Shown: in pieces, positions 1 to 42,929 of the stretch
How positions within the stretch are numbered: the stretch's first letter is position 1
Layout: every line of letters begins with the position of its first letter
Source of the DNA: Allobosea sp.
GTDB lineage: Bacteria > Pseudomonadota > Alphaproteobacteria > Rhizobiales > Beijerinckiaceae
Direction of reading: 5' to 3'
NCBI RefSeq assembly: GCF_017308075.1
Contig: NZ_JAFKFX010000054.1
Location: 1 to 42,929 of the forward strand
DNA: 42,929 bases
Notes under the pieces: model-generated
Database searches by the model: none
What the model saw: the letters and a program-made list of their open reading frames with translations, nothing else
What the model was told of the DNA's origin: nothing
Made by a program: the position numbers and the translations under genes

Positions 1-84
1 GACCGGGCGCCCCTGGGACAACAGCACGTCGACCTGGCGCAGCTTCGCGACGATCTCTTCAGGCTTGTGCTTCTTCTGCGGCAT
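1..84 (-). CDS. IS3-family transposase OrfA, N-terminal fragment
   Basis: The first 28 residues of an IS3-family OrfA, the DNA-binding helix-turn-helix protein made upstream of the catalytic OrfB. The protein starts MPQKKHKPEEIVAKLRQVDV, a well known opening of this family. ATG is at 84-82, preceded by a good GGAGG ribosome site. The reading frame runs off the window edge, so neither the rest of OrfA nor OrfB can be seen. The element may be complete in the genome. Confidence 0.8.
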   Translation of the reverse strand, partial: MPQKKHKPEEIVAKLRQVDVLLSQGRPV

Positions 85-148
85 AATGGGCATCCTCCAA
101 GGCTCGAAAGCCTACTTCAGGGAGGGCCACTTTTCAGGGGGCAGGCCA
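1..148 (-). mobile_element. IS3-family insertion sequence, left-end fragment
   Basis: This is the terminal part of an IS3-type element read on the minus strand; the rest lies outside the window. Its outer end appears to be the inverted repeat at 127-148, which on the minus strand starts TGGCCTGCCCCCTGAAAAGTG, with the TG typical of IS3-family tips. About 43 bases separate the repeat from the orfA start codon. Homology to the IS630 transposase resumes directly after 148, so this element appears to have inserted into the IS630 gene. The exact tip and target duplication cannot be confirmed without the other end. Confidence 0.7.
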
Positions 149-937
149 ACGCGGCTCAAGCCTTGACGCGCATGAAGCCTTCATCGTGGGGCTGATCGAG
201 AAGCGGCGGGACATCACATTGCACGAGATGGCCGCCCGGCTCCTGACCGAACGCACCGTCTCCATCCGTCGCAGCGCATTGAGCACCTGGCTTCGCGGCC
301 GGGGCTGGACGTTCAAAAAAAGTCCGCCCATGCACTGGAGCAGGAGCGTCCCGATGTCCTGAAGCGGCGGCGTGATTGGTTCGAGGCTCAGCCCGATCTC
401 GATCCGCAGAGCCTTGTCTTCATCGACGAGACCGGCCTCTCGACCAAGATGGCCCGCCTGCGCGGTCGGGCTCCGCGCGGAGAGCGCTGCCGGGCTGGCA
501 TTCCTCACGGACATTGGAAGACGACCACCTTCGCAGGAGCCCTGCGCCTCGGCGGTATGACTGCCCCCTTCGTCTACGACGGAGCTATGAACGGCACGGT
601 CTTCCTCGCCTATGTCGAGCAGGTGCTACTTCCCACGCTCAAGCCGGGCGACATCGTCGTCATGGACAACTTGCCGGCCCACAAGCCCGCGGGCGTTCGC
701 GAGGCGATCGAACGCGTCGGTGCCACCCTCGCGTTCCTGCCGCCCTACAGCCCCGACTTCAATCCGATCGAGAACGCCTTCGCTAAGCTCAAAGCCATCC
801 TTCGCGCCAGGGCCGAGCGCAGCATCGCCGCTCTCTGGGACGCCGTCGGCGCCATCGTAGGCCTTTTCTCTCCAGACGAGTGCGCCAACTACTTCAAGGC
901 CGCCGGATATGACCCCGATTAAGCCGGAAACGCTCTA
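149..937 (+). mobile_element. IS630-family insertion sequence, 5' end lost to IS3 insertion
   Basis: The body of an IS630/Tc1-mariner-type element. Its left part is replaced at about 148 by the IS3 element. The right end probably lies at the CTAG at 935-938, because IS630 elements duplicate a TA target, often in CTAG, and the coding region ends just before it. Immediately beyond is the hairpin that would end the PPK2 transcript. The boundaries are inferred from family behaviour; only the coding part is directly recognisable. Confidence 0.6.
150..922 (+). pseudogene. IS630-family transposase, N-terminally truncated, with a -1 frame change at an A7 run
   Basis: DDE transposase of the IS630 family. 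The catalytic triad is visible in the downstream frame: D in [10 protein letters not shown] in [10 protein letters not shown] and E in [11 protein letters not shown]. The upstream frame (150-362) encodes the helix-turn-helix part ([17 protein letters not shown]). It reaches a run of seven A at 315-321, after which homology continues in the -1 frame to the stop at 922. Many IS630 elements join two frames by programmed -1 slippage on such runs, so this need not be a mutation. The N-terminus is missing because an IS3 element sits at 1-148, so the gene is probably inactive. Confidence 0.75.
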
Positions 938-940
938 GCA

Positions 941-960
941 CCCGCCGCAGCCGCGGCGGG
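941..960 (-). terminator. Strong GC hairpin after the PPK2 gene
   Basis: Perfect 8-bp stem (CCCGCCGC / GCGGCGGG) with a 4-base loop, starting 8 bases past the PPK2 stop. It would fold on the minus-strand transcript. No T-run follows, possibly because the IS630 element inserted right beside it. It may serve convergent transcripts from both sides. Confidence 0.5.
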
Positions 961-968
961 CCGTTCGC

Positions 969-1880
969 TCAGGATTTGCGCTTCGTACCATTGGCGCCGT
1001 TGCCCTCGCCGGCGAGCTCGGCGCGCGCGCGATGCATCGCCGCGCGGGCCTCTTCGTCGAGCCTGGGGAATTGCGGGTCGAGCTCCTCGAGCTTGTCGGC
1101 GATCGCGGTCGCCACCAGGAGGCGGCTGAACCACTTGTTGTCGGCCGGCACGACATACCAGGGAGCGTGCTTGGTCGCGGTTCCGGCGAGCGCCTCCTCA
1201 TAGGCGTTCATATAGTCCGGCCAGCGCTTGCGTTCGGCCAGGTCGCCCGCATCGAACTTCCAGTTCTTGGCCGGCTCGTCGATGCGCTCGAGCAGGCGGC
1301 GGCGTTGCTCGCCCTTCGAAACATGCAGGAAGAACTTCAGGACCAGCGTGCCGTTGCGCGCAAGATGGCGCTCGAAATCGCGGATGCTGTCATAGCGATC
1401 CTTCCAGATATCCTCCTTGACCAGCGATGGCGGCAGGTTCTGCTTGGCCAGGATCTCCGGGTGGACCCGTGCGACCAGCACCTCCTCGTAATAGGAGCGG
1501 TTGAAGATGCCGATATGGCCGCGCTGCGGCAGGGCGCAGGTCGTGCGCCAGAGAAAATCATGGCGCAACTCGACGATGCTCGGCGCCTTGAACGAGGTCA
1601 CCTCGCAGCCCTGCGGATTGATCCCGGACATCACATGCTCGATCATGCCGTCCTTGCCGGCGGCATCCATCGCCTGCAACACGATCAGCACCGCCCAGCG
1701 CCCCTCGGCATAGAGGCGCTCCTGCAGGGCATGCAAACGCCTAGTGCCGGCCGCCAGCAGCTCCCTGGCCTCTTCCTTGTCGATATCAAGGCCGACCGTG
1801 TCGCCCGGATCGAAGTCGGCGAGCCTGAACTTCTCGCCATTGGTCACCATGAAGCGCTTGATCAGCTCGTCCTTCAGCAT
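969..1880 (-). CDS. ppk2: Polyphosphate kinase 2 family protein
   Basis: Cytoplasmic PPK2-type nucleotide phosphotransferase of 303 residues, moving phosphate between polyphosphate and nucleotides. Seen: the Walker A-like loop AAGKDG at residues 73-78, the Walker B-like stretch GIFNRSYYEEV at about 124-134, and an Arg/Lys-rich lid (KGEQRRRLLERI, PAKNWKF) near 190-210. Length and layout match the roughly 300-residue PPK2 group with a short N-terminal region (PPK2_rel_1 type). The ATG at 1880 is chosen over a TTG 18 bases upstream because GGAGAGG precedes it closely. Whether it acts on NMP, NDP or both cannot be read from sequence alone. It stands alone, with a hairpin behind it. Confidence 0.93.
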   Translation of the reverse strand: MLKDELIKRFMVTNGEKFRLADFDPGDTVGLDIDKEEARELLAAGTRRLHALQERLYAEGRWAVLIVLQAMDAAGKDGMIEHVMSGINPQGCEVTSFKAPSIVELRHDFLWRTTCALPQRGHIGIFNRSYYEEVLVARVHPEILAKQNLPPSLVKEDIWKDRYDSIRDFERHLARNGTLVLKFFLHVSKGEQRRRLLERIDEPAKNWKFDAGDLAERKRWPDYMNAYEEALAGTATKHAPWYVVPADNKWFSRLLVATAIADKLEELDPQFPRLDEEARAAMHRARAELAGEGNGANGTKRKS

Positions 1881-2000
1881 CGTCCTCTCCGGCGGCAAGA
1901 CCGCTCCTCTCCGCCGTCGGATCGACGACGATCCATCCCCTGGCTCGAGCCTCGCGAAAGCCCGGCCGAGCTTAGAGCGATGCGCAACGGCCCGGTAGGC

Positions 2001-2903
2001 CTATTCGCGCTGCCCCTCCCCGGCCGCGACCGACCGCGCAATCGCGACGAAGCGCCGGAGAACCGGCGTCTCCCGGTCGAGCGGCCAGGCGGCGACGAGT
2101 TCGGAAACCGTCGAGTCCAGGCCCTTCAACGGCCGGTAGACGACATTCTCCAGATTGAGCCGCGACACCGATTGCGGCACCAGCGCGACGCCGATGCCGC
2201 CGGCGACCAGGCCGATCATGGTATGGAGCTGGTGGACCTCCTGCGCCACTTGCGGCTCGAAGCCGGCCCGGCGGAAGGCGGAGCGGAAACGGCCTTCGAC
2301 ATAGCGGCGCTTGCCGGGCGGGGTCATGATGAAGCGCTCCTCACGCAGCGCGGTCAGCGGCACCGCCGCCGCTTGCGTCAGGCGATGCCCGGCTGGCAGC
2401 GCGACAACGTAATTCTCGCGGAACAGCGGCAGCGTGCCGAGGCCGGGCTCGTTGAACATCGGCCGCAGCAGGCCGACATCGATCCGGCCGGAGCGCAGCG
2501 CCTCGACCTGCTCCCTGGTCACCATCTCCTGCAGGATCAGCGAGACCTCCGGCAGTTCGCGGCTGAGCCGCGAGACGAGCACCGGCAGGATGTTGAAGGG
2601 ACAGGCCTCGACGAAGCCGATGGTCAGGCGGCCGATCTGCCCCTGTGCGGCGCGGCGCGCCCCTGCCACCGCCAGATCGAGCTGGCGCAGGATCGCCAGC
2701 GCGTCGCTCTGGAAGTTCCGGCCGGCATCGGTCAGCGCAACGCGGCGCTTGGTGCGCTCGAACAATTTTACCGCCAGCGTCTCCTCCAGCTTGGCGATCT
2801 GCTGGCTGAGCGCGGGCTGGGTCACGCCGAGCCGCTCCGCCGCCCGCACGAAATGCAGCTCCTCGGCGAGGGTGACGAAAAAACTGAGCAATCTCTGGTC
2901 CAT
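2001..2903 (-). CDS. LysR-family transcriptional regulator
   Basis: 300-residue LysR-type activator/repressor. The winged helix-turn-helix is at residues 1-60 (LRAAERLGVTQPALSQQIAKL-like segment, then LFERTKRRVALTDAG), followed by a two-lobed effector domain (SIGFVEACPFNILP, GRIDVGLLRP, LVAGGIGVALVPQS). It is divergent from the TctC/sulfatase pair, the classic layout for a regulator of the neighbouring operon and of itself. Three 13-base-spaced ACTA repeats lie in the shared 120-bp promoter region. The effector is unknown; by context it may be the imported carboxylate or sulfate ester. Confidence 0.92.
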   Translation of the reverse strand: MDQRLLSFFVTLAEELHFVRAAERLGVTQPALSQQIAKLEETLAVKLFERTKRRVALTDAGRNFQSDALAILRQLDLAVAGARRAAQGQIGRLTIGFVEACPFNILPVLVSRLSRELPEVSLILQEMVTREQVEALRSGRIDVGLLRPMFNEPGLGTLPLFRENYVVALPAGHRLTQAAAVPLTALREERFIMTPPGKRRYVEGRFRSAFRRAGFEPQVAQEVHQLHTMIGLVAGGIGVALVPQSVSRLNLENVVYRPLKGLDSTVSELVAAWPLDRETPVLRRFVAIARSVAAGEGQRE

Positions 2904-2911
2904 GAGCCGAA

Positions 2912-2943
2912 ACTAGAGCCCAAGACTAATAAGCAAAACTAAT
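2912..2943. promoter_or_regulatory. Three 13-bp-period direct repeats in a divergent LysR promoter region
   Basis: ACTAGA, ACTAAT and ACTAAT begin at 2912, 2925 and 2938, exactly 13 bases apart. They lie just upstream of the LysR start and 80-110 bases upstream of the TctC start. Regular spacing near one helical turn suggests a protein-binding array, plausibly for the divergent LysR protein. The repeat core is only five to six bases, so chance is possible. Confidence 0.35.
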
Positions 2944-3023
2944 TTCTTGATGGCTTGCGATTGGCTCAGTTTTCGAATCGATGTCGGCGCGAGCAGAAAC
3001 GCCGCGGGTGGGAGGTTTTCGGA

Positions 3024-4019
3024 ATGAGCGTGACGCACAAGAGCGGGCTGCCCCGCCTGCTGAGCTTGTCGGCGGCGATGGTGATCACGCCGGCCCTGTT
3101 CTCGGCTTCCGCCATGGCGCAGACCGCCTGGCCGAGCAAGACGATGCGGATCGTCGTGCCCTATCCGGCTGGCGGCAATGTCGACCTTCTCGGGCGGCTG
3201 ATCGGGCCGAAGCTGAGCGAGGCGCTCGGCCAGACCATAGTCATCGACAACAAGCCCGGCGCGGCCGGCGCCATCGGTGCGACCGATGCGGCACGCTCGG
3301 AGCCGGACGGGCACACTCTGCTGATCGGCGACATCGCGACCCATGCGATCACCCCCGCCTTGCAGGACAAGCTGCCCTACAACCCGCTCACCGATTTCGC
3401 CCCGGTGATGCGGCTGACCTCGGTCTCGCTGCTTCTGGTGATCAATACGAAGAACGCGGCCAAGGACCTGGCGGCGCTGCTCGCCGATGCCAAGGCCAAT
3501 CCGGAGAAGGTGACCTATGCTTCGGCCGGCGTCGGGACGCCGCAGCAGCTCGCCTTCGAATTGCTGAAGGAGAAGACCGGCATCAAGGCGACCCATGTGC
3601 CCTATCGCGGCTCTGCCCCGGCCATCAACGACGTGATCGCCGGCCATGTCACCGCGATGATCGACGGGACCGCCGTACCGATGGCGCGCGAGGGTACGCT
3701 GCGCGCGCTCGCGGTGACCGGAGCGAAGCGTTCGGCGGCGATGCCTGACGTGCCGACCGTCGCCGAAGCCGGCGTGCCCGGCTATGAGTTTGCCTCCTGG
3801 CACGGTGTCTTCGTCCCGGCCGGCACGCCGCCGGCCGTGGTCGAGCGGCTGAATGCCGAGCTCAACAAGATCGTCGCCGATCCGGCGGTGCGCGAGCGCA
3901 TGGCGGCGCTCAACATCGAGCTGGTCGGCGGCACCTCCGCCGCCTTCGGCGACTTCATCAAGGCCGAGACCGGCAAGATCGCGGAGCTCGTCCGCATCTC
4001 CGGCGCCAAGGCGAACTGA
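3024..4019 (+). CDS. Tripartite tricarboxylate transporter substrate-binding protein (TctC/Bug family)
   Basis: Periplasmic solute-binding protein of 331 residues. A Sec signal peptide ends in AMA-QT (cleavage after about residue 32). The mature start has the family signature WPSKTMRIVVPYPAGGNVDLLGR, and DNKPGAAGAIGA and VPYRGSAPAINDVIAGH are further Bug hallmarks. ATG 3024 has GGAGG eight bases upstream; a TTG at 2955 would add an unlikely leader. No TctA/TctB membrane subunits are nearby, which is common for Bug proteins in this phylum. The sulfatase gene follows after 8 bases, so the ligand may be a sulfated or carboxylated organic acid (inference). Confidence 0.92.
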   Translation: MSVTHKSGLPRLLSLSAAMVITPALFSASAMAQTAWPSKTMRIVVPYPAGGNVDLLGRLIGPKLSEALGQTIVIDNKPGAAGAIGATDAARSEPDGHTLLIGDIATHAITPALQDKLPYNPLTDFAPVMRLTSVSLLLVINTKNAAKDLAALLADAKANPEKVTYASAGVGTPQQLAFELLKEKTGIKATHVPYRGSAPAINDVIAGHVTAMIDGTAVPMAREGTLRALAVTGAKRSAAMPDVPTVAEAGVPGYEFASWHGVFVPAGTPPAVVERLNAELNKIVADPAVRERMAALNIELVGGTSAAFGDFIKAETGKIAELVRISGAKAN

Positions 4020-4027
4020 GCAGGGCC

Positions 4028-5566
4028 ATGCAGCGCGTCTCCGGCGATCAGGCAGGCAATCCACCGGCGGGAGCTGCGTCCTCTCCGCCTGGCGACCGCC
4101 ATGTGCTGTTCGTCACCGTCGATCAATGGCCGGCGCGACTGCTCGGCATCGCCGGCCATCCGACAGTGGAGACACCGACGCTCGACCAGATCGCCCGCAC
4201 CGGCACGCGCTTCACCAACGCCTATGCCGAATGCCCGATCTGCATCCCGGCCCGGCGCTCGATGATGACGGGCACGAGCCCGCGCGGCCATGGCGACCGT
4301 GTCTTCCAGCCGGCCTTGCCGATGCCGGACGGCCTGCCGACGCTGGCGCGCTCCTTCCGCGACGCCGGCTACCAGACGGCCGCGATCGGCAAGCTCCATG
4401 TCTATCCGCAGCGCGACCGGATCGGCTTCGAGGAGGTGCTGCTTGCCGAGGAGGGCCGCGGCCATCTCGGCGGCATGGACGATTACGAGCTGTTCCTGAC
4501 CGACAAGGGCCAGCCCGGCCAGCAGTTCATGCACGGCATGAGCAACAATGAATACAGCTGGCGGACCTGGCACCTGCCGGAAGAGCTGCACGTCACCAAC
4601 TGGATCACCTTCGCTGCGGCGCGCACGATCAAGCGGCGCGACCCGACGCGTCCGGGTTTCTGGCACGTCTCCTATACCCATCCGCACCCGCCGATCGTGC
4701 CGCTGGCGAGCTATTTCGAACGCTATCGGGCCCGCGACATCGACGCCCCGCTGATGGCCGACTGGGCCAGGGACCCAGCGGCGCTGCCCTATGCGGTGCG
4801 CGTCGCGCATCACTACTGGGAGCAGCTTCCGCCAGCGCAGCTCGCCGACATGCGCCGCGCGGTCTATGCGCTGTGCACCCATATCGACCACCAGCTACGG
4901 ATCCTGATCGGGACGCTGCGCGAGGAAGGCCTGCTCGACGACACGATCATCCTGATCTGCGGCGATCATGGCGACATGCTCGGCGACAACGGCCTCTACG
5001 CCAAGCGGCTGATGTACGAGGCCTCGGCCGGCGTGCCGATGCTGCTCTCGGGAGCGGCGGGGGACAGCCGCGTCGGCACCGGCGCCACCGATGGCCGCCT
5101 TGTCGGCCTGCAGGACATCATGCCGACCTTGCTCGATCTCTGCGGCCTGCCGATTCCGGAGAGCTGCGAGGGCCTGTCGATGGTCGGCGAGCAGCGCCGC
5201 GACATTCTCTATGGGGAATCGCTCGAGGGCGCGAAGGCGACCCGCATGGTGCATGACGGCCGCTACAAGCTGATCTGGTATCCGGCCGGCAACCATTTCC
5301 AGCTCTTCGATCTCGACAAAGACCCGCAGGAAATGGCCGATCTCACCGGCGATCCCGGCCATGCGGACATCAGGGCACGGCTCGGCAAGGCGCTGGCGGC
5401 GAGCCTCTACGGCGAGGACGAAGCCTGGCTGCGCGATGGCGAACTCGTCGGCATGGCCGAGCCCGAACTCGTCATGGCGCCGAATCGCGGCCTCTCCGGC
5501 CAGCGCGGGCTGCATTATCCGCCGATCCCGCCGACCGACCCCGCCAAGGCGGTGGGCTCGGGCTGA
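4028..5566 (+). CDS. Sulfatase (formylglycine-dependent, alkaline-phosphatase fold)
   Basis: 512-residue type I sulfatase, hydrolysing a sulfate (or phosphonate) monoester. The modified cysteine is C72 in the motif C-I-P-A-R, followed by RSMMTGTSPRGHG. Metal and active-site residues are visible: D32-Q33 near the N-terminus, K122/H124 in GKLH, and D313-H314 in CGDHGDMLGD. There is no signal peptide or membrane segment, so it is probably cytoplasmic and acts on an imported ester. It is 8 bases behind the TctC-like binding protein and likely cotranscribed. Sulfatase and phosphonate monoester hydrolase are hard to separate by motif; an anaerobic or FGE-type maturase must be elsewhere. Confidence 0.92.
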   Translation: MQRVSGDQAGNPPAGAASSPPGDRHVLFVTVDQWPARLLGIAGHPTVETPTLDQIARTGTRFTNAYAECPICIPARRSMMTGTSPRGHGDRVFQPALPMPDGLPTLARSFRDAGYQTAAIGKLHVYPQRDRIGFEEVLLAEEGRGHLGGMDDYELFLTDKGQPGQQFMHGMSNNEYSWRTWHLPEELHVTNWITFAAARTIKRRDPTRPGFWHVSYTHPHPPIVPLASYFERYRARDIDAPLMADWARDPAALPYAVRVAHHYWEQLPPAQLADMRRAVYALCTHIDHQLRILIGTLREEGLLDDTIILICGDHGDMLGDNGLYAKRLMYEASAGVPMLLSGAAGDSRVGTGATDGRLVGLQDIMPTLLDLCGLPIPESCEGLSMVGEQRRDILYGESLEGAKATRMVHDGRYKLIWYPAGNHFQLFDLDKDPQEMADLTGDPGHADIRARLGKALAASLYGEDEAWLRDGELVGMAEPELVMAPNRGLSGQRGLHYPPIPPTDPAKAVGSG

Positions 5567-5569
5567 CAC

Positions 5570-5585
5570 CGCCGGCGAGCCGGCG
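5570..5585. terminator. GC hairpin between convergent genes
   Basis: Inverted repeat CGCCGGC-GA-GCCGGCG in the 21-bp gap between the sulfatase and the convergent racemase gene. It could end transcription from either side, but no T-run follows on either strand. Confidence 0.35.
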
Positions 5586-5587
5586 CG

Positions 5588-6325
5588 TCAGCCCCTCGGA
5601 TAGGCCGGCGGCATCAGGCTGCGGGCGAACCAGTCAACGAAGCCGATGATGTCGAAGACGGGGCGCCCGGTCGCCCTGGCGATCGCAGCCGAATGCGGCG
5701 GCAGATTGGTGCATTCGCACAGGATCGCGCCGACATTCGGATGCTTCTCGACCAGTGCCAGCGCGGCCGCGATCACCTCCTGCTCGAGCGTCGCGAAATC
5801 GGAGACGCCGCCCTTGGCGCCATAGACCTGTCGGAACAGGCTGTCCGGCGCCAGGCCCTCGATCGGCGTGTCCGTCCGCACGCCGACGGCGGCGAGATGG
5901 CGCGCGCTCAAGGCCTCGGGCGCGAAGGTCAGGATGCCGACCTGCTGTCCGGCCGGCAGCATCGCCTCGATCAGCGGCGCCTGCAGCAGGCTGCTGGTCG
6001 CGACCGGCACGGGGAGCGCCGCCGCGAGCTCCTTCTGCAACAGAGCGAGGAAGCCGCAGCTCGTGGTGATGCCGCGCACCCCGCAGGAAACGAGGTCGAG
6101 CGCGGCCGCGATGAAGGGCTGCAGGAAATCCCCCGGCCGGCCATGCACGATCGCAGCCGGGTCGGCACCGCGCACGACGCGGAACTGCACCGGCGTCGAC
6201 CAGCTCCTGGCATTGCCGATATCGCCCGGAAGCCGCCGGAAATGCGTGTCGAGCATCAGGATGCCGATGCCGAGATCGCCGACAGTCCCCGCCTGTCCGC
6301 GCGATGTGTCCGTGCCGCTCATCAT
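5588..6325 (-). CDS. Asp/Glu/hydantoin racemase family protein
   Basis: 245 residues, cytoplasmic, cofactor-independent racemase fold. The two-cysteine pattern of the family is present: C90 in TTSCGF and C205 in CECTNLPPHS. These would serve as paired acid/base residues that invert an alpha-carbon in an amino or hydantoin-type substrate. It is the last gene of the minus-strand amino acid operon, overlapping the upstream gene by ATGA (6322-6325), so it is translationally coupled. An ATG follows at 6322. Related sequences include maleate isomerase and arylmalonate decarboxylase, so the reaction is not fixed. A role in supplying one enantiomer to the operon's oxidase is inference. Confidence 0.85.
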   Translation of the reverse strand: MMSGTDTSRGQAGTVGDLGIGILMLDTHFRRLPGDIGNARSWSTPVQFRVVRGADPAAIVHGRPGDFLQPFIAAALDLVSCGVRGITTSCGFLALLQKELAAALPVPVATSSLLQAPLIEAMLPAGQQVGILTFAPEALSARHLAAVGVRTDTPIEGLAPDSLFRQVYGAKGGVSDFATLEQEVIAAALALVEKHPNVGAILCECTNLPPHSAAIARATGRPVFDIIGFVDWFARSLMPPAYPRG

Positions 6326-7470
6326 GCCGCGTTCCCCGGATTCGTCAGCCCGCCCTCCTCCGCACTAGCCGCGAAGAACCAGGACAGGAAGCGGTTCCTG
6401 CTCAGCGCAGAGAACGGAATGTCCTCCTGCAAGCACAGCCCCGGCACCCCGATGGCTCCGACGCGAAGCAGGTCGAGCACCGCGGCGACATGGGCGGCGG
6501 CGGTGCGCCGCATCGCGCTGACCGTGCTGCCACCGATCTGAGCCGGCACGACCTCGCGGGTGAACCGCTCCTCGACGGAGCGCCCATCCTGGCGGGATGT
6601 CGCACCGATCGAGATCAGCAGGCGATCGTCGACGATCTCGGGCAGGGCGTTGAGGAAGAGGTTGCGCAGGAGGTCGGTCCTGGCGCGCAGTTTCAGCTCG
6701 TCGAGCAGGAAACGCATATAGTCGAGATGGCCGGGATAGCGGATCGTGCGCGAGGTCAGCCGGGCGACCCGCCCTTCCAGGCGCGCGCACAGGCTCGCCG
6801 GGATATTGCCGGAAACGAAGTCCTCATAGTCGCGCCCGCCGAGGCGCAGGCGGCCGAGATCGCTCAGGGCCGGCAGGCTGGCGCGTCTGCCATCGACCAG
6901 CGCCGTCGAGGGCTGGATGTATTCGCGCAGCAGGGCATCGACGTCCCAGGTCAGTCCGTAGCCGAGCCGGCTACCCGGCTCGCGCGGCAAGGTGCCGATG
7001 CGAACATCGATCTCGACCGGCCCAGAGCTTCGCGAGACCAGATCGAGCACCAGCTGCGAGACCAGCCCCGGGGAGATGCCGCATTGCGGAATGAAGCATC
7101 CTGCCGCCGAGCGGGCCTCGCTCAGCACCGCGTCGAGACCGGCGGTATCGTCGCCGAGATCAAGATAATGAATGCCGCTGCGGCGCGCGGCGGCGGCGAC
7201 CATCGGCGTCGCCGCCGCCGGCAACGCCGCGACCACGGCCTGGGCCTCACCGAGGAGCCGGTCGAGCTGCGTGGCGTTGCCGGGGTCGGCCTCCACCAGC
7301 GGCAGGCCGAGCTCGTCCATGCGCCGCCGCGCCGGTTCGGTCGGATCGACCACCACGACCTCGAACTCGGCAGCCTGCTTCAGGAGCAGCGCCAGCGCCG
7401 AGCCGACGCGCCCCGCGCCGACGATGACGACCCTGAAGGGGGGGGCAGGCTGTCGCACCGGCTCAGCCAT
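6322..7470 (-). CDS. Saccharopine dehydrogenase-like NAD(P)-binding protein
   Basis: 382-residue protein with an N-terminal Rossmann fold (VVIVGAGRVGSALALLL, residues 14-30) and the saccharopine dehydrogenase layout: an aspartate in VVVVDP after the second strand, GIHYLDLGDD, then CGISPGLVSQL. Family members make or split C-N bonds between amino acids and oxo acids, or act as lyases or reductases. The start at 7470 is chosen because it overlaps the ABC ATPase stop by 8 bases; the longer frame lacks a match. It lies between transporter and racemase genes in one operon, so it probably acts on the imported amino acid. The exact substrate is unknown. Confidence 0.82.
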   Translation of the reverse strand: MAEPVRQPAPPFRVVIVGAGRVGSALALLLKQAAEFEVVVVDPTEPARRRMDELGLPLVEADPGNATQLDRLLGEAQAVVAALPAAATPMVAAAARRSGIHYLDLGDDTAGLDAVLSEARSAAGCFIPQCGISPGLVSQLVLDLVSRSSGPVEIDVRIGTLPREPGSRLGYGLTWDVDALLREYIQPSTALVDGRRASLPALSDLGRLRLGGRDYEDFVSGNIPASLCARLEGRVARLTSRTIRYPGHLDYMRFLLDELKLRARTDLLRNLFLNALPEIVDDRLLISIGATSRQDGRSVEERFTREVVPAQIGGSTVSAMRRTAAAHVAAVLDLLRVGAIGVPGLCLQEDIPFSALSRNRFLSWFFAASAEEGGLTNPGNAA

Positions 7471-8272
7471 GGAAGCGCGCGAGGAACGCCTTGAGGCGCT
7501 CATTGTCGGGGCGGCGCAGGATGGTCTCGGGCAGGCCCTGCGCGACGATGCGGCCATTCTCCATGAATACGACCCGGTCGGAGACGTCCGCGGCGAAGGA
7601 GATCTCGTGGGTGACGATGACCATGGTCATGCCCTGATTGGCGAGATCGCGCACCACACCGAGCACTTCGCCGACGAGCTCTGGATCGAGCGCGCTGGTG
7701 ACCTCGTCGAGCAGCAGCGCGTCAGGCTGCATGGCGAGCGCCCGGGCGATGGCGACGCGCTGCTTCTGGCCGCCGGAGAGCTGGTCCGGCCGGGCGTCGC
7801 GCTTCTCAGCCAGGCCGACCTTGGCGATGTAGTCCATCGCGATCTCGACGGCCTCGGCGCGCGACTTCCGCTGCACGATCACCGGGCCCTCGATGACGTT
7901 CTCCAGCACGCTCATATGCGGGAACAGGTTGAAGTGCTGGAAGACCATGCCGACATGGCGGCGCAATTCGCCCTGCCCGAGCAGATCGCCGCTGCCGCGA
8001 TGCTTCTCGCCGACACGGCGGTTGCGGAAGAGGATCTCGCCGGCGTCGGGCTTCTCCAGCATGTTCATGCAGCGGATGAAGGTCGACTTGCCCGAGCCTG
8101 ACGGCCCGATGATCGAGACGACCTCGCCGGCCTTGAGGGCGAGGTCGATGCCGTGGAGTACGGTCAGCGCCCCGAAGCATTTGGTGATGCCGCGCGCCTC
8201 GAGCACGATGTCGGAGGCTGCCGGCGACGAAACCGAGGAAGACGAAGCGGGTGCGGATGAAGCGGAGGTCAT
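7463..8272 (-). CDS. Polar amino acid ABC transporter ATP-binding protein (GlnQ/HisP type)
   Basis: 269-residue ATPase. Walker A GPSGSGKS at 56-63, Q-loop in [14 protein letters not shown], signature [15 protein letters not shown], Walker [13 protein letters not shown], and the switch histidine in [10 protein letters not shown]. The motifs LDEVTSALD and NLFPH are typical of the polar amino acid uptake (PAAT) group. The first 20 residues are rich in Ser/Ala and look like a spacer. The permease lies 12 bases upstream and the binding protein beyond it, giving a complete importer. The stop overlaps the saccharopine dehydrogenase-like start. Confidence 0.95.
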
Positions 8273-8284
8273 GGGCGCTCTCGA

Positions 8285-8947
8285 TCAGTTGCCGCGGCGC
8301 ATGCGGTGTTCGATGTAGTCGGCGAACTTCATCATCGGGAAGAGAATGACGAAGTAGAGCACCGCGACCACCGTGTAGGATTCGAGCGGCCGATAGGTCT
8401 GGCCGTTGACGATGCTCGCCATGTAGGTCAGGTCCGCCACCGAGATCACCGAGACCAGCGAGGTGTTCTTGAACTGGGTGACCGACTGGTTGATGAAGGC
8501 CGGCATCATCCGGCGGATGGCCTGCGGCAGAATGATGCGCCGCATCACCTGCCAGCCGGACATGCCGATCGCGGCGCCGGCCTCGAACTGGCCCTTGTCG
8601 ATCGAGACGATGCCGCCGCGGAAGACCTCGGCATAGAACGCTGCCGCATAGAGCGAGAGCGTCAACAGCGCCGCCGCCCAGTTGGGCATGTCGAAGCCTA
8701 GCAGGAGCGGCAGCGCGTAGTAGATCCAGAGGAGCTGGACCAGGAGGGGCGTGCAGCGAAACAGCTCCTGGAAGCCCTGCGCGAACCAGTTCAGCGGTCC
8801 GATGCCCGAAAGCCTGGCGAAGCAGACGGCGAGACCGAGGACCAGGCCGATCGCGATCGAGCCTGCCGTGTAGACGACCGTGATCCACGCCCCCCACAGG
8901 AAGAGGTCGGAGGCCTGGATGATCGGGGCGAAGCTCCAAGTATACAT
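8285..8947 (-). CDS. Polar amino acid ABC transporter permease (HisM/GlnP type)
   Basis: 220-residue inner-membrane permease with about five membrane segments. The EAA loop is visible as FEAGAAIGMSGWQVMRRIILPQA, which contacts the ATPase. Only one permease gene is present, so the channel is probably a homodimer, or a partner is encoded elsewhere. An AAGGAAGG ribosome site precedes ATG 8947. The gene follows the binding protein after a 49-base gap that holds a stable hairpin, an arrangement that often lets the binding protein be made in excess. Confidence 0.94.
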   Translation of the reverse strand: MYTWSFAPIIQASDLFLWGAWITVVYTAGSIAIGLVLGLAVCFARLSGIGPLNWFAQGFQELFRCTPLLVQLLWIYYALPLLLGFDMPNWAAALLTLSLYAAAFYAEVFRGGIVSIDKGQFEAGAAIGMSGWQVMRRIILPQAIRRMMPAFINQSVTQFKNTSLVSVISVADLTYMASIVNGQTYRPLESYTVVAVLYFVILFPMMKFADYIEHRMRRGN

Positions 8948-8967
8948 GTCTTGCTAGCCTTCCTTGG

Positions 8968-8991
8968 AGGGCGGCCCTTACGGGCCGCCCT
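8968..8991 (-). promoter_or_regulatory. Intergenic stem-loop between binding-protein and permease genes
   Basis: Perfect 10-bp inverted repeat (AGGGCGGCCC / GGGCCGCCCT) with a 4-base loop, 5 bases after the binding-protein stop. It lacks a T-run. Such structures after solute-binding protein genes are known to shield the upstream mRNA from 3' decay and so raise binding-protein dose. That role is inferred. Confidence 0.55.
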
Positions 8992-8996
8992 ATGCT

Positions 8997-9824
8997 TCAA
9001 CCACCGAAGCCGAAACCTTCAGGCATGTCGTCGAGCGTGATGCCGAACGGCGCCAGGCTGTTGACGATCCAGGTCTGGTTGTTGCCGATGCGGCGGTTGT
9101 ACTCGGCCCAGGCCGAGATGAAGGCGCGCCACTTCTCGTCGCCCTTCCAGTTCAGCGCGACGACCGACGGCGTCGAGAGGACCGGGCTCGGCACCATCAC
9201 CTTGCCGATGCCGTTCGCCTTCTTGGTCATCACCAGCCCGTTGAGCATGGTGTTGACGAGGCCGTCGGCCTTGCCGCTGACCACGGCGACGATCGCCTCG
9301 TCGCGCGTCTTGAAGCGCAGCATCTTGGCCTTGGGCAGATATTGCTGGGCGATCAAATCCTGCGAGGAGCCGAGATCGACCGCGAAGGTGTATTTGGGAT
9401 CGTTGAGCTCGGCCCAGCTCAGCTTGGAGAGCTCCGGCTTCGGCGAGACGATGACGAAGCTGTTGAAATAGGTCGGCGCCGAGAAGGCGACCGACATGGC
9501 GCGCTGCGGCGTCGCGGTCACCCCGAGCGCGAGGTCGACCTTGCCGCTCTGCACGTCGAGGATCGAATTAGGCCAGCTCGACTCGACCACTTCCAGCTTG
9601 ACGCCGAGCGTCTTGGCGATGTCGCGCGCCATCTCGATCGCGAAGCCGCGCCATTCGCCCGTGCGCGGATCCTTGTTGAAATAGGGATCCTCGTTGATGA
9701 TGCCGGGAATGCGCAGCACGCCGCGCGAACGCACGGATTCGATGCTGTCCTGGGCCTGAGCCGGCGACTGGAATGCCGCCAGCCCAAGGCCGGCCGCAAA
9801 AATTGCGCTGATGATCTTCTTCAC
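8997..9824 (-). CDS. Polar amino acid ABC transporter substrate-binding protein
   Basis: 275-residue periplasmic binding protein (SBP_bac_3 fold). The signal peptide is MKKIISAIFAAGLGLAAFQS with cleavage at about AQA-QD (residue 24). The core shows WRGFAIEMARDIAKTLGVKLEVVE, VQSGKVDLALGVTATPQRA and VDLGSSQDLIAQQYL, typical of cluster 3 amino acid receptors. A GGAGGATAATCGTC sequence gives a strong ribosome site. It is the first gene of the importer part, 126 bases after the DapA-like gene. The ligand cannot be read from sequence; by neighbours, a cyclic or modified amino acid is plausible. Confidence 0.93.
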   Translation of the reverse strand: MKKIISAIFAAGLGLAAFQSPAQAQDSIESVRSRGVLRIPGIINEDPYFNKDPRTGEWRGFAIEMARDIAKTLGVKLEVVESSWPNSILDVQSGKVDLALGVTATPQRAMSVAFSAPTYFNSFVIVSPKPELSKLSWAELNDPKYTFAVDLGSSQDLIAQQYLPKAKMLRFKTRDEAIVAVVSGKADGLVNTMLNGLVMTKKANGIGKVMVPSPVLSTPSVVALNWKGDEKWRAFISAWAEYNRRIGNNQTWIVNSLAPFGITLDDMPEGFGFGG

Positions 9825-9925
9825 GACGATTATCCTCCGTTCCCTTGCCGATGATCTTCGGTCTTGCCCCGGCCTGCCGGGTTAGGGAGGAGCCTAAGGA
9901 AGGCACCTCCGCAAACAATGCGAGA

Positions 9926-9942
9926 GTAGGCCGCTCGCCTAC
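9926..9942 (-). terminator. Possible attenuating hairpin after the DapA-like gene
   Basis: GTAGGC/GCCTAC 6-bp stem with a 5-base loop, 8 bases past the DapA-like stop on the minus strand. No T-run follows on that strand, whereas the plus strand has TTTTC after it. It may partly separate the catabolic genes from the importer genes. Confidence 0.35.
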
Positions 9943-9950
9943 CGGTTTTC

Positions 9951-10859
9951 TTATATGTCCCGAGCGCTTTCGAAGGCGGCCAGGCTGGCTTCGAGCGCTT
10001 TCAGGTTCTCGGGTCGCAACGGCGCCAGCGGCGCGCGCACCTCGGCCGAAATCGCGCCGCTGCGGGCCAGGGCGGTCTTGACCGGTACCGGGTTGCTCTC
10101 GATGAAGAGGTGACCGGTGACATCGAACAGGGCCTGATGGATACGGCGGGCCTCGCGCAGCTCGCCCTTCGCCCAGGCGGCGCACAGCGCCACGATCTCG
10201 CGCGGCAGCAGGTTGGAAGCGACGCTGGTGACGCCATCGGCGCCGACCGCGAGAAATGGCAGGGTCAGCCCATCATCGCCGGAATGGATGACGAAATCCT
10301 CGCCGAGCGCCCGCCGCAGCTCGGTGATCCGCTCGGTCCTGCCGCCGGCCTCCTTGATCGCGACGATATGCGGGTAGGCCTTGGCCAGGCGCGCCGCCGT
10401 CGCCGGGGCGATCTCGACGCCGGTCCGCCCGGGCACGCTGTAGAGCATGATCGGGATCTTCACCGCCTCGGCGGTGGCGGCGAAATGGCTGAACAGGCCG
10501 TCCTGCGAGGGCTTGTTGTAATAGGGCGTGACGACGAGGATGCCGTCGGCGCCGAGCGCCTCCGCGCGCTTCGCCTTGGCGACGGCGAGAGCAGTCGCGT
10601 TCGAGCCGGTGCCGGCCATGATGAAGGCGCGCCCCTTGGCGGCGGCGACCGTGATGCGGATGACCTCGTCGGCCTCCGCCTCCGACAGCGTCGCCGCCTC
10701 CCCGGTCGTGCCGACGGGGACGAGCCCGGCGACGCCGGCTTCCAGCTGGGCGGCGATCAGGCGCTCGAGGGCGGGCACGTCGATCGCGCCGTCGCGGAAA
10801 GGGGTGACGAGGGCGGTGAAGACGCCGGAGAGGCGCCGGCGCAGCTCTGAATCGATCAT
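9951..10859 (-). CDS. Dihydrodipicolinate synthase (DapA) family lyase/deaminase
   Basis: 302-residue class I aldolase-fold enzyme. Schiff-base lysine K169 (VAIKEAGG), catalytic tyrosine Y140 (MLYSVPGRTG) and the GTTGE motif at 50-54 are all present, so the enzyme should be active. Family members include dihydrodipicolinate synthase, N-acetylneuraminate lyase and the pyrroline-4-hydroxy-2-carboxylate deaminase of hydroxyproline catabolism. Its position 20 bases after an aldehyde dehydrogenase and a multi-subunit FAD dehydrogenase favours a catabolic role over lysine synthesis (inference). ATG 10859 is preferred (GGAAGAG upstream) over ATG 10874. Confidence 0.88.
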   Translation of the reverse strand: MIDSELRRRLSGVFTALVTPFRDGAIDVPALERLIAAQLEAGVAGLVPVGTTGEAATLSEAEADEVIRITVAAAKGRAFIMAGTGSNATALAVAKAKRAEALGADGILVVTPYYNKPSQDGLFSHFAATAEAVKIPIMLYSVPGRTGVEIAPATAARLAKAYPHIVAIKEAGGRTERITELRRALGEDFVIHSGDDGLTLPFLAVGADGVTSVASNLLPREIVALCAAWAKGELREARRIHQALFDVTGHLFIESNPVPVKTALARSGAISAEVRAPLAPLRPENLKALEASLAAFESARDI

Positions 10860-10879
10860 GGCTTTCTCTTCCATCTCAG

Positions 10880-12283
10880 TCAGTCGATGACGACCTTGGT
10901 CTCGCTCATCTCGCGCAAGGTCATGTGGATGCCCTCGCGGCCGAGCCCGCTCGACTTGATGCCGCCGAAGGGCACGTTCTCGGCGCGGAAATCCGGGCCT
11001 TCATTGATCATCACGCCGCCGACGCGCAGCTCGCGGGAGAAGCGCTTCACCAGCGCATGGTCGTTGGTGAAGACGCCGGCCTGCAGCCCGTAGGGACTGT
11101 CACTGACCTCGCCGATCACCTGTTCGGGATCGCTGAAGCGGCGCACTGCGAGCACCGGCCCGAAAGTCTCGCTGCGCACCAGCTCGGCCTCGGCCGGAAC
11201 ATCGTCGAGCAGGGTCGGCGCGAACATGGTTCCACGGCGCCTGCCACCAGCGACAACCTTCGCCCCCTGCGCGACGGCGAGCCTGACCCGCCTCTCGACC
11301 TCCGCCGCCGCGGGCTCGTCGATGAGCGTGCCCATCACGGTCGCCTCGTCGGCGGGGTCCCCGGTGCGGACATCCGCGATCAGCGCCGCGATGCGCGCGA
11401 CCATCGTGTCCCGGATCTCCTCATGCAGATAGAGGCGCTTCACGGCGGCGCAGCTCTGGCCGGCAATCTCGAAGCGATGCCCGATCGCAGTCTGCGCGGC
11501 GCGGTCGAGATCGGCATCCGGCATCACGATCAGCGGGTCGTTGCCGCCGAGCTCCATCAGGCAGCGCACGAGGCCCGAGGCGTTCTTGAGCGCGAGGCCG
11601 GCGGCCGGCCCGCCGGTGAAGCTCAGCAGGTCGATATCGCCGCTGGCAATCATGGCCGCGACTTCGGCGCCGCCATGGACGATGCTGAACAGGCCCTGCG
11701 GGAACCCCGCTTTGGCCGCGAGCTCGCCGAGGCGCTCGGCGGCCAACGGCGCCTTGGGCGACGGCTTGGCGACGACGGCATTGCCGGCGGCGATGGCCGG
11801 GCCGAGCTTGTGGCAGAGCAGGTTGAGCGGATAGTTGAAGGGCGTGATCGCCCCGACGACGCCGGCCGGCTCATAGGTGATCGCGGCGAGCTTGCTCGGC
11901 GCCCCCGCCACGATCGCCGTCGGCAACACCTCGCCATGCAGCACGGTGATCGCATCACCGCTCAGGCGCAGCGTGTTCTGGGCGCGGCGGACCTCGTTGC
12001 GCGCTTCGGTGATCGTCTTGCCGACCTCGGCACAGATGATCTGCGCCATCTCCTCCGCGTCCTCAGCGAGCAGTTCGGCGAGGCGATGGAGCAGGCCCTT
12101 GCGCTCGGCCGGCGTGCTGAAGCGGAAGGAGCGCCAGGCCTTGCGGGCGGCCCGCAGCGCATCGGCGACCGCGACCTCGTCGGCGACCTCGACCTTGCCG
12201 ACGCTCGCCCCGGAGAAGGGGTTGAGCACGTCGACCACTGGACGGCTGCTGCTTCTGAAGGATTTTGCGAGAGTGCCATTCAC
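10880..12283 (-). CDS. Aldehyde dehydrogenase family protein
   Basis: 467-residue NAD(P)-dependent aldehyde dehydrogenase. Catalytic residues are visible: N150 in TPFNYPLN, K173 in VAKPSPKAP, E244 in LMELGGNDP and nucleophile C278 in AGQSCAAVKR. The C-terminal FGGIKSSGLGREG motif is present. It resembles the lactaldehyde/phosphonoacetaldehyde-like branch more than classic betaine aldehyde dehydrogenases. In the operon it could oxidise 2-oxoglutarate semialdehyde produced by the DapA-like enzyme (inference). It lies 3 bases after the HcnB-like subunit, so the two are cotranscribed. Confidence 0.92.
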   Translation of the reverse strand: MNGTLAKSFRSSSRPVVDVLNPFSGASVGKVEVADEVAVADALRAARKAWRSFRFSTPAERKGLLHRLAELLAEDAEEMAQIICAEVGKTITEARNEVRRAQNTLRLSGDAITVLHGEVLPTAIVAGAPSKLAAITYEPAGVVGAITPFNYPLNLLCHKLGPAIAAGNAVVAKPSPKAPLAAERLGELAAKAGFPQGLFSIVHGGAEVAAMIASGDIDLLSFTGGPAAGLALKNASGLVRCLMELGGNDPLIVMPDADLDRAAQTAIGHRFEIAGQSCAAVKRLYLHEEIRDTMVARIAALIADVRTGDPADEATVMGTLIDEPAAAEVERRVRLAVAQGAKVVAGGRRRGTMFAPTLLDDVPAEAELVRSETFGPVLAVRRFSDPEQVIGEVSDSPYGLQAGVFTNDHALVKRFSRELRVGGVMINEGPDFRAENVPFGGIKSSGLGREGIHMTLREMSETKVVID

Positions 12284-12286
12284 GGC

Positions 12287-13633
12287 TCATGACTCCGTTT
12301 CGTCGGTCGAGAAATTGGCGAGGGCGGCGACCGAGACCGGCCGCAGCGGCCAACGCGGCGGATTGGCCGTCGGCAGCGCCTCGCCCCGCAGCTCCGCCAG
12401 CATGGGTCCGCAGAAGCGCCCCTGGCAGGCGCCGAGGCCGAAACGGCCCATCAGCCGGATCTCGCGGGCCGATGCGTCGGCCGGCAGCGCGGCGAAATCG
12501 GCATAGCGGCGCCCCTCGCAGCGGCAGAGCATGGTCTGCGGCGTCGGCGGCGTGGCCTTGCTACGCAGGGCCTCGGCAAGCGCGAGCTGGAAGTTCCGCG
12601 CCTTGCTCAGAGCTGCTTCGAGCGGCGCAGCCGAAGCGGCGTGTCCCAAGCGCGAAAGGACCGCCGAGGCGGCACGCTGGCCATCGAGGATCGCCGCATC
12701 GGCGCCAAGAATTTCGCGCCCGTCGCCGGCGAGCAGCACGGGAACTTCCGCCCCGGGGGCCGGCAGCGGGATACCGGCGCGGTTCGGCTCCAGCCCATCA
12801 TGGATCAGCAGATGGCGAGCCTGCAGCAGGCTTTCGGCGGAGCCGGCGCGGACGCGGATCGTCAGCCCCTGCCCAGTCTCGCTGACGCCGAGGACTTCGC
12901 TGCCGACGTGGCAGGGCACGCGCTTCAGGGCGAGCACCGCGGCATAGGAGGCGGCTTCGGCGAGCGGCGCCCCGGCCGTCATCAGGCGGGCCAGGGCCTT
13001 GGGCTTGTGCCAGGGCCTACCGCGCTCCAGCACGGCGAGCGGCGGGTTGCCGGCGCGGGCGAGTTGCGCCGCGACGGCGAGCAGCAGCGGACCACTGCCA
13101 GCGACGACGATCGGACCTTCGGGCGGCCGGCCGGTCTCCTTGAGCAGGACCTGGGCGCCGCCCGCGCTCATCACGCCCGGCAGTTCCCAGCCTTCGAACG
13201 GAGCGATCTTCTCGACCGCACCGACCGCGACGATGGCGGCCCGGACAGGGCGCGCAAAAACGCGGCCGGCCATACGATCATCGAAGAGGAAGCGCCCTGC
13301 GCCGTCGATGCCGAGGAAGACCGTCGAGGTCCGCAGCTCGATCCGCTCTGCCACATGTTCGAGGCGCGAGGCGAGTTCCGCCCAGTTGCGCCGGTGCCGT
13401 GCCGGCCCTCTCCAGATCTGTGGTGCACCGACTGCGGGCTGACGATGGATGGCACCGCCAAGCCGGTCGCGCTGCTCGATCAGCAGCACCCGCAGACCGG
13501 CTTCCGCCAGGGCTACGGCCGCAGCAACGCCCGCCGGCCCGCCGCCGACGACAAGGACCGGCAACTCAGTCATGGCCAGGTCAGTCTTGGCCAGGTCAGT
13601 CTTGGCCAGGTCAGTCTTGGCCAGATCAGTCAT
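12287..13633 (-). CDS. FAD/NAD(P)-binding amine dehydrogenase subunit (HcnB / LhpE / opine oxidase A type)
   Basis: 448-residue flavoprotein. The FAD Rossmann motif VVGGGPAG lies at 27-34, a second nucleotide motif VVAGSGPLLLAVA in mid-protein, and a C-terminal BFD-like iron-sulfur segment (LCRCEG ... GACQGRFCG). This architecture belongs to the subunit shared by hydrogen cyanide synthase, opine oxidases and D-hydroxyproline dehydrogenase. Its first 20 residues are four copies of a 5-residue repeat (TDLAK), encoded by a 15-bp tandem repeat. An equally plausible ATG is at 13573, after the repeats. The first ATG overlaps the upstream ferredoxin stop by 8 bases. It works with the next two genes as one complex. 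Confidence 0.88.
   Translation of the reverse strand: MTDLAKTDLAKTDLAKTDLAMTELPVLVVGGGPAGVAAAVALAEAGLRVLLIEQRDRLGGAIHRQPAVGAPQIWRGPARHRRNWAELASRLEHVAERIELRTSTVFLGIDGAGRFLFDDRMAGRVFARPVRAAIVAVGAVEKIAPFEGWELPGVMSAGGAQVLLKETGRPPEGPIVVAGSGPLLLAVAAQLARAGNPPLAVLERGRPWHKPKALARLMTAGAPLAEAASYAAVLALKRVPCHVGSEVLGVSETGQGLTIRVRAGSAESLLQARHLLIHDGLEPNRAGIPLPAPGAEVPVLLAGDGREILGADAAILDGQRAASAVLSRLGHAASAAPLEAALSKARNFQLALAEALRSKATPPTPQTMLCRCEGRRYADFAALPADASAREIRLMGRFGLGACQGRFCGPMLAELRGEALPTANPPRWPLRPVSVAALANFSTDETES
13571..13633 (-). repeat. 15-bp tandem repeat at the start of the HcnB-like gene
   Basis: Four near-identical 15-base units (minus strand AAGACTGACCTGGCC or a one- to two-base variant) lie between two ATG codons, 13633 and 13573. 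The units preserve frame and encode TDLAK. They probably arose by slippage over the coupled start region. Copy number changes would lengthen the N-terminus without frameshift. Confidence 0.85.
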
Positions 13634-13889
13634 GGCGCAGTCCGAGGCTGGGCTGAGGGGAAAGACGCATTCCGGAACGCGCGGGCGTCAGGCAGGCCTC
13701 GACGGCCCCCTCGCCCGCGATGGCGACGACGCAGGCCTGGCAGGCGCCGATGCAGCAGAAGACGCGGCCACGCACGACTCCCCCCTCGGGGCTGAGATCG
13801 GCGATGCCGGCGCGCAGCAACGCCGCAGCGACGGTCTCGCCGGGCCGGAAGGAAACCGGCCGGTCGATCCAGTAGAAGCACGGGTTCAT
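13626..13889 (-). CDS. Small [2Fe-2S] ferredoxin-like subunit (HcnA / LhpF type)
   Basis: 87-residue plant-type [2Fe-2S] domain. The cluster cysteines fit C45-x4-C50-x2-C53-x12-C66 in FCCIGACQACVV and VEAC. This is the short iron-sulfur subunit of heterotrimeric FAD amine dehydrogenases, carrying electrons between the two flavin subunits. Its ATG overlaps the DAO-type gene by ATGA, and its stop overlaps the HcnB-like start by 8 bases, so the three subunits are translationally coupled and probably made in equal amounts. Confidence 0.9.
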   Translation of the reverse strand: MNPCFYWIDRPVSFRPGETVAAALLRAGIADLSPEGGVVRGRVFCCIGACQACVVAIAGEGAVEACLTPARSGMRLSPQPSLGLRHD

Positions 13890-15043
13890 GCCAGGGCCTC
13901 GGCTCTGGAGAAGCGCTGGGGCGCGAGCATTGAGAGATCGACGCCCGGCGCCTCGCCGAGGATCATCCGGGCGGCGCTGGCGCCCATGAACGGGCCGAGG
14001 CAGATGCCATCGCCCTCGAAGCCGGTGGCGATCGTGACCCCGCCGAGATGCGGATGCGGGCCGACGATCGGCAGGCCGTCGCGCGAGGCGGTGCGGACGC
14101 CTGCGAAGGTCCGCAGGACGCGGCGCTGGCGCAGCGGCGGATAGAGATCGAGCGCGTCGCGCAGGATCGCCGAGATCGTCGCGGCATCCGTGGCCTGGTC
14201 GGCGCGGTGATCCTCGCGGCTGCCGCCGATCAGGAACTGGCCGGTGACCAGCGGGTCGATGACGAGGCCGATATGGGCGTTGTCGCGGACGATACCGCGC
14301 TTGGCGGCGAGATAGGAGGCCGCCATCAGATGGCCATCGATCGCCGGCCGGCCGGCCGCGGCCCGGTCGGTCACGACCATCTGGCCCTTGCGCGGGATCA
14401 GGATGTCGCCGAGACCGAGCAGGCCGACCGAGCCGATCCCGGCGGCGACGAGCACGGCATCGGCCGGCAGGAGCTCGTCCCGGATCGTAACGCCGACGGC
14501 CTGCCCGGCCCGCATGACGATCTCGGAGACGGGCGCGTTGCGCCGGACCGTGACGGCGCTCCGCTGCAGCAGGCGCTGGGTGATCTCGTAGCCGAGCGCA
14601 TGCCCGTCATCGGGGATCTCGAGGGCGAAGCAGACACCATCGCCGAGGCCGGGAATGCGGTTGAGCAGCGTCGGCCGGTCGACATCGAGCACGCGCTCGC
14701 CCGCGGCGGCGAGATCGGCGCCGTGCTCGGCGACGAGCTCAGCCTCGAGCCGGGTGCGGGCGACGAGGAAAGTCGAGCGGCGATGGAACAGGCCGCGCAG
14801 CAGACCGTCGGCCTCGCAGCTTCCGTAGAAGGCGCGGGCATGGCGGGCGAGGTCCATCATCGGGCCGGGCTTCTTGCTCGCGACCGAGACCGCGCCGTCC
14901 GAAGCGCCGGTCGCGCCGGCGGCCGGTCCCGAAGCATCGAGCAGCGTCACCCGTGCCCCGGCCGCCGCCAGGAAATGCGCGGCGGCGGCGCCGACGATTC
15001 CGGCGCCGATCACAGCGACATGAAGGGAAGGAGAGCGGGCCAT
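13886..15043 (-). CDS. FAD-dependent oxidoreductase, DAO family (HcnC / LhpB / opine oxidase B type)
   Basis: 385-residue D-amino acid oxidase-type flavoprotein. The dinucleotide motif is VIGAGIVGAAAAHFL at 11-25; mid-protein it has LLPADAVLVAAGIGS; the C-terminal flavin contact is VTIATGFEGDGICLGP. It would be the catalytic amine- or imino-acid-oxidising subunit of the complex with the next two genes. It is the promoter-proximal gene of the operon and is divergent from a LysR gene across about 160 bases. Proline-type D-amino acids, N-alkyl amino acids and opines are possible substrates; sequence alone does not decide. Confidence 0.9.
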   Translation of the reverse strand: MARSPSLHVAVIGAGIVGAAAAHFLAAAGARVTLLDASGPAAGATGASDGAVSVASKKPGPMMDLARHARAFYGSCEADGLLRGLFHRRSTFLVARTRLEAELVAEHGADLAAAGERVLDVDRPTLLNRIPGLGDGVCFALEIPDDGHALGYEITQRLLQRSAVTVRRNAPVSEIVMRAGQAVGVTIRDELLPADAVLVAAGIGSVGLLGLGDILIPRKGQMVVTDRAAAGRPAIDGHLMAASYLAAKRGIVRDNAHIGLVIDPLVTGQFLIGGSREDHRADQATDAATISAILRDALDLYPPLRQRRVLRTFAGVRTASRDGLPIVGPHPHLGGVTIATGFEGDGICLGPFMGASAARMILGEAPGVDLSMLAPQRFSRAEALA

Positions 15044-15131
15044 GCGAGGCGACGGGGGCGTCCTTGAAAGCGATGCGCGACCCTCGGTCGCTTCGCCTTT
15101 CGGGTCGATCCAAATGATCCGCCCCGACTTG

Positions 15132-15152
15132 CGCCATTGTTTGAAAGTGGCG
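15132..15152. promoter_or_regulatory. Candidate LysR operator in the divergent promoter
   Basis: Inverted repeat with CGCCA and TGGCG half-sites separated by 11 bases (T-rich then A-rich centre). It lies between the oxidoreductase start (15043) and the LysR start (15204). Half-site length and spacing suit LysR-type binding. No experimental support; the site is proposed by shape and place only. Confidence 0.35.
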
Positions 15153-15203
15153 GAAGGTCACCGCCTATGGCTAAGAGTGAGGCTCCCCGCCGCGGAACGA
15201 GCC

Positions 15204-16097
15204 ATGCGCGAAGCCAATCTGACGCTGATCCAGACCTTCTTCATCGTCGCACGCGACGGCTCCTATTCGGCCGCAGCGCGCAAGCTGGGGATGAGCTACC
15301 AGTCGGCCGCGAACCATGTCCGCCGGCTCGAACAGGTGCTCGAGGAGCGCCTCGTCCTCTCCGAGCAGGGCGCCAAGACGGTGACGCTGACGCCGCGCGG
15401 GCGCAGCCTCTACAAGCTGCTGCTGCCGGAGCTCGACACGGTGCTGGCGAGGCTCGACCGCACGCTCGACAAGGAGCGGCCGGTGCTGCGCATCGGCCTG
15501 CCGCAGGCGATCTTCTACTATCTGCTGCCGCCGATCCTGGCGCGCTTCCGCGAGCTCTTCCCGCAGGTCGAAATCCTCGCATATGAGCGCGACACCTCCC
15601 TGCCCGAGATGATCAAGGATGGCAGCCTCGATCTGTGCATCACCGAACGCTACTTCGGCGACCCGAACGTGCCGCAGCATCTGGTCTGCACCTATCGGCC
15701 GGCGCTGGTCTTCCCGACCGCCTGGGGCGCGGCGCCGGCGCCGGGCGCGATCCGGGAATGGGCGCAAGGGCGCCCCTTCGTGACCTATGAGCCCGGTCAG
15801 CTGCTGCGCAACCTCGCCATCGACTACCTGCGCCCCGACGGCTCGGAGATGGAGATCGCGATCTCGACCTCCGGCAGCTCGAGCGTGAAGCGCTGCGTCG
15901 AGGCAGGGATCGGCTTCGCGATCATTCCCGCCTGGTGCCTGGATGGCAGCGAGACCAGCATTGCCGGACTCGAGATCGCCGAGCTGCCGGAGATCCCGAT
16001 CTATTTCGGCGAGGCGAGCTTCCTCGCCCGCAACCCTTATGTCGTGACGCTGCGCCAGCTCTGCGGCAACCTGATGCAGACGGCGCCGGCCCCGTAG
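15204..16097 (+). CDS. LysR-family transcriptional regulator
   Basis: 297-residue LysR-type regulator. The helix-turn-helix is in residues 6-60 (FIVARDGSYSAAARKLGMSY, then VRRLEQVLEERLV); the effector domain starts near residue 92 (LRIGLPQAIFYYLLPP). It is divergent from the ten-gene amino acid operon and so is its likely regulator. ATG 15204 is taken because the HTH would sit at the usual N-terminal distance; longer frames to 15042 run into the oxidoreductase start. The HTH recognition helix reads QSAANHVRRLE, less usual than the common PALS form. Confidence 0.9.
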   Translation: MREANLTLIQTFFIVARDGSYSAAARKLGMSYQSAANHVRRLEQVLEERLVLSEQGAKTVTLTPRGRSLYKLLLPELDTVLARLDRTLDKERPVLRIGLPQAIFYYLLPPILARFRELFPQVEILAYERDTSLPEMIKDGSLDLCITERYFGDPNVPQHLVCTYRPALVFPTAWGAAPAPGAIREWAQGRPFVTYEPGQLLRNLAIDYLRPDGSEMEIAISTSGSSSVKRCVEAGIGFAIIPAWCLDGSETSIAGLEIAELPEIPIYFGEASFLARNPYVVTLRQLCGNLMQTAPAP

Positions 16098-16148
16098 GCT
16101 CCAGCCGCTTGACGCCGTTCCTCGCCGATCTATGGTCTGGCCCGATCA

Positions 16149-16331
16149 TGGTTCTCCAGGCGTCACGGCCTGGAGCTAAGAGGGAATTCGGTGAGGCGCG
16201 CAGCGCCAAGGCCGAGGCTGCCCCCGCAACTGTAAGCGGCGAGCTCTCCACCCATCGTCCACTGGCGCTCGCGCGCCGGGAAGGCCGGGCGGAACCAGCA
16301 TCGACCCGCGAGCCAGGAGACCTGCCCTGAT
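16149..16331 (+). ncRNA. Cobalamin (B12) riboswitch
   Basis: All conserved blocks of the adenosylcobalamin aptamer are present in order: TAAGAGGGAATTCGGTG at 16177-16193, GGCTGCCCCCGCAACTGTAAG from 16216, CCACTGG near 16258, GGGAAGG near 16278, and the B12 box AGCCAGGAGACCTGCC ending at 16325. It lies upstream of the metal-type ABC importer (first gene at 16619). Binding of cobalamin normally lowers expression of uptake or synthesis genes. The expression platform is not clear; two hairpins follow (16381-16398 and 16470-16482). Confidence 0.95.
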
Positions 16332-16469
16332 CGTCGGAAAGGTCTTTCGGGCGGGGTGCTCCGGAGGGTTGCTGGCAGGCGCGGGACGAGGATCCCGCCG
16401 CTCCGTCGCAATCGCCTGCTTCCCGCCTTCATCTCGGGGAGCGATGAATCCAGATGCCCATCTCCAACA

Positions 16470-16487
16470 GCGCCGCCGGCGCCTTTT
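16470..16487 (+). terminator. Possible Rho-independent terminator downstream of the riboswitch
   Basis: GCGCC/GGCGC 5-bp stem with a 3-base loop, followed by CTTTT. It sits between the riboswitch and the Zur-like palindrome, where a B12-controlled terminator would be useful. The stem is short for a strong terminator, so the call is tentative. Confidence 0.35.
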
Positions 16488-16531
16488 CCCGCGCCAGCTT
16501 GACAGGCCACGGCGCAGGCCTCTATCGGTTT

Positions 16532-16546
16532 TGTTATAATATTACA
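16532..16546. promoter_or_regulatory. Zur-box-like palindrome
   Basis: TGTTATAATATTACA is a 15-bp palindrome with 7-base half-sites and one mismatched pair. It closely matches the known proteobacterial Zur operator core (TGTTATANTATAACA). It lies 73 bases before the binding-protein start and just downstream of TTGACA (16499-16504) with a weak TCTATC at a 16-base spacing, which would place the box over the start site. It is a sharp AT island in GC-rich DNA. Repression by zinc-loaded Zur is inferred. Confidence 0.6.
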
Positions 16547-16618
16547 TATCAACCTACGCCGCACTTGGCGGGCTCACTCCCCGGCGCCGCCCGCTCTCTC
16601 CTGCCTTCGAAGGGTCCC

Positions 16619-17644
16619 ATGCGCGCCGTCCAGCGTTTCCGCCTCCCGCTCGCCCTGGCCGCCGGCCTGTGTCTCGCCACGGCCGCACAGGCGGCACCGA
16701 CGCAGTACCCGCTGACGCTGGAGAACTGCAGGGAGACCATCACCTTCAGCCAGGCGCCGAAGCGTGTGGTCGCCGTCGGCCAGACGCAGACCGAAATCCT
16801 CTATGCGCTCGGCCTCGGCGATCGCGTCGTCGGCACCGCCGTCTGGTTCAGCCCGGTCGCCAAGCCCTATGAGGCGGTGAATGCCAAGGTGAAGCGGCTC
16901 GCCGACAATGATCCGAGCTTCGAGGCGGTCGTCGCGCAGGAACCCGATCTCGTCACCGCGATGTTCGAATGGCATATCGGGCCGAACGGCATCGTCGGGA
17001 AGCGCGACCAGTTCGCCAAGGTCAAGGTACCAACCTATGTTTCCCCGACCGACTGCGTCGGCAAGGACAATTCCGGCCCCGGCGACGGCGTGCGGACCAA
17101 GATGTTCTCGATGGAGCTGGTCTACCAGAACATCCGCGAATTCGGCCAGATCTTCGACGTTTCCGACCGCGCCGAGGTCCTGATCGCCGAGCTGAAGGCA
17201 CGCGAGGAGAAGGCGGTCCAGTCGGTCGCCGGACTGAAGGCGCGCGACGTGCCGGTCGCCGTCTGGTTCTCCAGCAAGGACATCAAGGGCGACGCCTTCA
17301 TCGCAGGCAAGAACGGCGTGCCGGCCTATATCCTCTCGAAGCTCGGCGCCCGCAACGTCATCACCACCAATGAGGAATGGCCGCTGGTCGGCTGGGAGAG
17401 CATCGCCGCCGCGAACCCTGCGGTGATCGTCGTGGTCAGGATGGATCGCCGGCGCTTTCCCGCCGACGATGTCGATCTCAAGCTCAACTTCCTCAAGACC
17501 GACCCGGTGGCGAGCAAGCTCGACGCGGTCAAGCAGGACAGGATCGTGGTGATGGATGTCGGCGCGACGCGCGCCGGGCTCGACACCGTCGACGGGATCG
17601 AGGCGCTGGCACGCGGCATCGAGCGCTTCGGCCTGGCGCGGTGA
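16619..17644 (+). CDS. ABC transporter substrate-binding protein, FhuD/BtuF-like (metal chelate or corrinoid)
   Basis: 341-residue periplasmic helical-backbone receptor. The signal peptide ends at about AQA-AP (residue 25). Family features: PKRVVAVGQTQTEILYALGLGDRVVGT and the C-terminal half with LVGWESIAAANPAVIVVV. No histidine cluster points to free zinc, so a chelate is more likely. ATG 16619 has AAGGG in front; the frame open from 16454 would bury the signal peptide. It is the first gene of an importer operon controlled by a cobalamin riboswitch and a Zur-like box. Corrinoid, cobalt chelate, zinc chelate and siderophore are all possible. Confidence 0.88.
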   Translation: MRAVQRFRLPLALAAGLCLATAAQAAPTQYPLTLENCRETITFSQAPKRVVAVGQTQTEILYALGLGDRVVGTAVWFSPVAKPYEAVNAKVKRLADNDPSFEAVVAQEPDLVTAMFEWHIGPNGIVGKRDQFAKVKVPTYVSPTDCVGKDNSGPGDGVRTKMFSMELVYQNIREFGQIFDVSDRAEVLIAELKAREEKAVQSVAGLKARDVPVAVWFSSKDIKGDAFIAGKNGVPAYILSKLGARNVITTNEEWPLVGWESIAAANPAVIVVVRMDRRRFPADDVDLKLNFLKTDPVASKLDAVKQDRIVVMDVGATRAGLDTVDGIEALARGIERFGLAR

Positions 17645-18678
17645 GCCACCACCCCGTCCAGCCGAACTGGCCAGCGCGGATCGGCATCGCGGTCGCGGCG
17701 CTGGCCGCGCCGGTCTTCGCCATCGCCCTTGCGGTGACGATCGGAGAGATGCGGATTCCGCTGGCGACCGCCTTCCAGGCGCTCGGCAACGGCTTGTTTG
17801 ATCTGGGCTACCCTGTCAGCGCCATCCAGCAGGGCGTGATCTTCGACTACCGGCTGAGCCGGGCGCTGCTGGCGGGGCTGTGCGGCGGGGCACTGGCGCT
17901 GTCGGGCGCAATCCTGCAGGCGCTGCTGCGCAACCCGCTGGCCGAGCCCTATATTCTCGGCATCTCGGCCGGCGCCTCGACGGGCGCCGTGGCAGTGATG
18001 ATCCTCGGCTTCGGCGGGGCGGCGCTGACCGTCTCCGGCGGCGCCTTTCTCGGCTCGGTCGCGGCCCTGCTGATCGTCGCGCTGCTGGCCGCCGGCGCCG
18101 GCGGGGCGAGCGACCGCGTCATCCTCGCCGGGGTCGCCGGCTCCCAGCTCTTCAACGCCGCCACGGCGACGATCGTCACGACGCTCGCCAGCGCCGAGCA
18201 GGCGCGCGGCGTGATGTTCTGGCTGCTCGGCAATTTCGGCGGCGTGCGCTGGCCGGACGTCTTCGTCGCGACACCGGTCGCGCTCGCCGGCTTCGCGATC
18301 TGCATGCTGCACGCCAAGGCGCTCGACGCCTTCGCCTTCGGCGCGGACGCCGCCGCCTCGCTCGGCGTCGCGGTGACGCGCGTGCGCGTCGTCCTCTTCG
18401 CGGTGACCGCGGTGATGACCGCGACCATGGTCAGCATCGTCGGCACGATCGGCTTCGTCGGCCTCGTCATCCCGCATGCCGCCCGCTTCCTGGTCGGCCC
18501 CGGCCATGCCCGGTTGCTGCCGGTCTGCCTCGTCATCGGCGCGATCTTCATGATCCTGGCCGACATCCTCTCGCGCATCCTGGTACCGCAGCAGATCCTG
18601 CCGATCGGCGTCGTCACCGCCCTGGTCGGCGCACCGGCCTTCGCCATCATCCTCTATCGCGCCAGGCGGCCGGCATGA
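17641..18678 (+). CDS. FecCD-family ABC transporter permease
   Basis: 345-residue membrane permease with about ten membrane helices, typical of BtuC/FhuB/FecCD importers. Diagnostic motifs: RLSRALLAGLCGGALALSGA, RNPLAEPYILGISAGAS and GTIGFVGLVIPHAAR. The GTG start at 17641 overlaps the binding-protein stop (GTGA), and the stop overlaps the ATPase start (ATGA), so translation is coupled. The frame runs farther upstream to 17377 inside the binding-protein gene, but that part shows no family match. A homodimer would form the channel. Confidence 0.94.
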   Translation: MSHHPVQPNWPARIGIAVAALAAPVFAIALAVTIGEMRIPLATAFQALGNGLFDLGYPVSAIQQGVIFDYRLSRALLAGLCGGALALSGAILQALLRNPLAEPYILGISAGASTGAVAVMILGFGGAALTVSGGAFLGSVAALLIVALLAAGAGGASDRVILAGVAGSQLFNAATATIVTTLASAEQARGVMFWLLGNFGGVRWPDVFVATPVALAGFAICMLHAKALDAFAFGADAAASLGVAVTRVRVVLFAVTAVMTATMVSIVGTIGFVGLVIPHAARFLVGPGHARLLPVCLVIGAIFMILADILSRILVPQQILPIGVVTALVGAPAFAIILYRARRPA

Positions 18679-19463
18679 CGCTCTCGGCGCGTGACGTTTT
18701 CTGGGGCACCTCCGGGCGCATGATCGTCGACGGCGTGACGCTCGAAGCCGCGCCCGGCAAGATCCTCGGCCTGATCGGGCCGAACGGCTCCGGCAAGTCG
18801 AGCCTGCTGCGGCTGCTCTGCCGACTGCGCAATGTCTCGTCCGGCGTGGTCGAGCTCGATGGCCGCGATATCGGCCAGGTGTCGCGGCGCGAGCTCGCCC
18901 GCCGCCTCGCCTTCGTCGAACAGCAGGCGACGACCGAGATCCAGCTCTGCGTCTGCGACGTCGTCCGCCTCGGCCGCACCCCGCATCGCAGCGCCCTCGC
19001 CTCCTGGAGCGCGGCCGACGAGCAGGCAGTCGACGCGGCGCTGGCTCGGGTCGGCATGAGCGAACGGCACGACCAGCTCTGGCACACGCTCTCGGGCGGC
19101 GAGCGCCAGCGCGTGCATATCGCGCGGGCTTTGGCGCAGACCCCGAGCGAGCTCATCCTCGACGAGCCGACCAATCATCTCGACATCCAGCACCAGCTCT
19201 CGATTCTGACGCTGGTCCGCCGGCTCGGCGTGACCTGCATCGTCGCCCTGCACGATCTCAACCTCGCGGCGCTGTTCTGCGACGAGATCGCTCTGCTGCA
19301 CGAAGGCCGGCTGGTCGCCTCCGGCACGCCCGAGACCGTGCTGACCGAGGAGACGATCCGGCGGGTCTTCGGCGTCGCGGTCAGGATCGGCGCCACCGCT
19401 TCCGGCCGGCGCCATATCGAATACCTCGTCGACCCCGACTGCTATGGAGAGGCCGCGCCATGA
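18675..19463 (+). CDS. ABC transporter ATP-binding protein (FecE/BtuD/FhuC type)
   Basis: 262-residue ATPase. Walker A GPNGSGKS at 35-42, Q-loop FVEQQATTE, signature LSGGERQRVHIARAL, Walker B ELILDEPTNHLD, switch histidine ALHDLNLAA. The LDEPTNHLDI and HDLNLA motifs are typical of siderophore and B12 importers. It overlaps the permease and the methyltransferase by 4 bases on each side, so the four genes form one tight operon. Confidence 0.95.
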   Translation: MTLSARDVFWGTSGRMIVDGVTLEAAPGKILGLIGPNGSGKSSLLRLLCRLRNVSSGVVELDGRDIGQVSRRELARRLAFVEQQATTEIQLCVCDVVRLGRTPHRSALASWSAADEQAVDAALARVGMSERHDQLWHTLSGGERQRVHIARALAQTPSELILDEPTNHLDIQHQLSILTLVRRLGVTCIVALHDLNLAALFCDEIALLHEGRLVASGTPETVLTEETIRRVFGVAVRIGATASGRRHIEYLVDPDCYGEAAP

Positions 19464-20116
19464 CCGCTTCCGACGTGCAACATGCCGTGACCGGTTACTG
19501 GACCGCGCGCGCGCCGAAATTCGACGGCGTCGCCTCGCATGTCGCCCAGTCCGCGATCTGGCAGGAGGTCCTGGAAGCGGCCTTCGCCGCCAAGCAGCCG
19601 CTCGACGTCGTCGATCTCGGCACCGGCACGGGCGCCTGCGCGCTGGTCGCGGCCTCGCTTGGCCATCGCGTGCGTGCCTATGACGGTGCGGAGGGCATGC
19701 TCGCCGTGGCGCGGGCCGCCGCGGAAGCACAGGGCCTCGCCGTCGACTTCATCGCCGAGACGCTGCAGGATGCCGGCATCACGCGGGGCTCGGCCGATAT
19801 CGTAACGCTGCGCAATGTGCTGTGGACGCTGGAGCAGCCGATGGCGGCGCTGCGCAAGGCTCGCGACATCCTGCGCCCGGGCGGACGGATCGTCATCTCC
19901 GATGGACTCTGGTCGGTCGCGCCGCAATACCGCTCGACCTATCCGACCGATGTCGCCGCCCGCCTGCCGCTGCATGACGGGCTGACCGAGGACAAGGCCC
20001 GGCAGATGCTGGACGAGGCCGGTTTCGGGCCGGCCACGTCCTGGCAGCACCTGTTCCCGGCCTCGCCCTATCCGGGCGACGTGCCGATGTTCGTGCTCTC
20101 GGCCGTCCGGGCCTGA
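19460..20116 (+). CDS. Class I SAM-dependent methyltransferase
   Basis: 218 residues with a Rossmann SAM-binding domain: motif I VVDLGTGTGACAL at 50-62, motif II-type acidic residue in VRAYDGAEGML, and motif post-I ADIVTLRNVLWTL. Family members methylate small molecules; UbiE-like and arsenite-like enzymes are similar. It is the last gene of the metal-importer operon, coupled by ATGA. It might modify an imported chelator or a corrinoid-related compound, but no substrate can be assigned. It converges on the dioxygenase gene at 20136 with 19 bases between. Confidence 0.88.
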   Translation: MTASDVQHAVTGYWTARAPKFDGVASHVAQSAIWQEVLEAAFAAKQPLDVVDLGTGTGACALVAASLGHRVRAYDGAEGMLAVARAAAEAQGLAVDFIAETLQDAGITRGSADIVTLRNVLWTLEQPMAALRKARDILRPGGRIVISDGLWSVAPQYRSTYPTDVAARLPLHDGLTEDKARQMLDEAGFGPATSWQHLFPASPYPGDVPMFVLSAVRA

Positions 20117-20135
20117 AAGCGCCGCGCCCCTGCCC

Positions 20136-21101
20136 TCAGTGGCCGGCGTTCGGGACCGGCGGCGTGCCGTGGGTGTGAAAACTCTCGATCGTCTTCAGCC
20201 CCCAGGCCTGGCCCTTCTTCCGCTCCTCCTCCGTCCAGGTGACGGTCTGCCAGTCCGGATCGAGGATCAGGCGCGCGCCGGCATTGGCGATCTCGACGCG
20301 GTTGCCGGCAGGTTCGTAGACATAGAGGAAGAAGGTCTGCTGCACCGCGTGCTTGTGCGGGCCTGTCTCGATGTAGACGCCGTTCTCGAGGAAGATGTCG
20401 GCGGCCTCCAGTACATGCTCGCGCTGGTCGACGGCATAGGTGACGTGGTGGAAACGTCCCAGGCTGCCGGTATGGTCGCGGGTATAGGCGATGTCGTAGC
20501 TCTTGTTGTTGACGGTGAACCAGCAGCCGCCGACCTCGCCGGAATCGAGCACGATCTGCTCGGTGACGCGGCTGCCCAGCGCTTTCGGCAGGAAGTCGCG
20601 GATCGCCGCGACGTCGCGGGCGAGCAGGTTGAGATGGTCGAGCCGGCGCACCGCGCAGCCGCGGCCGTGATTGCGCTGCGGCTGGTTCTTCAGCGCCGGG
20701 CGCTCATGCGGCGGGGCGACATACTTGTTGGTGTCGAAATAGATCTCGAAGACATGATCGTCCGGGTCGCGGAAACGATAGGCCCGGCCATGCCCGAGAT
20801 CGCCATCCACCCAGCCGATACCGCACCCCATCGTCTCGATCGCCTCGACGCGGCGCAGCAGCGCCTGCTCGCTGGTGGCACGATAGGCGACATGGCCAAT
20901 GCCGGTGGTCTTCGCCGCCGTCAGCTTCAGCGTATGGAACTCGTAATCGTCCCAGGCGCGCAGGAAGACGCTGTCGCCCTCGCGCCCGCTCTCGGTCAGC
21001 CCGTAGACATTGACGAAGAAATCGAGGCTCTCGGCCGGCTTGTCGGTGAGAAGCTCGACATGCGCGAGATGGGCGATGTCGAAGCAGGGCTCGCTGCTCA
21101 T
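20136..21101 (-). CDS. Catechol 2,3-dioxygenase-like type I extradiol dioxygenase (VOC fold)
   Basis: 321-residue ring-cleaving dioxygenase with two vicinal-oxygen-chelate halves. Iron ligands are visible in the second half: H156 (RRLDHLNLL), H219 (GRFHHVTYAV) and E270 (NRVEIANAG). The length is typical of homoprotocatechuate/catechol 2,3-dioxygenases. ATG 21101 has GGAGG in front and overlaps the MetE-like stop; the longer frame is a shadow. It is the last gene of the aromatic-acid operon. It cleaves a catechol meta to a hydroxyl; the exact catechol is unknown. Protocatechuate- or gallate-type substrates would link to the lower-pathway genes. Confidence 0.9.
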   Translation of the reverse strand: MSSEPCFDIAHLAHVELLTDKPAESLDFFVNVYGLTESGREGDSVFLRAWDDYEFHTLKLTAAKTTGIGHVAYRATSEQALLRRVEAIETMGCGIGWVDGDLGHGRAYRFRDPDDHVFEIYFDTNKYVAPPHERPALKNQPQRNHGRGCAVRRLDHLNLLARDVAAIRDFLPKALGSRVTEQIVLDSGEVGGCWFTVNNKSYDIAYTRDHTGSLGRFHHVTYAVDQREHVLEAADIFLENGVYIETGPHKHAVQQTFFLYVYEPAGNRVEIANAGARLILDPDWQTVTWTEEERKKGQAWGLKTIESFHTHGTPPVPNAGH

Positions 21102-22207
21102 CCCCAGACCTCCCTGGCGACTTCGAGGATGCGCGAGAGCTTGGCCCATTGCTCGTCCTCGGCGAGGACATTGCCCTCCTCGGTCGAGGCGAAACCGCAT
21201 TGCGGCGACAGGCAGAGCTGCTCCAGCGGAGCGTATTTCGAGGCTTCTTCGATCCGGCGCTTGAGATTGTCCTTGCTCTCGATCTCCCCGAACTTCGAGG
21301 TGACGAGGCCGAGCACGACCTGCTTGTCGCCCCTCGGCAGGAAGCGCAGCGGCTCGAAGCCGCCGGAGCGGTCGTCGTCCCACTCCATGAAATAGCCGTC
21401 GACATCGATCTGGTTGAAGACCATGTCGGCCACCGGCTCATAGCCGCCCGAAGCGATGAAGGTCGACTTGAAGTTGCCGCGGCAGGTGTGGGTGGTGATC
21501 TGCATGTCGGCCGGCTTGGCCTTGAGCGCGGCGTTGAGCACGTCGCGGTAGATGAAGATCAGCCTGTCCGGATCGTCGCCGCGCTCGGCCAGCATCTTGC
21601 GCTGCTCGGGATCGCAGAAATAGGACAGGCTGGTATCGTCGAGCTGCAGATAGCGGCAGCCGGCATCGTAGAAGGCCTTGATCGCCTTGGCGTAGGCCTT
21701 GCCGAGATCGTCGTAGTAATCCTCCATCCTGAGATAGGCGCTCGGGTCGATCGCCTTCCGCCCGCCGCGATAATGCAGCATGGACGGGCTCGGGATCGTC
21801 ATCTTCGGCACGCGGCTGGTCACCGACGCAAGGAACTTGAAGTGGGCCAGATGCGGATGGTCGGCCGGGAAGTCGAGCTTGCCGGTGACGCGGATGCCGT
21901 GCCCCTTGGTGGCGACGCCCTTGAACTGGATTCCCGCATCGGTCTCGTAGGTCGTGACGCCGGTCAAGCCGTCGAGAAAGTCGAAATGCCAGAAGGCGCG
22001 GCGATATTCGCCATCTGTCACCGCCTGCAGGCCGATTTCCTCCTGCTTCCTGACGAGCTTCCTGATCTCCTCGTCCTCGATCGCGGTGAGATCGGCCTGG
22101 CTGATCTCGCCGGCCGCATGCCTGGCGCGGGCGTCCTTGACCGGCGCGCTGCGCAGCAGGCTGCCGACCACGTCGCCCCGGAAAGGCGGCTTCTTCCTCT
22201 GGGTCAT
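21098..22207 (-). CDS. MetE-like zinc methyltransferase (cobalamin-independent methionine synthase C-terminal family)
   Basis: 369 residues, corresponding to the catalytic C-terminal half of MetE. The zinc ligand set is intact: H240 and C242 (TTHTCRGN), E275 and C337 (SPQCGFAS), matching the H-x-C...E...C pattern of MetE. Members transfer a methyl group to a thiol, often to homocysteine. The N-terminal folate-binding half of MetE is absent. It lies inside an aromatic catabolic operon, which is odd for a methionine gene, so it may take a methyl group from a methoxylated aromatic or handle a related methyl donor (speculative). ATG 22207 has GGAGG seven bases upstream. Confidence 0.88.
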   Translation of the reverse strand: MTQRKKPPFRGDVVGSLLRSAPVKDARARHAAGEISQADLTAIEDEEIRKLVRKQEEIGLQAVTDGEYRRAFWHFDFLDGLTGVTTYETDAGIQFKGVATKGHGIRVTGKLDFPADHPHLAHFKFLASVTSRVPKMTIPSPSMLHYRGGRKAIDPSAYLRMEDYYDDLGKAYAKAIKAFYDAGCRYLQLDDTSLSYFCDPEQRKMLAERGDDPDRLIFIYRDVLNAALKAKPADMQITTHTCRGNFKSTFIASGGYEPVADMVFNQIDVDGYFMEWDDDRSGGFEPLRFLPRGDKQVVLGLVTSKFGEIESKDNLKRRIEEASKYAPLEQLCLSPQCGFASTEEGNVLAEDEQWAKLSRILEVAREVWG

Positions 22208-22232
22208 GACGTTTCCTCCCGGTTCTTGATGG

Positions 22233-22958
22233 TCATGCTGCGGCGGCGAGGCCGAGATGATGTTCGAGGCGCTCAGGCTCGGCGATGAGCGTGGCACTGC
22301 GTTCGGCCAGCACGACGCGGCCGCGTTCGAGCACGATGGCGTCGTCGGTCAATTCGAGGATTTTTCGCGCATGCTGCTCGATCACGATCGCGGAAAGCCC
22401 CTCCTCGCGGAACAGGCCCTTCAGCGCCTTGAGCAGTTCCTCAACGATGATCGGGGCGAGACCCTCGGTCGGCTCGTCGAGCAGCAGGAGCTTCGGATTG
22501 AGCATCAGGGCCCGGCCGATCGCCAGCATCTGCTGCTCGCCGCCGGAAAGCTGGTTGCCGAGATTGGCCTTGCGCTCCGCCAGCCGGGGAAACATGCGAA
22601 AGACGCGGGCCGCGTCCCACGGCCCCGGCAGCGCCACCGCAGTCAGGTTCTCCAGCACGGTCAAGGACTTGAAGATGTTGCGCTCTTGCGGCACCCAGCC
22701 GATTCCGGCATGGGCGCGCTGCTCGGGCGAGGCGGTGGAGAGGTCGCGATCGGCGAGCACGATCCGCCCGCCGCGCCGTCGCGTCACACCGATGATGCTG
22801 TTGACCAAAGTCGTCTTGCCGACGCCGTTGCGGCCGAGCAGCGCGAGCGAGCGCCCTTGGGCAAGGCTGAGGTCGATATCGAACAGCACCTGCGCCTCGC
22901 CATAGCCGGCGCTCAGTTTCTCGATCCTCAGGAGTTCAGTCGATGCTGCGTCAGACAT
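22233..22958 (-). CDS. livF: Branched-chain amino acid-type ABC transporter ATP-binding protein (LivF)
   Basis: 241-residue ATPase with Walker A GRNGVGKTT near 42-50, signature LSGGEQQMLAIGRAL, Walker B LLLLDEPTEGLAP and switch histidine VIEQHARKIL. The phrase EPTEGLAPIIVEEL is characteristic of LivF. The ATG at 22958 overlaps the LivG stop by 8 bases, so it is coupled; an in-frame GTG lies at 22970. With LivG, LivM, LivH and LivK it completes an importer of the hydrophobic amino acid/aromatic acid (HAAT) family. Confidence 0.95.
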   Translation of the reverse strand: MSDAASTELLRIEKLSAGYGEAQVLFDIDLSLAQGRSLALLGRNGVGKTTLVNSIIGVTRRRGGRIVLADRDLSTASPEQRAHAGIGWVPQERNIFKSLTVLENLTAVALPGPWDAARVFRMFPRLAERKANLGNQLSGGEQQMLAIGRALMLNPKLLLLDEPTEGLAPIIVEELLKALKGLFREEGLSAIVIEQHARKILELTDDAIVLERGRVVLAERSATLIAEPERLEHHLGLAAAA

Positions 22959-23703
22959 GGGCGCTCTCACCGAGATAAGCCGCCCGCACGGCCGGATCGC
23001 GCGCCATCTCCTCCGGCGTCCCTTCCGCCAGCACGCGCCCGTTGACCAGCACGGTGATGCGCGTCGCGAAGCGGAAGACGAGGTCCATGTCGTGCTCGAT
23101 CAGCAGCACCGAGACATCGTCCGGAAGCTCGGCGACCGTCTGCATCAGTTCGCGCCGTTCGGCTTCCGGCACGCCGGCCGCCGGCTCGTCGAGCAGCAGG
23201 ACCGTGGGCCGCGCGGCGAAGGCGGCGGCGATCTCGATCTGGCGCTGCTTGCCATAGGGCAGCGTCGCGATGGTGCGATCCATCATATCATCGAGCCTGA
23301 AGCGGGTCAGGATCTCTGCGGTCTGCCCGACCAGTTCCGCATCGAGATCGAGCGCGCGGAAGGGCCGACTGCCGCGGCCGAGCCGCTCGGAGGTGACGAG
23401 AGCGATCATCTCAAGTGGCGTCATCGAGCCGAAGAGCTGGTTGATCTGGAAGGTGCGGGCGAGGCCACGCTTCACCCGCGCCTCACGTGACAGCCTCGTG
23501 ATGTCTTCGCCCATCAATGCGATGCGCCCGGAACTCGGCTTGAGCACGCCGGTGAGCTGGTTGACGAAAGTGGTCTTGCCGGCGCCGTTCGGGCCGATCA
23601 GGGCGTGGCGGGCGCCCTTCGCCAGCGAAAAATCGACATGGTCCGTTGCGGTGATCCCACCGAAATTCTTGCAGAGCTCAAAGGTTTGGAGAGCGACGCT
23701 CAT
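22951..23703 (-). CDS. livG: Branched-chain amino acid-type ABC transporter ATP-binding protein (LivG)
   Basis: 250-residue ATPase. Walker A GPNGAGKTT at about 35-43, NQLTGVLKPSSG, signature in the LivG variant form LPYGKQRQIEIAAAFA, Walker B VLLLDEPAAG, and VLLIEHDMDLVF. The start overlaps the LivM stop by ATGA (23700-23703), so it is cotranscribed. The GKQ in place of the usual GQQ is a minor variant. Partner of LivF as a heterodimeric motor. Confidence 0.95.
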   Translation of the reverse strand: MSVALQTFELCKNFGGITATDHVDFSLAKGARHALIGPNGAGKTTFVNQLTGVLKPSSGRIALMGEDITRLSREARVKRGLARTFQINQLFGSMTPLEMIALVTSERLGRGSRPFRALDLDAELVGQTAEILTRFRLDDMMDRTIATLPYGKQRQIEIAAAFAARPTVLLLDEPAAGVPEAERRELMQTVAELPDDVSVLLIEHDMDLVFRFATRITVLVNGRVLAEGTPEEMARDPAVRAAYLGESAHV

Positions 23704-24707
23704 CGCGCCCCTCCCCGGCCGAAACGCGCGAAACGACCGGCCACGGTCTTCACCGCGCCATGGATGATCTCGCGGCCGCCGAGCACGAAGAGCACGAGGA
23801 AGAGCCCGATCCAGAACATCCAGTATTGCGGGGTGAAGCTCGAAATCGCGTCCTGCAGCAGCTTGAAGGCGATGGCGCCGACGAGCCCGCCATAGAGATA
23901 GCCGGCGCCGCCGATGATCAGCACCAGCATCAGATCGGCCGAGCGATGGAAATCGAGCACGTCGAGCGAGACGAACTGCGTGGTCTGGGCGAGCAGCGCC
24001 CCGGCCGCCCCGGCATAGGCCGCAGCCAGGGTGTAAGCCGCGGCGAGGCGCCGCCCGTTCGGGACGCCCGAGGCCGAGGCGCGCAGCGGATTGTCGCGGA
24101 CCGCTCGCAAGGAAAGCCCGAAGGGCGAATGCACCACGCGCCGCGCAATCAGGAACAGCAGGAAGAGGACGCTGAGCGAATAGAGATAGGCGGTGCGCCC
24201 GAAGATATCGAACTCGAACTGGCCGAGCACCGGCTTCATCATCACGCCCTGCAGGCCATCGGCGCCGCCCGTCAATGAACCGAAGGAATTCGCCAGCTCG
24301 TAGAGGATCAGCGCGACGCCGAGCGTCACCATCAGCCGGGTGAGATCGCTGCCACGCAGGACCAGCGGGCTGGTGAGCAGGCCGAGCAGCCCGGCCGCCG
24401 CCATCCCCACGAAAAGGCCCGCCAGCGGATCGCCGGTCACGTATTTCGCGAAGATTCCGGCCGCATACGCGCCCATGCCGAGGAAGGCGGCATGGCCCAG
24501 CGAGACGATGCCGGCATAGCCGAGGATCAGGTCGAGCGAGAGCGCGAACAGGGCGAGGATCGTGATCTCGTTGAGCAGCAGCAGATGGCGCGGGAACAGC
24601 AGAAAGGCCGCAAAGGCGAGGATCCAGAAGCCGATCTCGACCGGATGCCAGCGGCGGCCGGCATAGAGCGCCTGCCTGACCCTGGCTTCGAAGCTCTCGG
24701 CGCTCAT
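23700..24707 (-). CDS. livM: Branched-chain amino acid-type ABC transporter permease (LivM)
   Basis: 335-residue membrane permease with about eight to ten helices. Family markers are YAGIVSLGHAAFLGMGAYAAGI, LRGSDLTRLMVTLG, LRAVRDNPLRASASG and IIGGAGYLYGGLVGAIAF. ATG 24707 overlaps the LivH stop by ATGA. A longer frame to 25238 reads through LivH in another phase and is discarded. Forms the channel together with LivH. Confidence 0.95.
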   Translation of the reverse strand: MSAESFEARVRQALYAGRRWHPVEIGFWILAFAAFLLFPRHLLLLNEITILALFALSLDLILGYAGIVSLGHAAFLGMGAYAAGIFAKYVTGDPLAGLFVGMAAAGLLGLLTSPLVLRGSDLTRLMVTLGVALILYELANSFGSLTGGADGLQGVMMKPVLGQFEFDIFGRTAYLYSLSVLFLLFLIARRVVHSPFGLSLRAVRDNPLRASASGVPNGRRLAAAYTLAAAYAGAAGALLAQTTQFVSLDVLDFHRSADLMLVLIIGGAGYLYGGLVGAIAFKLLQDAISSFTPQYWMFWIGLFLVLFVLGGREIIHGAVKTVAGRFARFGRGGAR

Positions 24708-25561
24708 GCCCGCGCCCTCGCGAACAGCCCGTGCGGCCGGGTGATCAGCAGCCCGACCATCAGCGCATAGATGATGAAGGCGCCGACCTGCGGCACCAGG
24801 TACTTGCCGACGACATCGGCGACGCCGAGCAGCATCGCGGCGAAGAACGGGCCGGTGATGCTGGAGGTGCCGCCGACCGTGACGACGATCAGGAAGTAGA
24901 TCATGAACTTCAGCGGAAAGGTCGGGTCGAGCCCCATGAGCTCGACGCCGAGCGCACCCCCGAGACCGGCGAGCCCACAGCCGAGCGCGAAGGTAAGCGC
25001 GAAGAGCCGGTTGACCGGGATGCCGAGCCCGCGCGCGACCCGTGCATCGTCCACCGCCGCGCGCAGGCGGCTGCCGAAGCGGGTACGGGTGAACCCCCAT
25101 TGCAGGGAGACCGCGAGCAGCCCGCAGATCGCGATGACGAAGAGCCGGTAACGGCCAATGCCGATGCCGGCGATCTCGAAGCGTCCCTGCAGCCAGACCG
25201 GCAGGCGGATGAACTGCTGGGTCGAGCCCATCAGCCAATCGGTCCCGGCGACTGCCATGAAGACGAGGCCGATCGAGAACATCACTTGGTCGAGATGACT
25301 CTTGGCGTACATCGGCCGATAGATCAGGCGCTCGAGCACGATCCCGACCAGGGCCGCGGACAGGAAGGCGAGCGGCAGGCTCGCCAGGAAAGGCAGGCCG
25401 AGGCGCTGCATCGCCAGCACGGCGACATAGCCGCCGAGCATGGCGAAGGCGCCGTGGGCGAGGTTGACGAAGTTCATCAACCCCATCGTCACGGAGAGCC
25501 CGCAGCCGAGGACGAAAAGCACCATCCCATAGGCGATGCCGTCGAACAGGATGGTCAGCAT
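24704..25561 (-). CDS. livH: Branched-chain amino acid-type ABC transporter permease (LivH)
   Basis: 285-residue membrane permease with about eight helices. It shows MGLMNFVNLAHGAFAMLGGY near residue 26 and RAAVDDARVARGLGIPVNRLF, both LivH hallmarks, plus VVTVGGTSSITGPFFAA. It follows the binding protein after 34 bases. In aromatic-degrading bacteria HAAT-type importers often carry aromatic acids rather than leucine, and the neighbours here favour that. Confidence 0.95.
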   Translation of the reverse strand: MLTILFDGIAYGMVLFVLGCGLSVTMGLMNFVNLAHGAFAMLGGYVAVLAMQRLGLPFLASLPLAFLSAALVGIVLERLIYRPMYAKSHLDQVMFSIGLVFMAVAGTDWLMGSTQQFIRLPVWLQGRFEIAGIGIGRYRLFVIAICGLLAVSLQWGFTRTRFGSRLRAAVDDARVARGLGIPVNRLFALTFALGCGLAGLGGALGVELMGLDPTFPLKFMIYFLIVVTVGGTSSITGPFFAAMLLGVADVVGKYLVPQVGAFIIYALMVGLLITRPHGLFARARA

Positions 25562-25595
25562 GCGCTCGGTTCCGCCCCGGCCGGATCGCCAGCCG

Positions 25596-26771
25596 TCACT
25601 TGCGGGCCTTCACCGGGTCCTTGACGTCCTTGATCGTCGCGAACTCGACATTGTGGAGCTCGGATCCGACCTTCTCGGTCTTGCGGACATAGATGTTCTG
25701 GATGATGTCGCGGGTGTCCGGATCGATCTTCACCGGCCCGCGCACGCTCTCCCAGGAAGCGCCCTTCATCGCCGCGATCAGCTTGTCGCCATTCGCGTCG
25801 CCCTTGGTCGCCTCCAGCGCCTTGGCGATCAGCGCCATGCCGTCATAGCCGCCGACCGCCATGAAGTTCGGCCGCATACCGGGATTGGCCTTCTGGAAGG
25901 CCTCGACGAAGGCCTTGTTGGCCGGGCTGTCATGTGCAGCCGAATAATGATGCGTGGTGATGGCGCCGAGCGCGACGTCGCCGATGCCCTGGAGGATGTC
26001 GTCATCGACCACGTCGCCGGGGCCGATCAGCTTGATGCCGGCCTTGTCGAGGCCGCGCTCGACGAACTGCTTCATGAACTGCGCGCCGACGCCGGAGGGC
26101 ACGAAGACGAAGAGCGCGTCGGGCTTGGCTTCCGAGACTCGCTGCAGGAAAGGCGCGAAGTCGGGACCGCGCAGCGGGACGCGCACGCTCTCGACCGTGC
26201 CGCCGGCCGCCTTGAACTTGTTGGCGAAGGAGGTTTCGGCGTCGATGCCCGGCCCGTAATCGGTGACGACCGTGAAGACCTTCTTGATGCCGTTCGCCCA
26301 GGCCCAGTCGGCCATCGGCTCGGAGGCCTGCGGCAGGGTGAAGGAGGTGCGCGCGATATAGGGCGAGGCCTCGGTGATCGTAGCGGTCGCCGCCGCCATC
26401 ACGATCTGGGGCACTTTCGCCTGCGTCGCGATCTGCGCGGTGGCCATGGCGAGCGGGGTCAGGCCGAAGCCGGCCAGCACCGAGACCTTGTCGTTGACGA
26501 CGAGTTCCTGCGCGAGGCGGCGCGTCGCGTCGGCATTGCCCGCATCGTCCTTGAGGATCACTTCGAGCTTCCGCCCGCCATGGACGGCGCCCTCCTTGGC
26601 GAGGAAGAGCTTCACCGCCGCGTCGATCTGCCGGCCGGTCGAGGCGAAGGGCCCCGTCATCGGCAGGATGAGGCCGATCTTCAGCGCCTCCTGCGCCAGT
26701 GCCGCGCTGCTGACCGACGCGGCCAGCGCCAAGCCGAGCACCCCTTTGAGAACAGTCCTGCGATGCGTCAT
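25596..26771 (-). CDS. ABC transporter substrate-binding protein, LivK/aromatic acid type
   Basis: 391-residue periplasmic receptor (Peripla_BP_6 fold). The signal peptide has a twin-arginine-like start (MTHRRTVLKGVLGLALA) and ends at about ALA-QE. Core motifs: LKIGLILPMTGPFASTGRQIDAAVKLFL and GDVVDDDILQGIGDVALG. ATG 26771 has GAGGAACG in front; the frame open from 27017 has no match and overlaps the aldolase gene. The gene lies 55 bases after the aldolase and before LivHMGF. Candidate ligand: a hydroxylated or methoxylated benzoate (inference). Confidence 0.92.
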   Translation of the reverse strand: MTHRRTVLKGVLGLALAASVSSAALAQEALKIGLILPMTGPFASTGRQIDAAVKLFLAKEGAVHGGRKLEVILKDDAGNADATRRLAQELVVNDKVSVLAGFGLTPLAMATAQIATQAKVPQIVMAAATATITEASPYIARTSFTLPQASEPMADWAWANGIKKVFTVVTDYGPGIDAETSFANKFKAAGGTVESVRVPLRGPDFAPFLQRVSEAKPDALFVFVPSGVGAQFMKQFVERGLDKAGIKLIGPGDVVDDDILQGIGDVALGAITTHHYSAAHDSPANKAFVEAFQKANPGMRPNFMAVGGYDGMALIAKALEATKGDANGDKLIAAMKGASWESVRGPVKIDPDTRDIIQNIYVRKTEKVGSELHNVEFATIKDVKDPVKARK

Positions 26772-26826
26772 ATCGTTCCTCCCCGAGAGTTCTGGCCGAT
26801 CCCCGTTTTTGGGGTTGATCTTGTGC

Positions 26827-27516
26827 TCAGTCGTCTTCGTCGTCGCGATAGACGAGGCCCGCCTTGGCGAGGCCCTCGCGCATAGCGTACATGTCGAGGC
26901 CGAGTTCGCCAGAGGCCAGACGCCTGCGCTTCTCTTCCTCGCCGGCCTCGCGCTTGCGCCCAGCCGCCGCGACCGAAGCCGCTTCGAGCCGCGGCACCAC
27001 GACAACCCCGTCATCATCGGCGACGACGACGTCGCCAGGGTTGACCAGCGCCCCGGCGCAGACCACCGGCACGTTGACGCTACCCAGAGTCGCCTTGACC
27101 GTGCCCTTGGCCGAGATCGCCCGCGACCAGACCGGAAAACCCATCCGGGTCAGCGCGCGCACATCCCTCACCCCGGCATCGATGACCAGGCCGGTGCCGC
27201 CGCGCGCCATCAGCGAGGTCGCGAGCAGGTCGCCGAACATGCCGTCGGTGTTGTCGGCCGTGCAGGCGACGACGAGGACGTCGCCGGGCTTCACCTGCTC
27301 GATCGCGACATGGATCATCCAGTTGTCGCCGGGCTGGGCCAGCACGGTGACCGCGCTGCCGGCGATCTGCGCGCCCGCATAGATCGGCCGCATATAGGGC
27401 TTCATCAGCCCGCTGCGCCCCATCGCCTCATGCGTGGTCGAGACGCCGAGCTCCGCTAGCGCGGCAATGTCGGCGGCTGCGGCGCGCTTGTTCGTCCTGA
27501 CGACCACAGGCTTCAT
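26827..27516 (-). CDS. galC: 4-carboxy-4-hydroxy-2-oxoadipate aldolase (RraA-like, GalC/LigK type)
   Basis: 229-residue RraA-fold aldolase. The conserved metal/substrate site GVRDVRAL holds R117-D118, and the upstream [21 protein letters not shown] and [16 protein letters not shown] are typical of HMG/CHA aldolases. The enzyme splits 4-carboxy-4-hydroxy-2-oxoadipate into pyruvate and oxaloacetate, the last step of the gallate and protocatechuate 4,5-cleavage routes. The ATG overlaps the hydratase stop by ATGA, so the two enzymes are coupled. RraA-like proteins of other function exist, but the neighbours make this role likely. Confidence 0.85.
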
Positions 27517-28238
27517 GCCAGCGTCTCCAGCGCTTCCGGGAAGAGGCGCTGATAGGCCTCGCCATAGGTCATCGCTTTGCCGGAATTGCGCCCGCCCTGC
27601 ATGCCGCGGTTCAGCGCGACGCGGCTGTAATATTCCCAGAGATGCTTCTGGGCGGCCAAAATCTCGAAGGCCTGACGCTTCACCTCCCAGACCTCGTCGA
27701 TGTTGAGGATGACATTCGGCTTGAAATTGCACTGCTCGGGCTGATGCGGCTCGAACAGGAAGAGCGGCGGCGCCGCATAGGCGCGGTTCGGATCGGGCTT
27801 GTGGCCGGCCGCCTGGGCGATGATGCGCGCCTCCTGGGCGAAACGCGTCGCCTCGGGATGGTCGACATTATAGGGGTCTTCGAGCGCGTGGGTCAGCACG
27901 AAGCTCGGATTGAGTTCGTGGAAGATGTCGATCGCGCGCTCCAGCATCGGCTCGGTCGTGCGCAACGGGTAGTCGCCGGCGTCCATGAACTCGATCTCGG
28001 CGCCCAAAAGCGCGGCGGCGGCTTCAGCCTCGTCGCGGCGCTGCGCCTTGACCTCCTCCATCTTCACGCCGGCCTTCTTCCAGGCGAACTGGCTCTCGCC
28101 GCGCTCGCCATAGGACAGGCAGAGTATCTTGACGCGAAGGCCCCGCCTTACGTGCAGGGCGATGGCGCCGCCGGCCCGCCAGACGAAATCGCCGGGATGG
28201 GCGGTGACGACCAGACCTGTCTTCTGCGGGCTCGGCAT
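27513..28238 (-). CDS. galB: PIG-L-fold hydratase, GalB-like (4-oxalomesaconate/4-carboxy-2-hydroxymuconate hydratase)
   Basis: 241-residue protein of the PIG-L/LmbE zinc-hydrolase fold. Zinc ligands H14 and D17 lie in AHPGD and H127 in VDHPEA. The catalytic aspartate of true deacetylases (AHPDD) is glycine 16 here, which argues against deacetylase chemistry. E48 lies in GERGES. The GalB hydratase of Pseudomonas putida has this fold, and here the gene sits between GalC- and GalD-like genes, so hydration of the ring-cleavage product is the best reading. It starts 26 bases after the tautomerase stop. Confidence 0.85.
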
Positions 28239-28264
28239 CGAACGAAAATCCTCTTCTCAGGACG

Positions 28265-29347
28265 TCAGGAGCCCGGCCGCGGTGCCACGAAGGCCTGGCC
28301 GTCCATCAGGATGCGGGCGGTGCGCAACAGCCCGGCACGTTCGATCACCGGATGCTCGGGCGTACCGCCGACCGTCAGGCGCACGGTGAACTCGCCGGTC
28401 GGATGCTCGACTGAGAGCGAACGCTCCCGCCCGGAAGGCATCACCGCGACGGAGGCGGCAGGCGTGCCGGACAAGGCCGCGGCGGTCGCCACCGTGACCG
28501 CGGCGAAGACGCCGATCGAGGCGTGGCATTCATGCGGAATGAAGCTGCGCGTCGCGATCGAGCCGCCCGCCCGCGGCGGCGCGACAAGCGCGATCTTGGG
28601 CACGACCTTGGCGGAGACATCGCCGAGATTCATCAAGGGGCCGGCCGCCAGCCTGATGCGCTCGATGCGCGCCTTGAGCTCGCGGTCCTTGTCGAGCTCC
28701 TCGCGCGGCTCATGGCCGGTGCGGCCGAGATCGGCGGCGCGCATCACGATGACCGGCATGCCGTTGTCGATCAGCGTGACCTCGACGCCGTCGACGATGT
28801 CGACCGTATTGCCGGTCGGCAGCAGCGCGCCACAGACCGAGCCTTCGGTTCCAAGGAAGCTGATGTCGATCGGCGCGGACGTGCCGGGCACGCCGTCGAT
28901 CCGCGCCTCCCCGATAACGCCCGCCTGCCCGTCGCCGGTCTGCATTTCGAGATCGGCGATCGTGCCGGTGTTCAGCGTGCGGACGCGCACCGTGGTCGTA
29001 GCACCGGTCGCCGGGACGAGGCCGCGCGCCAGGGCGAAGGGGCCGATGCCGGCGAGGATGTTGCCGCAATTCGGGGTCGTGTCGACGCTGGCGGTCTCGA
29101 CCCCGACCTGGGCGAAGAGGAAATCGATGTCGCAGTCCGGCTCGGTCGAGCGCGAGACGATGGCAACCTTGCTGGTCAGCGGATGGGCACCGCCGAGCCC
29201 GTCGATCTGGCGCTTATCGGGCGAGCCCATCACCGCGAGCAGGAGAGCATCGCGCTCGGCCCTATCCGCGGGCAGGTCCTGGCTGAGGAAATAGGCGCCT
29301 TTCGACGTGCCCCCGCGGATCAGCATGCAGGGGATCGCGGTCTGCAT
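28265..29347 (-). CDS. galD: PrpF-family 4-oxalomesaconate tautomerase (GalD/LigU type)
   Basis: 360-residue protein of the PrpF/DapF-like isomerase family. The N-terminus IPCMLIRGGTSKGAYF and the DTTPNCGNILAGIGPFA motif are diagnostic. GalD and LigU convert the keto form of 4-oxalomesaconate to the enol. ATG 29347 has GGGAGG nine bases ahead; the frame to 29407 is a longer variant without a good ribosome site. It is the first gene of a ten-gene minus-strand operon ending at 20136. Methylaconitate isomerase is the alternative function, but the galB/galC neighbours favour tautomerase. Confidence 0.85.
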   Translation of the reverse strand: MQTAIPCMLIRGGTSKGAYFLSQDLPADRAERDALLLAVMGSPDKRQIDGLGGAHPLTSKVAIVSRSTEPDCDIDFLFAQVGVETASVDTTPNCGNILAGIGPFALARGLVPATGATTTVRVRTLNTGTIADLEMQTGDGQAGVIGEARIDGVPGTSAPIDISFLGTEGSVCGALLPTGNTVDIVDGVEVTLIDNGMPVIVMRAADLGRTGHEPREELDKDRELKARIERIRLAAGPLMNLGDVSAKVVPKIALVAPPRAGGSIATRSFIPHECHASIGVFAAVTVATAAALSGTPAASVAVMPSGRERSLSVEHPTGEFTVRLTVGGTPEHPVIERAGLLRTARILMDGQAFVAPRPGS

Positions 29348-29429
29348 CGGCTGTCGGCCTCCCAGCGGAATCCCGGCGCCGACGATCAGGCGCTCTGCTC
29401 GCTGCAACCATGGCGGCCGATGATTGCTT

Positions 29430-29446
29430 ATTCAAATGACAAGAAT
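29430..29446. promoter_or_regulatory. Candidate LysR-type operator upstream of the aromatic operon
   Basis: ATTC and GAAT half-sites 9 bases apart, with partial outer symmetry TGC...GCA, centred about 90 bases upstream of the tautomerase start. The region is AT-rich relative to its flanks. It may hold the operon promoter and the site for the LysR protein encoded next to it. Short half-sites make this tentative. Confidence 0.3.
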
Positions 29447-29479
29447 GCAGCGTTTCATGCACAACTCTCAGCAATTTTC

Positions 29480-30385
29480 TCAGCTCGTCAGGCGCTCCCT
29501 TTTCAGCGCGTCGACGACCAGCGAGAGCAGTTCGCGCGCGGCGGGCTTCAGCGCCACGCCTTTGCGCGTGATGATCCCGAGCGTGCGCGTCACCGTCGGC
29601 GAACGCAGCGGAATCGCTGCCAGTTCCCCGGAGGCGGCCAGATCGAGCGCCAGCTGCGGCAGGATCGTGCAGCCGAGGCCGGCACGCACGAAGCTCACGG
29701 CGGTCGCGACACGCTGGACCTCGTAGCGCCAGGCCAGCGTCTCGCGGCGCGCGCCGAGCGCATCGTCGATCAGGATGCGGTTGCCGGTCTCGGCGCTGAT
29801 GCGCACCAGCGGCAGGCCCTCGAGCTGGGCCCAGCTCAGCGAGGACGCCGCCGCGAGCGGCGAGTGGCGCGGGCAGACCAGCACGAAGGGTTCCTTGACC
29901 ACCGGCTTCAGCTCGAGGTCCCAGCGATTGGCGGCGACGATGGTGATGCCGAACTCGGCCTCGCCGGACTGGACCTTGTCGGCGATCTCCGAGGCGGAGT
30001 TGTCGTGCACCCTGACGCGGATATCGGGATGGCGGCGCGCGAACGCCGCGATCACATCCGGCATGCTGCACATCGCGATGGTCGGCAGGCAGCCGACCTC
30101 GATGCTCTCGCTGATCTCCTCTGCGTCGAGCCGGAGCTCGTCCAGGGAGGAGCCGAGCTCCTCGAAGACCCTGCGCGCCTTGGGCAGGAGGGCCGTGCCG
30201 GCCTTGGTCAGCGAAACCTGGCGCGTGGTCCGCTGCAGAAGCTGGATGCCGAGGCCATCCTCCAGCTTGCGGATGCGGTGGCTCAGCGCCGTCTGCGACA
30301 GGTTGAGATGGGAGGCGGCAGCATGAAAGCTGCCGCGCTCGGCAATGCTGACGAAGGCCTGCAGGCCAAGCACGTCGATCCTCAC
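29480..30385 (-). CDS. LysR-family transcriptional regulator (likely of the aromatic operon)
   Basis: 301-residue LysR-type regulator starting at GTG 30385, which has AAGGG(T)GGGCG in front. HTH: FVSIAERGSFHAAASHLNLSQTALSHRIRKLEDGL at residues 9-43. Effector domain: IEVGCLPTIAMCSMPDVI and FVRAGLGCTILPQLA. No ATG is available near the HTH, and the longer frame to 30571 runs into the divergent gene. It lies between the operon it probably controls (same strand, 132-base gap) and a divergent dehydrogenase gene. It corresponds in place to GalR/LigR, but the effector is not known. Confidence 0.9.
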   Translation of the reverse strand: MRIDVLGLQAFVSIAERGSFHAAASHLNLSQTALSHRIRKLEDGLGIQLLQRTTRQVSLTKAGTALLPKARRVFEELGSSLDELRLDAEEISESIEVGCLPTIAMCSMPDVIAAFARRHPDIRVRVHDNSASEIADKVQSGEAEFGITIVAANRWDLELKPVVKEPFVLVCPRHSPLAAASSLSWAQLEGLPLVRISAETGNRILIDDALGARRETLAWRYEVQRVATAVSFVRAGLGCTILPQLALDLAASGELAAIPLRSPTVTRTLGIITRKGVALKPAARELLSLVVDALKRERLTS

Positions 30386-30415
30386 CGCCCACCCTTCTCT
30401 GCGCTTCGTCGGTTC

Positions 30416-30434
30416 TGATGCAAGATTTTCATCA
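30416..30434. promoter_or_regulatory. Palindrome in the divergent LysR/dehydrogenase promoter
   Basis: TGATGCAAGATTTTCATCA is an imperfect 19-bp palindrome (5-base half-sites TGATG/CATCA, inner AA/TT also symmetric). It lies 31 bases upstream of the LysR GTG and about 110 bases before the dehydrogenase ATG. Shape and place suit a LysR-type operator for autoregulation and activation of the divergent gene. Confidence 0.45.
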
Positions 30435-30542
30435 AACCCGCCATTGTTCAAATTTGTCTTCGTGAGCGCGCGGCGGCAGCCTGAGCGCCGGCCCGGCCTG
30501 CCGCGCCGCCCGGCTCCGCCGGTCTTCCGAAAGGCATGAACG

Positions 30543-31466
30543 ATGAGCCAATCCGCCCCCCCACGCGCCAATCAGCCTCGGCTCTGCTTCATCGGCTTCG
30601 GCGAGGCGGGGCAGGCGCTCGCCGGCGGGCTGCGCGAGGCCGGCATCGCCGAGATCGCCGCCTTCGACATCGCCGGCGGGGAACCGCGGGTCCACGAGCC
30701 GGCGACGCGGCTCGGCGTGCGTCTGGCGGCCAGCCTCGGCGAGGCATTGGCCGGCGCGGATTTCGTCTTTTCGGCAGTGACGGCGGCATCGAGCGTCGCG
30801 GCAGCTCGACAGGCGGCCGGCCATCTCGCTCCCGGCCAGCTCTTCGTCGACGTGAACTCGGTTTCGCCCGGCAGAAAACGCGAGGCGGCAGCGCTTTTCA
30901 GCGGCGACAGTGCCTATCTCGACCTCGCCATCATGGCGCCGGTCCACCCCAGGCGCCATGCCACGCCCTGTCTCGTCGCCGGCGAGGCCGGCCAGCGCTT
31001 CATCGAGAGCTTCGCCGCATTCGGCATGAAGCTGACCCTGGCGGGGCCTGAGATCGGCGCGGCGACGACCGTCAAGATGGTCCGCAGCGTCATGGTCAAG
31101 GGGCTGGAGGCGCTGAGCTATGAATGCTTCATGGCAGCGCGCCGCGCCGGCGTGCAGGACGAGATCCTGGCCTCGCTCGGGGCGAGCTATCCCGGCTTCG
31201 ACTGGCCCCGGCAGGTTCCCTACAATGTCAGCCGCATGCTGCAGCACGGCGTAAGGCGCGCCGCCGAAATGCGGGAGGTCGCGCTGACCTTGCGCGAACT
31301 CGGGCTCGACCCCGCCGTGACCGAGGGTGTCGTCGCCCAGCAGGAGCGGCTCGGCCGGCTCGGCCTGCGCCTGGAGCCGGAGGAGGGCTTCGCCATTCTC
31401 GGCGCGGTCGATGCCGCGTTTGAGGGCGAAGCGGAGAGGACAGGCCCGGCGAGCGGTGAGACATAG
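30543..31466 (+). CDS. NAD(P)-dependent oxidoreductase, 6-phosphogluconate dehydrogenase-like with DUF1932-type C-terminus
   Basis: 307-residue beta-hydroxyacid dehydrogenase-type protein. NAD(P) motif FIGFGEAGQALAGGL at 16-30, DVNSVSPGRK in the substrate region, and a catalytic-type lysine in TTVKMVRSVMVKG. The C-terminal all-helical part (YPGFDWPRQVPYNVSRMLQHG) resembles DUF1932. It is divergent from the LysR regulator and the aromatic operon, so it may oxidise or reduce a side intermediate of the same route. No specific reaction can be stated. Confidence 0.82.
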   Translation: MSQSAPPRANQPRLCFIGFGEAGQALAGGLREAGIAEIAAFDIAGGEPRVHEPATRLGVRLAASLGEALAGADFVFSAVTAASSVAAARQAAGHLAPGQLFVDVNSVSPGRKREAAALFSGDSAYLDLAIMAPVHPRRHATPCLVAGEAGQRFIESFAAFGMKLTLAGPEIGAATTVKMVRSVMVKGLEALSYECFMAARRAGVQDEILASLGASYPGFDWPRQVPYNVSRMLQHGVRRAAEMREVALTLRELGLDPAVTEGVVAQQERLGRLGLRLEPEEGFAILGAVDAAFEGEAERTGPASGET

Positions 31467-31649
31467 ATTCCGCTGACCATCGCAACCCTCTGTAAAATCA
31501 ACCGAAGATCGATCGGCTGAAGAACTCTCCATCGGCAGGCGTTCCGGCCGCCTGTGCCCGGTGCCCCCGACGCGGGACCAGCGAAATCGACGCGCGCACC
31601 TGTCGCCTTGACGAATCCCGCCGCAGGCTGACTTCATCCGGCCAGAGGC

Positions 31650-32777
31650 ATGATGTTCCGTTTCATCCACTCATCGGACCTGCATATCGGCAAGCGCTTC
31701 GGCAACATGCCGGAGGAGCTGCGCGGCCGGCTGCGCGATGCCCGCCACACCGTGCTCGACCGGCTCGCCGAGCAGGCGCGCATAGCCGGCGCCGGCACGA
31801 TCCTGCTGGCGGGCGACTGCTTCGACACGGAGACGCCAAGCCCGGCCATGCTGCGCCAGGCGCTCGCCGCCATGGCCGGCCATGCCGGCCTGCGCTGGGT
31901 GATGCTGCCGGGCAATCACGATTCCCTGCTCGCCGACGAGCTATGGGCCGCCGCCAGCGCCGCCTTGCCGGGCAATGTCGTGCTGGCGACCGAGCCGGGG
32001 CCGATCCTGCTGGAACCCGGTATCGCGCTGCTGCCCGCTCCCTGCACCACGCGCCGCCCCGGCCGCGACCTGACCGAATGGATGGACCGGGCGGCGACGC
32101 CCGAAGGCGCGCTCCGGATCGGCCTCGCCCATGGCGCGATCCAGAGCTTCTCCGAGGACGGTTCCGGCCTCGACATCATCGCGCCCGACCGTGCCTCCCG
32201 CGCCGGGCTCGACTATCTCGCGCTCGGCGACTGGCACGGCCAGATGGCGGTCAATACCCGCAGCTGGTACAGCGGCACGCCCGAGCCCGACCGTTTCAAG
32301 CATGACGAGCCCGGGCGGGCGCTGCTGGTCGCCCTGCCCGGCCCCGGCGCTCTGCCCGAGGTCGCGCCCGTCGAGACCGGCAGCTTCGCCTGGCGCAGCC
32401 TTTTCCTGGAACTGCTCTCGGGCGACGATGCCGCCGCCGCGCTCGCCGCCGAGCTTCCCGCCGGAGCGGCCCGCCGCCAGACGCTGCTGCGCGTCGTCGC
32501 CTCCGGCCGTCTGCGCCCGGCGGCGCGGATGGCGCTCGAAGCCGGCATCGCCGCCGTGGCGCCGGAATTTGCCGATCTGCAGCTCGACAGCGAAGCGCTC
32601 GCGGCCGATTGCGAGCATACCGATCTCGACGCGATCGACCGGGCCGGCGCCCTGCGCCAGGCGGCCGAGCTGCTGCTCGCCGAGAGCCACGACGAGAATC
32701 GCCCGGAGGCCGAGCGCGAGATCGCAGGCGAGGCGCTGGTCCGGCTGTTCTCCTATTGCGACGCGATGCAGCCATGA
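31650..32777 (+). CDS. SbcD/Mre11-like metallophosphoesterase (DNA repair nuclease)
   Basis: 375-residue calcineurin-like phosphoesterase of the exonuclease family. Metal-binding motifs in order: D10-x-H12 (SSDLHIG), D56 (LAGDCFDT), N89-H90-D91 (LPGNHDS), histidine in GLAHGAI, and GDWHG. ATG 31650 is preceded by AGAGG. The stop overlaps the start of an SMC-like ATPase by ATGA, so the two form a coupled nuclease/ATPase pair like SbcD/SbcC or Bacillus YhaO/YhaN. Expected to cut DNA ends or hairpins in the cytoplasm; a phage-defence role is possible but not shown. Confidence 0.9.
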   Translation: MMFRFIHSSDLHIGKRFGNMPEELRGRLRDARHTVLDRLAEQARIAGAGTILLAGDCFDTETPSPAMLRQALAAMAGHAGLRWVMLPGNHDSLLADELWAAASAALPGNVVLATEPGPILLEPGIALLPAPCTTRRPGRDLTEWMDRAATPEGALRIGLAHGAIQSFSEDGSGLDIIAPDRASRAGLDYLALGDWHGQMAVNTRSWYSGTPEPDRFKHDEPGRALLVALPGPGALPEVAPVETGSFAWRSLFLELLSGDDAAAALAAELPAGAARRQTLLRVVASGRLRPAARMALEAGIAAVAPEFADLQLDSEALAADCEHTDLDAIDRAGALRQAAELLLAESHDENRPEAEREIAGEALVRLFSYCDAMQP

Positions 32778-35404
32778 AGCTCAAGGCGCTGCGCCTGCAC
32801 AATGTCCGACGCTTCGCCGGCACCGGCGTCGCCGTCGAAGGCATAGGCGACGGCGTCAACGTGCTCTGCGCCGTCAACGAGTTCGGCAAGTCGACCTGCT
32901 TCGACGCGCTGCACGCCCTGTTCTTCCAGCCTTATAGCGGCACGCCCGGGGCGGTGCAGGCGCTGCGGCCCTATAGCGGCGGAAGCCCCCTGGTCGAGGC
33001 CGATATCGCGACGCCCGAGGGGGCATTCCGCCTGACCAAGCAGTTCTATGGCGGCAAGCGGGCGATGGTGCGCGAGCTTTCTAGCGGCCGCCTGATCGCT
33101 CAGGCCGACGAGGCGGAAAAATTCATCGGCGCTCTGGTGCAGGGCGGCACCACCGGCCCCGCCGGGCTGCTCTGGGTGCGCCAGGGCATTACCGGCATCG
33201 AGCGGCGCGCCAAGAGCGAGGAAGAGAGCGAGAAGCGGGCGCGCGAATCCGTGCTGGTCTCGGTGCAGGGCGAGGTCGAATCCCTGACCGGCGGCCGGCG
33301 CATGGCGCAGGCCGTCGCCGCCTGCGATGAGGAACTCTCGCGGCTCGTCACCGCGACGCGACGGCCAAAGGCCGGCGGCCCCTACGCCCTCGCCTTGGAG
33401 GAACGCGACCGCCTCGCCGAAACAGAGCGCAAGCTGGCGGCGGAAGTCGCCGAACTGCGCGCGGCGCTGGACCGGCGCCGCAGCATTCGCAACCGGCTGG
33501 ACGAACTCGAGGATCGCGAGACGGAGAATGCCCGGCGCAGCGCCCTGGCGCAGGCCGAGAAGGACCTCGCCACCGCCAAGACCCAGGGCGAGGCGCTGAG
33601 GACCGCCGAGGCGCAGGCCGCGCTGGCCCGCAGCCAGCATGATGCGGCCGGCCAGGCGCTCTCGACCTATCGGCGCAGCCTGGCGCGCCTTGCCGAGTTG
33701 CAGGCGCTCGAAAGCGAAGGCACGGGCAGGCGCGACGAGGCGCTGGCCCGGCAACGAACCGCGGCGGAGGCAAGCCGGACAGCGACTGCCGCGGTCGAGA
33801 CCGCCGAAAGCGAGGAAAGGCAGGCCCGCGACCTACTCGCCCGACTCGACAAGGCGCTGCGCGCCCGGGACGCGGCCGAGCGCCTGTCCGGCCTGCGCGA
33901 GGCCCATGCCGGCGCCGAGGCCGAGCGCGGCGCGATCGAAGCCGCCGAGGCCGAGATCAGGGCGCTCGCTTTGCCCGCGGCCGGCCTGCGGCAGCTCGAG
34001 GCCCTCGAAACCGAACTCGTCGGGCTGCGCGCCGTCGTCGCCGCACGGATGCCGCTGCTGCGCATCGACTATCGCGACGGCGTCAAGGCCGCCCTCAGTA
34101 TCGCGGGTACGGCGCTGAGCGATGGCGAAGAGAAGGCCCTGACCGGCAGCACAACACTGGACATCGCCGAGATCGGCAGGATCACGCTGACCCTGCCGCA
34201 GGGCCAGGACGGGCAGGCAGAGCTCGCCCAGGCCGAGGCTCGGCGGCAGAAAGCGTTGAAGGCGCTCGGCATCGCCAGCCTCGCGGAAGGCCGCCAGCGC
34301 GAAGGCAAGCTTCGCGAGCTGGAGACCGCGCTGCGACTCGGCCAGCAGCGCCTTGCCCTGCTCGCACCGCAAGGCCTGGCGGCGCTGCAGGAGAGCATCG
34401 CCCGGCTGGAGGCCCAGCGCGGCGAGGCCATCGAGGTCAAGGCCGATCCGGAAGCGGCGCGCCTTGCTCTCGAAGCCGCCGAGGCCCGCGTCACCGCATC
34501 GCGCAATGCGGTGCGGGAGGCTCAGCCGCAGCGCGAGGCCGCCGACGCCGCCATCCTCGCAGCCGAGCGGTCTCTCGCGACGATCGCCTCCGAGCGTACC
34601 GGGCTCACGGCCCTGCTCGGTGCCGAGGACGGCCGCGCCGCCTATGCCACCGGGCTCGAAGCCGCGTTCGCGTTGGCGGAAGCCGAGCTGGCAGCGGCCT
34701 CGGAACGCGTCGAGAGCCTGCGCGCCAGCGCGATCGACCTTGCCGGCGCCGAGGCGAAGCTGCGGCGGATGCGCTCGATCGTCGACTCCACCGCGAACGA
34801 GATCGCGAAACTGCGGGAGGATGCCGCCGAGCTCAATGGCCAGATCCGCGCCCGCGCCGATGCCGCCGTCGAGGAGGCCTGGCAGGAAACCAGCGAGAAG
34901 CTGGCAGCGGCCGAGAAGCGCCGCGCCGGGCTGGAACGCGAGGTCGCCCTGCTCTCGCGCCTGCGCGACGCGCTGGAAGCGGCCCGCACCACGGCGCGCG
35001 ACCATTATTTCCGCCCGGTGATGGCCGAGCTGAAGCCCCTGCTCGGCCTGCTCTTCGAGGATGCCTCGGTCACCTTCGACGAGGACACCCTGCTGCCGCG
35101 CACCGTCCGCCGCAATGGCCTCGAGGAGCCGGTCGGCGTGCTCAGCGGCGGCATGCGCGAGCAGCTCGCGGTGCTTACCCGCCTCGCCTTCGCCCGGCTG
35201 CTGGCCAAGGATGGCCAGCCGGCACCGGTCATCCTCGACGACGCGCTGGTCTATTCCGACGACGACCGCATCGAGCGGATGTTCGACGCCCTGCACCGGC
35301 AGGCCAGTGACCAGCAGATCATCGTCTTCTCCTGCCGGCAGCGCGCCTTCTCCCAGCTCGGCGGCAACATCCTGCGGATGAAGCCCTGGAGCCCGGAGAC
35401 ATGA
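32774..35404 (+). CDS. SbcC/YhaN-like SMC-family ATPase
   Basis: 876-residue coiled-coil ATPase. N-terminal Walker A in the form NEFGKST (residues 35-41), long heptad-rich Ala/Glu/Arg coiled coil from about 190 to 760, ABC signature LSGGMREQL from 790 and Walker B VILDDAL at 819-825. Only isolated cysteines occur and no C-x-x-C is seen at the middle, so the zinc hook of SbcC/Rad50 is missing, as in YhaN-type proteins. It overlaps the nuclease gene by 4 bases. The start at 32774 is set by that overlap; the frame open from 32609 lies in the nuclease gene. Confidence 0.9.
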   Translation: MKLKALRLHNVRRFAGTGVAVEGIGDGVNVLCAVNEFGKSTCFDALHALFFQPYSGTPGAVQALRPYSGGSPLVEADIATPEGAFRLTKQFYGGKRAMVRELSSGRLIAQADEAEKFIGALVQGGTTGPAGLLWVRQGITGIERRAKSEEESEKRARESVLVSVQGEVESLTGGRRMAQAVAACDEELSRLVTATRRPKAGGPYALALEERDRLAETERKLAAEVAELRAALDRRRSIRNRLDELEDRETENARRSALAQAEKDLATAKTQGEALRTAEAQAALARSQHDAAGQALSTYRRSLARLAELQALESEGTGRRDEALARQRTAAEASRTATAAVETAESEERQARDLLARLDKALRARDAAERLSGLREAHAGAEAERGAIEAAEAEIRALALPAAGLRQLEALETELVGLRAVVAARMPLLRIDYRDGVKAALSIAGTALSDGEEKALTGSTTLDIAEIGRITLTLPQGQDGQAELAQAEARRQKALKALGIASLAEGRQREGKLRELETALRLGQQRLALLAPQGLAALQESIARLEAQRGEAIEVKADPEAARLALEAAEARVTASRNAVREAQPQREAADAAILAAERSLATIASERTGLTALLGAEDGRAAYATGLEAAFALAEAELAAASERVESLRASAIDLAGAEAKLRRMRSIVDSTANEIAKLREDAAELNGQIRARADAAVEEAWQETSEKLAAAEKRRAGLEREVALLSRLRDALEAARTTARDHYFRPVMAELKPLLGLLFEDASVTFDEDTLLPRTVRRNGLEEPVGVLSGGMREQLAVLTRLAFARLLAKDGQPAPVILDDALVYSDDDRIERMFDALHRQASDQQIIVFSCRQRAFSQLGGNILRMKPWSPET

Positions 35405-35458
35405 GGCAACGCGCACTCGGCGAGGACGTCACCGCTCGCGGCCGGTCGTCTATCGGCT

Positions 35459-35486
35459 GACAGGTTCGGCCTTTCGCCTGTCTCTT
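35459..35486 (+). terminator. Possible terminator after the SbcC-like gene
   Basis: GACAGG/CCTGTC stem (35459-35464 with 35477-35482) around a 12-base loop, followed by TCTT. About 55 bases past the ATPase stop. A modest structure with a weak T-tract. Confidence 0.35.
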
Positions 35487-35761
35487 GGCCGCTAGGCAAT
35501 TGAAGATAATCGGCGATTCTACCTAGCAACAAACTCGCCTGAATAGCAATTATTACGAATAAATTTCGATATTAGAATAGTTCAAGATCAGATTTTGTAG
35601 AACAGATTTCAGATCTATATTTGAATAATTACAATCTATACATTTTCTATCTGTTTGCGACGGATCAAATTCAGTGACGAGGAGTGAATCTATAAATTCA
35701 CGATAGAATTTCCGTTGACAAAATCGCTGCCTTTGTCCCAGAAAAGAAACATCTGAAATTC
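35487..35761 (+). promoter_or_regulatory. AT-rich upstream region of the TonB receptor operon
   Basis: About 275 bases markedly richer in AT than the rest of the window, with no convincing gene. Contents: an Irr/ICE-like element at 35571-35587 (12 of 16 bases fit TTTAGAATNATTCTAAA), GAATA motifs at 35541, 35557, 35575 and 35623, an 18-bp perfect inverted repeat at 35684-35701, a second one overlapping it at 35694-35711, and TTGACA at 35715-35720. Together these suggest a regulated promoter of an uptake operon. The regulator is not identified. Confidence 0.5.
35684..35711. promoter_or_regulatory. Two overlapping perfect inverted repeats (candidate operator)
   Basis: GTGAATCTATAAATTCAC at 35684-35701 and AAATTCACGATAGAATTT at 35694-35711 are both perfect 6+6+6 inverted repeats. 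They share the middle half-site, giving three half-sites 10 bases apart in alternating orientation. They lie just upstream of TTGACA. This is a typical layout for cooperative repressor dimers. Confidence 0.5.
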
Positions 35762-35848
35762 ATGTTTACCCCGTCCCGCAACGGAGCGCCAGCCAGCGCC
35801 GCCGGCCGATGCTGCACGCCCGTTCGAGACACGCCGACGAGAGCCGAC

Positions 35849-38113
35849 ATGACCGAGAAGACCTCAGGCCCCGCCCCAGTCGCTGGCAAGCGCGCTCGCT
35901 GCGTGCACCGGCTCATGCTGGCGACGCTGCTCGCCTCGGTGTCTGGCCAGGCCTGCCTTGCCCAGTCCGCCTCGCCAGGGTCGACGATCAGCCTCGACAC
36001 GATCGTCGTCGAGGGGACTGCCAACGGCGTTCCCAGCTTCGTACGCGAGCGCTTCTTCGCCACGGCCGGCGGCGCGACGTTGCTGACGGAAGACGACATC
36101 CCGCAAACTGGGAACCCGACCCTGGCGCAGGCGCTGCAGAACGCGCCGGGCGTCGTCGTCCAGCAGTTCTTCGGCGGCAACGACCAGCCGCGCATCCAGA
36201 TCCGCGGTTCCGGCCTGCAGCAGAACCCGGTCGAGCGTGGCATCCTGGTCCTGCGCGACGGGCTGCCGCTCAACCGGGCCGACGGCTCCTATATCGTCGG
36301 CCTGGCCAATCCCGGCCAGGCGCAGTCGATCGAAGTCTATCGTGGCCAGACCGCACACCGGCTCGGCGCGACCGTGCTCGGCGGCGCGCTGAACTTCGTT
36401 TCCCCGACCGGCAGCAATGCACCGGGCTCGAAGGTGCAGATTTCCGGCGGCAGCTTCGGCCAGTTCAATGCCTCCGGCCAGACCGGCTTCGCCAAGGACG
36501 GCGTCGACGGGTTGCTCCAGGCCGATATCAGCCGCTCGGACGGCTACCGCACCTACAACGACTCGCAGCGCATCAGCGCGAGCGCCAATGTCGGTATCGC
36601 CCTGAGCGAGACCATCAAGACTCGCTTTTTCGTCGGCTATACCGATCTTGGCTTCGACGTTTCGGGCCCGCTGACCAAGCAGGGCCTGCGCCTCGATCCA
36701 AAGCAGGTCCATGGCGGTCCGCGCGTCGTCGGCGGCGTGGCGGTCGATCCCGGCCCGAATGTGCTGCGCGACCGGCCGCGGCGCGAAGCCAAGCAGTTCT
36801 TCATCGGCAACCGCACCACTGCCGAATACGGGCCGCATCTTATCGATCTCGGCCTGGGCTATACCTATACCGACGACATGTTCCGCTTCCCGATGTCATC
36901 GGGCGTGCGCGTCACGAAGGGCGGCGATCTCACTGCGGTCGCCCGCTATGCCTACAAACCGGTCGAGAGCGCGGCGCTGCCGCTGTTCGAGACCACGGCG
37001 CAATATGTGGTCGGCTCAGCGAAACGCGAGAACTATCTGAACCAGGACGGCGTGACGGGAGCCCTGTTCGGGCAGAGCGATCTCGATGCCAGCACGCTCT
37101 CGCTCTATGCCGGGGCCAATATCCCGGTCTGGCAGAACATCACTGTCTCTCCGGCGCTCTCCTATGCCTATGCGACGCGCGACAACAGCGACACCTACCC
37201 TTACGCTCGGCGTCCGACGAACGCCTACAACCCGGCCTCGCCCTATAGATTGCTGCCCAACGGCTCGGTGCCGACGCAGAGCACGACCTATTCGCGCAGC
37301 TATGCCGGCTGGAGTCCGAGCCTCAGCGCCAGCTGGCGCCCCGACACCAACCAGATCCTCTATGCGGCGGTCTCGCGCAGCTTCGAGCCGCCGACCCATG
37401 ACGATCTGCTGGCGACGGTGAACGGCACGCCCAACAGCAGCCCCGGCCGCCCGAATCCGGCGGCGCCGACGGCGGCGGCCGCCGCCTTCTCGACGCCCGA
37501 CCTCAAGGCGCAGACCGCGACGACTCTGGAGGGCGGCTGGCGCGGCCGCCATGGCAGCTTCTCCTGGGACGGCGTCGTCTATTATTCCTGGGTCGACAAG
37601 GAGCTGCTCAGCCTGCGCGATGCCACCGGCGCCTCGCTCGGCGCGGTCAACGCCGACAAGACCCGGCATTTCGGCGTCGAGCTCGGCCTTGGCGCGCAGA
37701 TCTTCGAGCGGCTGACCGGGCGCCTCGCCTACACCTATCAGGATTTCCGCTTCGTCGACGATCCCGTGCGCGGCGACAATCGCATCGCCGGCGCGCCCCG
37801 CCACGTCATCCACGCCACGCTGCAATACCAGGCAACCGAAGCCTGGATGCTGCAGGCGGCGCTGCGCTGGAATCCGGAGAAGACCCCGGTCGACAACATG
37901 AACACGCTCTATGCCGACCCCTATGCGCTCTTCGACCTGCGCACCGAATACAAGCTCAATGAGCGCCTCACGATGTTCGGCGAGGTCACCAATCTCTTCG
38001 ACAAGACCTATGCCGCCTCGACGCTGATCGTCGACCAGGCTCGTGCCGATCAGGCCGCCTTTCTGCCGGGAACCGGCCGTGCCTTCTATGCCGGTCTGAA
38101 GGCGACCTTCTGA
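35849..38113 (+). CDS. TonB-dependent outer membrane receptor
   Basis: 754-residue receptor from ATG 35849 (an upstream in-frame ATG at 35762 would add 29 residues before the signal peptide). The signal peptide core LMLATLLASVSG ends at about CLA-QS. A TonB box DTIVVEG lies near the mature N-terminus. The plug domain is shown by TLAQALQNAPGVVVQQFFGG and IQIRGSGLQQNP; the barrel ends in KATF with the usual terminal aromatic. It imports a scarce large ligand across the outer membrane using TonB energy. An NMT1-type ABC importer and NnrS follow, with the first gene 57 bases downstream. The ligand is unknown. Confidence 0.93.
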   Translation: MTEKTSGPAPVAGKRARCVHRLMLATLLASVSGQACLAQSASPGSTISLDTIVVEGTANGVPSFVRERFFATAGGATLLTEDDIPQTGNPTLAQALQNAPGVVVQQFFGGNDQPRIQIRGSGLQQNPVERGILVLRDGLPLNRADGSYIVGLANPGQAQSIEVYRGQTAHRLGATVLGGALNFVSPTGSNAPGSKVQISGGSFGQFNASGQTGFAKDGVDGLLQADISRSDGYRTYNDSQRISASANVGIALSETIKTRFFVGYTDLGFDVSGPLTKQGLRLDPKQVHGGPRVVGGVAVDPGPNVLRDRPRREAKQFFIGNRTTAEYGPHLIDLGLGYTYTDDMFRFPMSSGVRVTKGGDLTAVARYAYKPVESAALPLFETTAQYVVGSAKRENYLNQDGVTGALFGQSDLDASTLSLYAGANIPVWQNITVSPALSYAYATRDNSDTYPYARRPTNAYNPASPYRLLPNGSVPTQSTTYSRSYAGWSPSLSASWRPDTNQILYAAVSRSFEPPTHDDLLATVNGTPNSSPGRPNPAAPTAAAAAFSTPDLKAQTATTLEGGWRGRHGSFSWDGVVYYSWVDKELLSLRDATGASLGAVNADKTRHFGVELGLGAQIFERLTGRLAYTYQDFRFVDDPVRGDNRIAGAPRHVIHATLQYQATEAWMLQAALRWNPEKTPVDNMNTLYADPYALFDLRTEYKLNERLTMFGEVTNLFDKTYAASTLIVDQARADQAAFLPGTGRAFYAGLKATF

Positions 38114-38170
38114 ACTTTGGACCATTCAGAACGCGCGGCAGCCGGTTTGGCCCGCGCCAAGGAGGGCATC

Positions 38171-39136
38171 ATGCTCGACCGCCGCCATTTCCTCGCCGCC
38201 GCCGCGGCCAGCCTTGCCATGCCGCATGTCGCGCGCGCAGCGGAGCCGCTGCTGCTCTGGGGGCCGCCGGCCACGCCCGGCCTGCTGCTGGTCGCCGCAG
38301 CGCGCGAGGCGGCGCTGAAGGCGCTTCCGATGCCGGTCGAGGTCAGGATCTGGCGCACGCCGGACGAGATGCGGGCGGGCCTGTCCTCCGGCACGATGAA
38401 GGCGGTGGTGATGCCGAGTTATGCCGCAGCCAATCTCCATAATCGCGGCCTCGGCCTGAAGCTGGTCAACATCCTGACCCAGGGGCTGCTCAGCGTCGTC
38501 GCGCCCGCCGGCACGGTGAAGACCCTGGCGGATCTCAAGGGCAAGCGCGTCGTCGTGCCGTTCAAGAACGACATGCCGGACTTCATCTTCCGGCGCCTGC
38601 TCGCCTTCAGCCAGATCACGCCCGACGCACTGAGCATCGACTATTCCGGCACGCCGCCCGAGGCGGTGCAGCTCCTGCTCGCCGGCCGTGCCGATGCGGC
38701 ACTGCTTTCCGAGCCGGCCTCGGCCGGCGCGCTCCTGCTCGCCGGCCTGCGTGGCAAGGAGCTGGAGCGTGCCATCGACACGCGCCTAGCATGGCAGAAG
38801 GCGACCGGGGCCGCGAGCCTGCCGCAAGCGGGGCTCGCGATCAGCGATCCGCTCGGCCGTGAGCTCGGCGAGGCCGGCATCCGAACCTTGCAGCAGGGGA
38901 TGGAGGCCGCGCTCGCCGCCGTGCTGGCCGATCCCTCGGCCGTCGCCTCGGACGCCGCAACGCTGTTCCAGCTGCCGGGCCCGGTGCTGGCCCGCGCCGT
39001 GCCCTTCAGCAATCTCGTCGTTCAACCCGCCTCCGCGGCGCGCCCCGATCTGGAGAAGCTGTTCGCGGCGCTGGCCGAGGGCGATCCGCGCATCATCGGT
39101 GGCAAACTGCCGGGCGACGGCTTCTACGCCCTCTGA
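38171..39136 (+). CDS. ABC transporter substrate-binding protein, NMT1/SsuA-like
   Basis: 321 residues with a twin-arginine-type leader (LDRRHFLAAAAASLA) and likely cleavage at ARA-AE. The fold is the two-lobed SBP of the nitrate/taurine/thiamine-precursor group: LWGPPATPGLLLVAAAREA, TLADLKGKRVVVPFKNDMPDF and YSGTPPEAVQLLLAGRADAAL. A GGAGG eight bases ahead fixes ATG 38171. It has a Tat signal, so it may be exported folded, which can hint at a bound cofactor. It sits between the TonB receptor and its permease, so it should take the same ligand over from the receptor. Confidence 0.88.
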   Translation: MLDRRHFLAAAAASLAMPHVARAAEPLLLWGPPATPGLLLVAAAREAALKALPMPVEVRIWRTPDEMRAGLSSGTMKAVVMPSYAAANLHNRGLGLKLVNILTQGLLSVVAPAGTVKTLADLKGKRVVVPFKNDMPDFIFRRLLAFSQITPDALSIDYSGTPPEAVQLLLAGRADAALLSEPASAGALLLAGLRGKELERAIDTRLAWQKATGAASLPQAGLAISDPLGRELGEAGIRTLQQGMEAALAAVLADPSAVASDAATLFQLPGPVLARAVPFSNLVVQPASAARPDLEKLFAALAEGDPRIIGGKLPGDGFYAL

Positions 39137-39140
39137 CCAC

Positions 39141-39950
39141 ATGGCTGCCATTCTCGCCTTCCTCGGCTGGCTCGGCCGCTATCTCTGGTCGGCCTGGGCG
39201 GGTGCCGCCGGGCTGTTCTGCCTCGCCGCCGCCTGGCAGGCGGGACATGAGCTCTACGGTTCGTTCGTGCTGCCATCGCCGCTGGAAACCGGGCAAGAGG
39301 TCGCCAGGTTGATCGGCGAGCCCGATTTCCGCGTCGCGGCGCTGGAGACGGCACAGCGCTCCGGCCTCGGCTTCCTGCTTTCGGTCGCGGTCGGCACGAG
39401 CGCCGGCATCGCAGCGGGCTATTCCTTCGCGGCGATGCGCTTGATGCGGCCGATCGTGACGGTGATCCTCGGCGTGCCGCCGATCGCCTGGATCGTGCTC
39501 GCCCTGATCTGGTTCGGCGCCAAGGGCGGGACTGCGGTGCTGACGGTGGTGGTCGCCTCGCTGCCGATCTCCTTCGCCGGCGGGCTGGAAGGCGTCGCGA
39601 CGCGCGACCGGGCTCTCGAAGCCATGGCGAAGAGTTTTGGCGCCGGCCGTTTCATGCGGCTGCGTACGGTGACGGCGCCGCATCTCGTCTCCTATCTCTT
39701 TCCGGCCTGGACGACGACCGCCGGCTCGGCCTGGAAGGTCACGGTCATGGCGGAATTGCTCTCCAATGCCGGCGGGCTCGGGGGCGATCTCGCCAGCGCG
39801 CGGGCGCTGTTCGACATCCCGCGCGTCACCGCACTGGTGCTCGCCGTCGTCGGCTTTGCGCTCTTCACCGAATATGTGCTGATCCAGCCTTTGCGCGACC
39901 GGCTCGAGCAATGGCGCGAGGCCGGGCGGCCCTGGGGTGTGAAGCGATGA
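39141..39950 (+). CDS. ABC transporter permease, SsuC/TauC-like
   Basis: 269-residue inner-membrane permease with about six helices. The EAA loop is EAMAKSFGAGRFMRLRTVTAP; the region around VPPIAWIVLALIWFGAKGG is typical of the nitrate/taurine subgroup. It starts 4 bases after the binding-protein stop, and its stop overlaps the ATPase start by ATGA. The frame open from 38859 runs through the binding-protein gene and is not real. Confidence 0.92.
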   Translation: MAAILAFLGWLGRYLWSAWAGAAGLFCLAAAWQAGHELYGSFVLPSPLETGQEVARLIGEPDFRVAALETAQRSGLGFLLSVAVGTSAGIAAGYSFAAMRLMRPIVTVILGVPPIAWIVLALIWFGAKGGTAVLTVVVASLPISFAGGLEGVATRDRALEAMAKSFGAGRFMRLRTVTAPHLVSYLFPAWTTTAGSAWKVTVMAELLSNAGGLGGDLASARALFDIPRVTALVLAVVGFALFTEYVLIQPLRDRLEQWREAGRPWGVKR

Positions 39951-40687
39951 GGCTCGCACTCGAACGCATCGGCCATGCCTTTCTCGGCCGCGCGGTCTTT
40001 GAGAATCTGACGCTCCGCCTCGACGCAGGCGAGGTGCTGGCGCTGGTCGGCCCCTCCGGCTGCGGCAAGACCACGGCGCTGCAGATTGCGGCAGGGCTGG
40101 TCGATCCGCTGCGCGGACGGGTGCGGCGCGAGTATCGGCGCCATGCGGTGGTCTTCCAGGAGCCGCGCCTGCTGCCCTGGCAGCGCACGCGCGACAACAT
40201 CGCCTACGGGCTCGCGGCGCGCGGAATCGGCCGCGAGGAGCGTCACGCTATCGCCGCCGCACGGGCCGCCGAGGTCGGTCTGCACCCGCGCGACCTCGAC
40301 AAATATCCGGCCGAGCTCTCCGGTGGCATGCGCCAGCGGGCGGCGGTGGCCCGGGCGCTCGCCGTCGATCCGGAGGTGGTCTTCTTCGACGAGCCGTTCA
40401 CGGCGGTCGATGTCGGCCTGCGGCGCGTCTTGCAGGATCTCGTCATCACCGCCTCGGCGCGCGAAAAATTCGCGGCTCTGTTCGTCACGCACGATCTCTC
40501 GGAGGCGGCGCGGCTGGCCCACCGCATCCTCGTCATGTCCGGCCGCGACGGCAGCATTCGCGTCGACCGAACGATCGCGGGCACGCCCGGCGCGCGCGAC
40601 GACCGGGCGATCTTCGAGATGGTCCAGGGCTGGATGCACGAGGCGGCCTTCGCCGAGCTGTTCGACCCGGATCGGGACAGGGCATGA
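39947..40687 (+). CDS. ABC transporter ATP-binding protein, SsuB/TauB-like
   Basis: 246-residue ATPase with Walker A GPSGCGKTT, Q-loop VVFQEPRLLPWQ, signature LSGGMRQRAAVARAL, Walker B VVFFDEPFTAVD and switch histidine FVTHDLSEAA. The RLLPW phrase is typical of the nitrate/taurine/sulfonate ATPases. ATGA overlaps link it to the permease before and to NnrS after. Confidence 0.94.
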   Translation: MRLALERIGHAFLGRAVFENLTLRLDAGEVLALVGPSGCGKTTALQIAAGLVDPLRGRVRREYRRHAVVFQEPRLLPWQRTRDNIAYGLAARGIGREERHAIAAARAAEVGLHPRDLDKYPAELSGGMRQRAAVARALAVDPEVVFFDEPFTAVDVGLRRVLQDLVITASAREKFAALFVTHDLSEAARLAHRILVMSGRDGSIRVDRTIAGTPGARDDRAIFEMVQGWMHEAAFAELFDPDRDRA

Positions 40688-41895
40688 GCCAGCACAGCAC
40701 CGACGCTGCCACGGGCATCCGCCATCCGCTGCTCGCCGAAGGGCTCAAGCTGTTCTTTCCGCTCGCAGCCGCCCATGCCGTGCTGCTGCCGCTGGCCTGG
40801 GTCGCGCTGTTCGGCCTCGGCCTGCCCTTCGCACGGGAGGTTCCGCCCGGGCAATGGCATGCCCATGAGATGATCTTCGGGACCTATGGCGCGGCGCTCG
40901 CCGGCTTCCTCGCCTCGGCCATGCCGGAATGGACGGATACCAAAGCGCGCAGCGGCAAAGCCCTGCTGCTGCTGGCCGGGTTCTGGCTGCCGGGCAGGCT
41001 GATCGGCCTTGTCGGCGCCGATGCGCTGATCATCATGGCCGCTGCGACCGATCTTGCCTTTCTCCTGCTGCTGCTCTTCTTCGTGGCCACGCCGCTGGTC
41101 GCGCGCCGCAGCACCCGCCATGGCTCCTTCGTGCTTTGGGTCGGTCTCTTCGCGCTGCTCGAACTTTCGATCCGTGCCGCCTGGCTGACCGGCGAGACGG
41201 CGCTGTCCGGGCGGCTGCTGCATGCGGCGCTCGCCGTGTTCCTGGTCTTCCTGTCGCTCGCCATCGCAAGGATCAATGTCGTGGTGGTCAACCATGCGCT
41301 CGATCCGAGCGGCGAGACGACGCCCTATCGCCCGCATCCCGGCCGCCAGAACCTGACGGCCGGCCTGGTTTCGCTCCAGCTCGCCGCGGCACTGCTCTGG
41401 CCGGATTCGGCTGTCCCGGCCTGGCTCGCTTTGGCGGCGGCCGCGGCCTTTTTCGACCGGCTGGCGGAGTGGTTCATCGGCCGCGCCGTGCTGCGGGCGG
41501 AAGTGTTGGCGCTGGCCGCCGCCAACGCCTATGGCGGGCTGGGTTTCCTGACGATCGGCCTTTCCGGCCTCGGCGCCCCGCTCTCGCCGACGACCGGGCT
41601 GCACCTGCTCTCGGTCAGTGCGCTCGGGCTGGCGGTGATGGCGGTCTTCGTCATCGCGGGCCTGCGCCATAGCGGTCGCGACCTCGTGCTTCCGGCCTCA
41701 GCGAAATATGCGCTGGCCGCGATGGCTGCCGCCGGCCTCGTCCGGACGCTGCCGGAACTCGGCATCGGTGCCGGCCTGGCGGGGCTGCACTACACCCTGG
41801 CTGCCATGCTCTGGTCGGCTGCCTTCGCGATCTGGCTGGTCGGCTTCTGGCCTATCCTCAATGCGGGGAAAGGCGAGGACAGCGGCTGCGGTTGA
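40684..41895 (+). CDS. NnrS family haem- and copper-containing membrane protein
   Basis: 403-residue protein with about 11-12 membrane helices. The NnrS hallmark HAHEMIFG lies in PPGQWHAHEMIFGTYGAALAGF; further conserved parts are NVVVVNHALDP and LHYTLAAMLWSAAFA. NnrS proteins bind haem and copper and are known from nitric oxide stress responses in denitrifiers. Here no denitrification gene is nearby; instead the gene is translationally coupled to an ABC importer ATPase (ATGA). It may help load, sense or use the imported metal or haem-related ligand (inference). Confidence 0.92.
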   Translation: MSQHSTDAATGIRHPLLAEGLKLFFPLAAAHAVLLPLAWVALFGLGLPFAREVPPGQWHAHEMIFGTYGAALAGFLASAMPEWTDTKARSGKALLLLAGFWLPGRLIGLVGADALIIMAAATDLAFLLLLLFFVATPLVARRSTRHGSFVLWVGLFALLELSIRAAWLTGETALSGRLLHAALAVFLVFLSLAIARINVVVVNHALDPSGETTPYRPHPGRQNLTAGLVSLQLAAALLWPDSAVPAWLALAAAAAFFDRLAEWFIGRAVLRAEVLALAAANAYGGLGFLTIGLSGLGAPLSPTTGLHLLSVSALGLAVMAVFVIAGLRHSGRDLVLPASAKYALAAMAAAGLVRTLPELGIGAGLAGLHYTLAAMLWSAAFAIWLVGFWPILNAGKGEDSGCG

Positions 41896-42030
41896 AGGAC
41901 AACCAGGCGCGCGGCGCGACAGCCTGCAGCGTCACTCCGATTTGTTATCGCGCTTTTGATTTTCGCTTTAAATCAACCACTTAAGGAAGTGGCTGACGAC
42001 ACAGTCAGGATCGGACCGGTCTGGGGCTGT

Positions 42031-42179
42031 TTCCCTGAACAACAGGGAAAATACAGGGAATTTCGTCGAAACTGACAGGGAAACTCGATACCGGCTCGGA
42101 AATTACCTCGCCCGTTGATGCACTTACGAGCGAATTCCCTGGTGCGCAATCAGTGATTTTTTGATGCGCGATCAGGGAA
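42031..42179. repeat. Cluster of CAGGGAA / TTCCCTG heptamers
   Basis: Six exact copies in 149 bases, at 42031 (minus), 42043, 42054, 42076 (plus), 42135 (minus) and 42173 (plus). The copies face both ways, and the first two can pair as a hairpin (TTCCCTG-AACAA-CAGGGAA). Similar scattered CAGGGAA sequences occur near insertion elements in rhizobial genomes, as I recall. Function unknown. Coding function seems unlikely in most of this stretch. Confidence 0.6.
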
Positions 42180-42538
42180 TTCTTACCCCGCATCAAGTCA
42201 AGATCACGCTGGGCGGGCAGCCCGAGCACGCTTTGACAGAAGGCGTTCGGCCCAGCACTTTCCTGTTCATGGATGCTCGCTCCGACCGTGACGCCTGGAA
42301 CTCAGACAGGCTTTGGGCTGTCGAACAGATGAGCGGTCAGCATTGGCCGATCGAGCTTTGCATCGCGTGGGTCGCCGAACGATCTAAGGAAGAGGCAGTC
42401 GCCGCTTGGCTGTCGTTTCGCTTTGGTCGTGGGCCGAGCGACGCTTGGGCATCAGCTCAGCACACATTGGTATCTGACTTTGTTCAGCGCACCTGGCAGC
42501 CGAAGCCGCCGATACCAAAGGCGAACGGACGGCGCTGA
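42161..42538 (+). CDS. Hypothetical protein, small and weakly supported
   Basis: 125-residue frame; I recognise no family. It begins within the CAGGGAA repeat cluster, so a shorter start at 42269 (MDARSDRDAWN...) is possible. The composition is ordinary soluble protein with several tryptophans (AWNSDRLWAV, WPIELCIAWVAE, AWLSFRFGRG). GC content is lower than in the neighbouring genes. No ribosome site stands out. In another frame, 42478-42616 also looks protein-like, so the area may be a decayed or IS-interrupted gene. Confidence 0.35.
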   Translation: MMRDQGILTPHQVKITLGGQPEHALTEGVRPSTFLFMDARSDRDAWNSDRLWAVEQMSGQHWPIELCIAWVAERSKEEAVAAWLSFRFGRGPSDAWASAQHTLVSDFVQRTWQPKPPIPKANGRR

Positions 42539-42616
42539 CAGATCTCACATGGAGAAACCTCAACCTGAGGTGGACGGGAACACATTTTGAAGCCCGCAGC
42601 GCGACAGGAATTCAGA

Positions 42617-42929
42617 TGTTCCGTCACATCCGGTGTCCGCCGTCAGCGCCCTTGAGACGGTTTAGGGGTTTTCGGGAAGGGAGGATTTCTGGATCATCGC
42701 AGCCATTCAGGAGCGCAGATGAGACAGAACCGAAGGACCGCGGCAGCGAACTCCGGGCCGGAGAAAGCTCCGGCAGAGCGGGTCGTGAAGGATATCCGCC
42801 GAGCGACGCGGCGGCAGTTCTCGGCCGAAGAGAAAATCCGCATCGTGCTGGAAGGGGTGCGCGGCGAGGAGAGCATCGCCGAGCTATGCCGGCGCGAAGG
42901 CATCGCCTCGTCGATGTATTACGGCTGGT
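42617..42929 (+). mobile_element. IS3-family insertion sequence, left part
   Basis: Start of a second IS3-type element, continuing past the window. Candidate tips begin with TG at 42617 (TGTTCCGTCACATCC) or 42634 (TGTCCGCCGTCAGCG), about 85-102 bases before orfA. No second end is available to prove either. The element is different from the one at the left edge, judging by its OrfA sequence. Confidence 0.6.
42719..42929 (+). CDS. IS3-family transposase OrfA, N-terminal fragment
   Basis: The first 70 residues of an IS3-family OrfA. The helix-turn-helix core is plain: RRATRRQFSAEEKIRIVLEG followed by GEESIAELCRREGIASSMYYGW. ATG 42719 has AGGAG eight bases upstream. The gene runs off the window edge, so its completeness and the frameshift to OrfB cannot be judged. 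DNA-binding partner of an IS3-type DDE transposase. Confidence 0.85.
   Translation, partial: MRQNRRTAAANSGPEKAPAERVVKDIRRATRRQFSAEEKIRIVLEGVRGEESIAELCRREGIASSMYYGW

Follow-up and report, generated by a model that had tools for sequence, protein, structure and literature searches.

Cobalamin riboswitches (RF00174) usually target cobalt transport and cobalamin genes, according to the available text of PMC7689651, and the Zur sites of Caulobacter (PMC4176598) and Paracoccus (PMC5387054) are documented by gel shifts in the accessible passages. In Pseudomonas aeruginosa, PA2911–PA2914 encode a Zur-controlled ABC importer resembling siderophore and B12 importers, and the data in the visible parts of PMC11481552 and PMC13083405 support import of pyochelin-cobalt and an easing of zinc starvation by cobalt. 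A riboswitch and a Zur box are each, alone, modules of a known kind. In the 42,929-nucleotide stretch of Allobosea sp. DNA analyzed here (contig NZ_JAFKFX010000054.1; referred to as the window), a riboswitch and then a Zur-type palindrome stood in series 5' of one operon for a binding protein, a FecCD permease, an ATPase and a methyltransferase (Table 1). The preliminary description of this DNA had proposed two inputs to the operon, B12 acting on an upstream transcript and zinc on an internal promoter, and our cross-species comparison indicated that this proposal is well supported. Its assignment of a FecCD-type importer also stood, with Peripla_BP_2, FecCD and ABC_tran domains matched along with that of a SAM methyltransferase. 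By eye, the binding protein had a signal-peptide-like N-terminus from ATG 16619.

Table 1. Features of the importer locus in the window
Feature	Position	Strand	Remarks
Promoter P1 (TTGACG, 16 bp, TATGGT)	16109..16136	+	Sole sigma-70-like site found in a scan of 16090–16640
Cobalamin riboswitch aptamer, RF00174	16132..16343	+	119.7 bits, E 1.3e-29
Candidate anti-Shine-Dalgarno strand CGGGGTG	16352..16358	+	Could pair with CATCTCG, 16430–16436
Shine-Dalgarno/AUG element CATCTCGGGGAGCGATG	16430..16446	+	Near-invariant across loci
Putative N-terminal extension, in frame with the binding protein (ATG 16454 as long start)	16454..16618	+	Houses P2 and the Zur-type box
Promoter P2 (TTGACA, 17 bp, CTATCG)	16499..16527	+	TTGAC exactly 33 nt 5' of the box in 31 of 35 loci
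Predicted Zur-type operator TGTTATAATATTACA	16532..16546	+	Overlaps the expected P2 start; 27.8 bits
Substrate-binding protein (short start, ATG 16619)	16619..17644	+	PF01497 (Peripla_BP_2), 136.3 bits
FecCD-type permease	17641..18678	+	PF01032, 274.7 bits
ABC ATPase (ABC_tran)	18675..19463	+	PF00005, 112.4 bits
Class I SAM-dependent methyltransferase, last gene of the operon	19460..20116	+	PF08241, 65.1 bits

The full cobalamin aptamer of the preliminary description was borne out, although it began at 16132 and not at 16149; it covered positions 1–189 of the 189-position RF00174 model and scored above the gathering score of 31.5 bits. The importer was present in 35 of 61 genus genomes, the window's own included (79–100% identity), and all 35 orthologs had an RF00174 riboswitch preceded by a TTGAC. 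A terminator had been suggested at 16470–16487, with B12 controlling read-through. A terminator scan of 16090–16640 found none, a run of at least four T between riboswitch and box occurred in 4/35 loci, and the stem-like sequence with T-run of 16470–16487 was confined to one locus of the 35, that of the window's own species, being absent from the sister locus L048. What followed the aptamer instead was the near-invariant Shine-Dalgarno/AUG element CATCTCGGGGAGCGATG. With no conserved terminator found, read-through as the B12 mechanism is not supported; the near-invariant element points to translational control by the riboswitch. In an alignment test of the CGGGGTG strand against CATCTCG, which took in 31 of the 35 loci (in the other four the right-hand strand was not anchorable), 99% of cells were paired as against 43–68% when the strands were slid. 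No covariation was found among these 31 anchored loci, where both strands were nearly invariant and the test was uninformative; given this near-invariance, a pairing that hides the Shine-Dalgarno/AUG element is possible, not proven. The spacing of the element was unusual, with 2 nt to the first ATG and 11–12 nt to the next in-frame ATG. In the window and in L048, the first ATG after the Shine-Dalgarno sequence was out of frame and the in-frame ATG lay 10 nt further. The frame begun by this first ATG ended within the Zur-type box at both loci; in the window it runs for 31 codons from ATG 16444 to the stop at 16537–16539 and could encode a leader peptide.

The 15-bp Zur-like palindrome that had been noted was present and kept in all 35 genus orthologs. 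No other site in the 5.55-Mb genome matched TGTTATANTATNACA without a mismatch; the one-mismatch match lay 5' of a COG0523-type GTPase gene and one two-mismatch match directly 5' of a znuA-type gene. Allowing up to two mismatches, the genome held 11 strand-matches, compared with 4 for a reversed control pattern. These counts from the window's genome alone are not overwhelming, and it is conservation that, at the sequence level, settles that the palindrome is real. For scoring, a Zur matrix was built without any importer site. It combined five published Caulobacter sites with the best sites of the znuC, znuA and COG0523 leaders, taken from 30 genus loci per gene; these 90 sites comprised 18 different sequences, each of which entered once. 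The 35 orthologous boxes scored 17.0–27.8 bits, that of the window being at the upper end, and the commonest genus box, TGCAACATTGTTACA (16/35), scored 18.1 bits. On a first matrix, TGCAACATTGTTACA scored 17.9 bits, under the ranges of the best znuC-leader sites (20.4–26.5 bits, 30/30 fetched loci) and the best COG0523-leader sites (21.0–25.7 bits, 30/30 loci), ranges which come from a matrix trained on those very leaders. In the znuA leader segment, the best sites scored 14.1–23.6 bits. When 30 importer leaders were searched by themselves for palindromes, TGTAACAATGTTACA was the top motif; a de novo search confined to the znuC leaders was dominated by GC-rich palindromes and yielded TGTTATAATATAACA once COG0523 leaders were added. 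Two background estimates for the box scores were contaminated by Zur-type boxes of the background loci themselves and were not used; by these percentiles, 6/30 and 3/35 importer boxes passed the 99% line. Other fetched DNA (360,046 bases, not a clean background) contained 25 segments of at least 15 bits, three of them at loci that the box pattern itself had retrieved (L006, L007, and L010) and most others near riboswitches or zinc genes. The genome had a zur-like gene (L088:4952–5515), for which the best NCBIfam match was Zur (106.2 bits, under the cut-off of 167). From these sequence comparisons we infer that zinc-loaded Zur binds at the box. In the znu region (L087:1853–3838) there were two Zur-type boxes, one 5' of znuA and the other 5' of a small His-rich frame that precedes znuC.

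The TTGACA reported earlier was found at 16499–16504. In the window the −10 element occupied 16522–16527, and the box started 4 bp past it; a TATAAT inside the box was ruled out as the −10 partner of TTGACA, the two being 30 bp apart. Among the 31 loci with the −35 element at the fixed distance from the box, CTAT stood at 17 bp in 30. No P2 −35 element was found in L077, L080, and L081, and in L079 the sole candidate matched poorly and was spaced differently. A usable promoter consensus was sought in the visible text of PMC3616915, and none was present there.

As read from the alignments, the zinc promoter sits within a reading frame that runs on into the binding protein, a feature that the preliminary description had missed. 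In all 35 loci an in-frame ATG lay 75–99 nt 5' of the box, and no in-frame stop occurred up to the mature binding protein. The distance from the box to a fixed protein motif took eight values in the 35 loci, each of them divisible by three. Between the B12 box of the riboswitch and the in-frame ATG, 12 different lengths occurred, with remainders distributed 15/10/10. On a 31-tip tree, which leaves out L078–L081 (too short), at least seven length changes were needed for the former stretch and at least 18 for the latter. Since the box-to-protein lengths keep to multiples of three and the riboswitch-to-ATG lengths do not, the stretch carrying the zinc promoter appears to have been kept in frame, which is what translation of the riboswitch mRNA across this stretch would predict. 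Two transcripts with two start codons would follow, probably giving one mature protein. Across 18 loci, divergence at the three codon positions was 0.25, 0.32, and 0.36 in the extension and 0.25, 0.17, and 0.38 in the coding part after it; the signal was only weakly protein-like, and the amino acids were little constrained. GC-rich DNA, moreover, often contains open frames.

Outside the genus the two elements recurred together in more than one order; that the pairing is found elsewhere had likewise escaped the preliminary description. The order search matched 45/397 genomes and the class search 7/385, the window's own genome and genus included, and we examined 27 orthologs from outside the genus (48–70% identity; L095–L115 and L192–L197). 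A riboswitch was found in 25 of the 27, being missing in L113 and L115. Riboswitch and box occurred together in ten relatives, in two arrangements: the box (at least 15 bits) followed the riboswitch in L103, L192, L194, L195, and L196, with a small frame between the two in L103, and lay 5' of the riboswitch or at its start in L095, L096, L110, L111, and L193, the palindrome of L095 being the weakest of that set at 20.4 bits. L115 had a box without a riboswitch, and 16/27 relatives had no box of at least 15 bits. Six loci fetched from weaker matches of the order search (47% identity or less; L116–L121), which stand outside the count of 27, had no riboswitch.

Riboswitches were found in 59/61 genus genomes. 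Among the best 30 loci fetched (L017–L046), of which L041 is the importer itself, nine had a box, and in six (L020, L021, L029, L033, L035, and L036) riboswitch and box were followed by a frame with a similar start. At L201, the one scanned, this frame encoded a 252-amino-acid protein without a Pfam match; genes for a TonB receptor, a binding protein, and a FecCD permease came next. This second genus cluster with a riboswitch and then a Zur-type box spans L201:2321–7136, similar starts being seen in L020, L029, L033, L035, and L036. The box of L026 and L030 lay about 1.3 kb 5' of the riboswitch and may belong to another gene. At L204:8461–11179, with similar starts in L026 and L030, a riboswitch preceded a methyltransferase and a nickel-type SBP_bac_5 ABC importer; the best NCBIfam match of the SBP_bac_5 protein was a nickel binding protein, under the cut-off. 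Large- and small-chain ribonucleotide reductase genes also lay near cobalamin riboswitches (L199:4970–8196 and L201:8405–9649), and we take the enzyme type at both loci to be B12-independent.

Drawing on the computed aptamer, box, order, spacing, conservation, and frame, we consider it probable that the operon is served by a riboswitch mRNA from P1 and a nested, Zur-controlled P2, so that the importer is made when either B12 or zinc is low. P1 would give a long mRNA carrying the riboswitch, which with B12 bound would hide the Shine-Dalgarno/AUG element downstream; when B12 is scarce, translation from the upstream start would yield the binding protein in a long form, along with the rest of the operon. 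Zinc-loaded Zur on the operator over the P2 start point would block P2. When zinc is scarce, Zur would leave the box and P2 would give a shorter, riboswitch-free mRNA, translated from an internal start (ATG 16619 in the window). The long and short precursors would share the signal-peptide region and yield one mature binding protein. What we infer in this two-promoter model is that Zur binds, that the riboswitch acts on translation, that two starts are used, that the logic is OR, and that the mature protein is identical, as well as the substrate. Against the model stand the 4/35 loci without a good P2 −35 element and the presence in the genome of CbtA, a cobalt transporter. Also counting against it are the lower score of the commonest genus box, the out-of-frame first ATG of the window and L048, the weak codon-position signal, the lack of covariation in the anti-Shine-Dalgarno pairing, and the 16/27 relatives without a box.

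The logic would be OR unless Zur also blocks elongation from P1. With the same parts, Zur bound at the box, about 390 bp into the expected P1 transcript, could be a roadblock, and the B12 arm would then work only at low zinc. The five relatives with the box 5' of the riboswitch or at its start would give such AND logic directly; a P2 −35 element held at a fixed spacing in 31/35 loci would be pointless if the box were a roadblock only, and we regard AND logic in the genus as unlikely. A still less probable alternative is that the extension is not translated, the short start always being used and the multiples of three arising by chance. The weak codon-position signal and the unusual spacing of Shine-Dalgarno sequence and ATG agree with it. 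Against it, at least seven length changes that are all multiples of three would be expected about once in 2000 cases if lengths were free, odds which are weaker than that figure in that part of the box-to-protein stretch is signal peptide and coding anyway; the absence of stops in 35/35 loci and the failure of the riboswitch-to-ATG control segment to keep frame also argue for translation. That a different regulator binds the palindrome, or that it is an incidental AT-rich promoter element, seems highly improbable. Genus importer boxes do differ in detail from znu boxes (TGCAACATTGTTACA compared with CGTAACATTATATCA), but the window's own box is the sole perfect pattern match, the next matches include COG0523 and znuA leaders, and the boxes of L103, L115, L192, L194, L195, and L196 scored 22.3–25.1 bits on the Zur matrix.

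The substrate is the least sure part of the preferred two-promoter explanation. The binding protein matched the EitA model at 308.3 bits (cut-off 640) and the ATPase the EitC model at 328.6 bits (cut-off 485); the binding protein also matched an F420-0 NCBIfam model, under its cut-off. Conserved residues, examined in the 17 of 26 proteins recovered, included Trp, Arg, and Cys positions and gave no decision. Zinc-linked genes lay directly 5' of the importer in two relatives (znuA and COG0523 in L187, COG0523 in L191). A methyltransferase lay 3' of it in L199 and L182 by family scans, and in L183 and L187 by similar N-termini only. Elsewhere in the window's own genome, CbtA (cobalt transporter family) was encoded beside another riboswitch with a cobW-type gene after it, and for this reason the organism probably makes B12. 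On the basis of the zinc-linked neighbors, this context of CbtA and B12 synthesis, and the pyochelin-cobalt importer of P. aeruginosa, we tentatively favor a cobalt or cobalt/zinc chelate, which would serve B12 synthesis as well as the replacement of zinc, although the odds are somewhat against even this choice; a corrinoid ranks next. Under that second possibility, which we hold to be doubtful, the importer would be a BtuFCD for B12 or other corrinoids, induced by zinc starvation so as to favor B12-dependent over zinc-hungry enzymes. The riboswitch in 25/27 relatives outside the genus fits a B12 importer, as does a TonB receptor behind a riboswitch in the window's own genome (best NCBIfam match a B12 receptor, 262.8 bits against a cut-off of 599.7, the sequence ending at the edge of its stretch). 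The accessible text on Caulobacter reports a cobalamin-independent methionine synthase that is up in a zur mutant (PMC4176598), and that on Paracoccus a modest rise of predicted iron/B12 importers without zinc (PMC5387054). Also in favor is a single-domain MetE-like gene (cobalamin-independent methionine synthase catalytic domain; 21101–22297, reverse strand; NF005085, 579.4 bits, cut-off 313) 1 kb from the operon in the window. However, the MetE N-terminal domain (PF08267) had no match in the genome, and a zinc link in the form of MetE sparing was rejected on this ground, despite the single-domain gene nearby. The binding protein scored 29.6 bits against a BtuF cut-off of 234, a weak argument in that this BtuF model is enterobacterial, and it scored 308.3 bits with EitA; the two relatives with znuA or COG0523 neighbors likewise speak against a B12 importer.

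Joint control by B12 and zinc would bring together in one operon two nutrient signals usually treated separately, and would predict a substrate wanted in both shortages. Cobalt would fit, since it is the metal of B12 and since a Zur-controlled importer of P. aeruginosa is reported to take up chelated cobalt that eases zinc starvation (visible parts of PMC11481552 and PMC13083405). A B12 riboswitch and Zur might thus jointly govern a small chelate-importer regulon in alphaproteobacteria, in at least two arrangements; in the genus, the zinc promoter would be embedded in the riboswitch-controlled frame, each signal having its own mRNA and start codon for one mature protein, and shortage of B12 and of zinc would amount to one demand, probably for cobalt. 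We put forward this wider reading as a tentative one. If true, it would offer an example of a gene under riboswitch control whose reading frame harbors a promoter governed by a transcription factor.

A literature search covering titles and visible passages, with subscription papers mostly outside its scope, found no description of joint control by Zur and a cobalamin (B12) riboswitch. EitABC (NF052484/NF052485) provided the best family models for the binding protein and ATPase, and the putative F420-0 importer (TIGR03868/69/73) that for the permease, all under curated cut-offs and therefore not assigned. The Zur sites of Caulobacter and Paracoccus are of the same 15-bp palindrome type, GTTA-N5-TAAC, before zinc genes, COG0523 included in Paracoccus (accessible text of PMC4176598 and PMC5387054). 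The word riboswitch is absent from the Paracoccus text (PMC5387054), and Caulobacter znuGHI, unlike the importer here, is described as ABC-2 type in the available part of PMC4176598. PA2911–PA2914 includes its own TonB receptor, unlike the present operon, and the words riboswitch and methyltransferase are absent from the text of PMC11481552 that is accessible. The COG0523 family includes some members controlled by B12 riboswitches (CobW) and some preceded by Zur sites; in the visible passages of PMC2770081 the two controls act on different genes, whereas here they would act on one. Cobalamin riboswitches before transport genes likewise present a complete aptamer 5' of an importer (available text of PMC7689651); the locus described here differs in having a second, zinc-type promoter within the frame running into the importer. 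What appears to be new is a riboswitch and a Zur box placed in series and nested before one importer, an arrangement that, as judged by comparison of loci, recurs in other alphaproteobacteria.
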